A DNA stretch of 64,000 nucleotides, from positions 434,001 through 498,000 of the forward strand of contig JAHQRK010000020.1 in assembly GCA_019828595.1 (NCBI GenBank), in the 5' to 3' direction. The translations under genes and the position numbers were made by a program. Below, piece after piece: positions 1 through 64,000 of this stretch. Each line of letters opens with the position of its first letter. Positions within the stretch are counted from its first letter, which is position 1. The DNA comes from Aphanomyces cochlioides (taxonomy: Eukaryota; Oomycota; Saprolegniomycetes; Saprolegniales; Verrucalvaceae). The notes under the pieces were generated by a model, which made no database searches, was not told the origin of the DNA, and was given only the letters and a program-made list of their open reading frames with translations.

Positions 1-25
1 ATCCTGTTGACGATGGAATTTCTAG

Positions 26-3000
26 CTCATGCGGTGTATTATCATTCAGCGTCTCGAAGCCATCCCTGGCATTGCCCTCGTTACGTTCACGTCCTCTCCT
101 AGCCTTCATCTATCCAAGGACGATGAATCAAACGAAGAAAGCGAGTATATTTATTGCTTGATTCGTATTTCGAGAGAGCTGCTCTTCCAACTTGCAGATG
201 AGTACGACACACTCGTCCCGATTTGGCCTCAAATTGATCCTGGCAGCGAGGTTTGCTATCCTTTCCACCATAACTTTGATTCTTTCCCCTCTACACTTAG
301 TACTGGGACACGCATGATGCTGAAGTCGTCTGGACGATCGAAGAAGCCGAGCGTGAACTTCATCGCATGTTCTTGGAAGGCCAAATCCATGCCAATGAAG
401 CTCAAATTCTGGCTAATGAGACTGCAGCGATGGTTTCCCGACGCATTCACGCCATTCAACGCATTGCCGACCGAACCATTGACCGAACACCGTTATTCCC
501 GCTCTACTTTCCCTATCGCCATGCCGCTGCGTATGAATACCTCTACCGCCACGTCGAGAGCTGTCAAACCAGCATGCCATTCCGCATCGTGGATAAAATC
601 CGACTAACCAAAACACTCATCGACGGCGAATTCAACTTGGACATGCTACGGCAGAAGAAATTCCTCCATCATCACATGTGTGTCCATACGCGCGAGCTGA
701 CCGACGAAGACGATGCGACGTTGGAAACTCTCTGCGACCAGTGGGGCAGTCTGACTTCGTGTGCGTCTTCCTACGAGCACTGCCAGCATCCCATCCAAGT
801 CTTGTACTTTCAGCCGATTCCATTGATCCGCAACTATTTCGGCGAGCAATTGGCTTTATGTACGTTCGCCTTCGTCCCCTTCTGTCCAAGCTGGTGTGTC
901 TTGTAGATTTTGCGTTCTTGTCGTTCTACGCAGATCAACTCGTCCCGCTCGTTGTGCTGGCGTTTGCTGCACCAATTCTTCAGCTCGTGTTGACGTCGTA
1001 TTTTACCATCACGCTTGCAGTTTGGAATTGCTTGTACATGGGTCGCCTCATGCGAAAATGGCGCCTCAACGAGCAGAAATACGCTCGCATTTGGGGCATG
1101 GAAGAAGTCAAATACGACAATTCGATCCGCGCAGAGTACATTGGCGCCGTGAGGATTAGTCCGATCCACAATCTTCCAGAGATATACTCGCCGCCGTCCG
1201 TCCAAGTATGTCCTTTGCAAATGAAATTGATGGTGGAGAATTGTTGTAGCACATGAAACGCTGCCAGAGCTTGGCACTCTTGTGGCTCACGATTGCATTG
1301 AACGGCGCTGTGATTTATGGCATATTTGCCGCGCAAGCTCATGTCGAATCGACGTATGACGTGCCCTCCTTGGTGCTCTACTCGAATATCGTCATTGCTT
1401 TCATCATCAATATGTCCCAAACGCCATTCCACGCTGTAAATTCCATCCTGGGCTGCGAATTCTCATGCAACTTTGCCTTGTAGGTCGCCTTGTGGCTCAA
1501 CAATTGGGAAAACCATCGCACGATCAATCAATACGACGTCGGCTTGACCGTCAAATGTACGATGGCTTTCCATGGACATTGATGGCGTTGACACGATTGT
1601 AGTTGCGATTTTCCAAACGCTCAACTATTTCTACCCGATTCTCTTCTCGATGATCGCCAAGCCATACTTGTTTGGCTGCAACAAGACGCGCATGCCGTCG
1701 CTAGATGCGTCTGCTTGCAGCACTGAGACGGCCAACCTACTCGCTGTCATCTTGCTCTTCAACTTTGTCTTGTCGGTCAGGGAAATCTCCTCGCCGCTGT
1801 ATGAATCACTCCTTCATGGCTATCGCAAGTGGCGCAACTCGATCCACTACGAGTCTATGTATATCGTTAAGCTCTCCTTGTAGCTTGATGACCACTTGTA
1901 GGAGCGAACGGCAACCGCAGCACCAGCGGCAGCAAGTAGAATTCCCAACAATTGATCATGAAATGGCGTTGGAAGCGTATGATGGCGTCTTGTTTGACTA
2001 CGCGCAGATTGCGATTCCGTTCGGCTACGTCGCGCTGTTTGCCGCGTTGGCCCCTGGTGCTGCTATCATGGCCTTTGGAATCATTATCTGCCAGGTACAA
2101 GCATTCCTAGCAACCACAAGTCCGAGCGATAGCTGTAGATTCGAGTCGATGCGTACAAGTTGTGCTTTTCACTGCAGCGGCCATTCCCAACAGCGTCGGC
2201 GACAATCGGTGGCTGGGGTTTGTACTTTGAAATGGTCTCGCTGGGCGGCGTTGTCGTCAATGCTGTGATTGTGAGTGTGGCCGACATGCTCGTCGACCAT
2301 GCGCACTTGACAACGATTCCCATGAACAATTGGCTCGGTCATTTGTTTTCCTTCACGCTGCTCATGGGAATTCTCTACGTCCTCCACCTCATCACGCGCT
2401 TGGACGACACGACCGATCGAAACACACGGCACGAGCTCAAGAGCGTCCAGAAGCGGCTAGACCATTTGCGCAATTTGTACTTGTACCAGCTCACATCGAC
2501 GAACGCAGCGACGCAAGTTAAAGTCGAACGTCCTCGAGGCGACATTTACTTGAATGGTACGCCGCCGTCGACGTCGCCGATCCTTGCCTTCATTTTGGAT
2601 CTTCTAGGAGTCTATCGGTACATTATCAGTGGCGACATCGAAGACAGCGACCAAGTGGATGAACTTCGCGAGGAATTGCACAATTTGGAAATGGCCATCT
2701 TGCGCGATCGACCGAACGATGGCGAGCCCATCGGCACGTTGTACCTCGTCGTAGTCGGCGCGAATATTCTGCCCGTCATGGATCGATCCACGAAAGCACT
2801 CGACGGCTTTGTCAAAGTGAAACTCAAGCTCAATGAAAAGTTTATCTCGACGAAGAACAAGACGGCCGTGAAGCGCAAGCAGCGCAGTCCCGTGTGGAAC
2901 GCGACGTTTGAATTCAAACTCGTGAGTTTGGACACGGTCCTCCATTTAGAAGTCATGGATTGGAACATGGTCGGCAAGAGTGAAAGCGTCGGTGTTGCGA

Positions 3001-3390
3001 CCGTTCCTGTGTCCCAAGTCCTCCTGACATCCGTCGATTTTGACGACGCGACGATCGAAGTTCGTCTTCGATTCCTCGCAATTTTTTGACGTTGTGGAAC
3101 GTAGAACACATGCGATATGGTCGCCGTGGACGCGCCGATCGACTTGGCCGACGGTTTGCTGGAGTCGATGGCCAAAGACATTCCAAAGTTCGGCCGGCCC
3201 GTGGTGCATTTGTCCATGGGGATCAAATTGTACGCGGTATGTTGGAAGAAACTATTCCATGTTGACGAGGATGCAATTTCTGTAGCATGGATGCCGCCAC
3301 CTGCGGCATTTCAATCGAAAATTGCGTGTCCAGGCGATTTTGCAAGCCATGGAGACATATTTGGTGTGGAAACATGACGAGTATGAATAA
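26..3390 (+). CDS. Anoctamin (TMEM16) family protein with C-terminal C2 domain, 5' end outside window
   Basis: TMEM16 proteins are dimeric membrane proteins acting as lipid scramblases, Cl- channels or ER–membrane tethers. Ten exons join in frame to 982 residues: 26–250, 301–859, 907–1205, 1250–1435, 1484–1556, 1603–1858, 1902–2094, 2139–3059, 3105–3236, 3286–3390, with introns of 43–50 nt. Base 26 follows a 3' splice-site-like sequence, so the N-terminus lies upstream. Family signatures are YFGEQLALYFAFLSFY (across the intron at 860–906), LNNWENHRTINQYD and RVDAYKLC, each within the expected order of membrane segments. After the last membrane helix come a charged helical stretch and a C2 domain (about 2730–3236) with LPVMDRS and GRPVVHLSMGIKL. 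A C2 domain is not part of canonical animal TMEM16 proteins. At the helix before RVDAYK a Gln occupies the position where Ca-gated members have a Glu ligand. Function (scramblase, channel or tether) cannot be decided. Confidence 0.88.
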
Positions 3391-3441
3391 ATAGAGCAGC
3401 GCGCGCAGCGCTGTTAATGATCTAGAGACCCCAGGAAGAGG

Positions 3442-4347
3442 TTAAACTGGCGGCGAGTTGTTGCCAGTGAAATGTGATTCTTGATACGAGCGATCCATCG
3501 TCTTGGACGTCGTCGTGTGCGAGTCGACGCGGTTCGGCCTCGTGATTTTAGCAGTTGTCGTCAGTCGCCGTTGGAGGTAGAGGAGGCAAATGACAGGGAA
3601 GACTGTTGGAACCAAGTCAGACCAGACGTGAAAGGGAACCATCGACATGGAGGCAAACGCATCGACGCCAAGGACGGCCATGAGGTTGAAGAATAAGCGG
3701 ATCCACGTCGTAAAAACAATAATGCAGACGGACAGCACGAGCCTGACCATCGATCGATGTACGTCGTTTTCGTCCAAGTACGGCTCGGACTGCAGCAGGC
3801 GTTTGCGGATCTTGAGCCCCTGAACGATCAGGAGGATTGTTGCTGCAATGGCCGCGACGCTTCCCACGACAACAAGACTTGTGAGTTCACTACTCTTGCT
3901 GTAGGCAATAAGGCCTGCAAGGGTGTCGTCAAACTTGACGATGCAGGTACAAGCAACAATGGCCCAGAGAAAGACAACAACGTTGCTCCCAATGACAATT
4001 CGCCGGACTGTAAAGCGACTGTCAGTGACGCGACCGCTCTGAGCGACTTCAGCCCACTCGACACCAACATAGGAAAACGTCATGAGGAGCAATAACGTTG
4101 CAAAGAGCGTCGTGACGAAGGCGAAGACCCATACTTCGGCGTCTGGGAACCAAACGAACTGCACAGCTTTGGGGAGTCGGAACAGAATCACCTGAAGGAG
4201 GACGATGTGGAAAATGATGCGTGGTCGACTGCTCTTGTGACGGATGTGTAGATACAGACGATACGCAATGGAGACGCCGATAATGCTGTAGAGGGATAAG
4301 AAGAGGATGCCCGTCACCGCGATGTCTGTCAAAGACGGGATGTTCAT
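3442..4347 (-). CDS. Seven-pass membrane protein, THH1/TOM1/TOM3-like
   Basis: A 301-residue single-exon protein, starting at the ATG that opens MNIPSLTDIAV. About seven hydrophobic segments are separated by short charged loops. A SYVGVEWAEVAQ motif and a C-terminal helix ending in LLYLQRR resemble the plant/fungal THH1/TOM1/TOM3 domain, whose members are multipass proteins of vacuolar or other endomembranes. The tail after residue ~270 is Ser/Thr rich and likely cytosolic. The frame stays open upstream to an ATG at 4527, but that part is AT-rich and low-complexity. A stretch just upstream (DRHHVHHEQGPADAV) might be coding from a spliced exon, since a 3' splice-like sequence precedes it. It could instead be a divergent GPCR-like protein; I assign the fold, not a function. 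Confidence 0.65.
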   Translation of the reverse strand: MNIPSLTDIAVTGILFLSLYSIIGVSIAYRLYLHIRHKSSRPRIIFHIVLLQVILFRLPKAVQFVWFPDAEVWVFAFVTTLFATLLLLMTFSYVGVEWAEVAQSGRVTDSRFTVRRIVIGSNVVVFLWAIVACTCIVKFDDTLAGLIAYSKSSELTSLVVVGSVAAIAATILLIVQGLKIRKRLLQSEPYLDENDVHRSMVRLVLSVCIIVFTTWIRLFFNLMAVLGVDAFASMSMVPFHVWSDLVPTVFPVICLLYLQRRLTTTAKITRPNRVDSHTTTSKTMDRSYQESHFTGNNSPPV

Positions 4348-4983
4348 CTCAAGATGCAATGAATCGGGCTGGTTGATCCACCAGTCAAGTAAAGTCACGG
4401 CGTCGGCTGGCCCTTGTTCATGGTGAACATGATGGCGATCTGCCAAATGTGAAACACAAAAATAATAAAAACTAAGCATATAATATATAATAATAAATAA
4501 ATGTAAGTGTAGAAGAAATAAATACATTTCTATTAGAAATTCTACATAGAAAAGTATATTTTCACTTCTAACCTTGAGTTCGTCATAGTAGAGACATAAA
4601 CATATTCACACTGGATTTGACTCGATGGCGCCACATGGTCCATCGATTGTGAGTTCTTTTCTGACAAGTTGAGAGTGCTATGATATTTCACTTTTGTTTA
4701 TTGTTCGTAGCTTGAAATTCGAGCTCAAGGGTCATAATACCAGCCTGAATCATTGGGATGACGAGTACTGTTGTGCTTTTTTTTCGCTCAAAATTGAAAG
4801 AAAATCGAGCGAAGTTGCAGTCATTTTTGTGAGTTTTTGACAGATTTCTGAAATTTAGGCGAAAAGTTGAAACGTTGTCGACTGTATCTTTGAGAGACAC
4901 GGAGAGATAACGATGGAGGGAGAGTCGAGTTCGACACCGTTCAACAGATGGAGAATGGTATTCCATGTCTCTATCTTTTCTAT
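4348..4983. other. AT-rich intergenic stretch
   Basis: Roughly 640 bases between the start side of the 7-pass membrane gene and the 3' end of the TrhO–methyltransferase gene. It contains A/T runs and short open frames without recognisable domains. I see no RNA gene or repeat. Confidence 0.5.
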
Positions 4984-6932
4984 CTACTTATGGTTCCATT
5001 GGACTAGCGTCATGCCATCCCACATGGGCACAACAAAGCTCCGTGTGCGCTGATCTTGAGCCACGAGTTGGTTCAACTTGACGAGTTTTTGTGCAATCTT
5101 GTCCTTGGGGTTGCCATTGCCGACAGCTTGATCGACGACTTGACCTCGGAAGAGAGTGTTGTCAAAGACCACCATACCATGTTTTGAAAGCAAGTTCAGG
5201 TCGAGAATCGTGTCATACAAGGCCGTGTAACTTGACTTATTGCCGTCGACAAAGATAAAATCGAATTGACGATGTGCCCGGCCCATTTCTTTCACCAGAT
5301 CCAAACCATCTTGAAGACGAACATCGATAGCAATCTTGGCATTGTCAAAGTATTTCTTCGTCCACTCGACAGCAGCAGGATCAACGTCGCACGTGATGAC
5401 ATTCTGCGGCTTTGGAACTGCCAAGGCCATGGCCAAGGCTGAGAAACCAGTGAAGCAACCAATTTCAAGGACGTTTTCAGCTCGCACGGACTGCACGAGG
5501 AATTGCAAGTACAGGGCTTGAGCATACGGCACCATCTTGGCTGTCATGGATTCCGGCCAGTGGTTACTGATTGCCGCACTGAGTTTTTCGAGTTGGAGGT
5601 TCTTGGAGGCTGATTTAATCGATGCATGATCGACGATGTAGTTGTTCAGGTCATCCGACGGCACGCATTGATATGTCGAGAACGATCGCGCCGATCGAAT
5701 AAACCCAGGACGACGCAGACGACCGTTTGGCACCAAATGGTGTTGAAAATGATGGGCGTTCTGTTTGGCAAATGCACGCCGTTCATCCGGCGACATATCT
5801 TGCATTTTGTTCATGATGGATTGGCAACGTGTGGAACAAGCACCTTGAAAGGCTTGGGTGCATGCTGCACATTGTATCACAAGGCCATGGCAAAGCGTAT
5901 TGGAACAATTGGTGTGAGTGTTGCAAGGAGCGCCGCACGTATAGCACATCGAGAGTACATCTTCTGTGATGGTTGTGTTGGCGTTGGAAAGACGCTGGTC
6001 AAAGACAAAGTTTCGACCGCGAAATTTCGACTCGACGTTGGTTTCTTTGACATATTCCGCGTAGTGAACAATACCTCCTTGAAGTCGTTGGACGTCAGTG
6101 TATCTACAATCAAACTAACTCAACCTCGATCCTGTGGTCTGTGGTCGTACCCTTTCTGTGTCAAGTACGCGCCAACCTTTTCGCATCGAATACCGCCAGT
6201 GCAGTAAATCATACAAGTTATATCTTTGGACGTGTTTTCAAGAATTTCGTCCAACGTCTCGAAGGTCTCCTTGAAGGTTTCAACCATGATTCGCTCTGCG
6301 CCGTCAAAGCGACCAACATCATGCTCGTAGTAGTTTCGACAGTCAAATATACGCTTAGGACGGCTCGTATCGCTTAATGCATTGTGCCATTCCTGAGGTG
6401 AGAGCTCTTTACCTCGGTAAGACATGTCGAGAGGCTCCGTCAGGCCGTCGTTTGCAAGACGTGGTCGTACACGGATATGGAGTGTGTGAAAGGGTGGCCT
6501 GTCGTTGTTTTCTTCAGTGAGTTCGCCGCCTGAGTTAAAAAAGACGCCTTGAAACAGTGGGTGTGGATGGGTTTCCAAACATGCTCGAAAATCGTAATAC
6601 CTTGTCGCGGGGACTGTGATTTGGGCATTGATGCCTTCGTGCGCGATATAGACGCGGCCCAAAACCCCAAATTCACTCCACTTCTGAAGCATTGACTTGC
6701 GCAGCATGGGTAATTCAGCTGGCTCGACTTGCATATACTTGTAAAACGAGATGTACTGTTGTCGAGACGACGTTTCGTTTGACGCATGAAGAGTCGATGA
6801 AAACCGTGCAGTTGAAGCTGCAGATCCCGCAGGACAGTTTGATGATACAGCGTGTAAGTAGGATAGAAGTGGTGCTTGTCGGATCCACGGCACGGTTTCA
6901 ACACGCCGCAACGAGATAAGACGGCTTAGCAT
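4984..6932 (-). CDS. Fusion of TrhO-type tRNA U34 hydroxylase (rhodanese) and class I O-methyltransferase
   Basis: Two exons (6932–6151 and 6103–4984) joined across a 47-nt GT–AG intron give 633 residues; the junction restores QKGYTDVQRLQGGIVHYAEY. Residues 1–50 look like a mitochondrial presequence. Residues ~58–355 are a complete TrhO (YceA/UPF0176) protein: RVYIAHEGINAQ, the rhodanese loop CTGGIRC with its catalytic Cys at 244, and the Cys-rich C-terminal zinc-like module (Cys 314–354). Residues ~410–633 are a Methyltransf_3 O-methyltransferase: SAM loop EIGCFTGFS (474–482), FVDGNK with Asp 546 and DNTLF with Asp 574 as metal ligands. TrhO makes 5-hydroxyuridine at tRNA wobble U34. In Bacillus the next step, to 5-methoxyuridine, is made by TrmR, a methyltransferase of this same family. 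A bifunctional mo5U34 synthase, probably mitochondrial, is therefore inferred. Another small-molecule or catechol-like substrate for the methyltransferase half cannot be excluded. The upstream ATG at 6980 would add 16 residues and spoil the presequence. Confidence 0.9.
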
Positions 6933-7694
6933 GATGCAAGTCTTTGAATGGCGCGCACTTTCGCAGCATAAACATGCCAACGCTAATGAATGAATGAGAT
7001 TGGTCGAAAATCAAGAAATTCATGAATTTAATTTGTCAAAATAAAAACGAATAAATTATTTCATTGGCTAAAATTATACATGTAGTACAAAATGATATGA
7101 TATGATTGGTGCATTTAAATAATTGCTGACAACTAGGAAAAGATTGGATAATGACGTTGGAATTTCGTCGGGAAAACCCGATGACTAAGAAAGAATATCT
7201 CAACGTATTCATCAGCGCGCAGTCATTCTTTGGGTGGTGAAGTGATCTTGATCTCTTCAAGTTGCAACTATTGAAGTTTATTCACAATAATTCAGAAAAA
7301 AAGAAGATTGCAGTAATTTTAGATTGGCTATTAATTTCCATGATTTATTGCCCTCCTGCCATCAAAGTAGCAAATTTCTCACTGACAGAATCGACAACAA
7401 TAGTGGATCTCACAATCTCAAAGAGCGCAGGAACAACACAAGCAATGCTATCAAGTTCATCTGGGGCTATGTGATCTCAAAAACGTCGTTAGTTTTTGCA
7501 TCTTGTCACGGTGATTGGTTAAGTAAATAATTTGATTCGCTGTAATTGCTGTATTTAATATATTTTGATTGGCTGATTTGAATATTTATTTAAAATTTAT
7601 AAAAATTATAATTGGCTTAATCCTGTGAACCAAACATTTCAACAGATCGCTACCTCTGATCAGTCCTTAAGTGCTGTAGGGTGGAAGGAAGAAG
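6933..7694. other. AT-rich bidirectional intergenic region
   Basis: Separates two divergently transcribed genes (TrhO–methyltransferase on minus, U2A' on plus) and so should hold both promoters. It contains repeated ATTGG/CCAAT-type boxes, for example near 7062, 7108, 7323, 7514, 7566 and 7612, and long A/T runs. No gene is supported. Confidence 0.5.
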
Positions 7695-9020
7695 ATGCGT
7701 CTGACGGCAGAACTCATTTTGAATGCTCGTTCACATATCAATCCTCTGCGGGAAAGGGAGTTAGATCTGCGAGGTACGGCATTTTGGGCTTGATAAGTGA
7801 TGTTAAATGACTATAGGGTTGAAAATCCCAGCGATTGAGAATTTGGGCGCGACCAAAGTACGTTCGGTCTTGTATGTCGGAGAGGACTAAAAAGAGGCTT
7901 GCCTCGCGCTGAACAGGATGGATATGATTGCTTGGACATGTCAGACAACGAAATCAAGAAGTTGGAAAATTTCCCACGCCTTAAACGGCTTCGAATGCTC
8001 TTGCTCCATAACAACAAGATCAACCGCATCCAAGACAACTTGACTGAATCAATCCCAAACCTCGCCGTGCTGCTCATGACAAATAACAGCATTGCCAATC
8101 TCACGGATGTTGACGCGCTCCGTTGCTTTGACTATTTGGATATCCTTTTCTACATTGTTTATCCTCACTTGATCCTCCTCGATAAATAGTTATCCTTGAC
8201 CTCCTAGCACATACCCTCTCACTGATTGGCAACCCCGTCACGCGCAAGTCGTACTACCGCGAATACGTCATCCACACGCTGCCCAACTTGCGAGTGCTCG
8301 ACTTCAAGAAAATTCGACCAGTCGAGCGTGAAGAAGCTGCTCGTTTGTTCAATTCTCTTGCAGGAAAGAAGATTGTCGAAGGTGACACTAATGCAGATGT
8401 TGGTGCTCCTCCACCACCTGCAGCTGCACCTCCAGCCCCCACGACAGCAACTCGGCCAACATTGAACGAACTAAAGACTGCGATTTCCAACGCCAAATCT
8501 GTCGAGGAAGTTGAGCGACTCGAAGCACAAATCAAGGTATTTCCATCTACGCATATTGTGTGTCGTGACTCCGTGTCCATTTTAGTCTCTCTCTCCTCCT
8601 CGGCAGCACCAGCAACCCCCACCTCCACCACCAGCTATTCCGTCCCCAAAGAAAGAGCGGCAACATCCAGTCGGTGCTCCTGAAGCTGTGTTGACACCCA
8701 AGAAAGAAGCTGCGTCGCCCAAGAAGGAACCTGTGAAGGCTCGTAAGGCATCACCACGAAAAGCTCCAGCAGCTGCTGCGCCAGATGACATGGATGTCGA
8801 TGAAGAGCCTCCCAGTGGAAATCATCACGAAGAATCAGCTCCAGCAGTAGTCATATCGACGCCAGTGAAGTCACCAGCAAAGCGCTCCAAGCCAGCTACA
8901 CCAGCTTCATCGCTCAAAGTGACGGAACTCCGCGACGAGCTCAAACGTCGAGGGCTGTCTACGAAAGGTAACAAGGCAGAATTAGTGGCGCGGTTGGAAG
9001 CAGCCGATGAAGCTCAATAA
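7695..9020 (+). CDS. U2 snRNP component U2A' (LRR protein) with C-terminal SAP domain
   Basis: U2A' binds U2B'' and U2 snRNA in the spliceosome. The start ATG at 7695 opens MRLTAELILNARSHINPL and is followed, after a 43-nt intron (7774–7816), by the family motif KIPAIENLGATK. A 59-nt intron (7858–7916) leads to SDNEIKKLENFPRL and LLLHNNKINRI leucine-rich repeats, then NPVTRKSYYREYVIHTLP and LRVLDFKKIRPVEREEA, all matching U2A' closely. The junction between about 8115 and 8210 is unresolved: the best canonical fit removes about 8118–8185 but lengthens the last repeat by a residue. A 49-nt intron (8537–8585) precedes a Pro-rich, Lys-rich tail ending in a SAP motif (KVTELRDELKRRGLSTKGNK), a DNA/RNA-binding helix pair. 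Canonical U2A' lacks a SAP domain. It is a core spliceosomal gene, so it is expected to be constitutively expressed. Confidence 0.88.
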
Positions 9021-9033
9021 GAAGCGTTCGTGT

Positions 9034-10607
9034 CTATTCGATCGGTGCTGGTGTAGCAGTGAGAGCGGTGGCGGAAGCAGCTCGTGCTACCGATTTCGCC
9101 CGCGCTCGCTTGTTGACGGCCGTGACTGGAATAAAGTCATCTTGCTCTTCTCGGTACTGGTACATCAATGGCACACCTACGACATGAGATTGCGGGCTTC
9201 CTTGAAGCATGGCTTTACCTGTAGGTGCTAACAGACGGCAGTTTCCAGGCTGGGACTTCTCAAGCGCCATTTGGCTCACGTAGGTTGCGTCGTCCATCGC
9301 TTCGAGCATTTTGATGAATGTTCGAATGACAAATCCATGCGTCGACATAAGCACATTTTTCCCCGCACGGAGATGTGGGAGAATGAACTCTTGGAAGAAT
9401 GGCCATGCTCGCGCTTCGATATCGGCGCAACTTTCGCCTTTGAGGCCTGGGAATTTGAGCCGGTAGTCGTTGCGAATTGGGCCAAGACCACTTGGATGGT
9501 GTGTCGATGGCACGCCTTGGAGCGAGCCAAAATGCCGCTCGTTGAGCGCAGCAGTCACATACACTGGCAATACAAAGCGCGTTGGATCGGGTTCGTAGAG
9601 GTCGTCAAATTCTGGCGCATCAAGGGGCGACGAGTAGACGGTGACCGGCGTCTTCCCACTTTCATGGATGGACAACGCTAATGCGACCTAGATTTGGAGG
9701 ATGAGAAGAGAAATATTATGTCCATGGGCGTGCGGTGGAACGAGCACGATCCATTTGAGAGCAAAAGACAAGATCGAGGGGGATGTGCTGCAACGCTTGG
9801 CCAGCTTCAAGCGCTTCTTGGATCCCAACGTCAGAGAGCGGTACATCAACAGTCCCAGCATATCGCCAGACTTTATCAGGCTCAGCGGGTTTGCGATTCC
9901 ACACAGATTGGCCGTGACGCATGAGGATGAGCATGCCCGAACTTCGGGCATCCTTGTCAAAATACGTGAGATCTGTCGCGTTCTCCCACACGATGCTATG
10001 GCTATGTGGCAGCACGTGTGGTTCTGGTAACGCGAAGATTTCCTACAGGATCGAGCGCAATAAGATTCATTGCTTGAAGGAGGGGCATACATTTGCGCTG
10101 CTGACGCGACGCATAGACGATGATGTTGGCGCTGCGGCGTGCGATGTACGCCGAGGTGTCGTTGGTCCAGAAGGACCCGGCGGTTGTTTGTTTGATTTCT
10201 TGGTGTATCGAAGCAGCGCTTGGACTTGGAGTGTCAGGCATATCCCAAGCACGATCCACGCGCTCTCTTTGAGCATTCTGTGGTTGTTGCCGTTTCAGAT
10301 CCAAATCACAGCACACCATTGAAGCTGGAGGCTTCCACTCTGAAGTCATCCAACACCTTACATAGAATCCTCTCCAGTGATTATCTACATATTCTCGTCT
10401 TTCTACTTCATCTACAGGAATCTCATGCCGCCAGCGCGCGAAGCTTGGAACGATTCCAGCAATGGCTCTTCCTCTCTGCGCCTATTTTTTCCATTGGGAT
10501 GTGCTGATCACCAAGTTCGTAACGCAATGGCTGCGAGAGGCATCGTCTGGGTTATCCAGTGTCGAGTTCAAGCAGACGCTTGAGGTTTCCTCTGCCGTCG
10601 CGGCCAT
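9034..10607 (-). CDS. Histidine phosphatase / phosphoglycerate-mutase-like protein with uncharacterised N-terminal part
   Basis: The phosphatase half spans 9934–9734 and 9687–9034. LILMRHGQSVWNRK carries the catalytic His. LNERHFGSLQGV matches the phosphoglycerate mutase signature, and STHGFVIRTFIKMLE carries the second catalytic His. The join needs a GC–AG intron (9688–9733, 46 nt), which restores RARSTVALALSIHE. A start at the Met of MLILMRHG (9934) gives a normal mutase N-terminus. However, the frame is coherent upstream (EIFALPEPHVLPHSHS), and another coding-looking stretch begins at an ATG at 10607 (MAATAEETSSVC), crosses a likely 42-nt intron, and reaches ARRSANIIVYASRQQRK. I could not join that part to the phosphatase at a canonical site near 10035–10080, so there may be one fusion gene or two adjacent genes. 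The N-terminal part has no domain I recognise. Confidence 0.7.
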
Positions 10608-12091
10608 GTGTGTTGCAAACTGCGGCAAGGACGGATGTTCATGGAGTCGTTCGTTTTCTCGTTCAGCAGCACCTTGTCCTTTCTTTTTTCACAGTGGTGG
10701 AAAGCATCGAGGGGACTTCAACAAAAAATATCATATTTTAGGTAAGGTGCAACTTTGAACCAAAATATCCAGTTCTGACGTACCTGTGACAGAGTATACG
10801 TAGTTAAATATAAATATTCGAATGTTATTCATATTTGAAGGTTCAAACGATGGTCCCAAGTCCTTCTTAACCACTTAAGCGGTCAAAAGGCACATGAATA
10901 TCGTTGTTTATCGGATAAATGCATTATCAGTCTTTTTAATTCATGGAAATGGAATTGAATAAACGTATTTTATTGCATATCGTTCTCTCAATTATCGTCC
11001 ATCATTTGCAAAATCAAAATAATCGAATATGAGAGACTTCGATCATCCAACCAATTTTTCTTGAACCTCTTGAAAAATTATGTGATCAGTTTTGTCAAAA
11101 AATTTCAATTAAACAGGTTATAGAATATAAGGATGAAAAATGAATATCACTCTCGATCGTTTCTTGTAACCTATGTCAGTTCGAAAATAATTTCTTTCAA
11201 TTCTGCTCAAAATAATTCCAAGAATGAATGTCTCACCGTGAACAAGAAATTAAAAATAGAGAATATTGTCGTTTGGGTCCAAAACTGGAAATTTGAGATG
11301 TTTTGAAAATGTTTCAATTAATTGACGCATACACTACTTAAAGTTTACGCCAACAATTTCTTATATTGCCCTCGATCATAACCATTAAATAGTGTAATTT
11401 CAAACGTTTTAAATGTTTGAAAACATGTTCGAAACATTCATTTTCTTTTCACTTGAAATTTGTATGCGTCAATTGTTGCGTCAATTTGCTTGCGTTCCCG
11501 TTTTTTATTAAAACCACAATAATAAAGAAGTATTGGAGCGTGCTGCAAGCAAGGCCTCTTTCGAGTAGGATTTTTATGAGTCTCTGTTTAGCACAAAAAG
11601 TTGACTCCAAGTTCATCCATGTACTTTTGGGAGTCAGATTTTCAGCTGATGAAAAATGATTGGTCAGTACAGTGACTTGAAATGTTTGAGCATGGTGAGC
11701 ATGGTATCTCCTACAGAGACCTACAAAGCCATCGCTCCTGCACGCACAATAGCTCTATTCCTCGGCTAAAGCGGCGAGAGGGTATTGCTCGGTCAGCTCG
11801 TCCATCAACTGAAGAAACAACTATAGCAACCACAGTGGAAGCATTGTGTTCTGGCTTGCGTGGTGTGCCTCGATCCATCGCTCATCAAAGCAAAATAATA
11901 ATAAAATAGAATAAAATGCAAAAAGAGACCAAAAAGACCTCGCTGACCTCTTTTTGGAAAATTCGATGAAAAAAGATATGAGAAGTGTTTTGATTGGCTC
12001 CGTCTCTGTCCGAAAACTACTCGAACGAGGTCCATATAATAGGACAGAGACTTGAACCAAGAAAATCCCTTATGCCTTTATGATTTAGGCT
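10608..12091. other. AT-rich intergenic region, no gene supported
   Basis: About 1.5 kb, strongly AT-rich from 10740 to 11700. Short open frames have no domain and no consistent splice pattern. Bases 11991–12033 resemble the right end of the Harbinger element that begins at 12095 and are reported separately. Confidence 0.5.
11991..12033 (+). repeat. Copy resembling the right end of the adjacent Harbinger element
   Basis: The stretch starting GATTGGCTCCGTCTCTGTC and ending GAACGAGGTCC parallels 14611–14653, which starts GATTGGCTC and ends GGAACAGGTCC. It is in the same orientation, just outside the left end of the element. It may be a leftover end of a second copy or part of a small relative. 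Similarity was judged by eye. Confidence 0.4.
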
Positions 12092-12255
12092 TTAGGACCT
12101 GTTCCAAGTAAGGATGGGAGAATGAGCAAGAACGAGCAGAAATTGAAATTCGTCTTGTTCGCCGGCTCATTCTTGTTCGACCAATGGATTATGATTGGAT
12201 GAAATAACTTCCAGTAAATGCGCAACACATCAACGTCCATTTCTGTGTTTGGAAG

Positions 12256-13274
12256 ATGCCTCCCAAGACCAAGACCAAGCCATCGAAGATGACCAAGGCG
12301 CAACTCGTCGAGCAGTTCCAACTACTTCAGCGACATGTCTCTCTCATCACAGCCACATCTCAAGGCTCCCGAGTTGATACACCCGCCACTCACGACGTGA
12401 CCTCGACGACTGGACCGACCGCAAAGCGCGATTTCGACACACTAGTTATGGCGAAATCGACCGACGCCGTCGGTACAGTCGTCGAGCTTCCGGTTGTATA
12501 CACCCAAGACATGGTTTCTACATTACTGGAGCTGCAATATACATCGTTCAAAGCAGCTTTCAATGGAAATTTGTCCAGCAAGCAACTCAGCGTCCTCTGG
12601 GCAAAGCTTGCATTGCGCTTCAATATCATGACGGATCAACCTCGAAAAGTACTTCAACTTACCAACTACCATATTAACTTGCTGTGAATTCTAGGTATCT
12701 GTCGATTCATTGAGAAACAAGCTAAGAAAGTTGCGCGCTGAGTTTATTACCATACAACATGGATTGAAAGCTACGGGGAATGATGAAATAGCGTCCCCAA
12801 AGCTACCCGAGTACTACAGCGATATGCTGGTTGCTTACTCTGACCTGCATGGTATTGGTGACATTGAGTTTGGGATGGAACGTGCTCCTCTTGTCGATGA
12901 TTCGGGAGATCACACTGATGGTAAGAGCAACGTGCAGAAGTCACCATGATTATGATGGAGTAGACATGGAATTAACAGCATCAAACGCGAACAAACGCAA
13001 GATGGAAATTGAAAGAGAAATCCAACGTCAACGCCACGGACGCAAAAAGCACCAGCCGGACTTGACCTCAGGGCTCAACAGCCTTGGGGAAATGCTATCA
13101 AATGGACTTGTCGAGGCTGCAAAAGTCAACGCGAGCCGCAACGCCCCTGACAATGATCTCTTGGGACAGATGTCACAAATAATGGACCTCATGAAAGACA
13201 CAAAGGCAAGCATTGACAAAACAAATGAGGTCAACGACAAGATGCTTGAGTTTCTCAAGAGTAAGTTTGACTAA
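12256..13274 (+). CDS. Harbinger-associated Myb/SANT-like DNA-binding protein
   Basis: Harbinger elements carry a second gene whose Myb/SANT-like product helps bring the transposase to the element ends. Three exons (12256–12648, 12695–12920, 12964–13274) join across 46- and 43-nt GT–AG introns to give 309 residues. Features are a basic N-terminus (MPPKTKTKPSKM), a helical segment around VYTQDMVSTLLELQYTSF and LSVLWAKLALRFNI that fits a trihelix/Myb-like fold, and a C-terminal charged region (ASNANKRKMEIEREIQRQR) likely to be coiled coil. Both splices keep the frame, so this gene looks intact although its partner transposase is not. The assignment rests mainly on position inside the element and general architecture. 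Confidence 0.7.
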
Positions 13275-13300
13275 GACTTGGCATGAGCTTCATCGATCGA

Positions 13301-14440
13301 TTACAATTCAACATTGTTAAAAATGAATTGTTTGATAGAATCTCTTGTTCTTTGCGCACACGGCCCTTCCACTTGATTGAGATCTTCATCCAGCACTGTG
13401 TCGCCACCAATATGCATCCACTCAGGAAATTCATTGGGCTCGATTTCAAGTGTTTCTTCATTGTAATCAATAAACCAGTTGTGCAAGACTAAACTCACTT
13501 CGATCAAGCGAGCCATATCACTCGGGTGATGATGCAGCAGCTCGATTTTAAAGATTCGAAACTTGTTTTTCCACAAGCCAAATGCGCATTCCACGACCAT
13601 GCGACTGCGACTATGAACCAAGTTGTATTTTGTTTCGTCGTCGGGCATGCCATAGAAGATTGTGTATGGCGTCATTATGTGAGAATACAATTTGTAACCT
13701 GCATCGGCTAGAAAACAGCCCCCCTTGGCACTTTTTGATGGCACGTACGACCGAACTCAGAGAAGTTGAACAGTGACTTGTCATTTTGACTCCCAGATCG
13801 CAACGAGTACGACATGAACTTCATGCGGTGGTTGACAACAGCTTGCATATTGAACGCGGGAAATCCTTTGCGACAATACCAGCCAGTAAAGTTTTCAAAG
13901 CGCTTCACTGATATCAAACTTCCATCAATAGCTCCGTATGCATTGGGAAAACCAAGAGAGTCAAATCCAAATTCGTATAGCTTCCCAGCCGTCGTTCGAC
14001 GTTGGCAGTGTGATGACATCCAAAACGTAACAGAGTTGAATAACCAAAAGGACTTGATTACAGCATTCGTACGCTCTTGTTTTTGAAATGCCAAACAATG
14101 CGGCTGTCGATTCGACGCCGTCTGAATGAGTCAGATAGTGAATCAAACAGGCCACACGGTCATCAATACCGAACGTATTTCGATGGTGGAGGGGAGGGTG
14201 AACACGATGCCAAGCAGACTCAACATTCTCGACGATGCGGGCGTACGTCGAGCGAGAACATCGTAAATGTCGTAAAAACCACGCGTCCAGGTTAGCGCTT
14301 GACTTTACAAGCTTCCAGGTGTTGCTTGGAACCGTGAATGTGTTTGCCTTTGGTGTGCGATTACTTCGACCATCAAAGGTCGATAAAACGGCGGCAACAA
14401 CGGCAAGAACCGAGACACAAAGTACAACTTCTTTCTCCAT
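13301..14440 (-). pseudogene. Harbinger DDE transposase, broken by two frameshifts
   Basis: Fragments in three frames read together as one HARBI1-like transposase. They are a helical N-terminal region (FGIDDRVACLIHYLTHSDG), then GFPNAYGAIDGSLISVKR with the first catalytic Asp, then FLADAGYKLYSHIMTPY with the second, and SRSRMVVECAFGLWKNKFRIF with the catalytic Glu. The frame changes near 13981 (one extra T is needed to be dropped) and in a run of six G near 13722 (one base short). Neither position offers a plausible intron. Either the copy has decayed or these are sequencing indels; the second lies in a homopolymer. Confidence 0.82.
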
Positions 14441-14656
14441 TCCAAAGTGGACGAATAAGTGGTGTTGGAGAGGAGCCATTGTTCATTCACTACTGGCTAA
14501 AAGCAGTATATATTTCATCCAATATCTATCAATTATAGCTGGAATGACCTGGAATGGCCCTCTGTGGGTCGGCTGACAATTTTGAACTCAGAACGAGATG
14601 GAACGTGATTTGATTGGCTCTACCCCGTCTGAAAAGTTAGTTGGAACAGGTCCTTA

Positions 14657-15098
14657 ATAAACTGTAGAAATTGTGGATTTAAAAATAGGCCCATCGTTTT
14701 ATATCACGCGACTGTAATATGGAGTTTATATTTTTCTATTTCTGGAATTTCAATAAATTCAATATTAAATTATCTAAGAAGAGGTGCATCGCAGACACGG
14801 ACAAGTCAACTTGCATCAATTTGGCTTGTTGTTGAAAGCTATACCTGGTGTTAAGACTCTATTTTAAACGCAGGTAGTGTTGGTATTGTAAGCTTGAAGT
14901 GATAGAATGCCTAAACAGGGGGAAGTTGAGGATAGATCGTCATAAAAAGAGATAAATATGGCACCAATTCTTGATAGCTGGTCAAATATAAATTTATTTC
15001 GCAAGAAATTTAATTGGTAAATGTTTGAAAAAAAGATATTTTTAGAGAATTATCCGTATATTTATCCGAATATTGTGCATTCAGCATCATTCAGTGGT
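14657..15098. other. AT-rich intergenic stretch
   Basis: Lies between the Harbinger element and the coiled-coil gene. Long A/T runs, a few TATCCG-type words near 15052, no gene seen. Confidence 0.5.
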
Positions 15099-15833
15099 AT
15101 GAGCATGCTGGCAACCGACAAATCGGCCAAGTGGCCATCTCACGTACGTGGAACCGCGTGGGAGGACAAAGGAATCACCTTCTTCATGGTATAGGAAATG
15201 GAAAGCAATGTGCCGCTTTTCGAGCGCGAGCGCCGCCAAGATTCGCAATTTGTTCTGCGACTCCAGAACGAATTGGCGGAAACGAAGCGGTTGTTGGAAG
15301 TACAAACGAGACAACAGAACGAAATGGTGCGGATCAACGAAGATCTTGAGCGACGGCTTGAAAACGAAGCGTGTGAACGTATCAATTTAGACGCGTTGAA
15401 AGCGGACGACGAGAAAAAATGGGCGATGGAACGCGCGCGATTTGAAGAAGAAATGAAAGCATGGGAGAAGAAATTCGACGACGAAGTGAAACGCCGTGCA
15501 ATTGTCGAAGAGCGCTTGCGTCGTGCTGAAAAAGAATTGTACCGCATGCATCAAAAGAAATACGACATTGAAAAGGCCGTGCGACGCGAAGAAAGCGAGA
15601 AACGCAAGCACGAAGTGTACATCAAAGACAGCTTGACAAACCGATCGTCCATGTCGTCGTCGCGCCATGCTTCGTCGATCGGACCCTCCAGTCTCCCTTC
15701 CTATTTAAGCATCCCGCCACCAAATACCGCCAATGCTGGACCTGCGTCCTTGCTTAATCCTCGCGATTCCAAGCCTGCTGCCGTACGACAGAGGCAAGCT
15801 TTGAGCTCTGCCATGGATTTCTTTGGCCTGTAA
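15099..15833 (+). CDS. Coiled-coil protein, function unknown
   Basis: Two exons (15099–15143 and 15195–15833) joined across a 51-nt intron give 227 residues. From about residue 20 to 150 the protein is an almost uninterrupted charged coiled coil (for example NELAETKRLLEVQTRQQ and RRAIVEERLRRAEKELYRM). The last 70 residues are Ser/Pro-rich and end in a short hydrophobic motif, SAMDFFGL. The single-codon-phase splice and the clean stop support a real gene. Such proteins are often cytoskeletal or basal-body linked, but nothing here identifies a partner. It lies 144 bases upstream of the channel gene on the same strand. Confidence 0.75.
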
Positions 15834-15976
15834 TATGTTGCTTCATGTCAAAACTCCCTTGTCTCGTGTGTTCCTCGCGGTGGTTGCGGCGGTGATGATG
15901 GCGGCGACGGGTTATTTGTTACGCACTCGTCCACTTTTATTCGGTTTCATCGTTGTTTCGTCGTTTCGTAGCCAGG

Positions 15977-18613
15977 ATGGCCAAGGGAGATCGGCGACGA
16001 CCCTACACCGTGGATCCCATGATGGCGTCCGCGGCGTCGTCTCGAGACACGGACATACATCGCCACGTCAAAGTCGTCGTGGATAATCCAACATCGCTCG
16101 TGCACGTCGCGGTGAATGCAGACCCAGCGGCCAAGATGAGTATTTCGTTGACGTCGCCACTCCAGAAAATCCTCAAAGGCAACAGAACACCGTCGCCTCC
16201 ACCGCCGCTGTGTCGTGTCCATATTGCTAATGGCGAGGATGGTCCTGGCGAAAACAGCAGCGGTACTCATCCACCAAAGCTGCAATCTCCACCACCACCA
16301 TCGCCTTCACATGAACGATTCAAACGAAGTCTGAGCTTTGTCGCGGCGACGACACGCAGCTACGACCCCAATGTCCTCCGCCGGACGCTCCAGGAAATGC
16401 AAGAAGGCGCCAGGTACTCGTACGTGTTGCATCCTCTCTCGATGGCGAAAACGCTCTGGGATCTCTCGACGGCCATGTGGGTGCTCGTCTACTGCTGGCT
16501 CGTCCCGACGCAAGTATGCTTTGAGTCGTGGGTTCCCGAAGACGACACGCATGATCTAATGCTCTTCTTTGACGTCTGGTTTATCCTCGACATGGTTTTG
16601 CGCTTTCGGACGGGCATCGTCGAGTGTGGCGTCGTGATTCTCAATCCCAAAGTGATCTCCGCGAGGTATACCCGCTCTGCGTGGTTCTACGTCGATCTCT
16701 TCTCGTCGTTTCCGATTGAAATATTCTTTCCATCGGCAATTGACTCGGCAACCAGCGCGACGACGCGGCATTCCGTCAAAATGGTCAAATATCTCAAGGT
16801 ATGCTCGCTTCTTGGAGCTTTCAAGGTTGAGTTCTCGTTGTGTAGCTGCCAAAACTACTTCGCCTTGGACGTCTGCTGACGAATGTGCGCCGATATAAAG
16901 GCTACACTGGAATCCTCACCGCCATGGGCTCGCTCTTCTTCTTGACACACATCGCGGCGTGCATTTGGGTCGTCTTGGTCAATCCATGCGATGAACATAC
17001 GTCGGCGTTTGAGCCGTTGTGCGATTCCTCGGGTTTTTCTGACTTGTACGCCATGGCCTTCGTCGTTGCGCTTGGAACGCTCCTTGGTGTCGCCAATGCA
17101 CCGATCGATAGCTCCGCGACGATCCTGGGAGGTGCTCACAAGACTGGTACGTCGTTTCCCTCATGGGACTACTTGGGGTTTACATTGGAATCAAAGGCAC
17201 TGCGCCGAGAAGTTTGTACATTTGGTCGGCGATAGTTCAGCCGATGGGGACAGTCTACTTGGCGCTCATCTTTGGCAATGTGATCACAATTGTCCACAGC
17301 TTCAATCGCATCGGGAACGCATTCCGCAAGAAGATGGACCACATTTACTACGAGATGGAGTCGCTCAATCTGCCCAAATCGATCCAGGTACGCTGCTTCC
17401 TCTGTATTTCCATGGAGCCCAATGGCTTGGATCTAGTCGCGCGTCTTGGCGTATTACGACTACTTGTGGGTCAATGTAAGTGTGGACTTGAGCTGGAAGA
17501 GTGGAAAGCTTGACGGTCGATGGCATTGTAGAATCGAAATCTATGCGACACGATGATGCTCCTGCGAGATCAAAGCATGTCCGAGCCACTGCGCCATCAA
17601 ATCGCCATCTACTTGTACAAAGACCAACTCGTCAAAGTCCCCTTCTTTCAACACGCATCGGATGACATCCTCGGCATGATTTGCATGCTCCTCCGCCAAG
17701 TTGTCTACATGCCAAATGATTTTATCTTCAAGGAGGTAACCCACACACCGACCATCGCAAAATTCCGCAACACTCACGTTAGGGAGAAATCGGCCGCGAA
17801 TTGTACATGATTGCCAAAGGCTGTGTCGAAGTGCTTCCATCGGAGCAGCCTGGCACGCACTCGGACAAACCGATTCTCCTCGCGGATGGCGATTTCTTTG
17901 GCGAAATCGGCATCGTCATGGAGGTGTTCCGTACGCGCTCTGTGCGCACCAAGACCATGACGGAGCTTTGTATCTTGACGCGGGATGTAAGATTCCATTG
18001 ATGTAGCGCACAAGGCTCATGAAAGTCGCAGGGATTCAACAGCATCTTGGGCGACTTTCCAGAATTTGCCAACGAAATGAAGAAACTCGTCGTCACGCGC
18101 GTCTCGATGTTGTATGGAAATCGCAACTTGCCGCCCGACACGCTCGACAAGATCAAACAAATCGCTGAGAAGAACATGCAGCGACGCATCAAAGCCTATG
18201 GTGAAATCGTCCAACATAGCCGACGTCGGCCCCAGTCGACAATGTTTATGGGTCGTCGTGGGCAAAAGTTCGACTTGTCGAAACGCCTCGACATGATGCC
18301 GCCCAATTCAAGTTCCACCTCGACAACTACGACGACTACAACGACGACGGACGAGTCGAAAGACACGAACGAAGCCAGTGAAGCGACCTATCATGCCAAT
18401 TCGAGTGACTCGGACGACGAAGACGACGAGATTGACGAGAAACTCTTGTCTGCCAAAGTATGGAAGCTCGTGCGGGAGATGAAACGACTCAAGGCGACTA
18501 CGACTGCACGCCATGACCAGCTCAATGCCACGATGGAGAAAATGCTCGCGACTCTGACAACGCTGCAAGCCCAAGTCGCTCCACAGGCTGTGGAGCGACT
18601 TGGGAACAATTAA
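15977..18613 (+). CDS. Six-transmembrane cation channel with cyclic-nucleotide-binding-type domain (CNG/HCN/EAG-like)
   Basis: Seven exons (15977–16798, 16846–17146, 17197–17387, 17437–17475, 17532–17735, 17783–17986, 18032–18613) join in frame to 780 residues. After a Pro-rich N-terminus comes the S1 region (HPLSMAKTLWDLSTAMW). S4 is basic (KLPKLLRLGRLLTNVRRYK), followed by S5, a pore segment and S6 (GTVYLALIFGNVITIVHSF). The C-linker leads to a CNBD-type beta barrel with FFGEIGIVMEV and RTRSVRTKTMTELCIL. A helical tail holds an acidic Ser/Asp stretch and a final coiled coil. The pore-loop reads TLLGVANAP where K+ channels have TVGYGD, so ion selectivity is uncertain. Whether the domain binds nucleotide cannot be told. 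Channels of this kind are numerous in oomycetes; a plasma-membrane or flagellar role is inference. Confidence 0.88.
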
Positions 18614-19821
18614 TGGAAAATCCCTTATATGGCCCTACTTTTTACGGCATAATTGAGGGGGATCGCTTCTCTGATACCCGTAACAATGGCTATAACGACC
18701 CAACACGGACATGGTTATTGCAATCATTAATGAAAAGGGCCCTGGTGATCGGCGTCATGGTTGAAATGGTCATATTTAATGTGCTCTGGGTCACAATGGC
18801 CCTGATAATGGCTGTTGATGCATGAGATTCCCTCATCCAGGGAAGCTCGGCTTCCTTACCGCTGGGCAACTTCTGCTGGCAGAAGAGTACGAGCAATACA
18901 TTCTCTAATGTTAAAATACATAAAGTACTTCATGTGCAAGAACCACATACAATCTAAGCGATTCATTGCTCAAGACCTAAGCTTTGTCCTTCCAACTTCC
19001 AATATAGTGGGGCGACTTTTTTCAAAGGCAAAGCTTGTCTTGTGTTGTGTGCTGAGGTTTGAGCCATAACCAGCCACGCACAGGCGTGTCCCACGGGCGA
19101 CAGCCGAGTGCTGTACTTTCTGGAAAGATGCAACAAGATGAAGCTGTGTATTGCATGCTTAGTTGAAGACAACGAGATCTTGCGACCGGTCGGCCCAAAG
19201 GGTGCAGCGCAACCCTTCAGCCAGCACCAGGTCCAGATCGTCAGTTCCAAATTGGTTCCGTATTGGGTTCTACTGGGATAAGTTAATCAATTGCATTTCC
19301 ATGGAGGCGGCACTCCCCTAGCAGTGTGTTGATAGACTTACCGCGGGTAGTTTCACCACATCTTGACAGATCGACGATTGTCGTTGCTTCCAGTGAATTT
19401 CGAAATGGATCTATTTTTAGCCGCCAATCAGCGCATTTGGGATGTCCAACTACTTCAGCTAAAATTAGACTAGCTGCACAAAGATGAATATGTACTGGTG
19501 CTGTTCCATACTGCGCCTAAAGGTTCCCTTATTGAGGGGCCAGATGAAAATATTGCCCTAATTACGCTGAGTGTCCGAGCAAACTACCCTAGTTATGTCT
19601 AGCTATGGATCCACAATCCCTAGATATGGCAACAGATTTGTGTTCCACCACTAGATAGGGTGTCCTCGGCGTCCTCCAGCCCTTCTTTTCCATAATATTT
19701 TTCCCAGCCTTGTCCACAGCCATCGACACAAGCGCGAGAATGAAGACATTGCCGACAGAAACGATGGAAATAACATTGTTGACGGGTTAAATAGGCGACA
19801 GGCAACACTTAGGATAGCAGT
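18614..19821. other. Intergenic region without supported gene
   Basis: A short open frame directly after the channel stop (18613–18825) has no domain or splice support. The remaining sequence has mixed composition with no clear repeat ends. Confidence 0.45.
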
Positions 19822-20313
19822 TTAGCTGGCATGATGCATGAGACGATAATGCTGAGTGCACATGCCTTGACGACGAGCTTTCTTGCCACAGTTGGCGACG
19901 TCGCAAGGACGACCACCGCCGTGGCGAATGCAATAGCCGTTGCCACGATCTTTGGCTCGACACGACTCTTCCTTGCACGACCGTTTGCCTCCATGTCGAT
20001 GACACAGTCCATTTCGTTGGGACACTCGTTCGCATCCTTCGACCGTGCAGTACTTGGAGAGTCGCCATCGTGGTTTCGTCGCTTGTGCTAATTTCTTGGA
20101 CGCGTCTGGGACCATGGCTGGAAACGATGCCAAGGGGGCAATCTCATGGTGCAAATCGCGTTGGGGCGACAATGACTGACGATGCAGGAGCGCGGTAATC
20201 GATGGCAATGCCTTTGGCGTCGACGGGGCGGTCTTGGTGATTTTGATCATCGATGGAAGCAGCACGACGTCTTCAGGGCCAGCCCAGCCGCGGACATTTT
20301 GAATTGACAACAT
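19822..20313 (-). CDS. Cys/His-rich zinc protein with three CX4CX9CX2H repeats
   Basis: The C-terminal third has three back-to-back units with identical spacing, C-x4-C-x9-C-x2-H: CTVEGCERVSQRNGLCHRH, then CKEESCRAKDRGNGYCIRH, then CDVANCGKKARRQGMCTQH. The spacers are HGG-type. Each unit can bind one zinc ion. Units like these are common in oomycete proteins and in the N-terminal part of some plant WRKY-19-like proteins, where they are presumed to bind nucleic acid or protein. I chose the Met that opens MLSIQNVRGWAG. The frame stays open to an ATG at 20403, and other open frames up to about 20660 suggest a further upstream exon, but I could not fix a splice. The domain is secure; the 5' end is not. 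Confidence 0.68.
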   Translation of the reverse strand: MLSIQNVRGWAGPEDVVLLPSMIKITKTAPSTPKALPSITALLHRQSLSPQRDLHHEIAPLASFPAMVPDASKKLAQATKPRWRLSKYCTVEGCERVSQRNGLCHRHGGKRSCKEESCRAKDRGNGYCIRHGGGRPCDVANCGKKARRQGMCTQHYRLMHHAS

Positions 20314-20666
20314 GGCGGCGTATTGAAAAATGTACGCACACTCGGTGGTGCCTTGGAATCCAATTTGTCGTCGAGCCACGAGCAGCTGGCGTTGAAGAAA
20401 CACTCGACCAACAAATCATCAGATGGGAGACGTGGTGCTGAGAAATCGAGTGCGGTACTGCCATGGGATGCACGTGGCTGCCGTCGCTGTCCACAGTCCA
20501 ATGGAGGAGAAATCGCCAACTCCGTGGCAAACGACGCAAGAGAGCGGCTCCAGGCGGCGTCGCCGATGCCAGTTGCCGCTCTGAATGCTCCATCGCGCTC
20601 ATGGGTGCATCGCCGAGAGGATGTGGACTGACTGGTTCCCCATGGCGGACTTCCATGTTTGTGCAA

Positions 20667-21520
20667 TCAGAGTTATGTCAACCAAGTCATGTGCAGTGGA
20701 TTGTCTCATTTTAAAAATATTTAAAACCTAAATTTGAATTTTAAAAGCATTTAAAATAAGTTTCGAGGCACTGGGCGGATTACCACTTCAACAAATTCAA
20801 AGCGTCCTGTGTGCCGCGTCGCCGCTCGGTCGAGTTTTAGCGACGTGCAAGAACTGAATGCGCATTTTTAGAAACATGAACTGTGATGCAAGAGCGTCCC
20901 AATTTTCAAGGTGAGATTGAATGGACGCCAAATCGCCCAACGTGGTCGAATTGTTCAACGGCGGCGGTGGTGGTTTGGATAAGGACAATTTCATAGACAA
21001 GTTGATTAGACTTGGATAAAGTAAACTGGAGCACCTACATGGCTTTTCCAACATTCGTGTGTGGCTGGAAGGAGCTTCCAATGCGGTGCAACGCCACACC
21101 CATCAGGGCTTGGGTTGCCTCCTCTCTTTCTTCGAACATGCGCAATCACGAAAAGAGACGCTTGGACGCGACAAGCTTTGTCTCGGCATAAAAAGTACAG
21201 CAGTCGATGTCACAGTCGACAACCTCTTAGAATCCATAATATATGAAACATAAACTATGAATTTACACAAGTTATAAGAAAATACAGACTATTTGTTACT
21301 AGTACATACGGTGTCTTGAGTTTATGAATTTTAGTTTATAAGATATATTGATTTACAAATTGGATGAAAACCAAAACTGTCAGAATTAATAATTAACTGA
21401 CTGTCTATGGGTGTAGTTTAGCAGCGAGGAAAACTCACTGGAACCCACAGGTGATCATTACAAAGTGTGCGAGAGGAATGCAAGGATTAGTTTGAAGCAA
21501 GAAGATCAGCTCTATCTTTC
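20667..21520. other. AT-rich intergenic region
   Basis: No supported gene. A minus-strand open frame around 20800–21100 has no domain. Confidence 0.45.
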
Positions 21521-21523
21521 TTA

Positions 21524-21808
21524 GGGCCTGGTCGCCGAACATTCCATCCATGCTTCAGGGACGGATTCAGGCTTCTGATTGGTCAATTCCAATAATTTCC
21601 GGATAATGGGGTCGTTCATGCTTTTCGGATAAACTCATGCAGGAACGCCTTTTTCCAGGCAGAGAAGATCCATCTCTGCCTCAACAAGTCTGTTCCTGCT
21701 TTTCAAGAAAATCGAAAAAATACTTTTTGATATTTTTCAAAAAAACTTCCAAAAAATTCCGGATAACGTTCCTGCCTACCAGGGATGGATTCTTCCCCGA
21801 CCAGGCCC
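21524..21808. mobile_element. Harbinger-like MITE, 285 bp, TTA target duplication
   Basis: Ends read GGGCCTGGTCGCCGAACATT (left) and, in reverse complement, GGGCCTGGTCGGGGAAGAAT (right). They are identical over the first 11 bases and similar for about 25. Each end is flanked by TTA (21521–21523 and 21809–21811). There is no coding sequence inside. The short length, inverted ends and 3-bp TTA duplication fit a non-autonomous PIF/Harbinger derivative. Confidence 0.75.
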
Positions 21809-22020
21809 TTACCACCCTGCTGGCTTTGCCCAGAAAGACGGTAAGACTGTTGAAGGAACGAGGATGAGAGGGCTAAATGCTGAAGATATGCCTTCTTCTC
21901 GTTTCATGATGTTGAATGGAAGTCCACCATACTGGTGGAATCGTTGCGTAGCTCAGAGTTGACCTCTGAAGGCGGTAATCGCAAATACTCCAGTATAAAT
22001 TTGAGGCCCCCTAATTAATT

Positions 22021-22071
22021 TGTCGTGGTACAGTCTGTACCACGACACCGTACAACTGTACCGTACAGTTG
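22021..22071. repeat. Two consecutive perfect inverted repeats (hairpins)
   Basis: TGTCGTGGTACA / TGTACCACGACA (22021–22032 and 22036–22047) are 12-bp arms with a 3-base loop. CAACTGTAC / GTACAGTTG (22053–22061 and 22063–22071) are 9-bp arms with a 1-base loop. They may be the terminus of a mobile element. Confidence 0.7.
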
Positions 22072-23189
22072 CATTATTGCTGTCATTGAGTAGCGGGATG
22101 ACTCCGTTAAACTACGCACTTGGTGTACAGTGTAGATGGTTGGGTCCAAGAATTTGCGTTTCTGATTGGATATAAAAAACAGAATTTTTATTGGTTGAAA
22201 TAAAACAATTGTTTTATGAACAAGTGACAATGTGTGGCTGCGAGAGGCTGACAGAGCGTGAATTCTTGTACAAATTATACGATAAAATTGTATATGAATT
22301 GTTTAAATTATGCCAGTTGTAAAGTACTACTCTGGTCAGGAATAATTGTCCCATTGTTAAAACCACTGTATTGTCTTGATATTAGTATACCGATGAAAAT
22401 AGTTAAACTCTGATAATTGATTTAACTTGAACTTAGTATTTAGTTAAACAGTTAAGCAAATAAAACGCTACGTTAAACTACATTTTCCTAGTACGTTAAA
22501 TTTATCCTTTTAGCGCCATGCCGCGCCATGGACTTCGCAAAGTAGCGGGGAGTCACAGACGCTTATTGTTGGTGATATTCGAAAGATTATCATATTTGCT
22601 ACGATATTACATGAGATTTCTTTTGAACGGTGACCCGGTAATGACGAATATCGTTATCATAAACATCCCTCTTGATATGATCCTTTTTCCATCGCGATGC
22701 ATGGTAGTTGATCGCTTGCACACACATGCATAGTCAGGACAAGGAGAGTACTATTCTTAAGTGGCTAATGTGAAAAGAAGCCCCAATACCGGCGTTTGAA
22801 CGACCAGCGGAGGATTAACTAGCCCAAGGACCGACACGACATTTTCGTCGATTCGTATCTTGACAACCACTTTGAATCAAGGTTGACAGAATACATCCAA
22901 TCAAAGCTGAGATCAAGAGCTTTCATTTAAGCCAATCAAACAAGGAAATGGATGTTTTGTTGAATTTAACCGCCAATCCGAAAACAATGGGGCAATTAAT
23001 ATGGACCAGAGTAGTAATGGATTTCTTTCATTTTAAGATTGTCAATTGCGACCTCGGTTCTTTTGTTGCGTCCCTGGCTGTTCCAACAAGAACGCCATTT
23101 CATCGACGTATATCAAGGGTCACTTTGATGGCCAACACAAGAATCTTCCTTGGAGCTCTCTTGTCCGCCGACATTTCACCAAGAAGTGA

Positions 23190-23550
23190 GAGACCCTTCT
23201 GCCCAACACCCTTTTCCAGAGAATGGGACGACTACTACGAATGATGACAACTCAAACAAAGACAGCGATGACGACAGCGATGACGACTGCCTTGAAGAAA
23301 CGAGCTTCCCGTCGTTCCCCAACCGCTCACAAGAAAAGCGCGTTGCAACTCTGGCATTTTTGCGCCGTCAACCCAAGAAAAACAAGATGAGCTTGTTATG
23401 TCAATGCTTATGGCAATTTGCGACGCGTTACCAATTGGTCATCTTGAAGCCATGGGTTTTGAACAAGAAAACGTCGATGCTGCGGTTGTTGCCGAACTTG
23501 AAGATGAAGAAAGCAATAGAGCCCCCGTGCAAAACGCAAGCGTGTAAATA
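23190..23550 (+). pseudogene. Frame-broken coding remnant with Asp/Ser tract
   Basis: One frame has an acidic tract (NSNKDSDDDSDDDC). Another, starting near 23370, reads coherently as MAICDALPIGHLEAMGFEQ and continues to a stop near 23548. The two cannot be joined by an obvious intron. It may be a relic of a transposon DNA-binding gene. Confidence 0.3.
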
Positions 23551-23860
23551 CCACAGTGTCTATATAGTTTAACATGTAATATTCTAATTGAATATTTTGT
23601 GATCTAATTAATAGGGGTATTCAAAGTTGAATTTTATTTGCTTTTCACATTTTTTTAAGCAAATAATTTTATTCGAGAAATGATTTTGAAACTGCTTCAA
23701 GTAATTTAAAGCACCTCACGAGGTGCTTTTGCTTCAGAGTTTTGTGCTTCACAAGAGTCTGACGAGCTGCCATATCGATTGGATTAACATCCAATCAAAT
23801 GTTGGTTTGTGTGTTGGGAAACGACTCTACCAAACAGCATTCGAGCCACAGGCGTCAAGA

Positions 23861-24930
23861 ATGGCCACCGGCTCGACTGGTCGTCGCAGTGTCAGCGATA
23901 TGGAATGGCTGTTGATCTTCGAGTTTCTCGAGAATGAGAAGAATTTCAATATCATCACTGGCAAGGCCACCAAGGGCAAACCTGTACAAGGTGGCCTTGC
24001 CATAACGAAAGCCACGACGACAATCTATAACGTATGTCGGGTTTTAGTTCAATGGCTGAGTTCATTAACCAGAGGGTGCCAGAGCAGTTGAAAGACTGGA
24101 ATAAACGCAGCGCGAAGAAAGATTCGAATCATACCTGCGCTCTTTCAAGGCAGCATTCATGTGGGAAGGCAACAGAGATGGAGGACAAACTGGTCAAGGA
24201 CTGACTGCTAAGGATTATTCGAGTGGTTTGACAACATGATCTACAATTGTTGATATTCATTATAGGTATTACTACTGTTGCTGCTAAATTGGAGAAGATG
24301 TACTTTAACTATGAACGCATGAAGGATCTCTTTCAAGGTCGACAAAACATAGAGCCCAGCCATGTTTCAACCGTTGGTGGTCTTGATTGCAGTGGTAATA
24401 ATGCGGATAGACACAAGCATAACTAACAGTAGATATATCGCCCCAAGCGCCTACGAACGCCAACGATGACGGCGAAATTGAACTAGATGAAGCTTCAGAC
24501 TCCAGTTTCGACGATGAATCAATTCCCACTCTACCTACCCATCAACGATTAGGATGCGGATTTAGAAGCAAAGTCCGATGATGACTCTGGTGCCTTGCAG
24601 CTTGAATCGAAACAACGAAAACGCAAAGAATTGCCAAAGCATGATGACAAACCGTCTTCTAACGTCAAGAAAGCACGCTTCCAGGAAATTCCAACACCCG
24701 ACAAGCGATCGGCTGGACGCAAAGACTTTGTTTCTGCCTACGAGGCTGGACAAAACAAAATGCTCGATTTGAAGCGAGAAAAATTCGAGCACTCAAAAGA
24801 AATTCGAGCTTTGAAGCTCAAACAAGCAATGCATGAGGCTCGAGCTAACTTCGTAGCGCAACTGATGAGAGATGGTCATACGATGGATCACATAAGAGAA
24901 GCAGTTCACGTAGCTTTTGGGGAAGATTAA
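23861..24930 (+). pseudogene. Harbinger accessory Myb/SANT-like DNA-binding gene, degraded
   Basis: The start ATG opens MATGSTGRRSVSDMEW, followed by a helical region with FEFLENEKNFNIITGKATK. The reading then needs frame changes near 24035 and 24110 to continue through MAEFINQRVPEQLKDW and FESYLRSFKAAFMWEGNR. The last part, 24595–24930, is open and basic (KRSAGRKDFVSAYEAGQ), ending in a charged helix. Some interruptions further on (about 24240–24270 and 24420–24432) look like introns, but the first two do not. The protein would be the partner that helps the transposase bind DNA. Position opposite the transposase supports the call. Confidence 0.6.
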
Positions 24931-24947
24931 ACTTTGCATTAATACAT

Positions 24948-26198
24948 TTACTTTTTCCAATGGTCTAGCACTCTCGTTTTGATAATCTCACGCCAATGAG
25001 CACCAGAAAGACTCATGTTTTGCCGCACAGACTTGCGACTTCGGTTCTTCTCTTGAATTGGCTCAACATAACCCATTGGGTGGTTTTGACTGTTAACGAC
25101 GTTGTGCAAAACACAACAAGCAACAACCCAGCCACATACTCTCTCAATATCTGAATGATATTTGATACGAAGAGGAATTCCACGAAGGCTCTGCCACCTG
25201 CCTTTAAGTATACAATTGCCATGCTCAGACACGGCTCCCGCTGATGCAAGATACGTGTTAAATTCTGCGTTGTCAAATTCAAGTGAATAAGGTTGTCGAT
25301 ACGGGACCACCATGTGCAGAGTCAGAGCAAAACCAGAATCGCCAAGCTGGTATTCCTCGTTTGAAAAATACAACTGAGGACGCTTGAACACATCAGTTGT
25401 CTTCCATATTGTTGAATCATGTACGCTACCGGGCCATCCAACTACAACATATCGTATTTGACGTTCAACGTCAAATGTTAGGATAGTATTCATTGAGTAC
25501 GTCTTCTTACGAGAAAAATAGACTTCTCCATCAAGTGTTGGCTTCTCAAAGAGGACGCAATGAGTCCCATCTGTCGAAACTATACAACCATCAAACCCAA
25601 ACTCCTGTTTATTCAAGACTGAGAGACGGAGGCGTTCATTCGCCGAGGGCCAATAAATCCATTCTTTTGACAAATTCGTGAGAGCCCTAATAACACGACT
25701 CGTGTAGAGAAGAACAGAACCTTGTCCAACGCCTTTGGCACGTGCAACCATGCCGCATGAAGCACCGCTTCCACTATGACCCATGCGATGAAGTGCACAC
25801 GCCAGTTGTACCCAGACAGACACTTGTGAGTTGTTGGAGGAGCTTTGAAAGATGGAATCATGTTCAATAAGGCCCAAGATGTAGGCAAACGTATACTGAG
25901 ACACCCGTAGCTCTCGCACAAAGTCATCAATATGCAGATATGGCAAGATAGAGAGACCTCCAAGTGATTTAACCAAGGGAAGTCGAGGCTGGAGATAACG
26001 CACTCGAAGAATACAATTGTAAATGTTGACCAAATGTCTGATCATGTGTTTCACTTTGGAGTTTGAGGTCGGGTGTTGAGTAACAAGCTGCTTAATCAGC
26101 TTTTCGATACATCTAAGGATGGCAATGCGCTCGCCTTGTCGTGGCATGACGAAACTCCTCGAGTTTGAAACTATCTTCAAAACTGACAATGTGAACAT
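24948..26198 (-). CDS. Harbinger DDE transposase, uninterrupted
   Basis: A single open frame of 416 codons; the start is more likely the Met of MPRQGERIAILRCIEK at 26147, giving 399 residues. A helical N-terminal region with an HTH-like segment (VWVQLACALHRMGHSGSG) precedes a DDE nuclease domain. That domain has GCIVSTDGTHCVLFEKP (first Asp), VVGWPGSVHDSTIWK, QLGDSGFALTLHMVVPY (second Asp) and FNTYLASAGAVSEHGNCIL with the Glu. The arrangement and length fit HARBI1/PIF transposases. No stop or frameshift is present, and the gene sits between intact terminal repeats, so the enzyme could still be functional. Mobilisation would also depend on the degraded partner gene. Confidence 0.88.
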   Translation of the reverse strand: MFTLSVLKIVSNSRSFVMPRQGERIAILRCIEKLIKQLVTQHPTSNSKVKHMIRHLVNIYNCILRVRYLQPRLPLVKSLGGLSILPYLHIDDFVRELRVSQYTFAYILGLIEHDSIFQSSSNNSQVSVWVQLACALHRMGHSGSGASCGMVARAKGVGQGSVLLYTSRVIRALTNLSKEWIYWPSANERLRLSVLNKQEFGFDGCIVSTDGTHCVLFEKPTLDGEVYFSRKKTYSMNTILTFDVERQIRYVVVGWPGSVHDSTIWKTTDVFKRPQLYFSNEEYQLGDSGFALTLHMVVPYRQPYSLEFDNAEFNTYLASAGAVSEHGNCILKGRWQSLRGIPLRIKYHSDIERVCGWVVACCVLHNVVNSQNHPMGYVEPIQEKNRSRKSVRQNMSLSGAHWREIIKTRVLDHWKK

Positions 26199-26334
26199 AA
26201 AAGCATATTATTAACTTGAATACCCCAACCAAATGTTACTTCGACACATTTGCTTTTCACAGCATCCGATAAAAAAATATTTGCTTTAAAAGCAGCAAAA
26301 GCAAGAACAAAATTCAACTTTGAATACCCCTAAT

Positions 26335-26561
26335 GTAAATACATAACAATTCGAATGACATTTAGTCAACACAAGTAAAGTCTTTTTCAACGATAATGAA
26401 ATTGTACCTATCACATTGACAGTATTGTATCTGAACATCCGCATTGATACTACTTCAAATGAACTTTAATTTTGATACTATTGTATAAGTGAACATTAGT
26501 ATTGAATCTATTGTATATATAACAATCGTATCGATACTATTGTTTCAATGAACATTTACAT
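26335..26561. repeat. Degenerate tandem-like AT-rich repeats
   Basis: Between about 26425 and 26560 the unit GATACTATTGTATAAGTGAA recurs three to four times with changes, about 30–40 bases apart. No coding sequence is seen. Confidence 0.4.
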
Positions 26562-28290
26562 CTAATCGTAGTATCTCGTCTGAGGGTTGTCGTTGGAGGT
26601 AGTGACTTTGCGCTTTCTCCTGTTGTCACACATCTTGATGTTCTCTAGATATAATTCCAAGGGGCGCAGCAGTTTGGTACAAACATGAAATTGATGCTCA
26701 CTTGACCTAGCTTTGTCAAGATGCGCTTGCATAGCCTGCAAGATATCGATGCAGTGCGCCATCGTTTCGTCTTGGGTCTGACGAGCTGCCATGTCAATCT
26801 CTTCAAGCATGTTGTCATCTAGGTTGAATGTGTCTTCTTCCAGACACCGGGTGGAGGGTGAGTGTCGCTCACATTTACATTGGTACTTGTACAACACACC
26901 GCTTTGTTGAATGAACATGTAAGATAAAGGATACCCTTCTCCGCGAAAATTGATCAAGAGAGCGAAAAGCTCCATTGAGCTCGTATTTGTCGAATGCGTG
27001 CTATCAATGCAGACCTCCTTCATGAACTTCAGATCATTTGCCACGAATTGAGTATTGAAATCGTTGAGTATTCCATCCAGCATGATATGAAAACATTCAA
27101 CTGCCTTGTTTGTCGTTTCAGCTGGAGACACAATCTTTCCGAATGAAATGTCAGAAAAATTTGAGCAAAACGATATTGCTGAAAGGTAGGGATCACTGTC
27201 GGTCTTGAATTCACCATGAAGAATCTAAACATAAGTGACCTAGGCAAAGAAGGAGTTTCACCTTTCGGCAGATATGCGCAATCTGACGATACGAAGGGAC
27301 AGAATGGGGACTTCCCTTTAATTTTGCTCTGACGAGTCGCGACACATGTGATGGAGTGTGTGTCTTTGCTGTTTGTTTAATGAAGTCCTGCACCTACAGC
27401 AGTATGAATACCGTGTAACATGAGCAAATGTATTAATGGAATACATACAATGCCACACAGATACTACAGTACCGTTGACAACCCACTGATACACGTGTAC
27501 CAATACCAGAGCACATATGCAAATGCACATCATTACCTCTTGAGGAATGAGGAGTGAAGCGTGTTCAATGCCATCGTGGTTCTCATCGTGACGGAAACGC
27601 ACAAAAACCCATTTTCCAAACAGCACAGTATTGAGCTCACCGTAACAGTCATACGTCTGAAAAGAAAGCTTGTTCCGTTTTGCTTGTCGGTCAGTCAAGT
27701 CCAAACGTTTCTGGCTTTGAACAAGTCGGTCTCTTGTGTCGCTGCGCTGAGAACACTGATAGCGCATTACAAAAGCATTGTGGGAATTGTGAAAAGCCCT
27801 CTTCTCCTCTTTTCTGCGATTGCTAGTCATGTCTTATACTCGGGTATATGTAACTCTGTAGCTGACCTTGTAGTCAAATGCGTCTGCAAAGGCTTTCCGT
27901 ACGCGGTCAAATACACGTTGTCGCTCTTCTGGTGACCTCATTGCGAGTTCTTCGACGTGTAAGCACATGAGAAAAATGGTGTAACCGCTGTGGTCCAGAA
28001 CAAATTGCTTCAGGTTGATATCGAATTCTCGGAAACTCTCAAATCACGAGGAACGAAGCGTATTTTAGGATCGTACAATGAGGAACCATGTGCTGGCCGT
28101 CCTCGCTTGATCCTGCACAGTAAACAGGACTTGTAAGGGATGGTCGTTGTTTTTTTCATCCATGAATGACGACCAGTGTCGCAATAGTCCACAGAGTGTG
28201 CATCGAATTTGGCAGACCTCGTCGTGTTCTCTGGAGCACATCAGGTGTCCCAAACTCATCAGGTGTTCCAAAATGCGCCTGACTGGGGGC
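26562..28290 (-). CDS. MULE-like transposase gene, apparently truncated
   Basis: The last three exons join across introns 27394–27536 (143 nt) and 27225–27261 (37 nt). Upstream exons between about 27800 and 28290 are likely but not fixed. The N-terminal half has a pattern seen before MULE domains: HASLLIPQEVQDFIKQTA followed by a basic helical stretch (VRAKLKGSPHSVPSYRQIAH). The MULE core starts with VCIDSTHSTNTSSMEL, carrying the first catalytic Asp, and a strand with FRGEGYPLSYMFI. After that the expected rest of the DDE domain is missing. The sequence goes straight to a Cys/His piece and a charged C-terminus (NRRKRKVTTSNDN). It may be an internally deleted transposase or a derived host protein. 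The upstream part near 28100–28250 holds CxxC pairs that may form a zinc motif. Confidence 0.5.
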
Positions 28291-28299
28291 ATTTACCAG

Positions 28300-28688
28300 C
28301 CATTCAGGTTTGTTCATGTTTTTAGCCAATCAGATTTCTTTCATATTTTTAGCCAATCAAATGACTTTTCATTTTTAGCCAATCAAAATGCTTTATATCT
28401 GAACCAATCAGATTCATTCATTATTTTACTCAATCATCTACACTGTACACCAAGAGCCGTAAAATATTGTGCTCTTCTGTTGTTTTGGCAATTCTCAATG
28501 GAAAATCCCTGAATTAGCTCCATAGACCATCAGATTTATTTTCAATCACACCTCCTTTAAACCTTAATCTGATAGCAAATGAGCTGTACAAGGTCGAACG
28601 ATCTTGCGATTTATTCAATCGAGATAAGAATAGCAGTCTCGAGCCTGACATTCTGATAGGAGTTACACAACTCCTATCGCTGAGGGCC
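28300..28688. repeat. Array of CCAATCA-containing repeats
   Basis: TTTTAGCCAATCA-like units occur at about 28321, 28347, 28373 and 28401, spaced roughly 26 bases apart, followed by other CCAATCA copies. The sequence at 28435–28454 repeats, inverted, the one at 22119–22138. No gene is seen before the transposase start at 28689. Confidence 0.55.
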
Positions 28689-29650
28689 ATGTACAGCAAA
28701 GACTTGCGGTGGAGATCAATTGTGTTGCGATACCTTTATGGCATTGATGTGTCCGATATTTCACACCTCCTTGGAATGTCTGAACGTTCCATCGCTCGTT
28801 GGAATCGCCAATTCAAAGCATGTGGCCATGTAAGCGATAAGAAGAAGTTAAAGCGAGCGTCCCGATGGGAAGCAATAGTGATTGAATTTACTCTGGGCTA
28901 TGTCTCTCAACATCCGTGTTTCTACATTGAAGAACTACAAGAGGCGCTGAAAGCACGCTTCCCTTCATTGAAGAATGTGAGTACCTCGACCATTTGTAGA
29001 GCTCTTCGATTCGATCTTAAATTGACCAGAAAAGTTCTCGAAAAGCGAGCACGTGAAAGTAGTGAAGATGAAATCCGTATGTACCGCAGTCGACTGGAAC
29101 CATTTTACACGCATCCCAGCCAGATAGTATTTGTCGATGAGACCTCAAAAGATGGCCGCGACGCATTACGTCGCTATGCATGGTCTCGAAGGAATACACC
29201 GGCAATTGTTACGCTTCCTTTCTCGCGAGGCCAGCGTGTTTCTATCTTGGCTGGATTTGATTGCACAGGGTTTATTAGTTGGCAATTTACTGAGGGAACC
29301 TTTGATCGACAAAAGTTTCATGCCGCTATATGCTCTCACATTATCCCATATCTCAATCCATGGCCATTCCCAAGGTCAATTTTGATACTCGATAACGCAA
29401 AAATCCACATGTACAAGGAATTGGAATCTGCTGTACATTCTCGTGGAGCTCTCTTATTCTTTCTACCACCATATTGCCCCCAATTAAATCCAATTGAAGT
29501 CGCATTCGCTCGTTGAAACATCCTTTGGCTTTTAGAGTTGACATACACCGAACACTCTCCGTTGGAATGGCGACTTGTTTAGCAAAAGACGAGTCGACAT
29601 CCTCAGCGTACAATTTGTACTTGCATTGTGGCTATGAGGTAAACGTTTTG
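28689..29650 (+). pseudogene. Tc1/mariner (IS630-type) transposase with a C-terminal frameshift
   Basis: The main frame (28689–29516) starts at MYSKDLRWRSIVLRYLYG. Two HTH segments (DISHLLGMSERSIARWNRQF and a second near KNVSTSTICRALRFD) precede a DDE_3 nuclease domain with VFVDETSKDG (first Asp), ILILDNAKIHMYKELE (second Asp) and FFLPPYCPQLNPIEVAF (third acidic residue). The frame ends at a TGA directly after EVAFAR. One missing base there would restore a tail typical of these transposases (KHPLAFRVDIHRTLSVGMAT), which stays open to about 29640. I could not identify terminal repeats with confidence. Confidence 0.82.
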
Positions 29651-29694
29651 AATGCAGACAAAATTTAGGAACCTTAAAGCTTTATTACAATGCA

Positions 29695-30615
29695 TTACAC
29701 AACTGATTGAATATGTGTATCCTCACTGCCTTCACTGTTTGCGTCAGCACAGTGATCAACATCTCGAACATTTGGCATTGAGGATGATGCTGCTTCTTGC
29801 ATTGGCGGTCTAAACGGCTGGTACAAATTGTACGGTGGCAATCCAAGTAGACTTCGCAGTTGAGTAATGTTGACGAAGAACGTAACTTGGTCCCCATTGA
29901 TGCGGAAGCGAAGCGGTTGGTATTCCATGGCATCCTCTGACTGTCTCTGATTTCGAGTATCATCCAAATTTGCCTGTTGGCGGTCAATATGGTTGAGTTG
30001 TTGGATTGTTGGGTTGTCTGGGAGATTTTCATAGTCTGGACTTTCGATTTGACGTGCATAATAGGCACTAAGATAGCCCAATGCAGCGGGTCCTGGTTGT
30101 ACCGGCCGGTCAATAGACATTATACGCTGAGCAGCTTCTGCAATTCGATTTTCAGTTGCTCGTCGTATCTGCTGTGTGCTTAAAGTTTTCTTTTCAAGGT
30201 AAACAAAAATCATGAATTGAAAGTCACCTCCGCCACCAAACCGTGCATTCTTGAGTTGATGATTATTCCATCCAGATCGTGCTGTCAATACCAAGTTGTT
30301 GCTGCTCAAAAGAACGTAATCCTGTTGTTTGGTGTGGCGGCCTAGCTTTGCATATATTTCAAAGGAGTCAGGAAACTCTAATGTTGGCTTGTCTTTCTCG
30401 GAATTGTGTTTTGATGCAAAGACTTCCACGGCAGTCTTTACTCGGTCCGACACCTTTCGACGAAACACACCATAAGAATCATCCTGCGTGTCGAATGAGA
30501 GCTCTATGCCTTGCTCTGCGTAAGATCTGGACGTTGCCAATGCCTTCCCAATCTTGATGCTCAAGGAAACAATGAGAGAGCTTGGTAGAGGAAGCGTAGA
30601 ACCGGTAGGCGCCAT
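29695..30615 (-). CDS. Hypothetical protein, 306 residues, probably transposon-associated
   Basis: An uninterrupted frame from the ATG that opens MAPTGSTLPLPSSLIV to a stop at 29695. It has mixed alpha/beta composition in the first 170 residues (SYAEQGIELSFDTQDD; FEIYAKLGRHTKQQDYVL) and a helical, polar second half with Gln/Asn-rich and Pro-rich pieces. I recognise no domain. The frame is open upstream to 30786. It lies between a Tc1/mariner pseudogene and a Mutator-like element, so a mobile origin is possible, but no terminal repeats tie it to either neighbour. Confidence 0.5.
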   Translation of the reverse strand: MAPTGSTLPLPSSLIVSLSIKIGKALATSRSYAEQGIELSFDTQDDSYGVFRRKVSDRVKTAVEVFASKHNSEKDKPTLEFPDSFEIYAKLGRHTKQQDYVLLSSNNLVLTARSGWNNHQLKNARFGGGGDFQFMIFVYLEKKTLSTQQIRRATENRIAEAAQRIMSIDRPVQPGPAALGYLSAYYARQIESPDYENLPDNPTIQQLNHIDRQQANLDDTRNQRQSEDAMEYQPLRFRINGDQVTFFVNITQLRSLLGLPPYNLYQPFRPPMQEAASSSMPNVRDVDHCADANSEGSEDTHIQSVV

Positions 30616-31004
30616 GATAGTCCGTCCTTTCAGCTCGTTTGCCGTTTTAGAACAATGAAACCACTGGCAAAGATCCGATTTATTGGTAATTATAATCATA
30701 TTTATTCTAAATTTGCCTGGAATAGCCAAGGCATCCCTTCCGAATTGGAGTGTGAAATCGGATGCCAAACAAACTGCAAAGCACAATAACTATTAATAAT
30801 TCTGTAGCGAGCGGGAGCCTACATATTTCGACTTTTGAGGACGAAATTAATTATCCGGACGACTTATTTAGGCAATTTAGAGGGCTTTCTGCCGGATAGA
30901 GCCTTTCCCTCATATTCAGGGGGTCTGAACAACAGTGGTACTGTTTTAATGAGGGAATTTCTCAGCGGGAGGACAATGTGTGCAATCGAGAGCGAGCCGC
31001 CTGA
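30616..31004. other. Flanking sequence of the Mutator-like element
   Basis: No gene is supported. It ends with GCCGCCTGA (30996–31004), the left copy of the element's 9-bp target duplication. Confidence 0.5.
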
Positions 31005-31194
31005 GAGTAATTCCCCCAGAACAGGGTGGTTTGCCCTCAGAACAGGGTAGTACCTCCCTGTTCTGAGGGAATCCGGATAAAATCCGGATACTATCGGATT
31101 ATCAAATAATTACCCTCATGAGTAGTGATGCTTGTTCTCCAATCGTTCTATTATTTGATAGCCAGTAGTTTCTAGAGCATTTTAAAACTTAAGA

Positions 31195-31843
31195 AGACAT
31201 CCAAGCAGCAGCTCAAGTGCATGGTTGCGAACTGTGGGGCGATTATCTTGTACACGAATTTCCCAACTCACATGAAAAACCGACACAAGGAAATTCCAGA
31301 AAATCGCCACATTCGACTCATGTGGGGACGTCTCGTGTTGGAAGATGGATGTTTGGCGCCCTAAACTCCTCCTCGGCGATCGGCTGGAGTTCAGTCACAG
31401 TATGCTTTGCCTCCATCAAATCCTATTGGTCAAAATGTGTCATCCAACGACGACGACCAAACAACCAATGAAGTGACGACTCGCGACGACGAAGACGATC
31501 TCATGCATGATATCATGTGTGGGGAAAGGTTGAACAGAGCATTTTGCGCCTGTTGATTATCCAGACTAAGGCGTGTGGGGGCAAACCAAGAGATATTTTG
31601 GCACCTATTTTGATGAGCCAAGGCAACACCGAAGGCATGGCTAGTCCTGCACAATCTTTCGACACAAATGCAGCCGAGAATGATGAAGAAGAGACCGAAG
31701 AAGAGACCAACAATCACGATGAAGAAGAGACCAAAGAAGAGGCGAACCATCAAGATGTCGAAAGTCCGGTGAGACCACCTCGTCAGAAGAAAAGACGAAC
31801 AAGTGCTGAACGTGTAGCAAAAATGGTTCGCATGTTATCTTAG
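31195..31843 (+). pseudogene. Zinc-finger-like and acidic fragment inside the Mutator-like element
   Basis: The frame through 31195–31370 reads QQLKCMVANCGAIILYTNF and continues THMKNRHKEIPENRH, a C-x4-C-x12-H-x4-H finger. It is then broken. A second open stretch near 31610–31840 is acidic (NDEEETEEETNNHDEEE) with a basic end (RPPRQKKRRTSAERVAKM). I take both as pieces of one captured or element-encoded DNA-binding gene, but no continuous frame links them. Confidence 0.35.
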
Positions 31844-31879
31844 CTTTATAATTCATTCTAATGCATTTAGTTCCATGAA

Positions 31880-32408
31880 ATAGTTTTGGCAACTTGTAGA
31901 AAGTAATCATAGTTCTAGTAGCTTCTAGAAGTTATTATCTTCTGAGCCTTCTGCAACATTGTAAAGTTCTGCAAACTTCTAGATTTCTGCCAGCTTCTAG
32001 TGAGTAGTACTAGTTTCAGTAACTTCTACTAGATGCACACACCATATCTCGCCAACGGAGACGAATTGTAGTTTCCACAAATTAACCAATCAAAGAGGAG
32101 ATCCTAAGCTGTCTATTGAACCAATCATCGTTGAATATTTCGATGATTTTTGAAAAAAATTCTGCAGAGAATGTAACTGTAGCAATTATTTCGGACCAGA
32201 GTAGTAACATTTTTGACAACTTTTAGAAAGTAATAGTAGTTCTTGTAACTTCTCCTTATCTTCTGTAACTTCTCCTAACTTCCAGACGATATTATCTTCT
32301 CTAACTTCTAATAACTTCCAGAAGGTTTTATCTTCTGTAACTCCTTCAACATCGTTAAGTTCTGCTAATTTCTAGAAAGTAATACTTGTTATAGTAACTT
32401 CTGACATC
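31880..32408. repeat. Subterminal repeats rich in TTCTAGAAG-like words (left block)
   Basis: Many copies of AACTTCTAGAA, CTTCTAGT and AACTTCTAC occur irregularly. The right block, 34060–34230, has the same words in inverted orientation (TAGAAGTACTAGAAGC). They are probably internal repeats of the Mutator-like element on both sides of the pogo insertion. Confidence 0.55.
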
Positions 32409-32410
32409 TA

Positions 32411-34005
32411 CTGTATACCCTCTAATTGTACCTCCCCCCTCGATTAGTACCTCCCTCCAATACCACGCAACTCTAATATATTATACCTATACAAATTAAT
32501 ATATGAAACCAGGAACCAAATATAAAATGTAACAGGTTATGTCGTCAATCCCAACGCTACGCTTCATCGATGCACAAGATATCTTCAAATGAATCCAGCA
32601 ATGCATCAAACACATTGCTGTAATCATCGCCATCATCGCTCTTCGTCTCCTCTTCGTTGCCACTAGTCGAATTGTTCGCGCATTGCAATGCATCCAAGAA
32701 CCGCTCGCCGTACTGTTCATGTCTCGCAAGTCCAAGATCTTCGCTTCGGCCAAGAACACATCTTGTAAAGCTTGTGACAATTGTGCTTGAGGTCACCGAC
32801 TCCCACGAGCGCTTGACCCATTGACTGTAAACATGTAGTGGCGGTGGCTTGACGCGATTTCCACGGGTGTACTCAAAGGGGCCATTCTTCTTCCAGTCGT
32901 CAATCTCATTTTCAAGATGCATCTTCAAAGGCTTGAACCAGCCAACATCAGCCGGTTGGCAATAACCAGTCATACCTCCAGGTATAACTGCATACAGAAT
33001 GTTTTGGCTGCTGAGAAACGACTTCACTGTTGAGGCAATGTGCGAGCGCGCACTATCAAATATCAGTAGCAATGGTCTTGGATGGTAGGCAAACTCATAG
33101 GTAATATAACGTATGAATGTTTCACAGTTCATCCACGCGTTTGGAGATGAACATACGACAACTCCATTCGGGTCGGTGTAAATTTTGTCGTGAGCAGCAT
33201 CTCTTGGTCGGACCAATAGACAAGGCTTTTTCTTCCTTCCGAGAGCATTTGCAGCAATGACTGCGGTGATTCGTGTCTTCTCAAGTCCAAATGACTTGAT
33301 CGGTATGTCTCGAGATTCTCTTACGTCAACGGTACCGCGATTTGCGTGATCGAAAAATATGGCTGTCTCGTCTAAGTTGTAGATATGAGCCAAAGGCACC
33401 GACTCAATGCCAATCAACATGCGAATATTGGAGACGAAGGAGACTCCACGCTGAATTACTTGGTCGTCGTTGAGGATGGGTGCCCTCGTAGCTTGACGTA
33501 AAACGAGGTTGTGACGCTTCATAAAGCCATGCAGCCATCCTTCAGAGCACTCAAGTGGGATCGCCATTTCCATACTGAGCTCCCGGCCCCACAAGATGAT
33601 TCGTTGGCGAGTAACACGAAAGTGATTACAGCGATCGTAAAGGATTCGATCGAATAAGATGCTGTCGTGTTCCTCGCTAACGAGCATCCTGCCGGCACCA
33701 CTGATTCGCTTGGCACTTGGTTTCGTGGTGAGCTGGTCGCGGAGCTGCGGCTCCTGTTTCATCCAAATTTGGATACAGCGTCTATTCACTTTGTACTTCG
33801 CTGCGGCATCATGTTTGCTTGTGGTCTTGGCATGTTCAATGGCTTTGAGCTTAAAGTCGAGGCTGTATGACTTCTTCGGCATGCTTGACAATGAGTGCCT
33901 GACTCCTTATAACCTTATCTATTAATATCTGGTCCAAAGGTGAAATATTATATCATAGAGGTAATTCTATTTATACCTCCGGTGGTACAATTGGAGGGGA
34001 TACAG
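32411..34005. mobile_element. Pogo-like (Tc1/mariner superfamily) transposon, 1,595 bp, TA duplication
   Basis: The ends CTGTATACCCTCTAATTGTA (left) and, reverse complement, CTGTATCCCCTCCAATTGTA (right) match over about 22 bases with two differences. TA flanks both ends (32409–32410 and 34006–34007). The element contains one uninterrupted DDE_1-type transposase on the minus strand. It sits inside the Mutator-like element and so inserted later. Confidence 0.85.
32557..33891 (-). CDS. Pogo/jerky-type DDE_1 transposase, uninterrupted
   Basis: 444 codons, starting at MSSMPKKSYSLDFKLKAIEH (or three codons later). An N-terminal psq/Brinker-like HTH (HDAAAKYKVNRRCIQIWMKQ) is followed by a CENP-B-type second HTH region (VTRQRIILWGRELSMEMAIP). 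The DDE_1 nuclease domain has HIYNLDETAIFFDH (first Asp), RPLLLIFDSARSHIASTVK (second Asp) and GYCQPADVGWFKPLKMHL, where the third acidic position of pogo enzymes is found. The acidic C-terminus (NEEETKSDDGDDYSNVF) is common in pogo relatives. Length and motif spacing are normal and there is no internal stop, so the enzyme could be active. Confidence 0.9.
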   Translation of the reverse strand: MSSMPKKSYSLDFKLKAIEHAKTTSKHDAAAKYKVNRRCIQIWMKQEPQLRDQLTTKPSAKRISGAGRMLVSEEHDSILFDRILYDRCNHFRVTRQRIILWGRELSMEMAIPLECSEGWLHGFMKRHNLVLRQATRAPILNDDQVIQRGVSFVSNIRMLIGIESVPLAHIYNLDETAIFFDHANRGTVDVRESRDIPIKSFGLEKTRITAVIAANALGRKKKPCLLVRPRDAAHDKIYTDPNGVVVCSSPNAWMNCETFIRYITYEFAYHPRPLLLIFDSARSHIASTVKSFLSSQNILYAVIPGGMTGYCQPADVGWFKPLKMHLENEIDDWKKNGPFEYTRGNRVKPPPLHVYSQWVKRSWESVTSSTIVTSFTRCVLGRSEDLGLARHEQYGERFLDALQCANNSTSGNEEETKSDDGDDYSNVFDALLDSFEDILCIDEA

Positions 34006-34785
34006 TAGCTACGCATTCCCCTTGATTCAGTATCTACAAATGTTTTAGAACATAACAAGAGTTAATATACTTCTGAAACGTCTAGAAGCTTTAGAGTTGT
34101 AGAAGTACTAGAAGCTCGAAAGCCCTAGAAGTACTAGAAGCCCCAGAGTCCTGGAAGTAGTAGAACGTAGAAACTTCAAGAAGTTATGTAGCTTCCACGG
34201 CTATGGAACATAATAGAAGTTTCTAGAGTTCGCACTTAACATATTATGAGTCATGGCTGGGTGGGGTGAATTTGCATGACTGCTGAAGGAGGCATGGTTA
34301 GAGTCAAGTCCATCGATGTGATCGAAATTGGTGCATCGTCCAGCGGCTTGCGCAAACAAAAAATGTGCAGTCGGCTTTAGTGTATGTCCATTTCCCGGAC
34401 TTCGTGTCCCGATACTTCTGTTGGACTCGAATTCCCAAAGTCATGATTCTTAACCACATTGATCACACTTCCGGAATGTAATCATGCTCTCCTCTTGGCT
34501 CTTTAGTAATGCTTAGCTTGACAGCGTGAGCAAGATAGTCTTCCGACAATACGAACTCCATGGAACGACAGTTTCCAAATCGAATTTTGATGGTGTTGCA
34601 GTACTAGTACTTATGCAAGGTAATTATTTGATAATCCGGTAGTATCCGGATTTTATCCGGATTCCCTCAGAACAGGGTGGTACTACCCTGTTCTGAGGGC
34701 AAACCACCCTGTTCTCGGGGAATTACTCGCCGCCTGAGGCTTTCGAAACTTTGTACTCCGGAGTAGTTTGGATGTGGTTTCTTAC

Positions 34786-36767
34786 TTAAAATGGAAAGCG
34801 AGTGCCTGAGATGAGCCCGCCAGAATGCACATTTGGAGACAGGAAGCCGTGCGTGTGGGCTTGGATGATTTTCACCACGCTTGCTAGTCCTGGGGTAGAT
34901 TCGTTCAGGCCATGGAGCACCACGACCGTGTCCCCGTTGACTATCCAGCCTTTTATCTTGGCATGATCGATAGCTCGGATGATCAATTCGTCAATTCCAC
35001 CAGCCATTGAATCAACATGTATCACTTCAACACCACTAGGTTTGTCATGAATATCATTTTTTCAGAGAAGAGCTGCGTACCGAGAGAGACCAGCCAGTTG
35101 TCGAGCAACAGCTTGCGATGCAGTGACCGCGAGAACGTGAGCCCCTGGTCGATACTTGGCGATCTTCAAGCATGAAAAACCAGAGTCTGTCAGCGAGACT
35201 ATCAGCTTGGCTTTGACATCCACCGCTGTTTCAACTGAGGACGATGCGACTGCTTCGACCATTCCTACTGGTCTTGGTGTTGCCTCCCGTGTCTTGAGAT
35301 ACAATCGAGGGTAATCGAGCGATCCTGGCCATCACAATTAGATTAATCGACAAGGTATCTCAGTACCTTCGGCTTCTATGCAAATGCGAGACATAGTTTG
35401 GACAGCTTCAACAGGAAAGAGACCCTTGGCAGTCTCAGCCGATAGCATGACTGCATCTGTGCCATCTAAGACGGCATTTGCAACATCGGAGCACTCGGCC
35501 GATGTTGGCATTGGATTTTTGGTCATGGATTGTAGCATCTATTTGACAATGATGAGAGATTTGGTGGCGCAAAACGTACTTGAGTTGACGTTACGACTGG
35601 TTTGCCGGCAATATTGGCTTTACGGATGATGAGTTTCTGGGCAAGAAAGACTTGCTCGGGCTTGAGTTCCATGCCAAGGTCGCCTCGACTAACATGGACA
35701 CCGTCTGCTTCTGCCAGGATTTCATCCAAATTCTGAAGTGCTTCCATCGATTCGATCTTCGCGTGGACACGAATGTGCTTGCCATTTTCACCCAAGCAAG
35801 CTCGAATTGCACTGGAGTTAGCATTGTAAGATAAGAGATCAGTCCTCGACTCGTACCGAACGTTGTCAGCAGAGCGAATAAATGACCCAGATACAATGTC
35901 AACACCTTGAGGGATACCGAAGTCGACTAAATCGTGCTTGTCTTTGTCTGTGATGCCTGGAATTTTGATTGCCGCGCCAGGGAGATTCATATTCTTTCGC
36001 TCTTCCAATATGTGACTATTGAGCACACGAGCGACAACCTTCTTCTCGCGGCACTCGATGACTTCCAGCTGCAGGGCGCCATCGTCACAGAGAATCTTCG
36101 ATGCTGGCGCGACCGACGTCGGTAGATGAAGGTAGTTACAGGAAATGCAATTTTCATCGCCTTCAATGTTTTCGTCTGTTGTGATGACTATCGTTTGACC
36201 TTCATTCAACTGAATCGGAGCATGGTTTTTGAGGAGACCTGACAAGATATGCTCAACGTAACATAAGATCTATCCACCTGTCCGAATCTCGGGTCCTTTG
36301 GTATCTAACAGCACAGCGCAGTGACGACCAGGACGTTCTTTCATTGCAGCTCGCAAATTTGCCAAAGCAGTTCCATGTACGTCATGATCACCGTGGGAGA
36401 AATTGAAACGTGCAACGTTCATGCCTATTTCATCTCACTTTCACCTGAAAAACAGCAGCTACCTGCATCCAGGAGCTTTCCAAGTATTTCAACAGACGAG
36501 CTGCTAGGTCCTATGGCACAGATGATCTTGGTTTTTCGTTGTCGTCGATGCACAAAGTCACGATCCAAGATTTGTTTTGTTGATACTTCTTGCTTGTAAT
36601 TCTACAGCATGGCATCAACACTCGGTGCAAACGCCCAAAGCCATCACCGGTAGATCTCCAGATGTATTTGTCTCATGCAGAGCTGTCGATACACTCCGCG
36701 GACGATGTTCCCATCCGCCCAAGACAAGGCGCGACCGTGGCGACAAGATTTGATTCTGCGAGTGCAT
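34786..36767 (-). CDS. Pyruvate kinase
   Basis: Converts phosphoenolpyruvate and ADP to pyruvate and ATP in glycolysis. Seven exons (36767–36649, 36602–36463, 36424–36278, 36238–35580, 35538–35367, 35324–35081, 35035–34786) joined across introns of 38–46 nt give 576 residues. Signatures in order are [57 protein letters not shown] with the catalytic Lys, [30 protein letters not shown] and [16 protein letters not shown]. The C-terminal regulatory-type domain runs through [15 protein letters not shown] to the stop. An apparent in-frame stop near 35062 lies inside the last intron. The first ~55 residues are an extension before the barrel; start chosen at the ATG that gives the correct phase across the first intron. 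Confidence 0.93.
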
Positions 36768-37276
36768 TTGACCAAATGAGATCTGCGTTTCGCTTATTTT
36801 GGATATCCGGATGACCTTCTTTGTTTATCCGTATGATTTACTTTATTATCCGGATGATTCGTATTTATCCGGACTATCAAAATCTCCAAATCTTCGAAGT
36901 GTCTTCAATGAGACTTGGCTCGCGTTGGGCACAACATGCTGGTTAAACTGCTATGCAGCTCTACGCCGATCTCGTAGATATCTAAAAGAGTACCTCTCTG
37001 CATGCTTGCCTAGTAATATTTGGCAAGAAATTCTTGCCCAAACAAGATTTCATCGCCAATTGCAAGTATTGGGAACAATCGTAGCTGCGTTGAAACATCG
37101 TTTTGAAATATGATAATTGAACTGGCTGTTCTCAAGGGAAAGGACTTTACTCCAAGAGCAGATTGCGTGATTCAGACGACTACACTTTGGTGCTTGAAAT
37201 CGTGGTTGCGTAGAAAAATTACAAATCTATTGGCGAGGAAAGTCAAGTGGTTTTACATGGTCTTGTCACTCTCAAA
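36768..37276. other. Intergenic region with repeated ATCCGGAT words
   Basis: Lies between pyruvate kinase and the 3' end of striatin. Several TATCCGGAT-like palindromic words cluster at 36805–36875. An open frame here on the plus strand has no domain and runs through the repeat cluster, so I do not call it. Confidence 0.5.
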
Positions 37277-39216
37277 TTATTGGAATACTTTAATGACGCT
37301 GTCAGCACCAGCCGTGGCGACAAACCCTCGAGTCGCATGGTACGCTACGCTATGGACGGCTTCGGCAAACTTGGGTCGATGCGCTGATTGTTCGTGCACA
37401 CAAGTTCGTTCTGCAACGCTCCAGAATCGCAGTGATCCATCATGACCACCAGATGCTAGATACAAGCCCGACGAATCCAGGGCCAACGACGACACGGCTT
37501 CCTGATGAGCAACAACCGATGCAACACATTGTCCTGCATTCAGCACTTGGTCAGAAAATTTGCACATCCAAGCAAATTGTACCAGCTCGTAAATCATAAA
37601 ATCGAATTCGCCGATCTTGATGCGCTGCAATAACAAGTGGCATAGTTGGATGAGCGACGATCTAAAATCGCATGGTTCTGACTGTATGAACTGGCCAAAA
37701 ACGTACATGATTGACTTGCGCTTCACGGAATGCTGTTATTCGCACGTCGCTTTCAGGAGGAATTATCAATTGCAGCAACCGTTCGGAGCTAATATCGTAT
37801 TGACCAATCTATATGACATATTGTCATTTCTTCCTGAAGAGTAGAAAGTTACCGTGCACGATGTATAACCAGCGATACAAGTCGCTGCATTTGTTGGGAC
37901 TGCTGAAATACAAGTAGGGACTAAGAGACCATCGACATTGTGTCCCAATCCAGCAGGATGTTGTCGCACAGACGCCCCCAATGTACATTTTAGCGTTGGC
38001 TCTACAAGCAAATCACAAAATAAGATACAAAATTTGGTCAAGGACGAAAATGTACCGGCAGCAATACCCCAGACGCGAACACATGCATCGGCACTAGCTG
38101 AAAACAGCAAATTTGTATATGGGTGAGCATGCAAACTCCAAATTGCATCACGATGGGCTTCCATGCGATGAACTAAAAACTTGTAATAGTCTAGAGAATC
38201 AACCATGAGTACATTGACTAATGTGGGGAATGCGACTGACCGTCAAAGGCGAACGGCTCAATAGGTTTGTCACTGACTTCAGGGAATGCAACCAGACCAA
38301 TCGTGCCATCCTTACTGCCAGTGGCAATGAGACCATTTCGAAAGCCAAGACCACTGGATTGCTCGGGCTTGATCGCAGCGACAGAGAGAACGCTGTCAGT
38401 ATGCAGACGTAGTGTTGCAAGTGGCTCAACCTCAGCATTCCTACCCAATACAATTAGAGGTTGGGCATACAACAGAGTGGCTTACTTTGTCGCTAGGTTC
38501 CATATCTTCACGGTGCAGTCTTCACTTCCAGAAACAAGGAATGGATCTGTCGGGTGGAAACAGATCGAGCGGACACCGTCCAAATGCCCGCTTAGCTTGA
38601 GCTTCATTTTGCAAGCACGGAAATTGCTGTTTACTTTGGTAGTCACTTCAACTGGAGGTGGACCCTTTGGAGGAGGGGGTGGAGGCACAACGCCAGGTTT
38701 GTCCGCCTTGGAGCTCACACGTGGGCGAGAGATAAGAGTTTCACCTTCTTTGCTTCGAGTAACTGAAACATCATTGCGTGATATCTCCATTCCATTCGTT
38801 CGCGACACTTCAGAATCACCCTTTCCATCTAAGTGCTTAGACGAGACGTTGGGGCTGCTCGTATACAACCCACTGTTGTTGTTGGCACTGTCTCGGCGGA
38901 AGACCGTTTGCTCTTTTCCCGAACGGGGACTGTCAAAGGGGGATGTGTTTGCTCGCTCACTTCGTGTGATAGCCTTGTCCTTGGTGGATGGCATGGACGC
39001 AACGTATCGTCCCCGTTCTTGCTGCAACGCAAATTCGAGCATCTTGACTTGCAAGACCAGTTCCTTGGCATAATCGTCCTGGATTTTCTTTTGTGCTTGC
39101 AGCTCAACTAGTTGTGCTTGAAACTGCTTTTTCTCTTCTTGCCATTGGATCCGCGCGACTTCAGCGCTCTCAAACTGCTTCCCGAGGTATTTTAGCGCTT
39201 CCTCCACGCTCTCCAT
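37277..39216 (-). CDS. Striatin-family WD40 protein (STRIPAK scaffold)
   Basis: Striatins are PP2A regulatory scaffolds that assemble the STRIPAK kinase/phosphatase complex. Seven exons (39216–38486, 38440–38241, 38190–38056, 38001–37853, 37808–37707, 37661–37583, 37533–37277) give 550 residues with introns of 44–54 nt. The N-terminus is the striatin coiled coil (ESAEVARIQWQEEKKQFQAQ; LVLQVKMLEFALQQERGRY). A Ser-rich linker and a poly-Pro stretch follow, then WD40 repeats: LKLSGHLDGVRSICFHPTD, DCTVKIWNL, MEAHRDAIWSLHAHP, AAHQDRRIRFYDLRAG and SAHRPKFAEAV, ending in GADSVIKVFQ, the usual striatin C-terminus. The protein is shorter than animal striatins mainly in the linker. The gene lies 178 bases downstream of VPS13, same strand. 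Confidence 0.9.
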
Positions 39217-39394
39217 CTTCGTCGATGGTGACTGTTAGGAAAATTTATCTTGCTCTTTGTATACAATAAGCCCTCGCAGGAGATTTTTGACTCGGATCTA
39301 ACCCGTCACATAAAATAACCTCTTAGAATTAATACATTGAGTTTTGAAGTTTTAGACACTCAACAGTTTAGGGGGTCAAGGGGTTTCTAATATC

Positions 39395-42300
39395 TTAATT
39401 CTTAATGGACTTGTCGACAAAATGCACATGGAGGGGCGCATTGGACGCTTGGTTTGCAATCGTCGACGTCATTTGCTGCAGCATGTAGTAGACGGAAAGA
39501 GCTTGCGTTGGTGGAAGCTCAATCAGTTGAATTGGAACAGTCAGGTCGGTGATGACATGCGGTTTGTGAAAAAGCTTGATCTTTTCGGGGCTGACATACG
39601 CGACGACGATCAGTTCTAATTCACTCGTGGTAAGAAAGAAGAGAAATCATTTATGTACCATCGCAGAGAATTTCCCATCTCACAGTGTATGTAGCTGAAT
39701 GATGGGGGTGAGTGTGAACATGCAAATGGAGTACACGATGTTTTGTGACTAGCCAGCACTGACTTCGTTCTGGTGACATGACGTGGCCAATGTAGTCTTC
39801 ATGACGAGCCTGTGCAATATTGTACTTGATGTCTTCACCGGACGAATGAACATAAGAGTATGATGTCAAGAGATGGGTTCGAGGATCAATATATCTATGG
39901 ACAACACCATAAGAATAATTTGGAGTGATTTCCACTACCGAGGTGGGCGTGTCCTCATGACGTAAGACTGTGTATCGTATTGGATTCCGTCCCTAAGGGA
40001 AAGTTATCATTTGTCAATTTATCAAGTACCGAAGTATAGTCGTCGTGTTCACTAGTGCCTGTGTAATGCCTCTTAAGGGTTTGATTACCAGTCCGATGAG
40101 GCCAGCGAGCACACCAGGAACAAGGCCACTCCAACCTTGCAAATCGTAGGCATGCATTGGGCTTACCTACAAAAACGTTACTTGTCTTACGGTGAGAATT
40201 CCAATACCACAACGCCAGATGCTCCCTGGGCAATATCTTGATACAACGTCTTGGCAACTGGATATCCTGTGTAGGTGTCAATACGTTGGCAAGCATCTGT
40301 CAGGCCGAGGAGGATGCTGCTAGCAATCCGAGTATTGAAATCGAGCACAGCATACACAAGAGCTCTGAAGAGCAACGTTGTGCCTTTGACCAACCCGATG
40401 CCAAACGCTTGAGGGCTCTACAGAAACTGTTACGACGCACAAATCCGAAGCACATACCTCTTGCCATCCTCGCAATGGTTCCCAAACAAATGCAGCCAAT
40501 CCACCTCGCAGGTTATACCACACTTTCACTGGATTACCCAAGACATCGACCGAACCCAACAAGAGATAGGCTTGACGGTATGCTTCATGCTGATAGTGCA
40601 AACTCATTTGGTTCAGCATGGTTTCTCGGGGGACAAACATGTGCTGCCATTTTAACGCCCGCCAATTCAAAGGAGCGTTATGAATCTTGGTCAACGTTCT
40701 TCCAGCAGCTTGGAGGATTTGCCGCACCCCAGCAACTTGGACATCATTGGTGGGGTCGCTGCTCGTAGCATAACTCAAAGTTGCTTGGATTGGAGCGAGC
40801 TCAAACTTTTCAAAGTACAACTTCTTCGACATGGTTTTCTCAGTTGGAAGGTCTAGCAGTCCTCTTGTTGACGCCTCAAAATCGCGTAGTCGATCCTATT
40901 TGTATAATTCGCAAACATTGTGAGACATAATGTTGTACCTTTGTTGTGGGCTCTTTGGTCTTTTCAACATTCATATGGCTAGCAAACATTGAGGCAAGGG
41001 AATTGATAAGAGCACCGTCAACGCGCCATCTCATGGGTTGTAGCTCCACGTTAACGTAGCGAAGGAATTCAATACTTGAGTATGTCGTTTCGCGCACTAC
41101 TGTTGCTTGCAAAGCAGGAGACTCGGTGAAATTAAGTAGCACAGGGTATCGCGTTGTGCGCACTTGATTATCAATTTGCATCGAATGAACTGATGCATGA
41201 AGGGACAAATGTGCCATCTCTTTCGTCCACGTTGCTTGAAATCCCAATGTATTCCACGAGATATACAGCAATTCACTAGGCTTGCTATCGACCAACGACA
41301 CACTGAAACTGTGTAACTTCACCTGGAGATCAACAACAGGGGCAACTAAGTCAAGCGTTGCTCCCATTGTGGCTTCACGTTTGGCTGCAAGTTTGGGAAA
41401 TGGGGTAAAGTCCGTAAGGCGAAGCACTCGTGTTGGTCCATCCGCCCGGACCTCAACGGCAAGGGACTTTGTAGGAAATTGAGTAATTTCATCCATCGAA
41501 AAAACACCAATCCGAATTGGACGACTATTGTCATCAGCCTGGGATGGTAACATGTCAACGACGAGTAAATGCGGCTTGAGAGGTTCATCCCATGTGTATT
41601 CACAAGTTTGATGGGGCAGTAATATATCGGATATACGAACCCTCGATTGATGAATTCGAATTGTTTCGAGAGAAAAGTTTTCGATTCGATACGGAGGTAC
41701 ATTGGTCGAGCTGCGAAACACGATACGATATTGCGGTCCTACATCACTTCAGTTACATGGGCAGCGATAAATTCCACAACCTTCAAGTTTGATCGAAATA
41801 CGGATCAGGTATGATGTCCGATCCATCGTGTTTCGAAGGCGCAATGTTTGATCCCCTGTTGAATGCATATTGAACGACCCACTCCACACCTATGCCATAT
41901 TAGTAAACCAAAAATATATGTCCTAACCCATCCAGGAGCAGCAAATCGAATTCGAATTGTATGCTTTTGCTGTGAGTGCGTGAAGTGCCATGGCATTTGA
42001 GCATTCTTTTCTAACGTGGCCGATGCTGAAGAGGTCTCATCCATGAGAATGTCCAGAGCATACTCGTCCAAAGCATTGATGAGTATGAAGCGAGGCACTA
42101 GTGTAAGCACTTGGGTGCGGTCGTACCATCCCTGTCCATGTTCTAATACAAAACCCACAACATAGGCTCGACCATTCTCTTGAATTGTGCACTCTCCTAC
42201 AAGACATTGAGCAGGAGAATCAAGCATCAGCACTTTACCATTTGCGCCACTGATGTGGCATGAAATAACATTCGACCACGCACTACCTTTGCCTTTCAGT

Positions 42301-45300
42301 CGAAGTTGGATTTTTAAAATTCCTTGTCGCTGATGTGTGTGGCAAACTGCAAGCAAGGGAGCATCAGTCGAAGCAATTGAGACTTTTTTTGGTATTAGAT
42401 CCAGCAGTCCCCGATTGGGTGGAATCGAGGGAAGAAGTTGATGCTTTCGTTTCACTGCAAGTGGAGAAGGTGGTCGGTCAGCGGGTTCGTCCTTGCTTGG
42501 CATAGCTTGTCCTACAATGATATAAGTGTGCGTAGGACTTAAATATATTACCAGCTGCAAAAGGATTGATGTGTTCAGGGCCCAACATTGCGAGCTCATG
42601 TTGGTATTCCAATTCCAGGCCACTCTGGTTCAAAATCCAATAAGGCACGAAAATTGATACCTCCCATTGTCCAGACTTCGAAGTGTCGACATCAACATGG
42701 ACTAGAAGAACGCTATGGTTTGTTGGATCAATCATTGATATTGTTCCAGATATCATTTCTGTCGCTTGACTCCACGAGAATCCTTTGGTACGAATTTCCA
42801 ATGTCAGAGAGTCGTGCTCGCTACCATGGTATATGAATTTTTCGCCAACACCCAGTTTTCCAGATTCAAATTTGCCAGGAGCACTCGCCAGTCGAAAGTC
42901 CATTTCTGTTGGCATTGCATTGTAGAGGACAAGTGGCGCACAAAATGAAAGCACACGGCGATTTGTTTCGTCCCACGAGGTGTATAATACAAATGAGGAA
43001 TCACAGTGAACGGCATGTTGATCGACTAACGTCCACGTTTGCACACCATTTGGCTTGACATAGATCTGAGTGCCGCGGAATGATACCATTGACATCGGAA
43101 TTGCATGGGATTCAAGTGGCTGCAAGCTGCAATGATAAGGCGGACGAGGAATGATGCCACCAGTGGGGAATACGAGCTGAATTTGAAGCGGCGTCGATGT
43201 TTTGTTTTGCATGAGCCATGTACTTTGAACGACTACAAACTTGCAACCACGTTCAACAGATATATCAATCACGCAATCAACAGCAGAGCCAAGTGTTGTC
43301 GAAGGCAAACGGTGTGTTCTAATTCCCACTTCGGATGTAGGAATCTCCAATTGCTTGTATTCAGGGAATCGAATATGAATAGTAGAAGTTGGTTGTAAAG
43401 GATGTTCTTGACCCGGTACCATTTCCTTGGGACCGGATGATGTCCAAACCCTAAAATGCAGTTAAATAGGAAGGAAGACATCGGGCGTATTTACTTGAAT
43501 GTCACTCCAGTTTCGTTTTTGATCACAATTGACGCTAGTTCTTTCTCCAGAGTCATACGGCTCAAGAGACGACAAGTTTCAAGTAATGCAAAAGTGCAGT
43601 TGAGTTTCATTTCGTCGACACTCTTGAGCTCAATCTGAAGAGGTGTTGTATCAATAATTTGCCACAGTTTTAAGTGCATCGTCATGGATTCAAGTAAGGG
43701 TTCCATTTCAAGCAAACGATTGTTCAAGTATGTGGCATCAAGTTGCCATTTCCATGTCATAGACAGCACTTGAGGGGTTCCAATCCACTCAAATTCACTT
43801 GGTTCAATGTTAAGACTGAGGACAGAAGCTGAATACGCTTCAACGCTTACAGTAATACTTGGTAAATCAATGCAAACGTGCTGCCAAGGCTTTGTTGGAG
43901 GAGGGTTTGTATCATTCAGTAGTTGGAGCGAGTAGTCTAAACCATCAGGTATCACAACATTATCTCCAATGGACATAGCGTGTTGAAGTCCTTCAGCTGT
44001 AACTGGGCGCAATTGTTGATGGATACGATCCAAGGCTTTAGCAAGAGTTGTCAACTTCGAAATCGAATCCACAACGACGTCGACATCTTGCAAATAAAAA
44101 CTTACAGATAGAGGTGTACACTGGACAGATGAAAAGAGTAGAGTGTCGGGAACATGGCTATGATACGGACTCAAATTTCGCTCGATAGAGGGGTCCATTG
44201 AGGACTGCGAATAATGGCGCAATATAATTTCCACTGGATGCAGTAGCGTAGACTGGGCTGTTTGGACAAGAACTTGTTGCAGTTTCATGTAAAGCTGATT
44301 TTGATCCTTCTTGCACGCAACTTGGGCAGCCAGAACGAGTGGTCCGCATTCCACTTGTACGAGTTTGCAAGAGACATCGAAGTTCCACACCACAGGAGTA
44401 GGTGCTGTAGTTGTTATGTGAATACTTGATGCAATGCTATTGCTGCGGCCCCTCTCTGTCCATTGATACTCGGACACATCATCGTATACTGACGATGCAA
44501 GCTCAGATACTGCTTGGTTTTGATGGCGAGCCATAGCATGCTCGACATTTGACATCGCTTCAAGGCACACGACAACCATACGCGTGAGAAAAGGAGCATC
44601 CACAGCAACACGAAAGGCTTGCGACTCAAACCATAATGAATGCGTGGCTTTGTCAATGTTGTGACGATACTGTACATTCGAACCAGGACTGATAACAGTG
44701 TTTTGGAGTGCAATTTGGGCAATTGACAAATCGACAGCAGTGTTTTGGTCTCTCTTTACACCCAATTTGATATCTTCAAGCGTTAATGACGCTATTGGTG
44801 TTAGATCGTAGGGTTGAAGCATAAACATATCAAAAATCAGACCCTGGGCAAGATCCTCACCCTCAAAACGGTCAAGGTCAGAATGGACTGAGAGCAAGGA
44901 CAATCCAATTCCATCACACGTGAGGCTCATGCGAAGTGAAGATGTTGACGTGGGAGATGACGTTGAGCTTGTCGGCTGATGATACAATAAAAGCGGCATG
45001 TACCCCTGAAAATACGTTTCCACGAGCATTGCCGAGTGCATTTCGCTCAATTGGAAGTTCATTGGCGATAAATGCACTCGCACTTTACCCTGGTGGACTT
45101 CCAAATCAACGTGCAAAGGCCGAAGAAACTCAAATTCATCATGCAGAGATCGCAGCGTGAAATTCTTGGTTGTGAATGTCGTCTAGAACACACGTATGGA
45201 TATACACTTACATCACCACTTACCTTTGCTTGAGTCCATGATGCTTTGATATGCCCCAACTCCAGCACAATTCCGTGATTTACTTCCAGGGATGCTTGGT

Positions 45301-48300
45301 TGGGAGATTTGTGCAAAGGAACAACAATGTGCGGTTCGTGCAGCTCTAAGTCGATTTGCCATTCGGTGGTAGATGTCGATAGCAAAGGAGGAATCGGGCG
45401 AGGCCTTTGAAGTTGCCTTGTATCAAATGTTAGAGCAGGGGAAAAGAATACGTCTCGTGTGGATGTCATCGGTGTTGGCCGATGCTGAGGTGTTGGTGGA
45501 CGTTTCGAGTGACTTAGCACTTCCATAAGGTTACCTTCGTACACATAGTGGAGCGTCTTTAGCAGAAATCGTGTGGATAGGACACATCGAATTCGTTGCA
45601 CAGTGACTTGAATGCGACCTTTGTCAAGAGTTTGATACATCGACACAGTCAAGACAGGCGGTGGCGGGTTGGTTTCAGGTGGAGACATACCCAAAACTTC
45701 TTGGAACATGTATCGTTTATCTTTTCGCTTCATATGCAGCAAGTCTGAAGAGACCAGATCGATCACGTGGAGATTTCCCAAATGTCCTACGAAAGTGTTT
45801 TTGGGCAATGAAGTTGAGATGATACCTTTGAACTCAACAGACGAAGGGGCTAAAGTGCCCTGCAGTCGGGCATCCAGAAGAGCCATCGACATTATGTTTT
45901 CCATGTGATTGCTGAAGCACACTGATACAGAGTGGACGTGAAGTTTGATGCGATAGATACTGGACCTATTCTCAGTTGTTTCTTCTTTTTTAGCTTGGTG
46001 GAGCAGCGAATGGCGAGCCTTTTCCAAGTCTTGCCGTACAGATTCAGTTAAACTGATCGGTATTTCATGAATCGTGTCTTCTAAGCTGAGTGGGGGAATG
46101 GATTCCATTGGATCATCTTCTTCATGAAGTAGTGGCATAATTTGCATAACGAGTGCCGCAATACGCGACTGGTCAAACTGGACATGTAAATGTCCAAATG
46201 TCATATCAAGCTGACTTGCTTCGTTGGCTTCGCTGGTGAGGTTAATGTCTAGCAAATCCACAGCTTCTTCTCCTGCGACAGACGGCAACATCACAGCGAC
46301 TTTACGCCGAAGAGAGGTTTTGCGTATAGACTTTGGTACTATAGAAGTGTATGGCATTGCAGGCGTGGTCGAGCATGAAAAGAGGACATGATGTGTGGGC
46401 ACATTTTCAGCGTGGTCATCAATTGCCAACGAAGCAAGGCGCAAGCGAAGTGCCGTAGACAGAGTTCGTTTGGCAAAACGAAGCTTTATGCCTTCCACTA
46501 GACACGTGACGCGTCCCGCAGCTTCATCTTCAGTTTTCATTAAATGGATTTGAATGATAGGGATCGTAACGGTACAAACGCAAACTCGTCGATCAAGAAC
46601 CTTCCTCACGATGCGGGGCTTTGATCTTTCAGGAACTTTGAAGGTGAGTCGTGGCGGTGATTTTGGACCTGGGGCCTCAGAAGCTTGATTTATCGTGGTA
46701 GGTAATGACAGTCTGTCATGAACTGTTTGCTCTTCGGCGTCACTACCGTACTCCACACTAAACCAGGTATCATCACTCATGACGCTCTGAGTTTCCTCAT
46801 AGTCTTCCGTCGTGCTGTCTTTTTGTCTCGGTGTGAAGTGAAATACAGGCGATTTCATCGGCATGGTCGTTGCTTGCTTCGTCTCCTGCTTTTTAAATCC
46901 CGCCAGGACTTTACTCAGATGCTGGTACTGCCCAACAGAGAGATGAATACTCAGTGCAGGTAGGTCAGCATGAATATATAGCTGATATAGTGTTGCATCC
47001 AAGGGAAGCACGGACTTGCGCAGCGTGACATTAATGTGAAATGGATCCACCAAGCTGAATGGTGTGGTTGAGTGCATCAAGAGTTCCGGTGAATATGGTA
47101 CAGATGGAGGGAGAAGCATTACGTGCAAATTGCTCATACCGCAGGTAAACTTATCATAAAATTCTTCTTTCCACCGTGTTGCGCCTAAATCAACACAATT
47201 CATATTGCATTATCAGTCATCCTAAGGATATACCTTCACCAGATTCAGCCTCGTCTGTCAATTGCTTGGCGAACATATTGCTGCTAGATAAAAGGGCTGA
47301 CGAATTTTTCGATCGCGAGTGTGTCGACGACATGACGTCAACATCGAGATTACTCAGACGTTCAGTTCGAAAGTGAACATGACCGAGATCTAAAATGAGA
47401 CGTGCGCAGTGGAGCATTTCACCATCCAACGCAGGTAGAATGATAACGGGCGCCTAGTTCATTCTTGCACTCAAATATGCACTAAAAATTATGATTGCAC
47501 CTGAATTCGAACATCGACAGCAATCGGAATACGGTTGGCCATGGCGTATTCCACTTTGGCTTCAGTTCGGGCTTTGAAATTTACAAATTCGTTCACAGCT
47601 TGCATTTCCATTTCAGCCCATAAACCAAGCGCTTCCGGTGCAGTAGAAAAAGTACTCAGGTGCATCCAGCACATAGCAGTGGGGGAATAGATGATCTCAA
47701 GTGGTTCCATAAAGAGCTTGAGCATTTGCTCGTCTGTGGATGCATTGCTCTCGTACGACATTCGAAACACTGGAGTGAGCATTGTAATTTCTACGCTCAA
47801 TGTAGACACGGGGACACGACGTTTGAGAATACAATGTCCGTCCATGCTTTCATCGTAAAGCTCCATAGCCTGCAAGCTTAGCTCCATTTTTAGGTTGCTG
47901 TCGGCCATATTAATAATGTCCGTATGCACCTGAGTGCTATCATTAACGGATAGTTATTATTGAGTTTGTATACCTGTGCAAAAAGGGCTGTGAAAAATGG
48001 CTGGGGATTGTAACTTCGGCTATATTGACTTGACGTGCGTAAAAATTTTGTTTCTGGGTCATTCAACAAAGTGATGGAACCTTGATTCAATTGGATCGAA
48101 ATGACAGAGTACTCATGAGCTGCGATGGATATATCCATTGGATCATACCTATCATCAAGCCTGATGACAATTGCAAGAAACACTTTTACCCAAGTATTCG
48201 ATACAATTCTTGTCGTTCCATGTCGTCCGCTGTTTCCGATTTTGTATTGGAATCGGCACCACTCCATCTCACAAGATTCCACAACGAATATGATGAAGCT

Positions 48301-49690
48301 GTAGAAACTTGTGCAGCTGACGTCTTCATTTCAGCAGGGTGTTGTTTTTTCATTTCGACATCTGCTAAGTACCGGAAAAGTAGGATATCTTCAACAGACC
48401 GCCGTGTTTCAATCGCATTCAACTCCGCCTGCAAACCTCTGACTTGTTCCTCACCCAAAAAATGTTCAGGCATGTTTGCTAATTGCAAAGTATGCCACAA
48501 GGTTACATACTGCTTCTTGTCGTCCCGTCGTTCCCTTATGCCCATCCACGACCACGCGGAATGTTTTTGTTCGACGTCACTCTTGATGCATTGAATGGCG
48601 TACTTCCACCAAGCGCGCGGGTCTTCAAACACTGACTTAATAGGGCGATATCTGTGGTACTTTTCGTACAATTTAGCTTGTTGCGAGGTTTTGATTGCAG
48701 AACGAAGGAAGAGAAGGTCACAATATTGTGATTCTTCCAGCTGTAATGCAACTTCATCAATGAGAACTTGTAAGTCCATATTTGGAACAGCAGGTTGATT
48801 GTCGTTGTAGTCACGTTTCATTTTTAGGTGGGCACTCGCGTTGACAGGTTTGAGAATATAATGATGCTTTGTCTCTCCTTGTGGGGTTGGTGGGGGTCGT
48901 GTTAGATCAATACGTTGAGGGATGCTTCGAGAAAAAGCTTCAGTAAATTGATCCAACGAACAAGCTGCACCGTCGAAGAATTCGTGTCCATGAAGAGCAC
49001 AATCGGGATTGAGGTATAGGCTGAGGTGGTTTAGCTCAAAGCTTTTGTAGATCATCGGTTCTTTTGTAGTACTTGCATCAACGTAAGACGGTTGCCAATT
49101 TGAGTCAGTCGACTGAACATGAAGCGATTCCATCTATTAGAGAAACCAAATGAGATGTAGTAAATTCGACTTCAACTCACTGTCAGGCCAAACGTGTAGG
49201 GATGATCTCCGCTTGTGGCATCTTGAAATCGTATGTGTATCCGCCGGATGTGGAATTCCAAATTGTCAATAATTTTGGTTCGCAATCGAAGCAAAAAGCT
49301 ATCATCAACGGCTGCATTGTCAGTGTCAAGTTTAGCTTGATAGAGCTCTTCGATCAATTTCTTTTTCAAGATCTGTTCCATTTCCGCCGTCGGTGGAACG
49401 AGGTCTTCTCGGTTCACATTACGGAGCAAGATGTACACATCATCGATTGTGACGAGAACAGAGTCATAGACCAAGCGATTCCACGGAATCTTGATTGTGA
49501 TTTGGCCGAGAACTCCTCGAACGACGGCGACACCCAAATCAGGGTAGATTTTACGTTGCAGTTCTAGATGCTGCAGAACAACATAGCCACTCCACACACC
49601 AACATTGACTTTGTCATGTCGGAAGCAGCTTGGTTCGACGTAGTTCCCAAGAAGATGCGTCAACAGACTCGTCACTTGGCGCTCAAACAT
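39395..49690 (-). CDS. VPS13 family bridge-like lipid transfer protein
   Basis: VPS13 proteins are long, rod-like lipid conduits at membrane contact sites. About 14 exons cover 10.3 kb and encode roughly 3,100 residues; main blocks are 49690–49181, 49132–48240, 48140–47960, 47929–47489, 47430–47230, 47200–45180, 45115–43490, 43440–42480, 42480–41805, 41720–40900, 40830–40410, 40360–39990, 39935–39660 and 39620–39395. The N-terminus is the chorein domain (MFERQVTSLLTHLLGNYVEP; ITIKIPWNRLVYDSVLVTID), followed by WWKYAIQCIKSD, typical of VPS13. The VAB/SHR-BD region is present (SRVRISDILLPHQTCEYTWD), as is the C-terminal part with LGSVDVLGNPVKVWYNLRGG and GLVIKPLRGITQAL. The last exon ends in a beta-rich PH-like piece (EKIKLFHKPHVITDLTVP). 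Individual small exons are approximate. Confidence 0.9.
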
Positions 49691-50327
49691 CTTCCTGGAC
49701 TACAGTACCGCAAAAAAAGTTATAAAAGTGACACTTGCAATTGACACTTACACTATTTCCAACTTTTACCAACCATATTGCTATTGTAAATACATTTTAT
49801 CTTGATTTCAGTATGTCCTGCTCAAGTTAAGGCTTTCTCCAAGGATTTAGAGCCTATTTTTGGTTAAGTGACGAGCACCTCTACAGACGCCACTCCATCC
49901 GAGCCTCTAGAGTCCATTACGACCATTTACCCAAAAGAATTTGAGTGGCATTTGAAAGCTATACAAGCAGGCTTAATGCCCACAACCATACGAGGAAAGG
50001 TTTATAGTAGTTATGTAAACTTTGTGTTGTTGCGTGAAATAAGCATTATTTTTCCCGAAACAAGCTGGCAAATGGATCTTTCAGTATCTATGTGGGCTCC
50101 ATGCGGTGGATAAAGGCTCCCCAGAGGCTATGCATGTGCGCAATTGTGATCGAAACGTCTCGAGTGGTGAAAGTTATCCCCGTGCTATGTGGAGATCAAA
50201 TACAAAATTCTGATTGGTGGATTATAGCAATAAGTAATTAATTCTGCAATTTGATTGGTCGGTTGGATGTGATTGGTGAGCAATACGAAGCAATTATCCA
50301 TTGCATGACCATTATTCCACCGTCGCA
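49691..50327. other. Divergent intergenic region
   Basis: Holds the start regions of VPS13 (minus) and RRP1 (plus). TGATTGG/CCAATCA boxes cluster at about 50210–50280. A short open frame at 49868–50113 has no domain support. Confidence 0.5.
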
Positions 50328-52198
50328 ATGGACATCCCAGCGGCTTCCAAGTTTGGTCAAAAGCTAGCGCATACAGGTAGATTTCAATGGTCTCGACTGA
50401 TCAAGAAGTCATTGTTGTGTAGAAAAGCATGTACGAGACAAGGCTGTGAAGAGCCTAACGCTCTATTTGGTCAAGAAAAAGGAATGGTCGGACCTTGATC
50501 TTGACAAGATCTGGAAAGCACTCTTTTACTGTAAGCTCTTGCGATGATTCGAGTGCATTGACAACGCCACTAGGCATGTGGATGAGTGACAAGCCTAAGA
50601 TTCAGAATGAATTGGCCGAGAATTTGTCCCAATTGGTCCATGCTTTCCCGTCGGCAGAACTGAAAATGCGATTCCTCCATAGCTTTTTCAAAACGATTCA
50701 TCGTGAATGGCACGGCATTGATGGTCTCCGCCTTGACAAGTTTTACTCGCTGATTCGTAAAATGCTTTACCAAAGCTTTCAGGTACAGGCGCTAAGACCA
50801 CAAACAGGTGATGATCGAGCTGCCGTTGTAGTTCCTCCAAACGTCTTGGGATCAAGCCGAAGTCTTTTCGACGCACTTGTCGGGCGAAATTCTAAGCAAA
50901 TTGCCCAACGGTCTCCGCCTGCATTTGTGCGATGTCTACCTTCCAGAACTCCACAAGTCTATCGGTGAAACAATCCCTGGCGAAAACCTGGTCATGCTCC
51001 TCGAACCATTCTTCACGTTGATCAGCAGCGAAACCGACAAAATTGTCTCCAAGCGTGTCAACGACATGGTCTTCCAGTACGTCGACAAGATTCGCAATCA
51101 CGGTCTAATCTTGACTGCCCAGGCCAATGTTGAAAGAATTTCAATTCCAAGACACGTTGCAAGAAGACAATACGACCGACTCGGAGGATGCCGAAGAGAA
51201 CGTAGCCAAAGTCTTTGGAGCTGCAAAGTTAGCTGACATCCAACATCGAATTGTCGAATTGGCAGCTGCCGCGTATGCCGTACCTACTTGAGTTTAGCGA
51301 CTGACGCCGTTCTAGGGAGACGCTGGACCGAAATCGCAACATTTTGTACAGTATTTATTCAGCGTTCTATGCTGTTACCAAGGTCGATTCTGCGAAACAA
51401 GAGAAAAAGCGCCCCGCAGAAGATGATGGCAAGAACAAAAAGAAGCGTCGAAAGCAGACAAAGGCTGACGATGCTGAAGATGAAACGCCATCAGAGCCTA
51501 TTGAGGAAGTGAAATCGTCCCCCAAGACTAAAAAACAGGAAGAACCTGTGAAGAAGGCAAAATCAGGAAAGAAGGATGCTGCCCCTGTAGCAAAGGAGGC
51601 TGCCAAGGAAGAAACTGGCAAAAAGAAAGCCACCAAGGCTGATACGCCGAGCACAAAGTTTGAAAAGGAAGAATCACCGAAAAAGGTGAAGAAAAATAAG
51701 AAAGTCACAGAGGAAACGCCTGCCAAGGAGGAAGAAGCTCAAGCTGAAGTAGCGCCAAAGAAGAAGGCAGCAAAGGCTACTAAAGCACCTGCTACCCAAA
51801 AAGAAATGGCGACGCCATACCCACGCTGCACATTGTGTGGTGGGTTTGGCAAGGGTCTGGTCCCCAAGAACAAGAGCATGTGTGGCCATTGCGAACGCCA
51901 AACAAAGCAAACTGCCAAGGTTCAAGCCGCAGAAAAAAAGCGAAAAGCAGAAGTCCAAGCAGAGGAAGCAGCAAGTGAGGCCAAGGAAACAAAAAAGGTT
52001 CGCTTTGGTACCAACAAGGCACTTCCATACGAATTATCCATGAAGCGAATGAAAAAGTCCGTCGATAAAGACTTGGTCAAGCCAGCAAGCGGAAAGGGCT
52101 TACTTAAGGTGAAGGAAGTCATCGCGACGGCTACAAACAATGTGAAGAAGAACACGACGCTAAATGTGAAGCGGGCTCGGGCCGCCGATTTCTTTTAG
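50328..52198 (+). CDS. RRP1/Nop52-like nucleolar rRNA-processing protein
   Basis: RRP1 acts in 60S pre-ribosome processing in the nucleolus. Exons 50328–50376, 50423–50530, 50574–50782, 50832–51102, 51137–51279 and 51320–52198 give 552 residues. The first half matches the family: GQKLAHTEKHVRDKAVKSL, KIWKALFYCMWMSDKP, LSQLVHAFPSAELKMRFL, REWHGIDGLRLDKFYSLIRK. The acidic segment after exon 4 (NTTDSEDAEENVAKVF) is also usual. The fourth intron would be only 34 nt with a weak AAAG acceptor; the alternative is a one-base indel near 51120. The C-terminal 290 residues are Lys-rich (KKKRRKQTKADDAEDE), as expected for a nucleolar tail, and contain one Cys4-like pair (CTLCGGFGKGLVPKNKSMC). The gene ends 55 bases from the convergent LYR gene. 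Confidence 0.87.
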
Positions 52199-52253
52199 AT
52201 GATGTGTATGGGTCCAACTAATATACAGCTAAAGCAAAATACCATCACTTGTA

Positions 52254-52541
52254 TTACGATTGGGTTGGGCGATCAGGGTGGTTGAGCCCAAAGGGATCTT
52301 TCTCCATGTCGACAGACCACTGGTCCGCGTTTGGATCGAGCGACACGTACTGGTTGAGCTGCTGAATGCCTTTCAACGCAATGTTGACTTTTTGTTGAAT
52401 TCTCACAGGATCGGTGAGCACCTTGTTCTCATGGAACTCTGCCTTGATGTCTTTCACGAGCTGGTCCTTCTTAATGCTTGGAAAGTGCTTGGCCAGCTTC
52501 AAGACGCGGCGATAGATCTGTGGTACTGTCGGCCCAGACAT
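52254..52541 (-). CDS. LYR-motif (Complex1_LYR) mitochondrial protein
   Basis: LYR proteins are small mitochondrial factors that bind acyl-carrier protein and help assemble Fe–S enzymes or respiratory complexes. The 95-residue single-exon protein opens SGPTVPQIYRRVLKLAKHFP, with the tyrosine-arginine of the LYR tripeptide at residues ~9–11 (Ile in place of Leu) and the downstream phenylalanine motif KAEFHENK. A conserved amphipathic helix (RIQQKVNIALKGIQQLNQY) follows. Length fits the family. Which LYRM it corresponds to cannot be decided. I chose the second Met (52541) because it leaves the usual short N-terminus; the frame begins at 52550. Confidence 0.78.
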   Translation of the reverse strand: MSGPTVPQIYRRVLKLAKHFPSIKKDQLVKDIKAEFHENKVLTDPVRIQQKVNIALKGIQQLNQYVSLDPNADQWSVDMEKDPFGLNHPDRPTQS

Positions 52542-52763
52542 GATCAGCAAACAGAAATGACGACCACGACCAAATCCGGATATAATTCCGGATAATTAAT
52601 CTTGTCCTAAGTGGTGACTTTTCATTGACCAATCAAATTCAGTTAAAGTATATTTATAGCTAATCAAAATAATTTATTTCAAACAAAATGACCAATCAAA
52701 ATTCCCGATCTTTCTATTTTGCCAGAAAGTCCATTTTTCGATTTCTTACTCGACAGCGCAACG

Positions 52764-55700
52764 ATGGGAAGCGCGCCGACATCTCTGCGCGTCCATGAAG
52801 AGTTTCGGCGCTACTTTCGGACTTGGGATATCATGGATGTTACAGTAGCGCGAATGAAGTACAGACAGTTGACTTTGCGATTTTGCATCAACATGGAACA
52901 GTTGGCAATTGTTTTGGGCAGACAACTTCCAGATCCACTGGTGTCGTTTGTGTTTGAGCTATTTGCACCAAAACCTATACGAGAGCCACGAAGTGTTCCT
53001 GTTGTTGATGCGGTTGAAGTGTTCGTAGGGCTGATTTTGGTCTGCCAAGCCACGTTGGGTCAACGAATCGCATGTAGGTTTTGTGTATCGTATTGTTAAT
53101 TTACCCTCCGTGGCAATAGTTATCTTTGACTTGATGGATTCACGAGGGTCAGGCCAGCTGAGTGAAAGCGAACTCTCAATTTGTAAGTAATGTTAAATGT
53201 TGTGCACAGATACTCATGTCATGTTCAGTATTGTGTGCAGTTGCAAGAAGTGTGGTCAAGATGACATCGCCTCCGGTAATGTTAACTTTTCACTCTAACT
53301 AATGCGTGCAGTATGCGGTGCACCCTGAAAGCATGCACAAATTTGCTCTTGCAGGAATAGCTCGTGAGGCACAACGAGTGAAAAGTCTCGACAAGATCAC
53401 ATTCTGCAACTGGGCAACGAAGAATCCAACATTTGTATCATATATTCATATCTGCACTGGCCAAGGTATAGGGACGTGCGCACATTTCTTATTGTATGCA
53501 TTAGATTTGCCACGTTTATATATTGGACTTGAGAAGACAAATCAGCTTATAGGATTCATTGAGTTTGATTCTGTGACTCATATGCAGTCCATTTCAGCTG
53601 CTGGATTACGTCAACTGGTCCAGTTCTATTTGAGCTCCTTACCCAGTGATTTTGAGTTTCTACAACAAGGTAGGCATTTCTCCATTGTCTTTGCGAAATG
53701 AAAGTACATAGGACGAAAAGTGGACAAACACAACGAGCCGAACGTCAAAGCATGGAATTTGATACCGTTTGCTCTTTTGGGGACACCAGGCATGTCATTT
53801 CACTTCAAAACTGTCGACTATCAGAAAAAGGCCATCTTGACAGGAATAACAATCGACAGTGGTCCACATCCCAATCAGTGGCCACACGGAAGCTTTCAAT
53901 TTCAATACCATCATCACGTTGTGGAGTCATACGCACGGAATGTTCACCATATCGCACCAATCCACAAACATTATCACTTTCGGTATTAAAAGGTTCATGA
54001 TGTTTGTTCGTCACCTCCCGTAGACTGAAAGGTGACACCACTTGGTGGCTTCCAAGCCAGTTTTGGTGTGGCGACTGGCTACTGAATCAATCTCGAATTG
54101 CTTCACATTCTCGACATCGTCTAAAAAGTAAGTTGAGAAAACTGAACAACGTTTTCTCGGGTACAATCGTCAAGGACGCTTCAGGTCACATTTTATCTCA
54201 CAGCTCGCCTCTTCAAGCTCAGCAGTCAAAGCTGCGCCTCTTAGCATTGAACACACAACTCGAAGCTGATGACATAAAATCAGAGGATAAATCCGTGATC
54301 ATAATAGATCTTGAAATTAAACGAAAGCAATATCACACGAGAATGCTAGGGACCATCAAACGAAAAACCGCGCCAATTGACACCAATTGGAAAGTCATTG
54401 ACAGTCGCGCGGTGCAACCAAATACATGGTCGAAATCGAACTCATCGATTCCCCTTCGGGCTGATGAAATTCAGGCATTTCCTGTCGTTTGGATACGACC
54501 TCTGAAGAATGAAGAATCTCCAATAGACGAAGTTGATATATCCCGCAAGGACGAGTCAGTAATGTACTTGACTCGTACTATTATCCAGTCTCTTGGTGAT
54601 AAACGGATCATGAATGGTCAAGATGTTTTCGGACGAACCCTTTTACATCATGCAGCAGTATATGGTCAATCTCGCATCGTGGATGTATTACTCAGCGAAC
54701 TTGCGTTGATAAATATTGGCGATTCTCAGGGTAACACTCCACTTCATGTTGCAGCGAGCCGTGGAAGATTGAAAGAGGTCGGTGCTCTGGTCGCTAAAGG
54801 TGCTGTTACGACCGCTTTAAATGTACACCATCAACTTCCACTCTTACTGGCACTTTACCATGCAGCGCGCAAGCGAGGTACATTCAAGTCAAATGATGTA
54901 ATGACAAAATACTCGACAATCGAACAAGTTATTGATTTGCTTTGGGATCGTACTCCGTCAGCATGGTGGCATGTTCCCGACATTTATAATGTCACTATTT
55001 TTCAAATGGAGCAGGCAATATTCGGAGACATTTTTGAAGCAGCTCGAGCGGTAAGCCTATTTGTTAACCTTGCTAAAGTTATTAGGGCTTAGTACCGCGT
55101 ATCCAGCACTTGGTAGAATCTAAGAAGGTTTCTGATATCAATGCAACTATGCCTGAACTTCGCCGCACTGCTCTTCATGAAGCATGTGAGCGAGGACGAT
55201 ACAATACTTGCGATTATTTGGTTCGAACTGGCGCAGATGTGTTTGCACAAGATATTCGTGGTTCGACACCACTTCATGTCGCTGCACCTCGTGGATTTGA
55301 TAAAATTGTGGAGCTTCTCGTTCACAGATACCCGAAGGCCACGCTTGTACAAGATATAAATGGTAAAACAGCATTACATCTTGCCATTGAGCATTCCCAT
55401 ACAAACATCGCTCTATACTTAATTCAACACACGTCTGAGGTAATTGATCATAAATGAAAAATCTTGCGAATTGTGGTAGGTAAACATTGCTGATGCTTTT
55501 GGCTACACCCCACTTCACTCCGCATGTCTTCTGGCAAACGTACAAATTACTTCTGAGCTCTTGAATAAAGGAGCAAACCCAACGATTAACCAATACACAA
55601 TTCCCAAGCCACTTCATCAACGACACCTTTTTGGCTATTACTGGAAAAAACAAACTGCAACAACAATTCGGGTCGAAAGTCCGATAGAAATGCTTCTTCT

Positions 55701-58700
55701 TGGGTGGTCATGCGATCTTTCTAATTCAAAATATTTTGAGTTGTTCAAGTGCTTGATCCAGCACAATGCCTGGTTGCTTGGTAGCACTGATTGCACCAAT
55801 CAGCCCTTGGCTCATCGTCTAGTTTCTGTGTTATCTCCAAACCCCAGCTATGTCGTCCAGTGCCTCAGAGAACTTTCGAAGGCCCAAGTATTATCAGTCA
55901 ACACTTTGGACCAGCAAGGAAATACAATTCTCCTTCAGGAATGCTTACGCGTAAGTCGTGAGATGGACCCATCTTTGGCTGTTGTTCATTGCCTGTTGGA
56001 TCTTGGTGCTGACATACATCTAGCAAATAAAGCTAATGAGCTTCCCATTCAATGTGCAGCTTACCATGGAAACAACTCATTATTGGAAGTTTTGTTGGAT
56101 CTTGTAACACCAGATTTACTGTGCCGCAGCACCCAGACGGCTGATTCACCTTTACATATGGCTAGTCTTGGGGGTCATATCGACAGTATACAACTGCTTC
56201 TCTCTCGAGGTGCACTTATAAACGCATGTGCTCGAGAGTCGCCGTTGTGTTTTGCAGTTCGATCTGGGAAAATTGAAGTTGTCCAATACCTTCTTCATCG
56301 TGGAGCTGAAGTAAATATATGGCGCCCACTCGAAAATTCGTTTGTGGTATTCGGCAACCATTACGTCTTGAAAGACGACACGGCATTGATGGGTTCACCA
56401 TTGACTCTTTCACTCCATCTCTCGTCTCGAGTGTTCCAATTGCCGACGTTCGACATCGCACCAGTTGAGCCAGAATTGCTTGCAGAAAACCAGCACATTT
56501 ATTTGTCGAAACAAGAACTTATTCATCGGTATGATGATCTCGAATTTATCACCTCACCTCATTAAATAGTGAGAAATGGCAGTCATGGTATCGTATTGCG
56601 AGTATTCTTTGCAATAAATTGCTTGAAATTGATTCTTCGTTCAAAATCCACGTCTACCCGACAGATATATCTCTTGCATGCTCATTGGGATTTTGGAGCA
56701 TTGCCGATCAGATTCTTACACAACGACGAATTCCTTTCCCACGTAAACTGCTGGCGAATTTTTTTGTTATCTTAAATGTAATAGGTATTTGCGATGACGT
56801 TGACAAAATGGAGGCTATCCATTATGCAGCTGGGGCAGGTCAAACCGCAATTGTTGCGGCTCTGGTCACGAATGGTGTCAATCCAAATGTCAAGGTAAAA
56901 CATATAACTCGCCGCTTTGGCAAGCAGCATGATCGCTACACCTTTTTCTCGGTCGGACCATTGTACATGTCCTACTCACGAGGACATCTGGTGACAGCGG
57001 CTAAATTACTCCTATTGGGCGCTACTGTGGATAGCCTACCTCAGATACGCGCGACAATTTTACTCAACGGTGGGTGGAATGCGTGGATGAAATTGAATTA
57101 TTTGCAACAACACAAACGATCGCAACAATTCATTCAGCACGCAAATATGGTCCGCCATCTTGAATCTGCGACGCGAACGAATCTAAGCATTGTTCACGTT
57201 GCTTGTCTTCGTGGAACTCTCGAATTACTGAAAATATATTGCCTCGCCGGACACTCCTTACACGATGTTACACCTGATGGCCACACTCCATTAACTCTTG
57301 CCATTCAAGCTGAGCATACGGACGTAGTTGAATGGATTTGTGATAAACATCCTCAAGTTCTTCACGTCAAAGCAATGCATTTGCCGTTGGTTATTGCTTG
57401 CGGTTTGAATCCCCAATCTAAGCAAAAGCACAAGATTTATAACTCACTCTTAAGCCGTGGCGTCTCAATATCTGATGTCGGAGCTGACGGACTCTCAGCA
57501 CTTGACAAGGCTGCTTATGTCGCAGATAATGCCATATTTGAACTACTAGTGGAAGCCAAAGCTAAACCCAGGGTTAGCACAATTATCGCAGCTCTCCAAG
57601 GGCGAAACGAGTCTATCATTCAGCAACTTGTTTCTATTGTTTCAAGCATTGATGGTGCAACATTTGACCACTTACTTCAAATATTCATTCTCGCCTCTTC
57701 CCAGCGCAAATGGTTGTTACTTGAGCACATATTAACCCTTCCTGAAGCTTTTGTCGATCCAATTTCTACGTGGATTCGTCGAGCTGCATCTTGCTGTTTG
57801 TTTCTTCATCGCGCAGCTGCGGCAAATCAAACTAAAATCGTTCGCTTGTTGCTTGCAAAAGGTGTACCTGCTGATTTGGTAGTAGCCGAAATCCCACACA
57901 CGCGGTCTCCCATATGGTATGCTACAATTTACGGTGCACTTGACTCTTTCCTCGCTCTGGTTCTGCATCTGAGTCCCCAGCATTTATTTTTGTCAGCTCT
58001 CAATCGCGAGGCACCTTGGAAATTGAACTGCTTGCAACTCCCTCTGCACTCAATTGATACAACGGATGTTGTTCGTGTTACTGGTTTTGAAACCTGCACA
58101 TGGCGCAACATATCTACAATGTCGTGCTATCAGAGTGCACGAACAAGATCATTGCGATTCATCCATCGCTGTATCCAATATTGGATTGCTCATACCCTAG
58201 TTCAGCCCCGAAATGAGGACAATCAAACTCTACTTCATTTAGCTGCACAAGCAGGCGATGAGCAGACATTGCGAGTTATTGTCGAGGCCGGAGGAAAACT
58301 CGAAACCTTCAATAATCACATGCAATCTCCAGCGATGCTGACTGCACAAAGAGGCGATGCCAGTGGGACAAAAATGCTCCAGTACATTTGGCCATTACTC
58401 TCTGATGACCATAAAGTTCTTGTTTGTCAAGCGTGTACTCAAAGTCCACAAATTAACCTTTCGTCACTGCGATTCAGTTTACAAGAGTCTAAATTTTTCA
58501 AGGGCATGCATTACGCACCGTCAATTCTGTCGGGCCAAGCTGCAGCTATAGAGCTCTTGATAGCTGTAAGTTGTCATGAAGATTATGGTTATACTCAAAT
58601 ATGATGTTTAGGCCAAAATCCCAATTGAGTATACAGTATGGCAAAATCTTTCAATTGTCTTGCAATCCAAACAGGCCAAGCGATGTGGACAGATAGTTCA

Positions 58701-60788
58701 GTCATTACTACCAGTGTTGGATACATCGGTGAAAATTGAAATAGTAGCGGACATAGCTGCTGCTGCAGCAAAGTTTCAATGGTGGCCAATTCTCAGTCAT
58801 TTGCTTCAATTGTTCGGTGCTTGTTTCGTCAAGTCTTTATGTCACGTCAAAGAAGGATATTCTCAATCTATTCTTCATGAGGCTGTTGTGGCAGGTGAGC
58901 ATCAAATCATCCAATATTTATTGCAGCAAGGTATGTATTTCAAACATGTAATCTAATTCTATGCATCTCAGGAGGAGACATTCAAAGCGACAACAAAGGC
59001 CAATCACCTCTCCATTATATAGCGTGGATTGGAGACCTGAGTCTATTTCACTTGTTCAAGCGATACCTCCCTTCGGACCGATTTTTGCAGGTCCTGAATA
59101 ATCAAGATAGTCTGGGACGAACCGGTCAGTTTTTATCGACATATAAATTTGCGGATAACTTTCTCGTAGCTTGCCATATCGCAGCTATGCGGGGACATTT
59201 AGATTTATTTGACTCTCTTCTAGCTACTGGAGCAAACAACGATATTCGGACAAAGGAGGGAAACACCCCAGTTTTAGTGGCAGCGAAGCACAATCAACAG
59301 CATATAGTAATGCGTCTCGTACTTCAGAAGGTACAAAGGAATAACAACCAAGCTAATAAGGTTATAGCCACCAGCTTCAAGTCTTGAAACTCTGCATCAA
59401 GAATCAATTGTGATTGTGGCTGCAAAATATGGCGCCTTTCGTATCGTCAGCTGGTTGTTGCTGACATTGAATCTACCATCAAGCACAGTGATTGGACTAG
59501 TTTGCAAAGAGGGAAAAACCATTACTCATTACGCAGCTTTGCACAACGAATTATCAACCTTGACTACTCACAGTTATCTTCTGCAAACGATAAATGCAAA
59601 GGATTCACGTAGGCATCTTCATGTTCTGACTTCTGAGTCTTTGTTTGTAGATGGATGCACCCCATTGCATTATGCTTTGATGCATGGACAATTGGAAGTT
59701 ATTCAATATTTATGCTGGAACGGCGCTAACGTGTTCGGACCCATCCAAAATTTGGTTCCAAACGAAGAAATGTTTGATGTCTCCATACTTTTTGAGTGGT
59801 CACCATTGCCTGGATGGTTTGCTCACTTGATGAGAGCCAACGCCAATTCGAAGATACAAAAGAGCCGTAATACCGATTTTCGAAGAGGGTTGCGGTGCTG
59901 GTCCTTTCCCAAGACCAGCTTGTTAGAGTTTGCAACAGCAACCGGGTGTCTCCACACTGTCTCATACATTATGAGTGTGCTGCGATACCTGCCGCAGCTT
60001 TGCCAAGGAACTCCTGATGTTCGCCAACGAATATTCATGACTGCAGTGACACAAAATCGAGTTGACGTCGTGGATGCAATGTTGGCATCGGACGTAAAAC
60101 AAGTTGTTGAAGATCCCGGAGACATTAGTCAGACGCACGTGCAATACTTTGGTGATTTTGTTCTCACTGCTTTAAACCACAGCTCACGTCGAGGGCTCGA
60201 AGCAATGACCCTTTATCTTCTCCGTCACGAAAGGGAAGTTGATTCCAATGAAGCCGTTACCCCAGGCATTCCTAACAACAAATCTCTAAGCGATTCAATC
60301 CGCCATTCGGCAAAACTTTTGCAATACGCATGTATTTACGGTCATCTCGATTTGATACGCGAGCTCGTTCGACGAAGTGGCTCAGCCATACTGAATTTCC
60401 ACTCCGATGACGGGCCTGCAATAATCTATGCAATTGCATTCGGTCATATCGGTAAGCAGCTAATATTACCAATCTTCACGAGTTTCTAGATGCTGTACGA
60501 GTCTTGATGCAAGCAGGTGCTGAAATTAGCTCACTCAATTCAATCCATGTGCCTTCCATGAAGCGCTGGCACGAGTTTAGGCGTATACTGGTCGTGCAGC
60601 CACCACCTTTTCACTTTCTGTTCGTAGAACCAGCGACTCCTCAGCCTTCATGGCCATTTTACCAACCTCAAAAGGCAAAACGTCGAAGGCGATCATTTCG
60701 GGGACCCATAGAGAAGTATGAAGTCGTGGAGCGATTGCCCCGAGAAATGTTGGCCCATATTACATCTTCGTCTCAATTTACGGCTTAA
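52764..60788 (+). CDS. Giant EF-hand and ankyrin-repeat protein, 2,475 residues
   Basis: Fifteen exons join in frame: 52764–53073, 53120–53182, 53229–53275, 53312–53669, 53712–53982, 54024–55050, 55107–55439, 55480–56528, 56570–58565, 58612–58930, 58972–59124, 59170–59330, 59368–59608, 59651–60451, 60490–60788. Every intron is 36–56 nt and the total is an exact number of codons. The N-terminal ~350 residues hold at least one EF-hand (FIFDLMDSRGSGQLSESEL), with Asp/Ser/Gly/Gln at Ca2+-ligand positions. From about residue 560 on, ankyrin repeats follow in several blocks (TLLHHAAVYGQSRIVDVLL; TPLHVAASRGRLKEVGALV; TALHLAIEHSHTNIALYLI; TPLHYALMHGQLEVIQYLC) separated by less regular helical regions. 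The C-terminus is basic (PQKAKRRRRSFRGP) and ends in a short helix, LPREMLAHITSS, resembling a SOCS-box-like end. No enzyme or membrane domain is seen. A calcium-regulated scaffold is a guess. Confidence 0.85.
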
Positions 60789-61128
60789 TAACCACGAAAG
60801 TTGCCAGCATTTTTTTATCAACATGCTAACATTTTGATGAAGAAGGCGCAAGATAGCTCACGAAAGTTCGAGGAAAATACCAATTACAGATGTTGAATAA
60901 CTGCTGAGCATCTAGCTGAGAGGTATTGCAAAATATTTGGTAATATTACTCTCACAGAACGTTAACATATACGTTTAATAAGTCATGGTTGGTCAAGTTG
61001 CTGTGGTCACATCAATCAACTCTTCGCCTTCCAAATCGTATGTCTATCAACAAAAAATAAGAACACTGATCATAGTGCATATCGTACTGAAAACGGTTGC
61101 TGTGGGTGCATTGCTTCACCGTCGATTT
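60789..61128. other. Convergent intergenic stretch
   Basis: Short AT-rich spacer between the 3' ends of the ankyrin gene and the RENi-type gene. Nothing else seen. Confidence 0.5.
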
Positions 61129-62568
61129 TCAGTTTAATTTGGGTTGGCTGGAGATTTCGCTTGGCGCACACTTTAGCCACCAGGGTTTCCACTTTAGATT
61201 CCTATGCACCGCCATGAGATCGAGTTGTAGCACCAATTTTTCAACCAGGTCAATACGATACGTCTCGACATCTTTGGGAGAAAACCGAAGCGATATTGCT
61301 ACGGTCGATTTGCTGTCTTGGGAATCATCATTATCTGAGACAACCTGAGTTGTTTCTGCGTCAATGACGTCAGTTTCTTCAAGCATGTACGACTAAATTA
61401 TTACAATGTGAGAAGAATATCTGGAATTTGATGTCTACCTCGACTGTTCGGGTCAAGTCGATTTCATCTCCAAATAGTTTTAGCACAACACTCTCGGGTT
61501 GGAGATGGTGCACTGAACAGAACGATGTAAGGAGTTTTTCCATCTTCATCTCCTACAGGTTCATTGTCAATAAGTTTCTGTTTCAAATATCATACAGGAG
61601 CAATCGTGAACACCTCGCGTTTTTTCGATCCTGACCGTCTAACTCTGACTCGAATAGCATTGGCAGCAGGTTTGCTGACTTGTACTTGCGACCAATCAAC
61701 TATGAAGTCCACAATGTCATCATCCTCGACTTCAGCCTCCTGATCAAAAGCCTATTCGGCAAAAAATTCGCTGTGGATAAAGTACCTCAGGGGTATCGAA
61801 AGGTGATAGCGGTGCTCCATCAAAAACCATTCGAACTGCAGACGACGGTACATGCCATTTGGCCGTGAATTCATCCAGGATGACCTTGAATGCATCGGTC
61901 TATCCATCATGAGCATGCTGTTTATCTCTCTACCGGGATACCTTGTTGATTTTAAAGTTTTCGAATTCTGAAACTTGTGAAGACGATTTCCATCGAATGC
62001 GAACTGTCATTGATGTGGCTGAATCTGACGATGATGGTGCGTCGTATGATTTATCTTCGTCCGACTCGATTGAAATGACAGTCGACACCGGTCTATATAA
62101 GCCCGTAGAGCCAATTACTCTCACGTGTAGACAAGCTTACCCAGTAGGCTTTAATGGTTTTTGTACCTTTCTACATGATTTTGCTATTACAATTCATGCA
62201 AGATGAGCGTCTCGTTACCGAAGGAGTTCTTGTGTACGACGTAGGACGGGATCCTGTTCCAATTGCTTTCGAATAGCCACATCGTTGCCACCATCTTCTT
62301 CGTCATCGGATGATTCTAAGACGAAGACTGGATGGTCCTTATCATCTTCCTCATCTGGCACCACCACAATGTCGTTGGCGCTTGGTGGAACGACAACCTT
62401 TCGACGCTTAATTGGCGTTACTTCATTTCTGCGGTCTTCATCTTCGCTGTCGGAGTCGAGCAAGCTCACTACACAGATCACAATAAGCTCATCATATCCA
62501 TGTGATTCTGTCGTACACACGGGTTGTGCCACTTGGTATGTTGGGATGTACAGCTCGTCGTCGCTCAT
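61129..62568 (-). CDS. RENi-type protein (Rad60–Esc2–NIP45) with SUMO-like domains and SUMO-interacting motifs
   Basis: RENi proteins guide SUMO-dependent genome maintenance. Six exons (62568–62219, 62092–61942, 61899–61786, 61751–61596, 61552–61439, 61392–61129) give 382 residues. The N-terminal third is acidic and carries SIM-like stretches: DELIVICVVSLLDSDSEDED, DIVVVPDEED, PVFVLESSDDEED and STVISIESDED. Two ubiquitin-like folds follow: SMTVRIRWKSSSQVSEFENF with VPSSAVRMVFDGAPLS, then IRVRVRRSGSKKREVFTIAP with HHLQPESVVLKLFGDEIDLT. A beta-strand C-terminus (STVAISLRFSPKDVETYRID) may be a third, shorter one. Length and order match NFATC2IP/Rad60. No C-terminal Gly-Gly is present, so it is not itself a processed SUMO. 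Confidence 0.82.
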
Positions 62569-62718
62569 AATGTGCGACACAAGAACCAATGCGTAAAAGA
62601 AATATCACTTTAAATGAACGTTCTTTAAAGTGTTCTTTTATTCCTCCAGGTAATTCTTTAAAGTTTTCAAAATATCCGGATAGTGGATTGCTTATTCGGA
62701 TTTTCGTTGTTGGTTCGT

Positions 62719-63801
62719 TCATTCGTCAAAGAGATCTCCACTGTATTCCTCTTCGGCCGATGGCGGCTTTGATTGCAATGAGTCCCTTGGCGAGATCAGA
62801 GACGACGAGTCAAGCATCTCTTCGTTCTCTTGCAAGATGACGCTGATCTCATCATCCTTTGGACGAGGCGGGGGAGGCTGGGGCCTTGGTGGTGACGACA
62901 CATTGTTTGGCTTTGTTTGTGGAAGTGGTGGGCGAGGGAATATGCAACCTTGAGCAGGCCGAGCCAGAGGTGGCGTGGGATCAAACCCATCGATGCAAAT
63001 GCACATACGATTCCGTGCCACTGGGGCAACATATTCGATATTTTCGTTTGGTAGGGTTCGTGTCGGTGAGTCGTACACTTTGGCAAGGGCCTGCTGTCGA
63101 TGTATCCGCGTAGCTGCCCGAGTTTCCTCTTCTTTGAGCTCTCTGCTTGTTGGTATCGACCAAACAAGCTTGCGATGCATTCGAGCAAGGTGAACATGTC
63201 GTTCGGCGGTATCGGCTGCGTACTGGGCGTTTGTGTAAGTTGGTTTTTGCGCCTTGATGCGCTTTCGATGAAGCTACACCGACGTAAGACGATTGAGTCA
63301 AATGCCTGCTCTTACAGCGTTCTCCTTTGCTATCCGCTTGGCTTCATTGAGACGCGTCTTTTGATATCCATGAACCAGTGTGTAGTCGTTGTGATTGTCG
63401 ATCTTGGGTAGCTGGTTACTGTCCAAGCATGTACCAGGTTTGAAAGAGGATGCTTTTGCTGGTTTTGATAGCATAATGTGCGCCATTTTCTCCTATCATG
63501 GACATGGATTCAACACTCAATAGATGAGGCAGTGGATTGCACCATGAGAAGATGATTATCGTGGTCAATTGTTGCTTTTCGAGCTACCAAATACATGTAA
63601 GCCAGTCCTTGTGAAGCTCATACCTTTCATTTGAGTGTGTTTCTTGGCGTTGAATTGGAGATGGGCAAAGGTTCGTGGTGGCGAGATGTGGCACAAGCCC
63701 TTGGGTGATTTGATGTTTTCATACAACATATCGACTTGTTGTTTGATCTCTCGCCTCGCACAGATGACGTTTGCCACGGGCATGATCTGGTTGCTGAACA
63801 T
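62719..63801 (-). CDS. CFAP97-like (KIAA1430) candidate flagellar protein
   Basis: Three exons (63801–63624, 63458–63316, 63273–62719) joined across introns of 165 and 42 nt give 291 residues from the Met of MFSNQIMPVANVICARREI. The middle region (RIAKENALHRKRIKAQKPTY, then NAQYAADTAERHVHLARMHR) resembles the CFAP97 domain, found in ciliary/flagellar proteins; this is a weak match by eye. The C-terminal half is Pro-rich (RPQPPPPRPKDDEI) and ends in an acidic tail. The frame stays open upstream of 63801 to a 3' splice-like TTTAG at about 63850, so another 5' exon may lie nearer or beyond the window edge. Confidence 0.55.
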
Positions 63802-63850
63802 GGTTGCGCCGCGTGCTCCAGTCAGGAATCTATTTTTATATTCGTCTGCT

Positions 63851-64000
63851 AAATAGTCAACAAATTCACATTGTCAATCGCTCAGATCATATTTGCTGCT
63901 GCAGCTGCTTTACAGCCGAAATTTGTGTGTGTATATTTCCAAGTATCAGTCCTTAGCTGTTGCATTAAACATGCAAAGGCTCTTTCCAAACAATGATCTA
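63851..64000. other. Window edge, no feature seen
   Basis: May contain the first exon or promoter of the CFAP97-like gene; nothing can be fixed from the sequence. Confidence 0.4.

What the first reader, a model, noticed from the sequence alone, without database searches (positions are those of the whole stretch)
4984..6932. One gene joins tRNA wobble-uridine hydroxylase (TrhO) to a TrmR-family O-methyltransferase: a likely one-protein route to mo5U34
The sequence shows a complete TrhO with its CTGGIRC active loop, continuing in frame through a 47-nt intron into a complete Methyltransf_3 enzyme with SAM and metal motifs. In Bacillus, TrhO (or TrhP) makes ho5U34 and the separate enzyme TrmR, of this methyltransferase family, makes mo5U34. 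Having the two consecutive steps in one eukaryotic polypeptide suggests a bifunctional 5-methoxyuridine synthase. I know of no described eukaryotic mo5U34 pathway, so this would be new. The inference is strengthened because fused domains usually share a pathway.
Basis: partly seen in the sequence, partly recalled or inferred. Interest (0 to 1): 0.9.

Follow-up and report, generated by a model that had tools for sequence, protein, structure and literature searches.

The report
Fused tRNA wobble hydroxylase and methyltransferase
A water-mould gene joins the enzyme that adds an oxygen to a tRNA's decoding base to one that could cap that oxygen with a methyl group, probably in mitochondria; this kind of fusion was already noted in print in 2019, but I found no test of what it makes.

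Summary
Window 6932..4984 (minus strand) is one gene with a 47-nt intron (6150-6104), encoding 633 aa identical to AC1031_009278 of Aphanomyces cochlioides: a complete TrhO followed by a complete metal-dependent O-methyltransferase (OMT). 36 of the 120 homologues listed carry all four domains, in oomycetes, a diatom, Phaeothamnion and unnamed sources; TrhO-loop and OMT metal-site residues are invariant. The novelty claim fails: Sakai et al. 2019 reported the yceA-trmR fusion in two Phytophthora species and Phaeodactylum (PMC6599085). 'TrmR-family' is loose: the OMT half falls outside the TrmR clade (p 0.029 for the union) and outside plant caffeoyl-CoA enzymes (p 0.012), in a clade with Bacteroidota and Nostoc OMTs. 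Added here: it is the only Methyltransf_3 match in the assembly; no Peptidase_U32 (TrhP-type) match was found; the N-terminus looks like a mitochondrial presequence; the mtDNA has single U34 tRNAs for five NYN boxes. Best reading: a mitochondrial mo5U34 synthase. No product has been shown.

The parts
4984..6932 (-). whole gene, TrhO-OMT fusion, 633 aa (AC1031_009278)
6151..6932 (-). exon 1 (782 nt)
6104..6150 (-). intron, 47 nt, GT..AG
   Evidence: product identical to the public model
4984..6103 (-). exon 2 (1120 nt with stop)
6771..6932 (-). residues 1-54: disordered, Arg-containing N-terminal extension, presequence-like (inferred)
6462..6758 (-). UPF0176_N acylphosphatase-like domain of TrhO (residues 59-157)
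6058..6392 (-). Rhodanese domain (residues 181-276), interrupted by the intron
6183..6203 (-). TrhO active loop CTGGIRC (residues 244-250)
5821..6021 (-). Rhodanese_C, with eight cysteines invariant in 35 fusions (residues 289-355)
4999..5613 (-). Methyltransf_3 O-methyltransferase domain (residues 425-629)

Best explanation
The gene encodes a bifunctional 5-methoxyuridine-34 (mo5U34) synthase imported into mitochondria. The TrhO module hydroxylates C5 of U34 with O2; the OMT module then methylates the new 5-OH with SAM and a divalent metal, whose site suits neighbouring oxygens such as O4 and O5 of ho5U. Likely substrates are mitochondrial tRNAs Val(UAC), Ala(UGC), Ser(UGA), Pro(UGG) and Leu(UAG), each the only tRNA found for a four-codon NYN box. 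Shown: one intact two-module gene, its conservation, both sets of catalytic residues, no second detected Methyltransf_3 and no Peptidase_U32 gene, the tRNA set. Inferred: import, both chemical steps, the tRNAs acted on, mo5U as end product.
Against: OMT half is not a TrmR orthologue, and one bacterial relative in its clade lies beside a dehydroquinate-synthase-like gene. Another family member, Rv0187, methylates free ho5U but no activity was seen on ho5U-tRNA (PMC6543040), so the family fold does not imply tRNA activity. The Prevotella record has the related OMT but no UPF0176_N match. Plain U34 can read four codons in some mitochondria (PMC6599085). Neither exon piece alone reaches NCBIfam's TrhO cut-off (141.6 and 32.6 bits against 170). 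No targeting predictor was run; relative orientation of the modules is unsure (pTM 0.58). No direct chemical evidence.
Confidence: 0.6

Rival explanations
1. The TrhO half makes ho5U34, but the OMT half methylates something else (a small enediol- or catechol-like molecule, or another RNA site); the fusion gives shared targeting, not a shared pathway.
For: OMT half outside the TrmR clade; Nostoc relative beside a dehydroquinate-synthase-like gene; related structures include small-molecule OMTs; Rv0187 acts on free ho5U and catechols, not detectably on ho5U-tRNA (PMC6543040).
Against: The association with TrhO is kept in oomycetes, Phaeothamnion and a diatom, and in Bremia as consecutive separate genes; the product of TrhO has the oxygen geometry such metal-dependent OMTs use (established chemistry of the family, recalled).
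Confidence: 0.2
2. The fusion makes mo5U34 (or another xo5U) in cytosolic tRNAs, or in plastids in the algal lineages, rather than in mitochondria.
For: Seven of 35 aligned fusions have a short or incomplete N-terminus and 5 of the 28 testable ones fail the composition rule; P0089 and P0094 have about 310 residues before the TrhO core with an early hydrophobic stretch. Human TSTD2 and plant homologues show that TrhO relatives exist elsewhere in eukaryotes (PMC10135228, PMC10298058).
Against: Presequence-like N-terminus here and in 23 of 28 testable fusions. The own genome has other TrhO-like loci without the OMT. That cytosolic U34 is normally taken by Elongator-type modification is recalled.
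Confidence: 0.13
3. The OMT half no longer works and the protein is only a ho5U34 hydroxylase.
For: No activity data.
Against: SAM-motif and metal-site residues invariant in 35 fusions.
Confidence: 0.04
4. Two neighbouring genes wrongly joined by a gene model.
For: No RNA seen for this species. The P. cactorum model P0009 has a TrhO half that groups with standalone TrhOs, so some single models may merge tandem copies.
Against: The end of TrhO and the whole OMT share one 376-codon open frame here; other genomes and one transcriptome-derived protein agree.
Confidence: 0.02

Closest known systems
yceA(trhO)-trmR fusion in Phytophthora sojae, P. ramorum and Phaeodactylum tricornutum (Sakai 2019, PMC6599085, passages read)
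   Same: Same two modules in one gene; P. sojae and P. ramorum proteins of this architecture align with ours (P0020, P0016). Matched to the paper by species and domains, not by accession.
   Different: Only the species. The paper gives one sentence and a figure panel, calls the species bacterial, and in the passages I read does not discuss compartment, substrate or which OMT clade.
TrhO / YceA, oxygen-dependent tRNA U34 hydroxylase
   Same: All three domains, CTGGIRC loop, basic surface positions, fold.
   Different: Carries a C-terminal OMT and an N-terminal extension.
TrmR / YrrM, tRNA ho5U34 O-methyltransferase
   Different: Separate clade in the tree; weaker sequence match (3e-12 and 5e-10 against 2e-31 for 3cbg); TrmR is free-standing.
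Cation-dependent OMTs of the SafC / 3cbg / COMTD1 / caffeoyl-CoA broad group and Bacteroidota OMTs
   Same: Best PDB sequence matches; three Bacteroidota rows fall in the clade of the fusions (100/93).
   Different: Free-standing; substrates are small molecules or unknown. Plant caffeoyl-CoA enzymes are not sisters (p 0.012).

Membership tests
TrhO | UPF0176_N + Rhodanese + Rhodanese_C over Pfam gathering scores | tested here: met
   64.0, 40.4 and 72.3 bits against 26.2, 22.2 and 26.9
TrhO | Residues essential in E. coli TrhO: C200, T201, G203, R205; basic K112, R114 | tested here: met
   Window protein C, T, G, R and R, R at these columns (essential set from PMC6599085 passages)
TrhO | NCBIfam equivalog NF001133 cut-off (170 bits) | tested here: inconclusive
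   Run on exon pieces only: 141.6 and 32.6 bits; the spliced protein was not run
TrhO | Makes ho5U34 in tRNA | not testable with these tools
   needs biochemistry
TrmR | Groups with B. subtilis TrmR and syntenic relatives in a tree | tested here: not met
   TrmR clade 98/91 without any fusion; union with fusions p 0.029, a moderate rejection
TrmR | Methyltransf_3 fold with conserved SAM and metal site | tested here: met
   shared by the whole OMT family, so not specific
TrmR | Methylates ho5U34 in tRNA | not testable with these tools
   needs biochemistry; TrmR paper (PMC6158493) not held, so tRNA-contact residues were not compared
Plant caffeoyl-CoA O-methyltransferases | Groups with plant CCoAOMT-type enzymes | tested here: not met
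   Two plant rows only; union p 0.012
yceA-trmR fusion of Sakai 2019 | TrhO followed by a Methyltransf_3 domain in one protein, homologous to the Phytophthora genes | tested here: met

The most novel reading that the evidence does not exclude
Stramenopiles make 5-methoxyuridine at U34 of organellar tRNAs with a single fused enzyme whose methyltransferase half was recruited separately from TrmR: an xo5U-type wobble modification in a eukaryotic organelle and a second origin of ho5U34 methylation.
Probability: 0.45. Interest if true: 0.75.

Novelty: new member of a known kind. Interest (0 to 1): 0.5.

Why it matters
5-Hydroxyuridine derivatives are described as specific to bacterial tRNA (PMC10516636, start of abstract in the listing), although a review assigns ho5U itself to bacteria and eukaryotes (PMC7694415, passage) and a coconut survey lists ho5U with TrhO homologues (PMC10298058, passages). 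Sakai 2019 predicted xo5U in eukaryotes from TrhO homologues. This gene gives a direct place to look: one protein, a likely compartment, five candidate tRNAs and a tractable relative (Phaeodactylum). It also shows that 'trmR' in the published fusion is a family-level label, so ho5U methylation may have arisen more than once.

Tried and rejected

Rows left out: OMT tree used 25 of the 36 four-domain fusions and 26 of the 52 hits (P0122-P0147). For the AU tests I counted P0122 and P0123 with the fusions (27 rows) and P0146 and P0147 with TrmR (10 rows), the latter after seeing the tree; the TrmR and caffeoyl-CoA unions themselves were named in the finding. TrhO tree used 20 of 36 fusions and three of the four other TrhO-like loci of the genome; C3 was left out. 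Alignment A1 left out P0026. The presequence thresholds (K+R >= 4, D+E <= 2 in the first 40) were set after seeing the list. Codon counts rest on 31 open frames of at least 120 codons, some of doubtful identity.

Full report

SPREAD. Of 120 homologues shown (4189 had E <= 0.001; only the 7998 candidates sharing most words were scored), 36 carry all four domains and three more (P0030, P0032, P0093) carry the OMT with part of TrhO. Named owners are oomycetes (Aphanomyces, Achlya, Saprolegnia, Pythium, Globisporangium, Phytophthora), Phaeothamnion confervicola and the diatom Nitzschia inconspicua; one row comes from a transcriptome source (P0089, species not named); the rest are unnamed. A search with the OMT half alone among proteins of 348-1108 aa gave 7 hits, all of them TrhO fusions. 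TrhO halves form one clade at 100/99 together with standalone TrhOs of two Phytophthora and two downy mildews. OMT halves fall in one clade with some bacterial OMTs at 100/93; an exclusive fusion clade is neither shown nor rejected, p 0.254. One old fusion inherited within stramenopiles is the simplest reading; the weak pairwise match of diatom-type OMT halves to this one (36-46 bits) leaves room for another.

ACTIVE SITES. Sakai et al. found C200, T201, G203 and R205 of E. coli TrhO essential (passage); all four are present in 36 of 36 fusions. K112 is R in 33, K in 2, V in 1; R114 is R in 32, K in 4. In 35 fusions OMT residues D547, D575, N576 and SAM-motif glycines 476 and 480 never vary, nor do eight cysteines of Rhodanese_C. 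That D/D/N bind the metal is recalled.

GENOME. The 76-Mb assembly gives one Methyltransf_3 match, this one, no Peptidase_U32 match and five UPF0176_N loci. Three of the other four (C2, C23, C35) were put in the TrhO tree and lie apart from the fusions on long branches; C3 was not placed. In P. sojae and P. citrophthora a fusion and a standalone TrhO lie on contigs of the same length; the P. sojae pair is 77% identical over 380 residues. In Bremia lactucae a TrhO-only protein (CCR75_007160) and an OMT-only protein (CCR75_007161) bear consecutive tags.

WHICH METHYLTRANSFERASE. Best PDB sequence matches are Synechocystis 3cbg (2e-31), 3r3h (1e-28) and 3tr6 (3e-28); COMTD1 2avd 4e-20; TrmR 8k1f 3e-12; B. 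subtilis YrrM 5zw3 5e-10. In an 80-row tree TrmR proteins (B. subtilis, Listeria, B. halodurans, S. aureus, Fusobacterium, two Clostridia, two unnamed) form a clade at 98/91; the Listeria one is annotated beside udk and the Monoglobus one beside mltG, like B. subtilis yrrM (gene order recalled). Fusions do not join them: holding them together costs 40.2 log units, p 0.029; joining fusions with two plant OMTs costs 45.6, p 0.012. These are moderate rejections. The fusion clade includes OMTs of Prevotella, Bacteroides (between pyk and rbfA), Bernardetia and Nostoc, the last beside a gene annotated 3-dehydroquinate synthase; such a pair is known from mycosporine synthesis (recalled). A profile of the fusion OMT halves scores free-standing Nostoc 216, most other bacterial rows of the SafC type 165-200, Bacteroidota 169-178, plant 140-152 and the eight rows I labelled TrmR 108-121 bits. 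So 'TrmR family' in the finding, and 'trmR' in Sakai 2019, is true only of the broad family.

WHERE AND ON WHAT. Residues 1-54 are disordered and carry basic but few acidic residues; of 35 aligned fusions 28 have a start Met and 25 or more residues before the TrhO core, and 23 of these 28 pass a simple basic, acid-poor rule. No targeting predictor was available. The mitochondrial contig C46 (found by COX1) was read over 100 of its 124 kb; ARAGORN gives 50 tRNA hits, which reduce to 25 genes with 23 anticodons because the contig repeats itself. Single U34 tRNAs serve the Val, Ala, Ser(UCN), Pro and Leu(CUN) boxes; no tRNA-Thr was found. In 31 open frames from one unit the U-ending codon is the most used in each of the five boxes, e.g. 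GTT 185, GTC 4, GTA 141, GTG 24. Bacterial xo5U serves NYN boxes (PMC6599085), so enzyme and tRNA set fit, though the same source says plain U34 can read four codons in mitochondria.

LITERATURE. Sakai et al. [quoted passage not shown] A review of human rhodaneses (PMC10135228, passages) reports no known function for TSTD2. PMC6543040 (passages) reports Rv0187 active on free ho5U, with no significant activity of Rv0187 on ho5U-tRNA or of TrmR on free ho5U. PMC7694415 (passage) assigns ho5U to bacteria and eukaryotes. Ten paper searches listed no report of mo5U in oomycetes or diatoms; (ho5U with Phytophthora) found only Sakai 2019, while searches were too broad to show absence. Only open-licence papers are held.

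VERDICT. The fusion is real and conserved, and a bifunctional mitochondrial mo5U34 synthase is the best reading (0.6). But the fusion is published and its product is unknown.

Noticed in passing
window 7839-9020 (+): Open frames with leucine-rich repeats (LRR_9, U2A'-like by my reading) are followed closely by a frame with a SAP domain; possibly one gene joining the two.
   Followed up: partly
G000:C46 (L030-L039): No tRNA-Thr gene was found in the 100 kb of mitochondrial contig read, although 327 Thr codons were counted in 31 open frames; import from the cytosol would be needed.
   Followed up: no
L031:460-535: The only tRNA found for the mitochondrial CGN box has anticodon GCG, yet 25 CGA and 2 CGG codons were counted.
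   Followed up: no
P0009, P0012, P0020, P0037, P0038, P0045, P0123: Phytophthora seems to hold a second, OMT-less TrhO copy close in sequence to the fusion; Bremia has TrhO-only and OMT-only proteins with consecutive tags: a possible natural splitting of the fusion.
   Followed up: partly
P0089, P0094: About 310 residues precede the TrhO core, with an early hydrophobic stretch; could be plastid rather than mitochondrial targeting in some algae.
   Followed up: no
L020:1483-2466; L014:2986-3621: The Bacteroidota OMT related to the fused one lies next to rbfA (ribosome-binding factor) in Bacteroides finegoldii; the Prevotella record with the same OMT shows no TrhO.
   Followed up: partly
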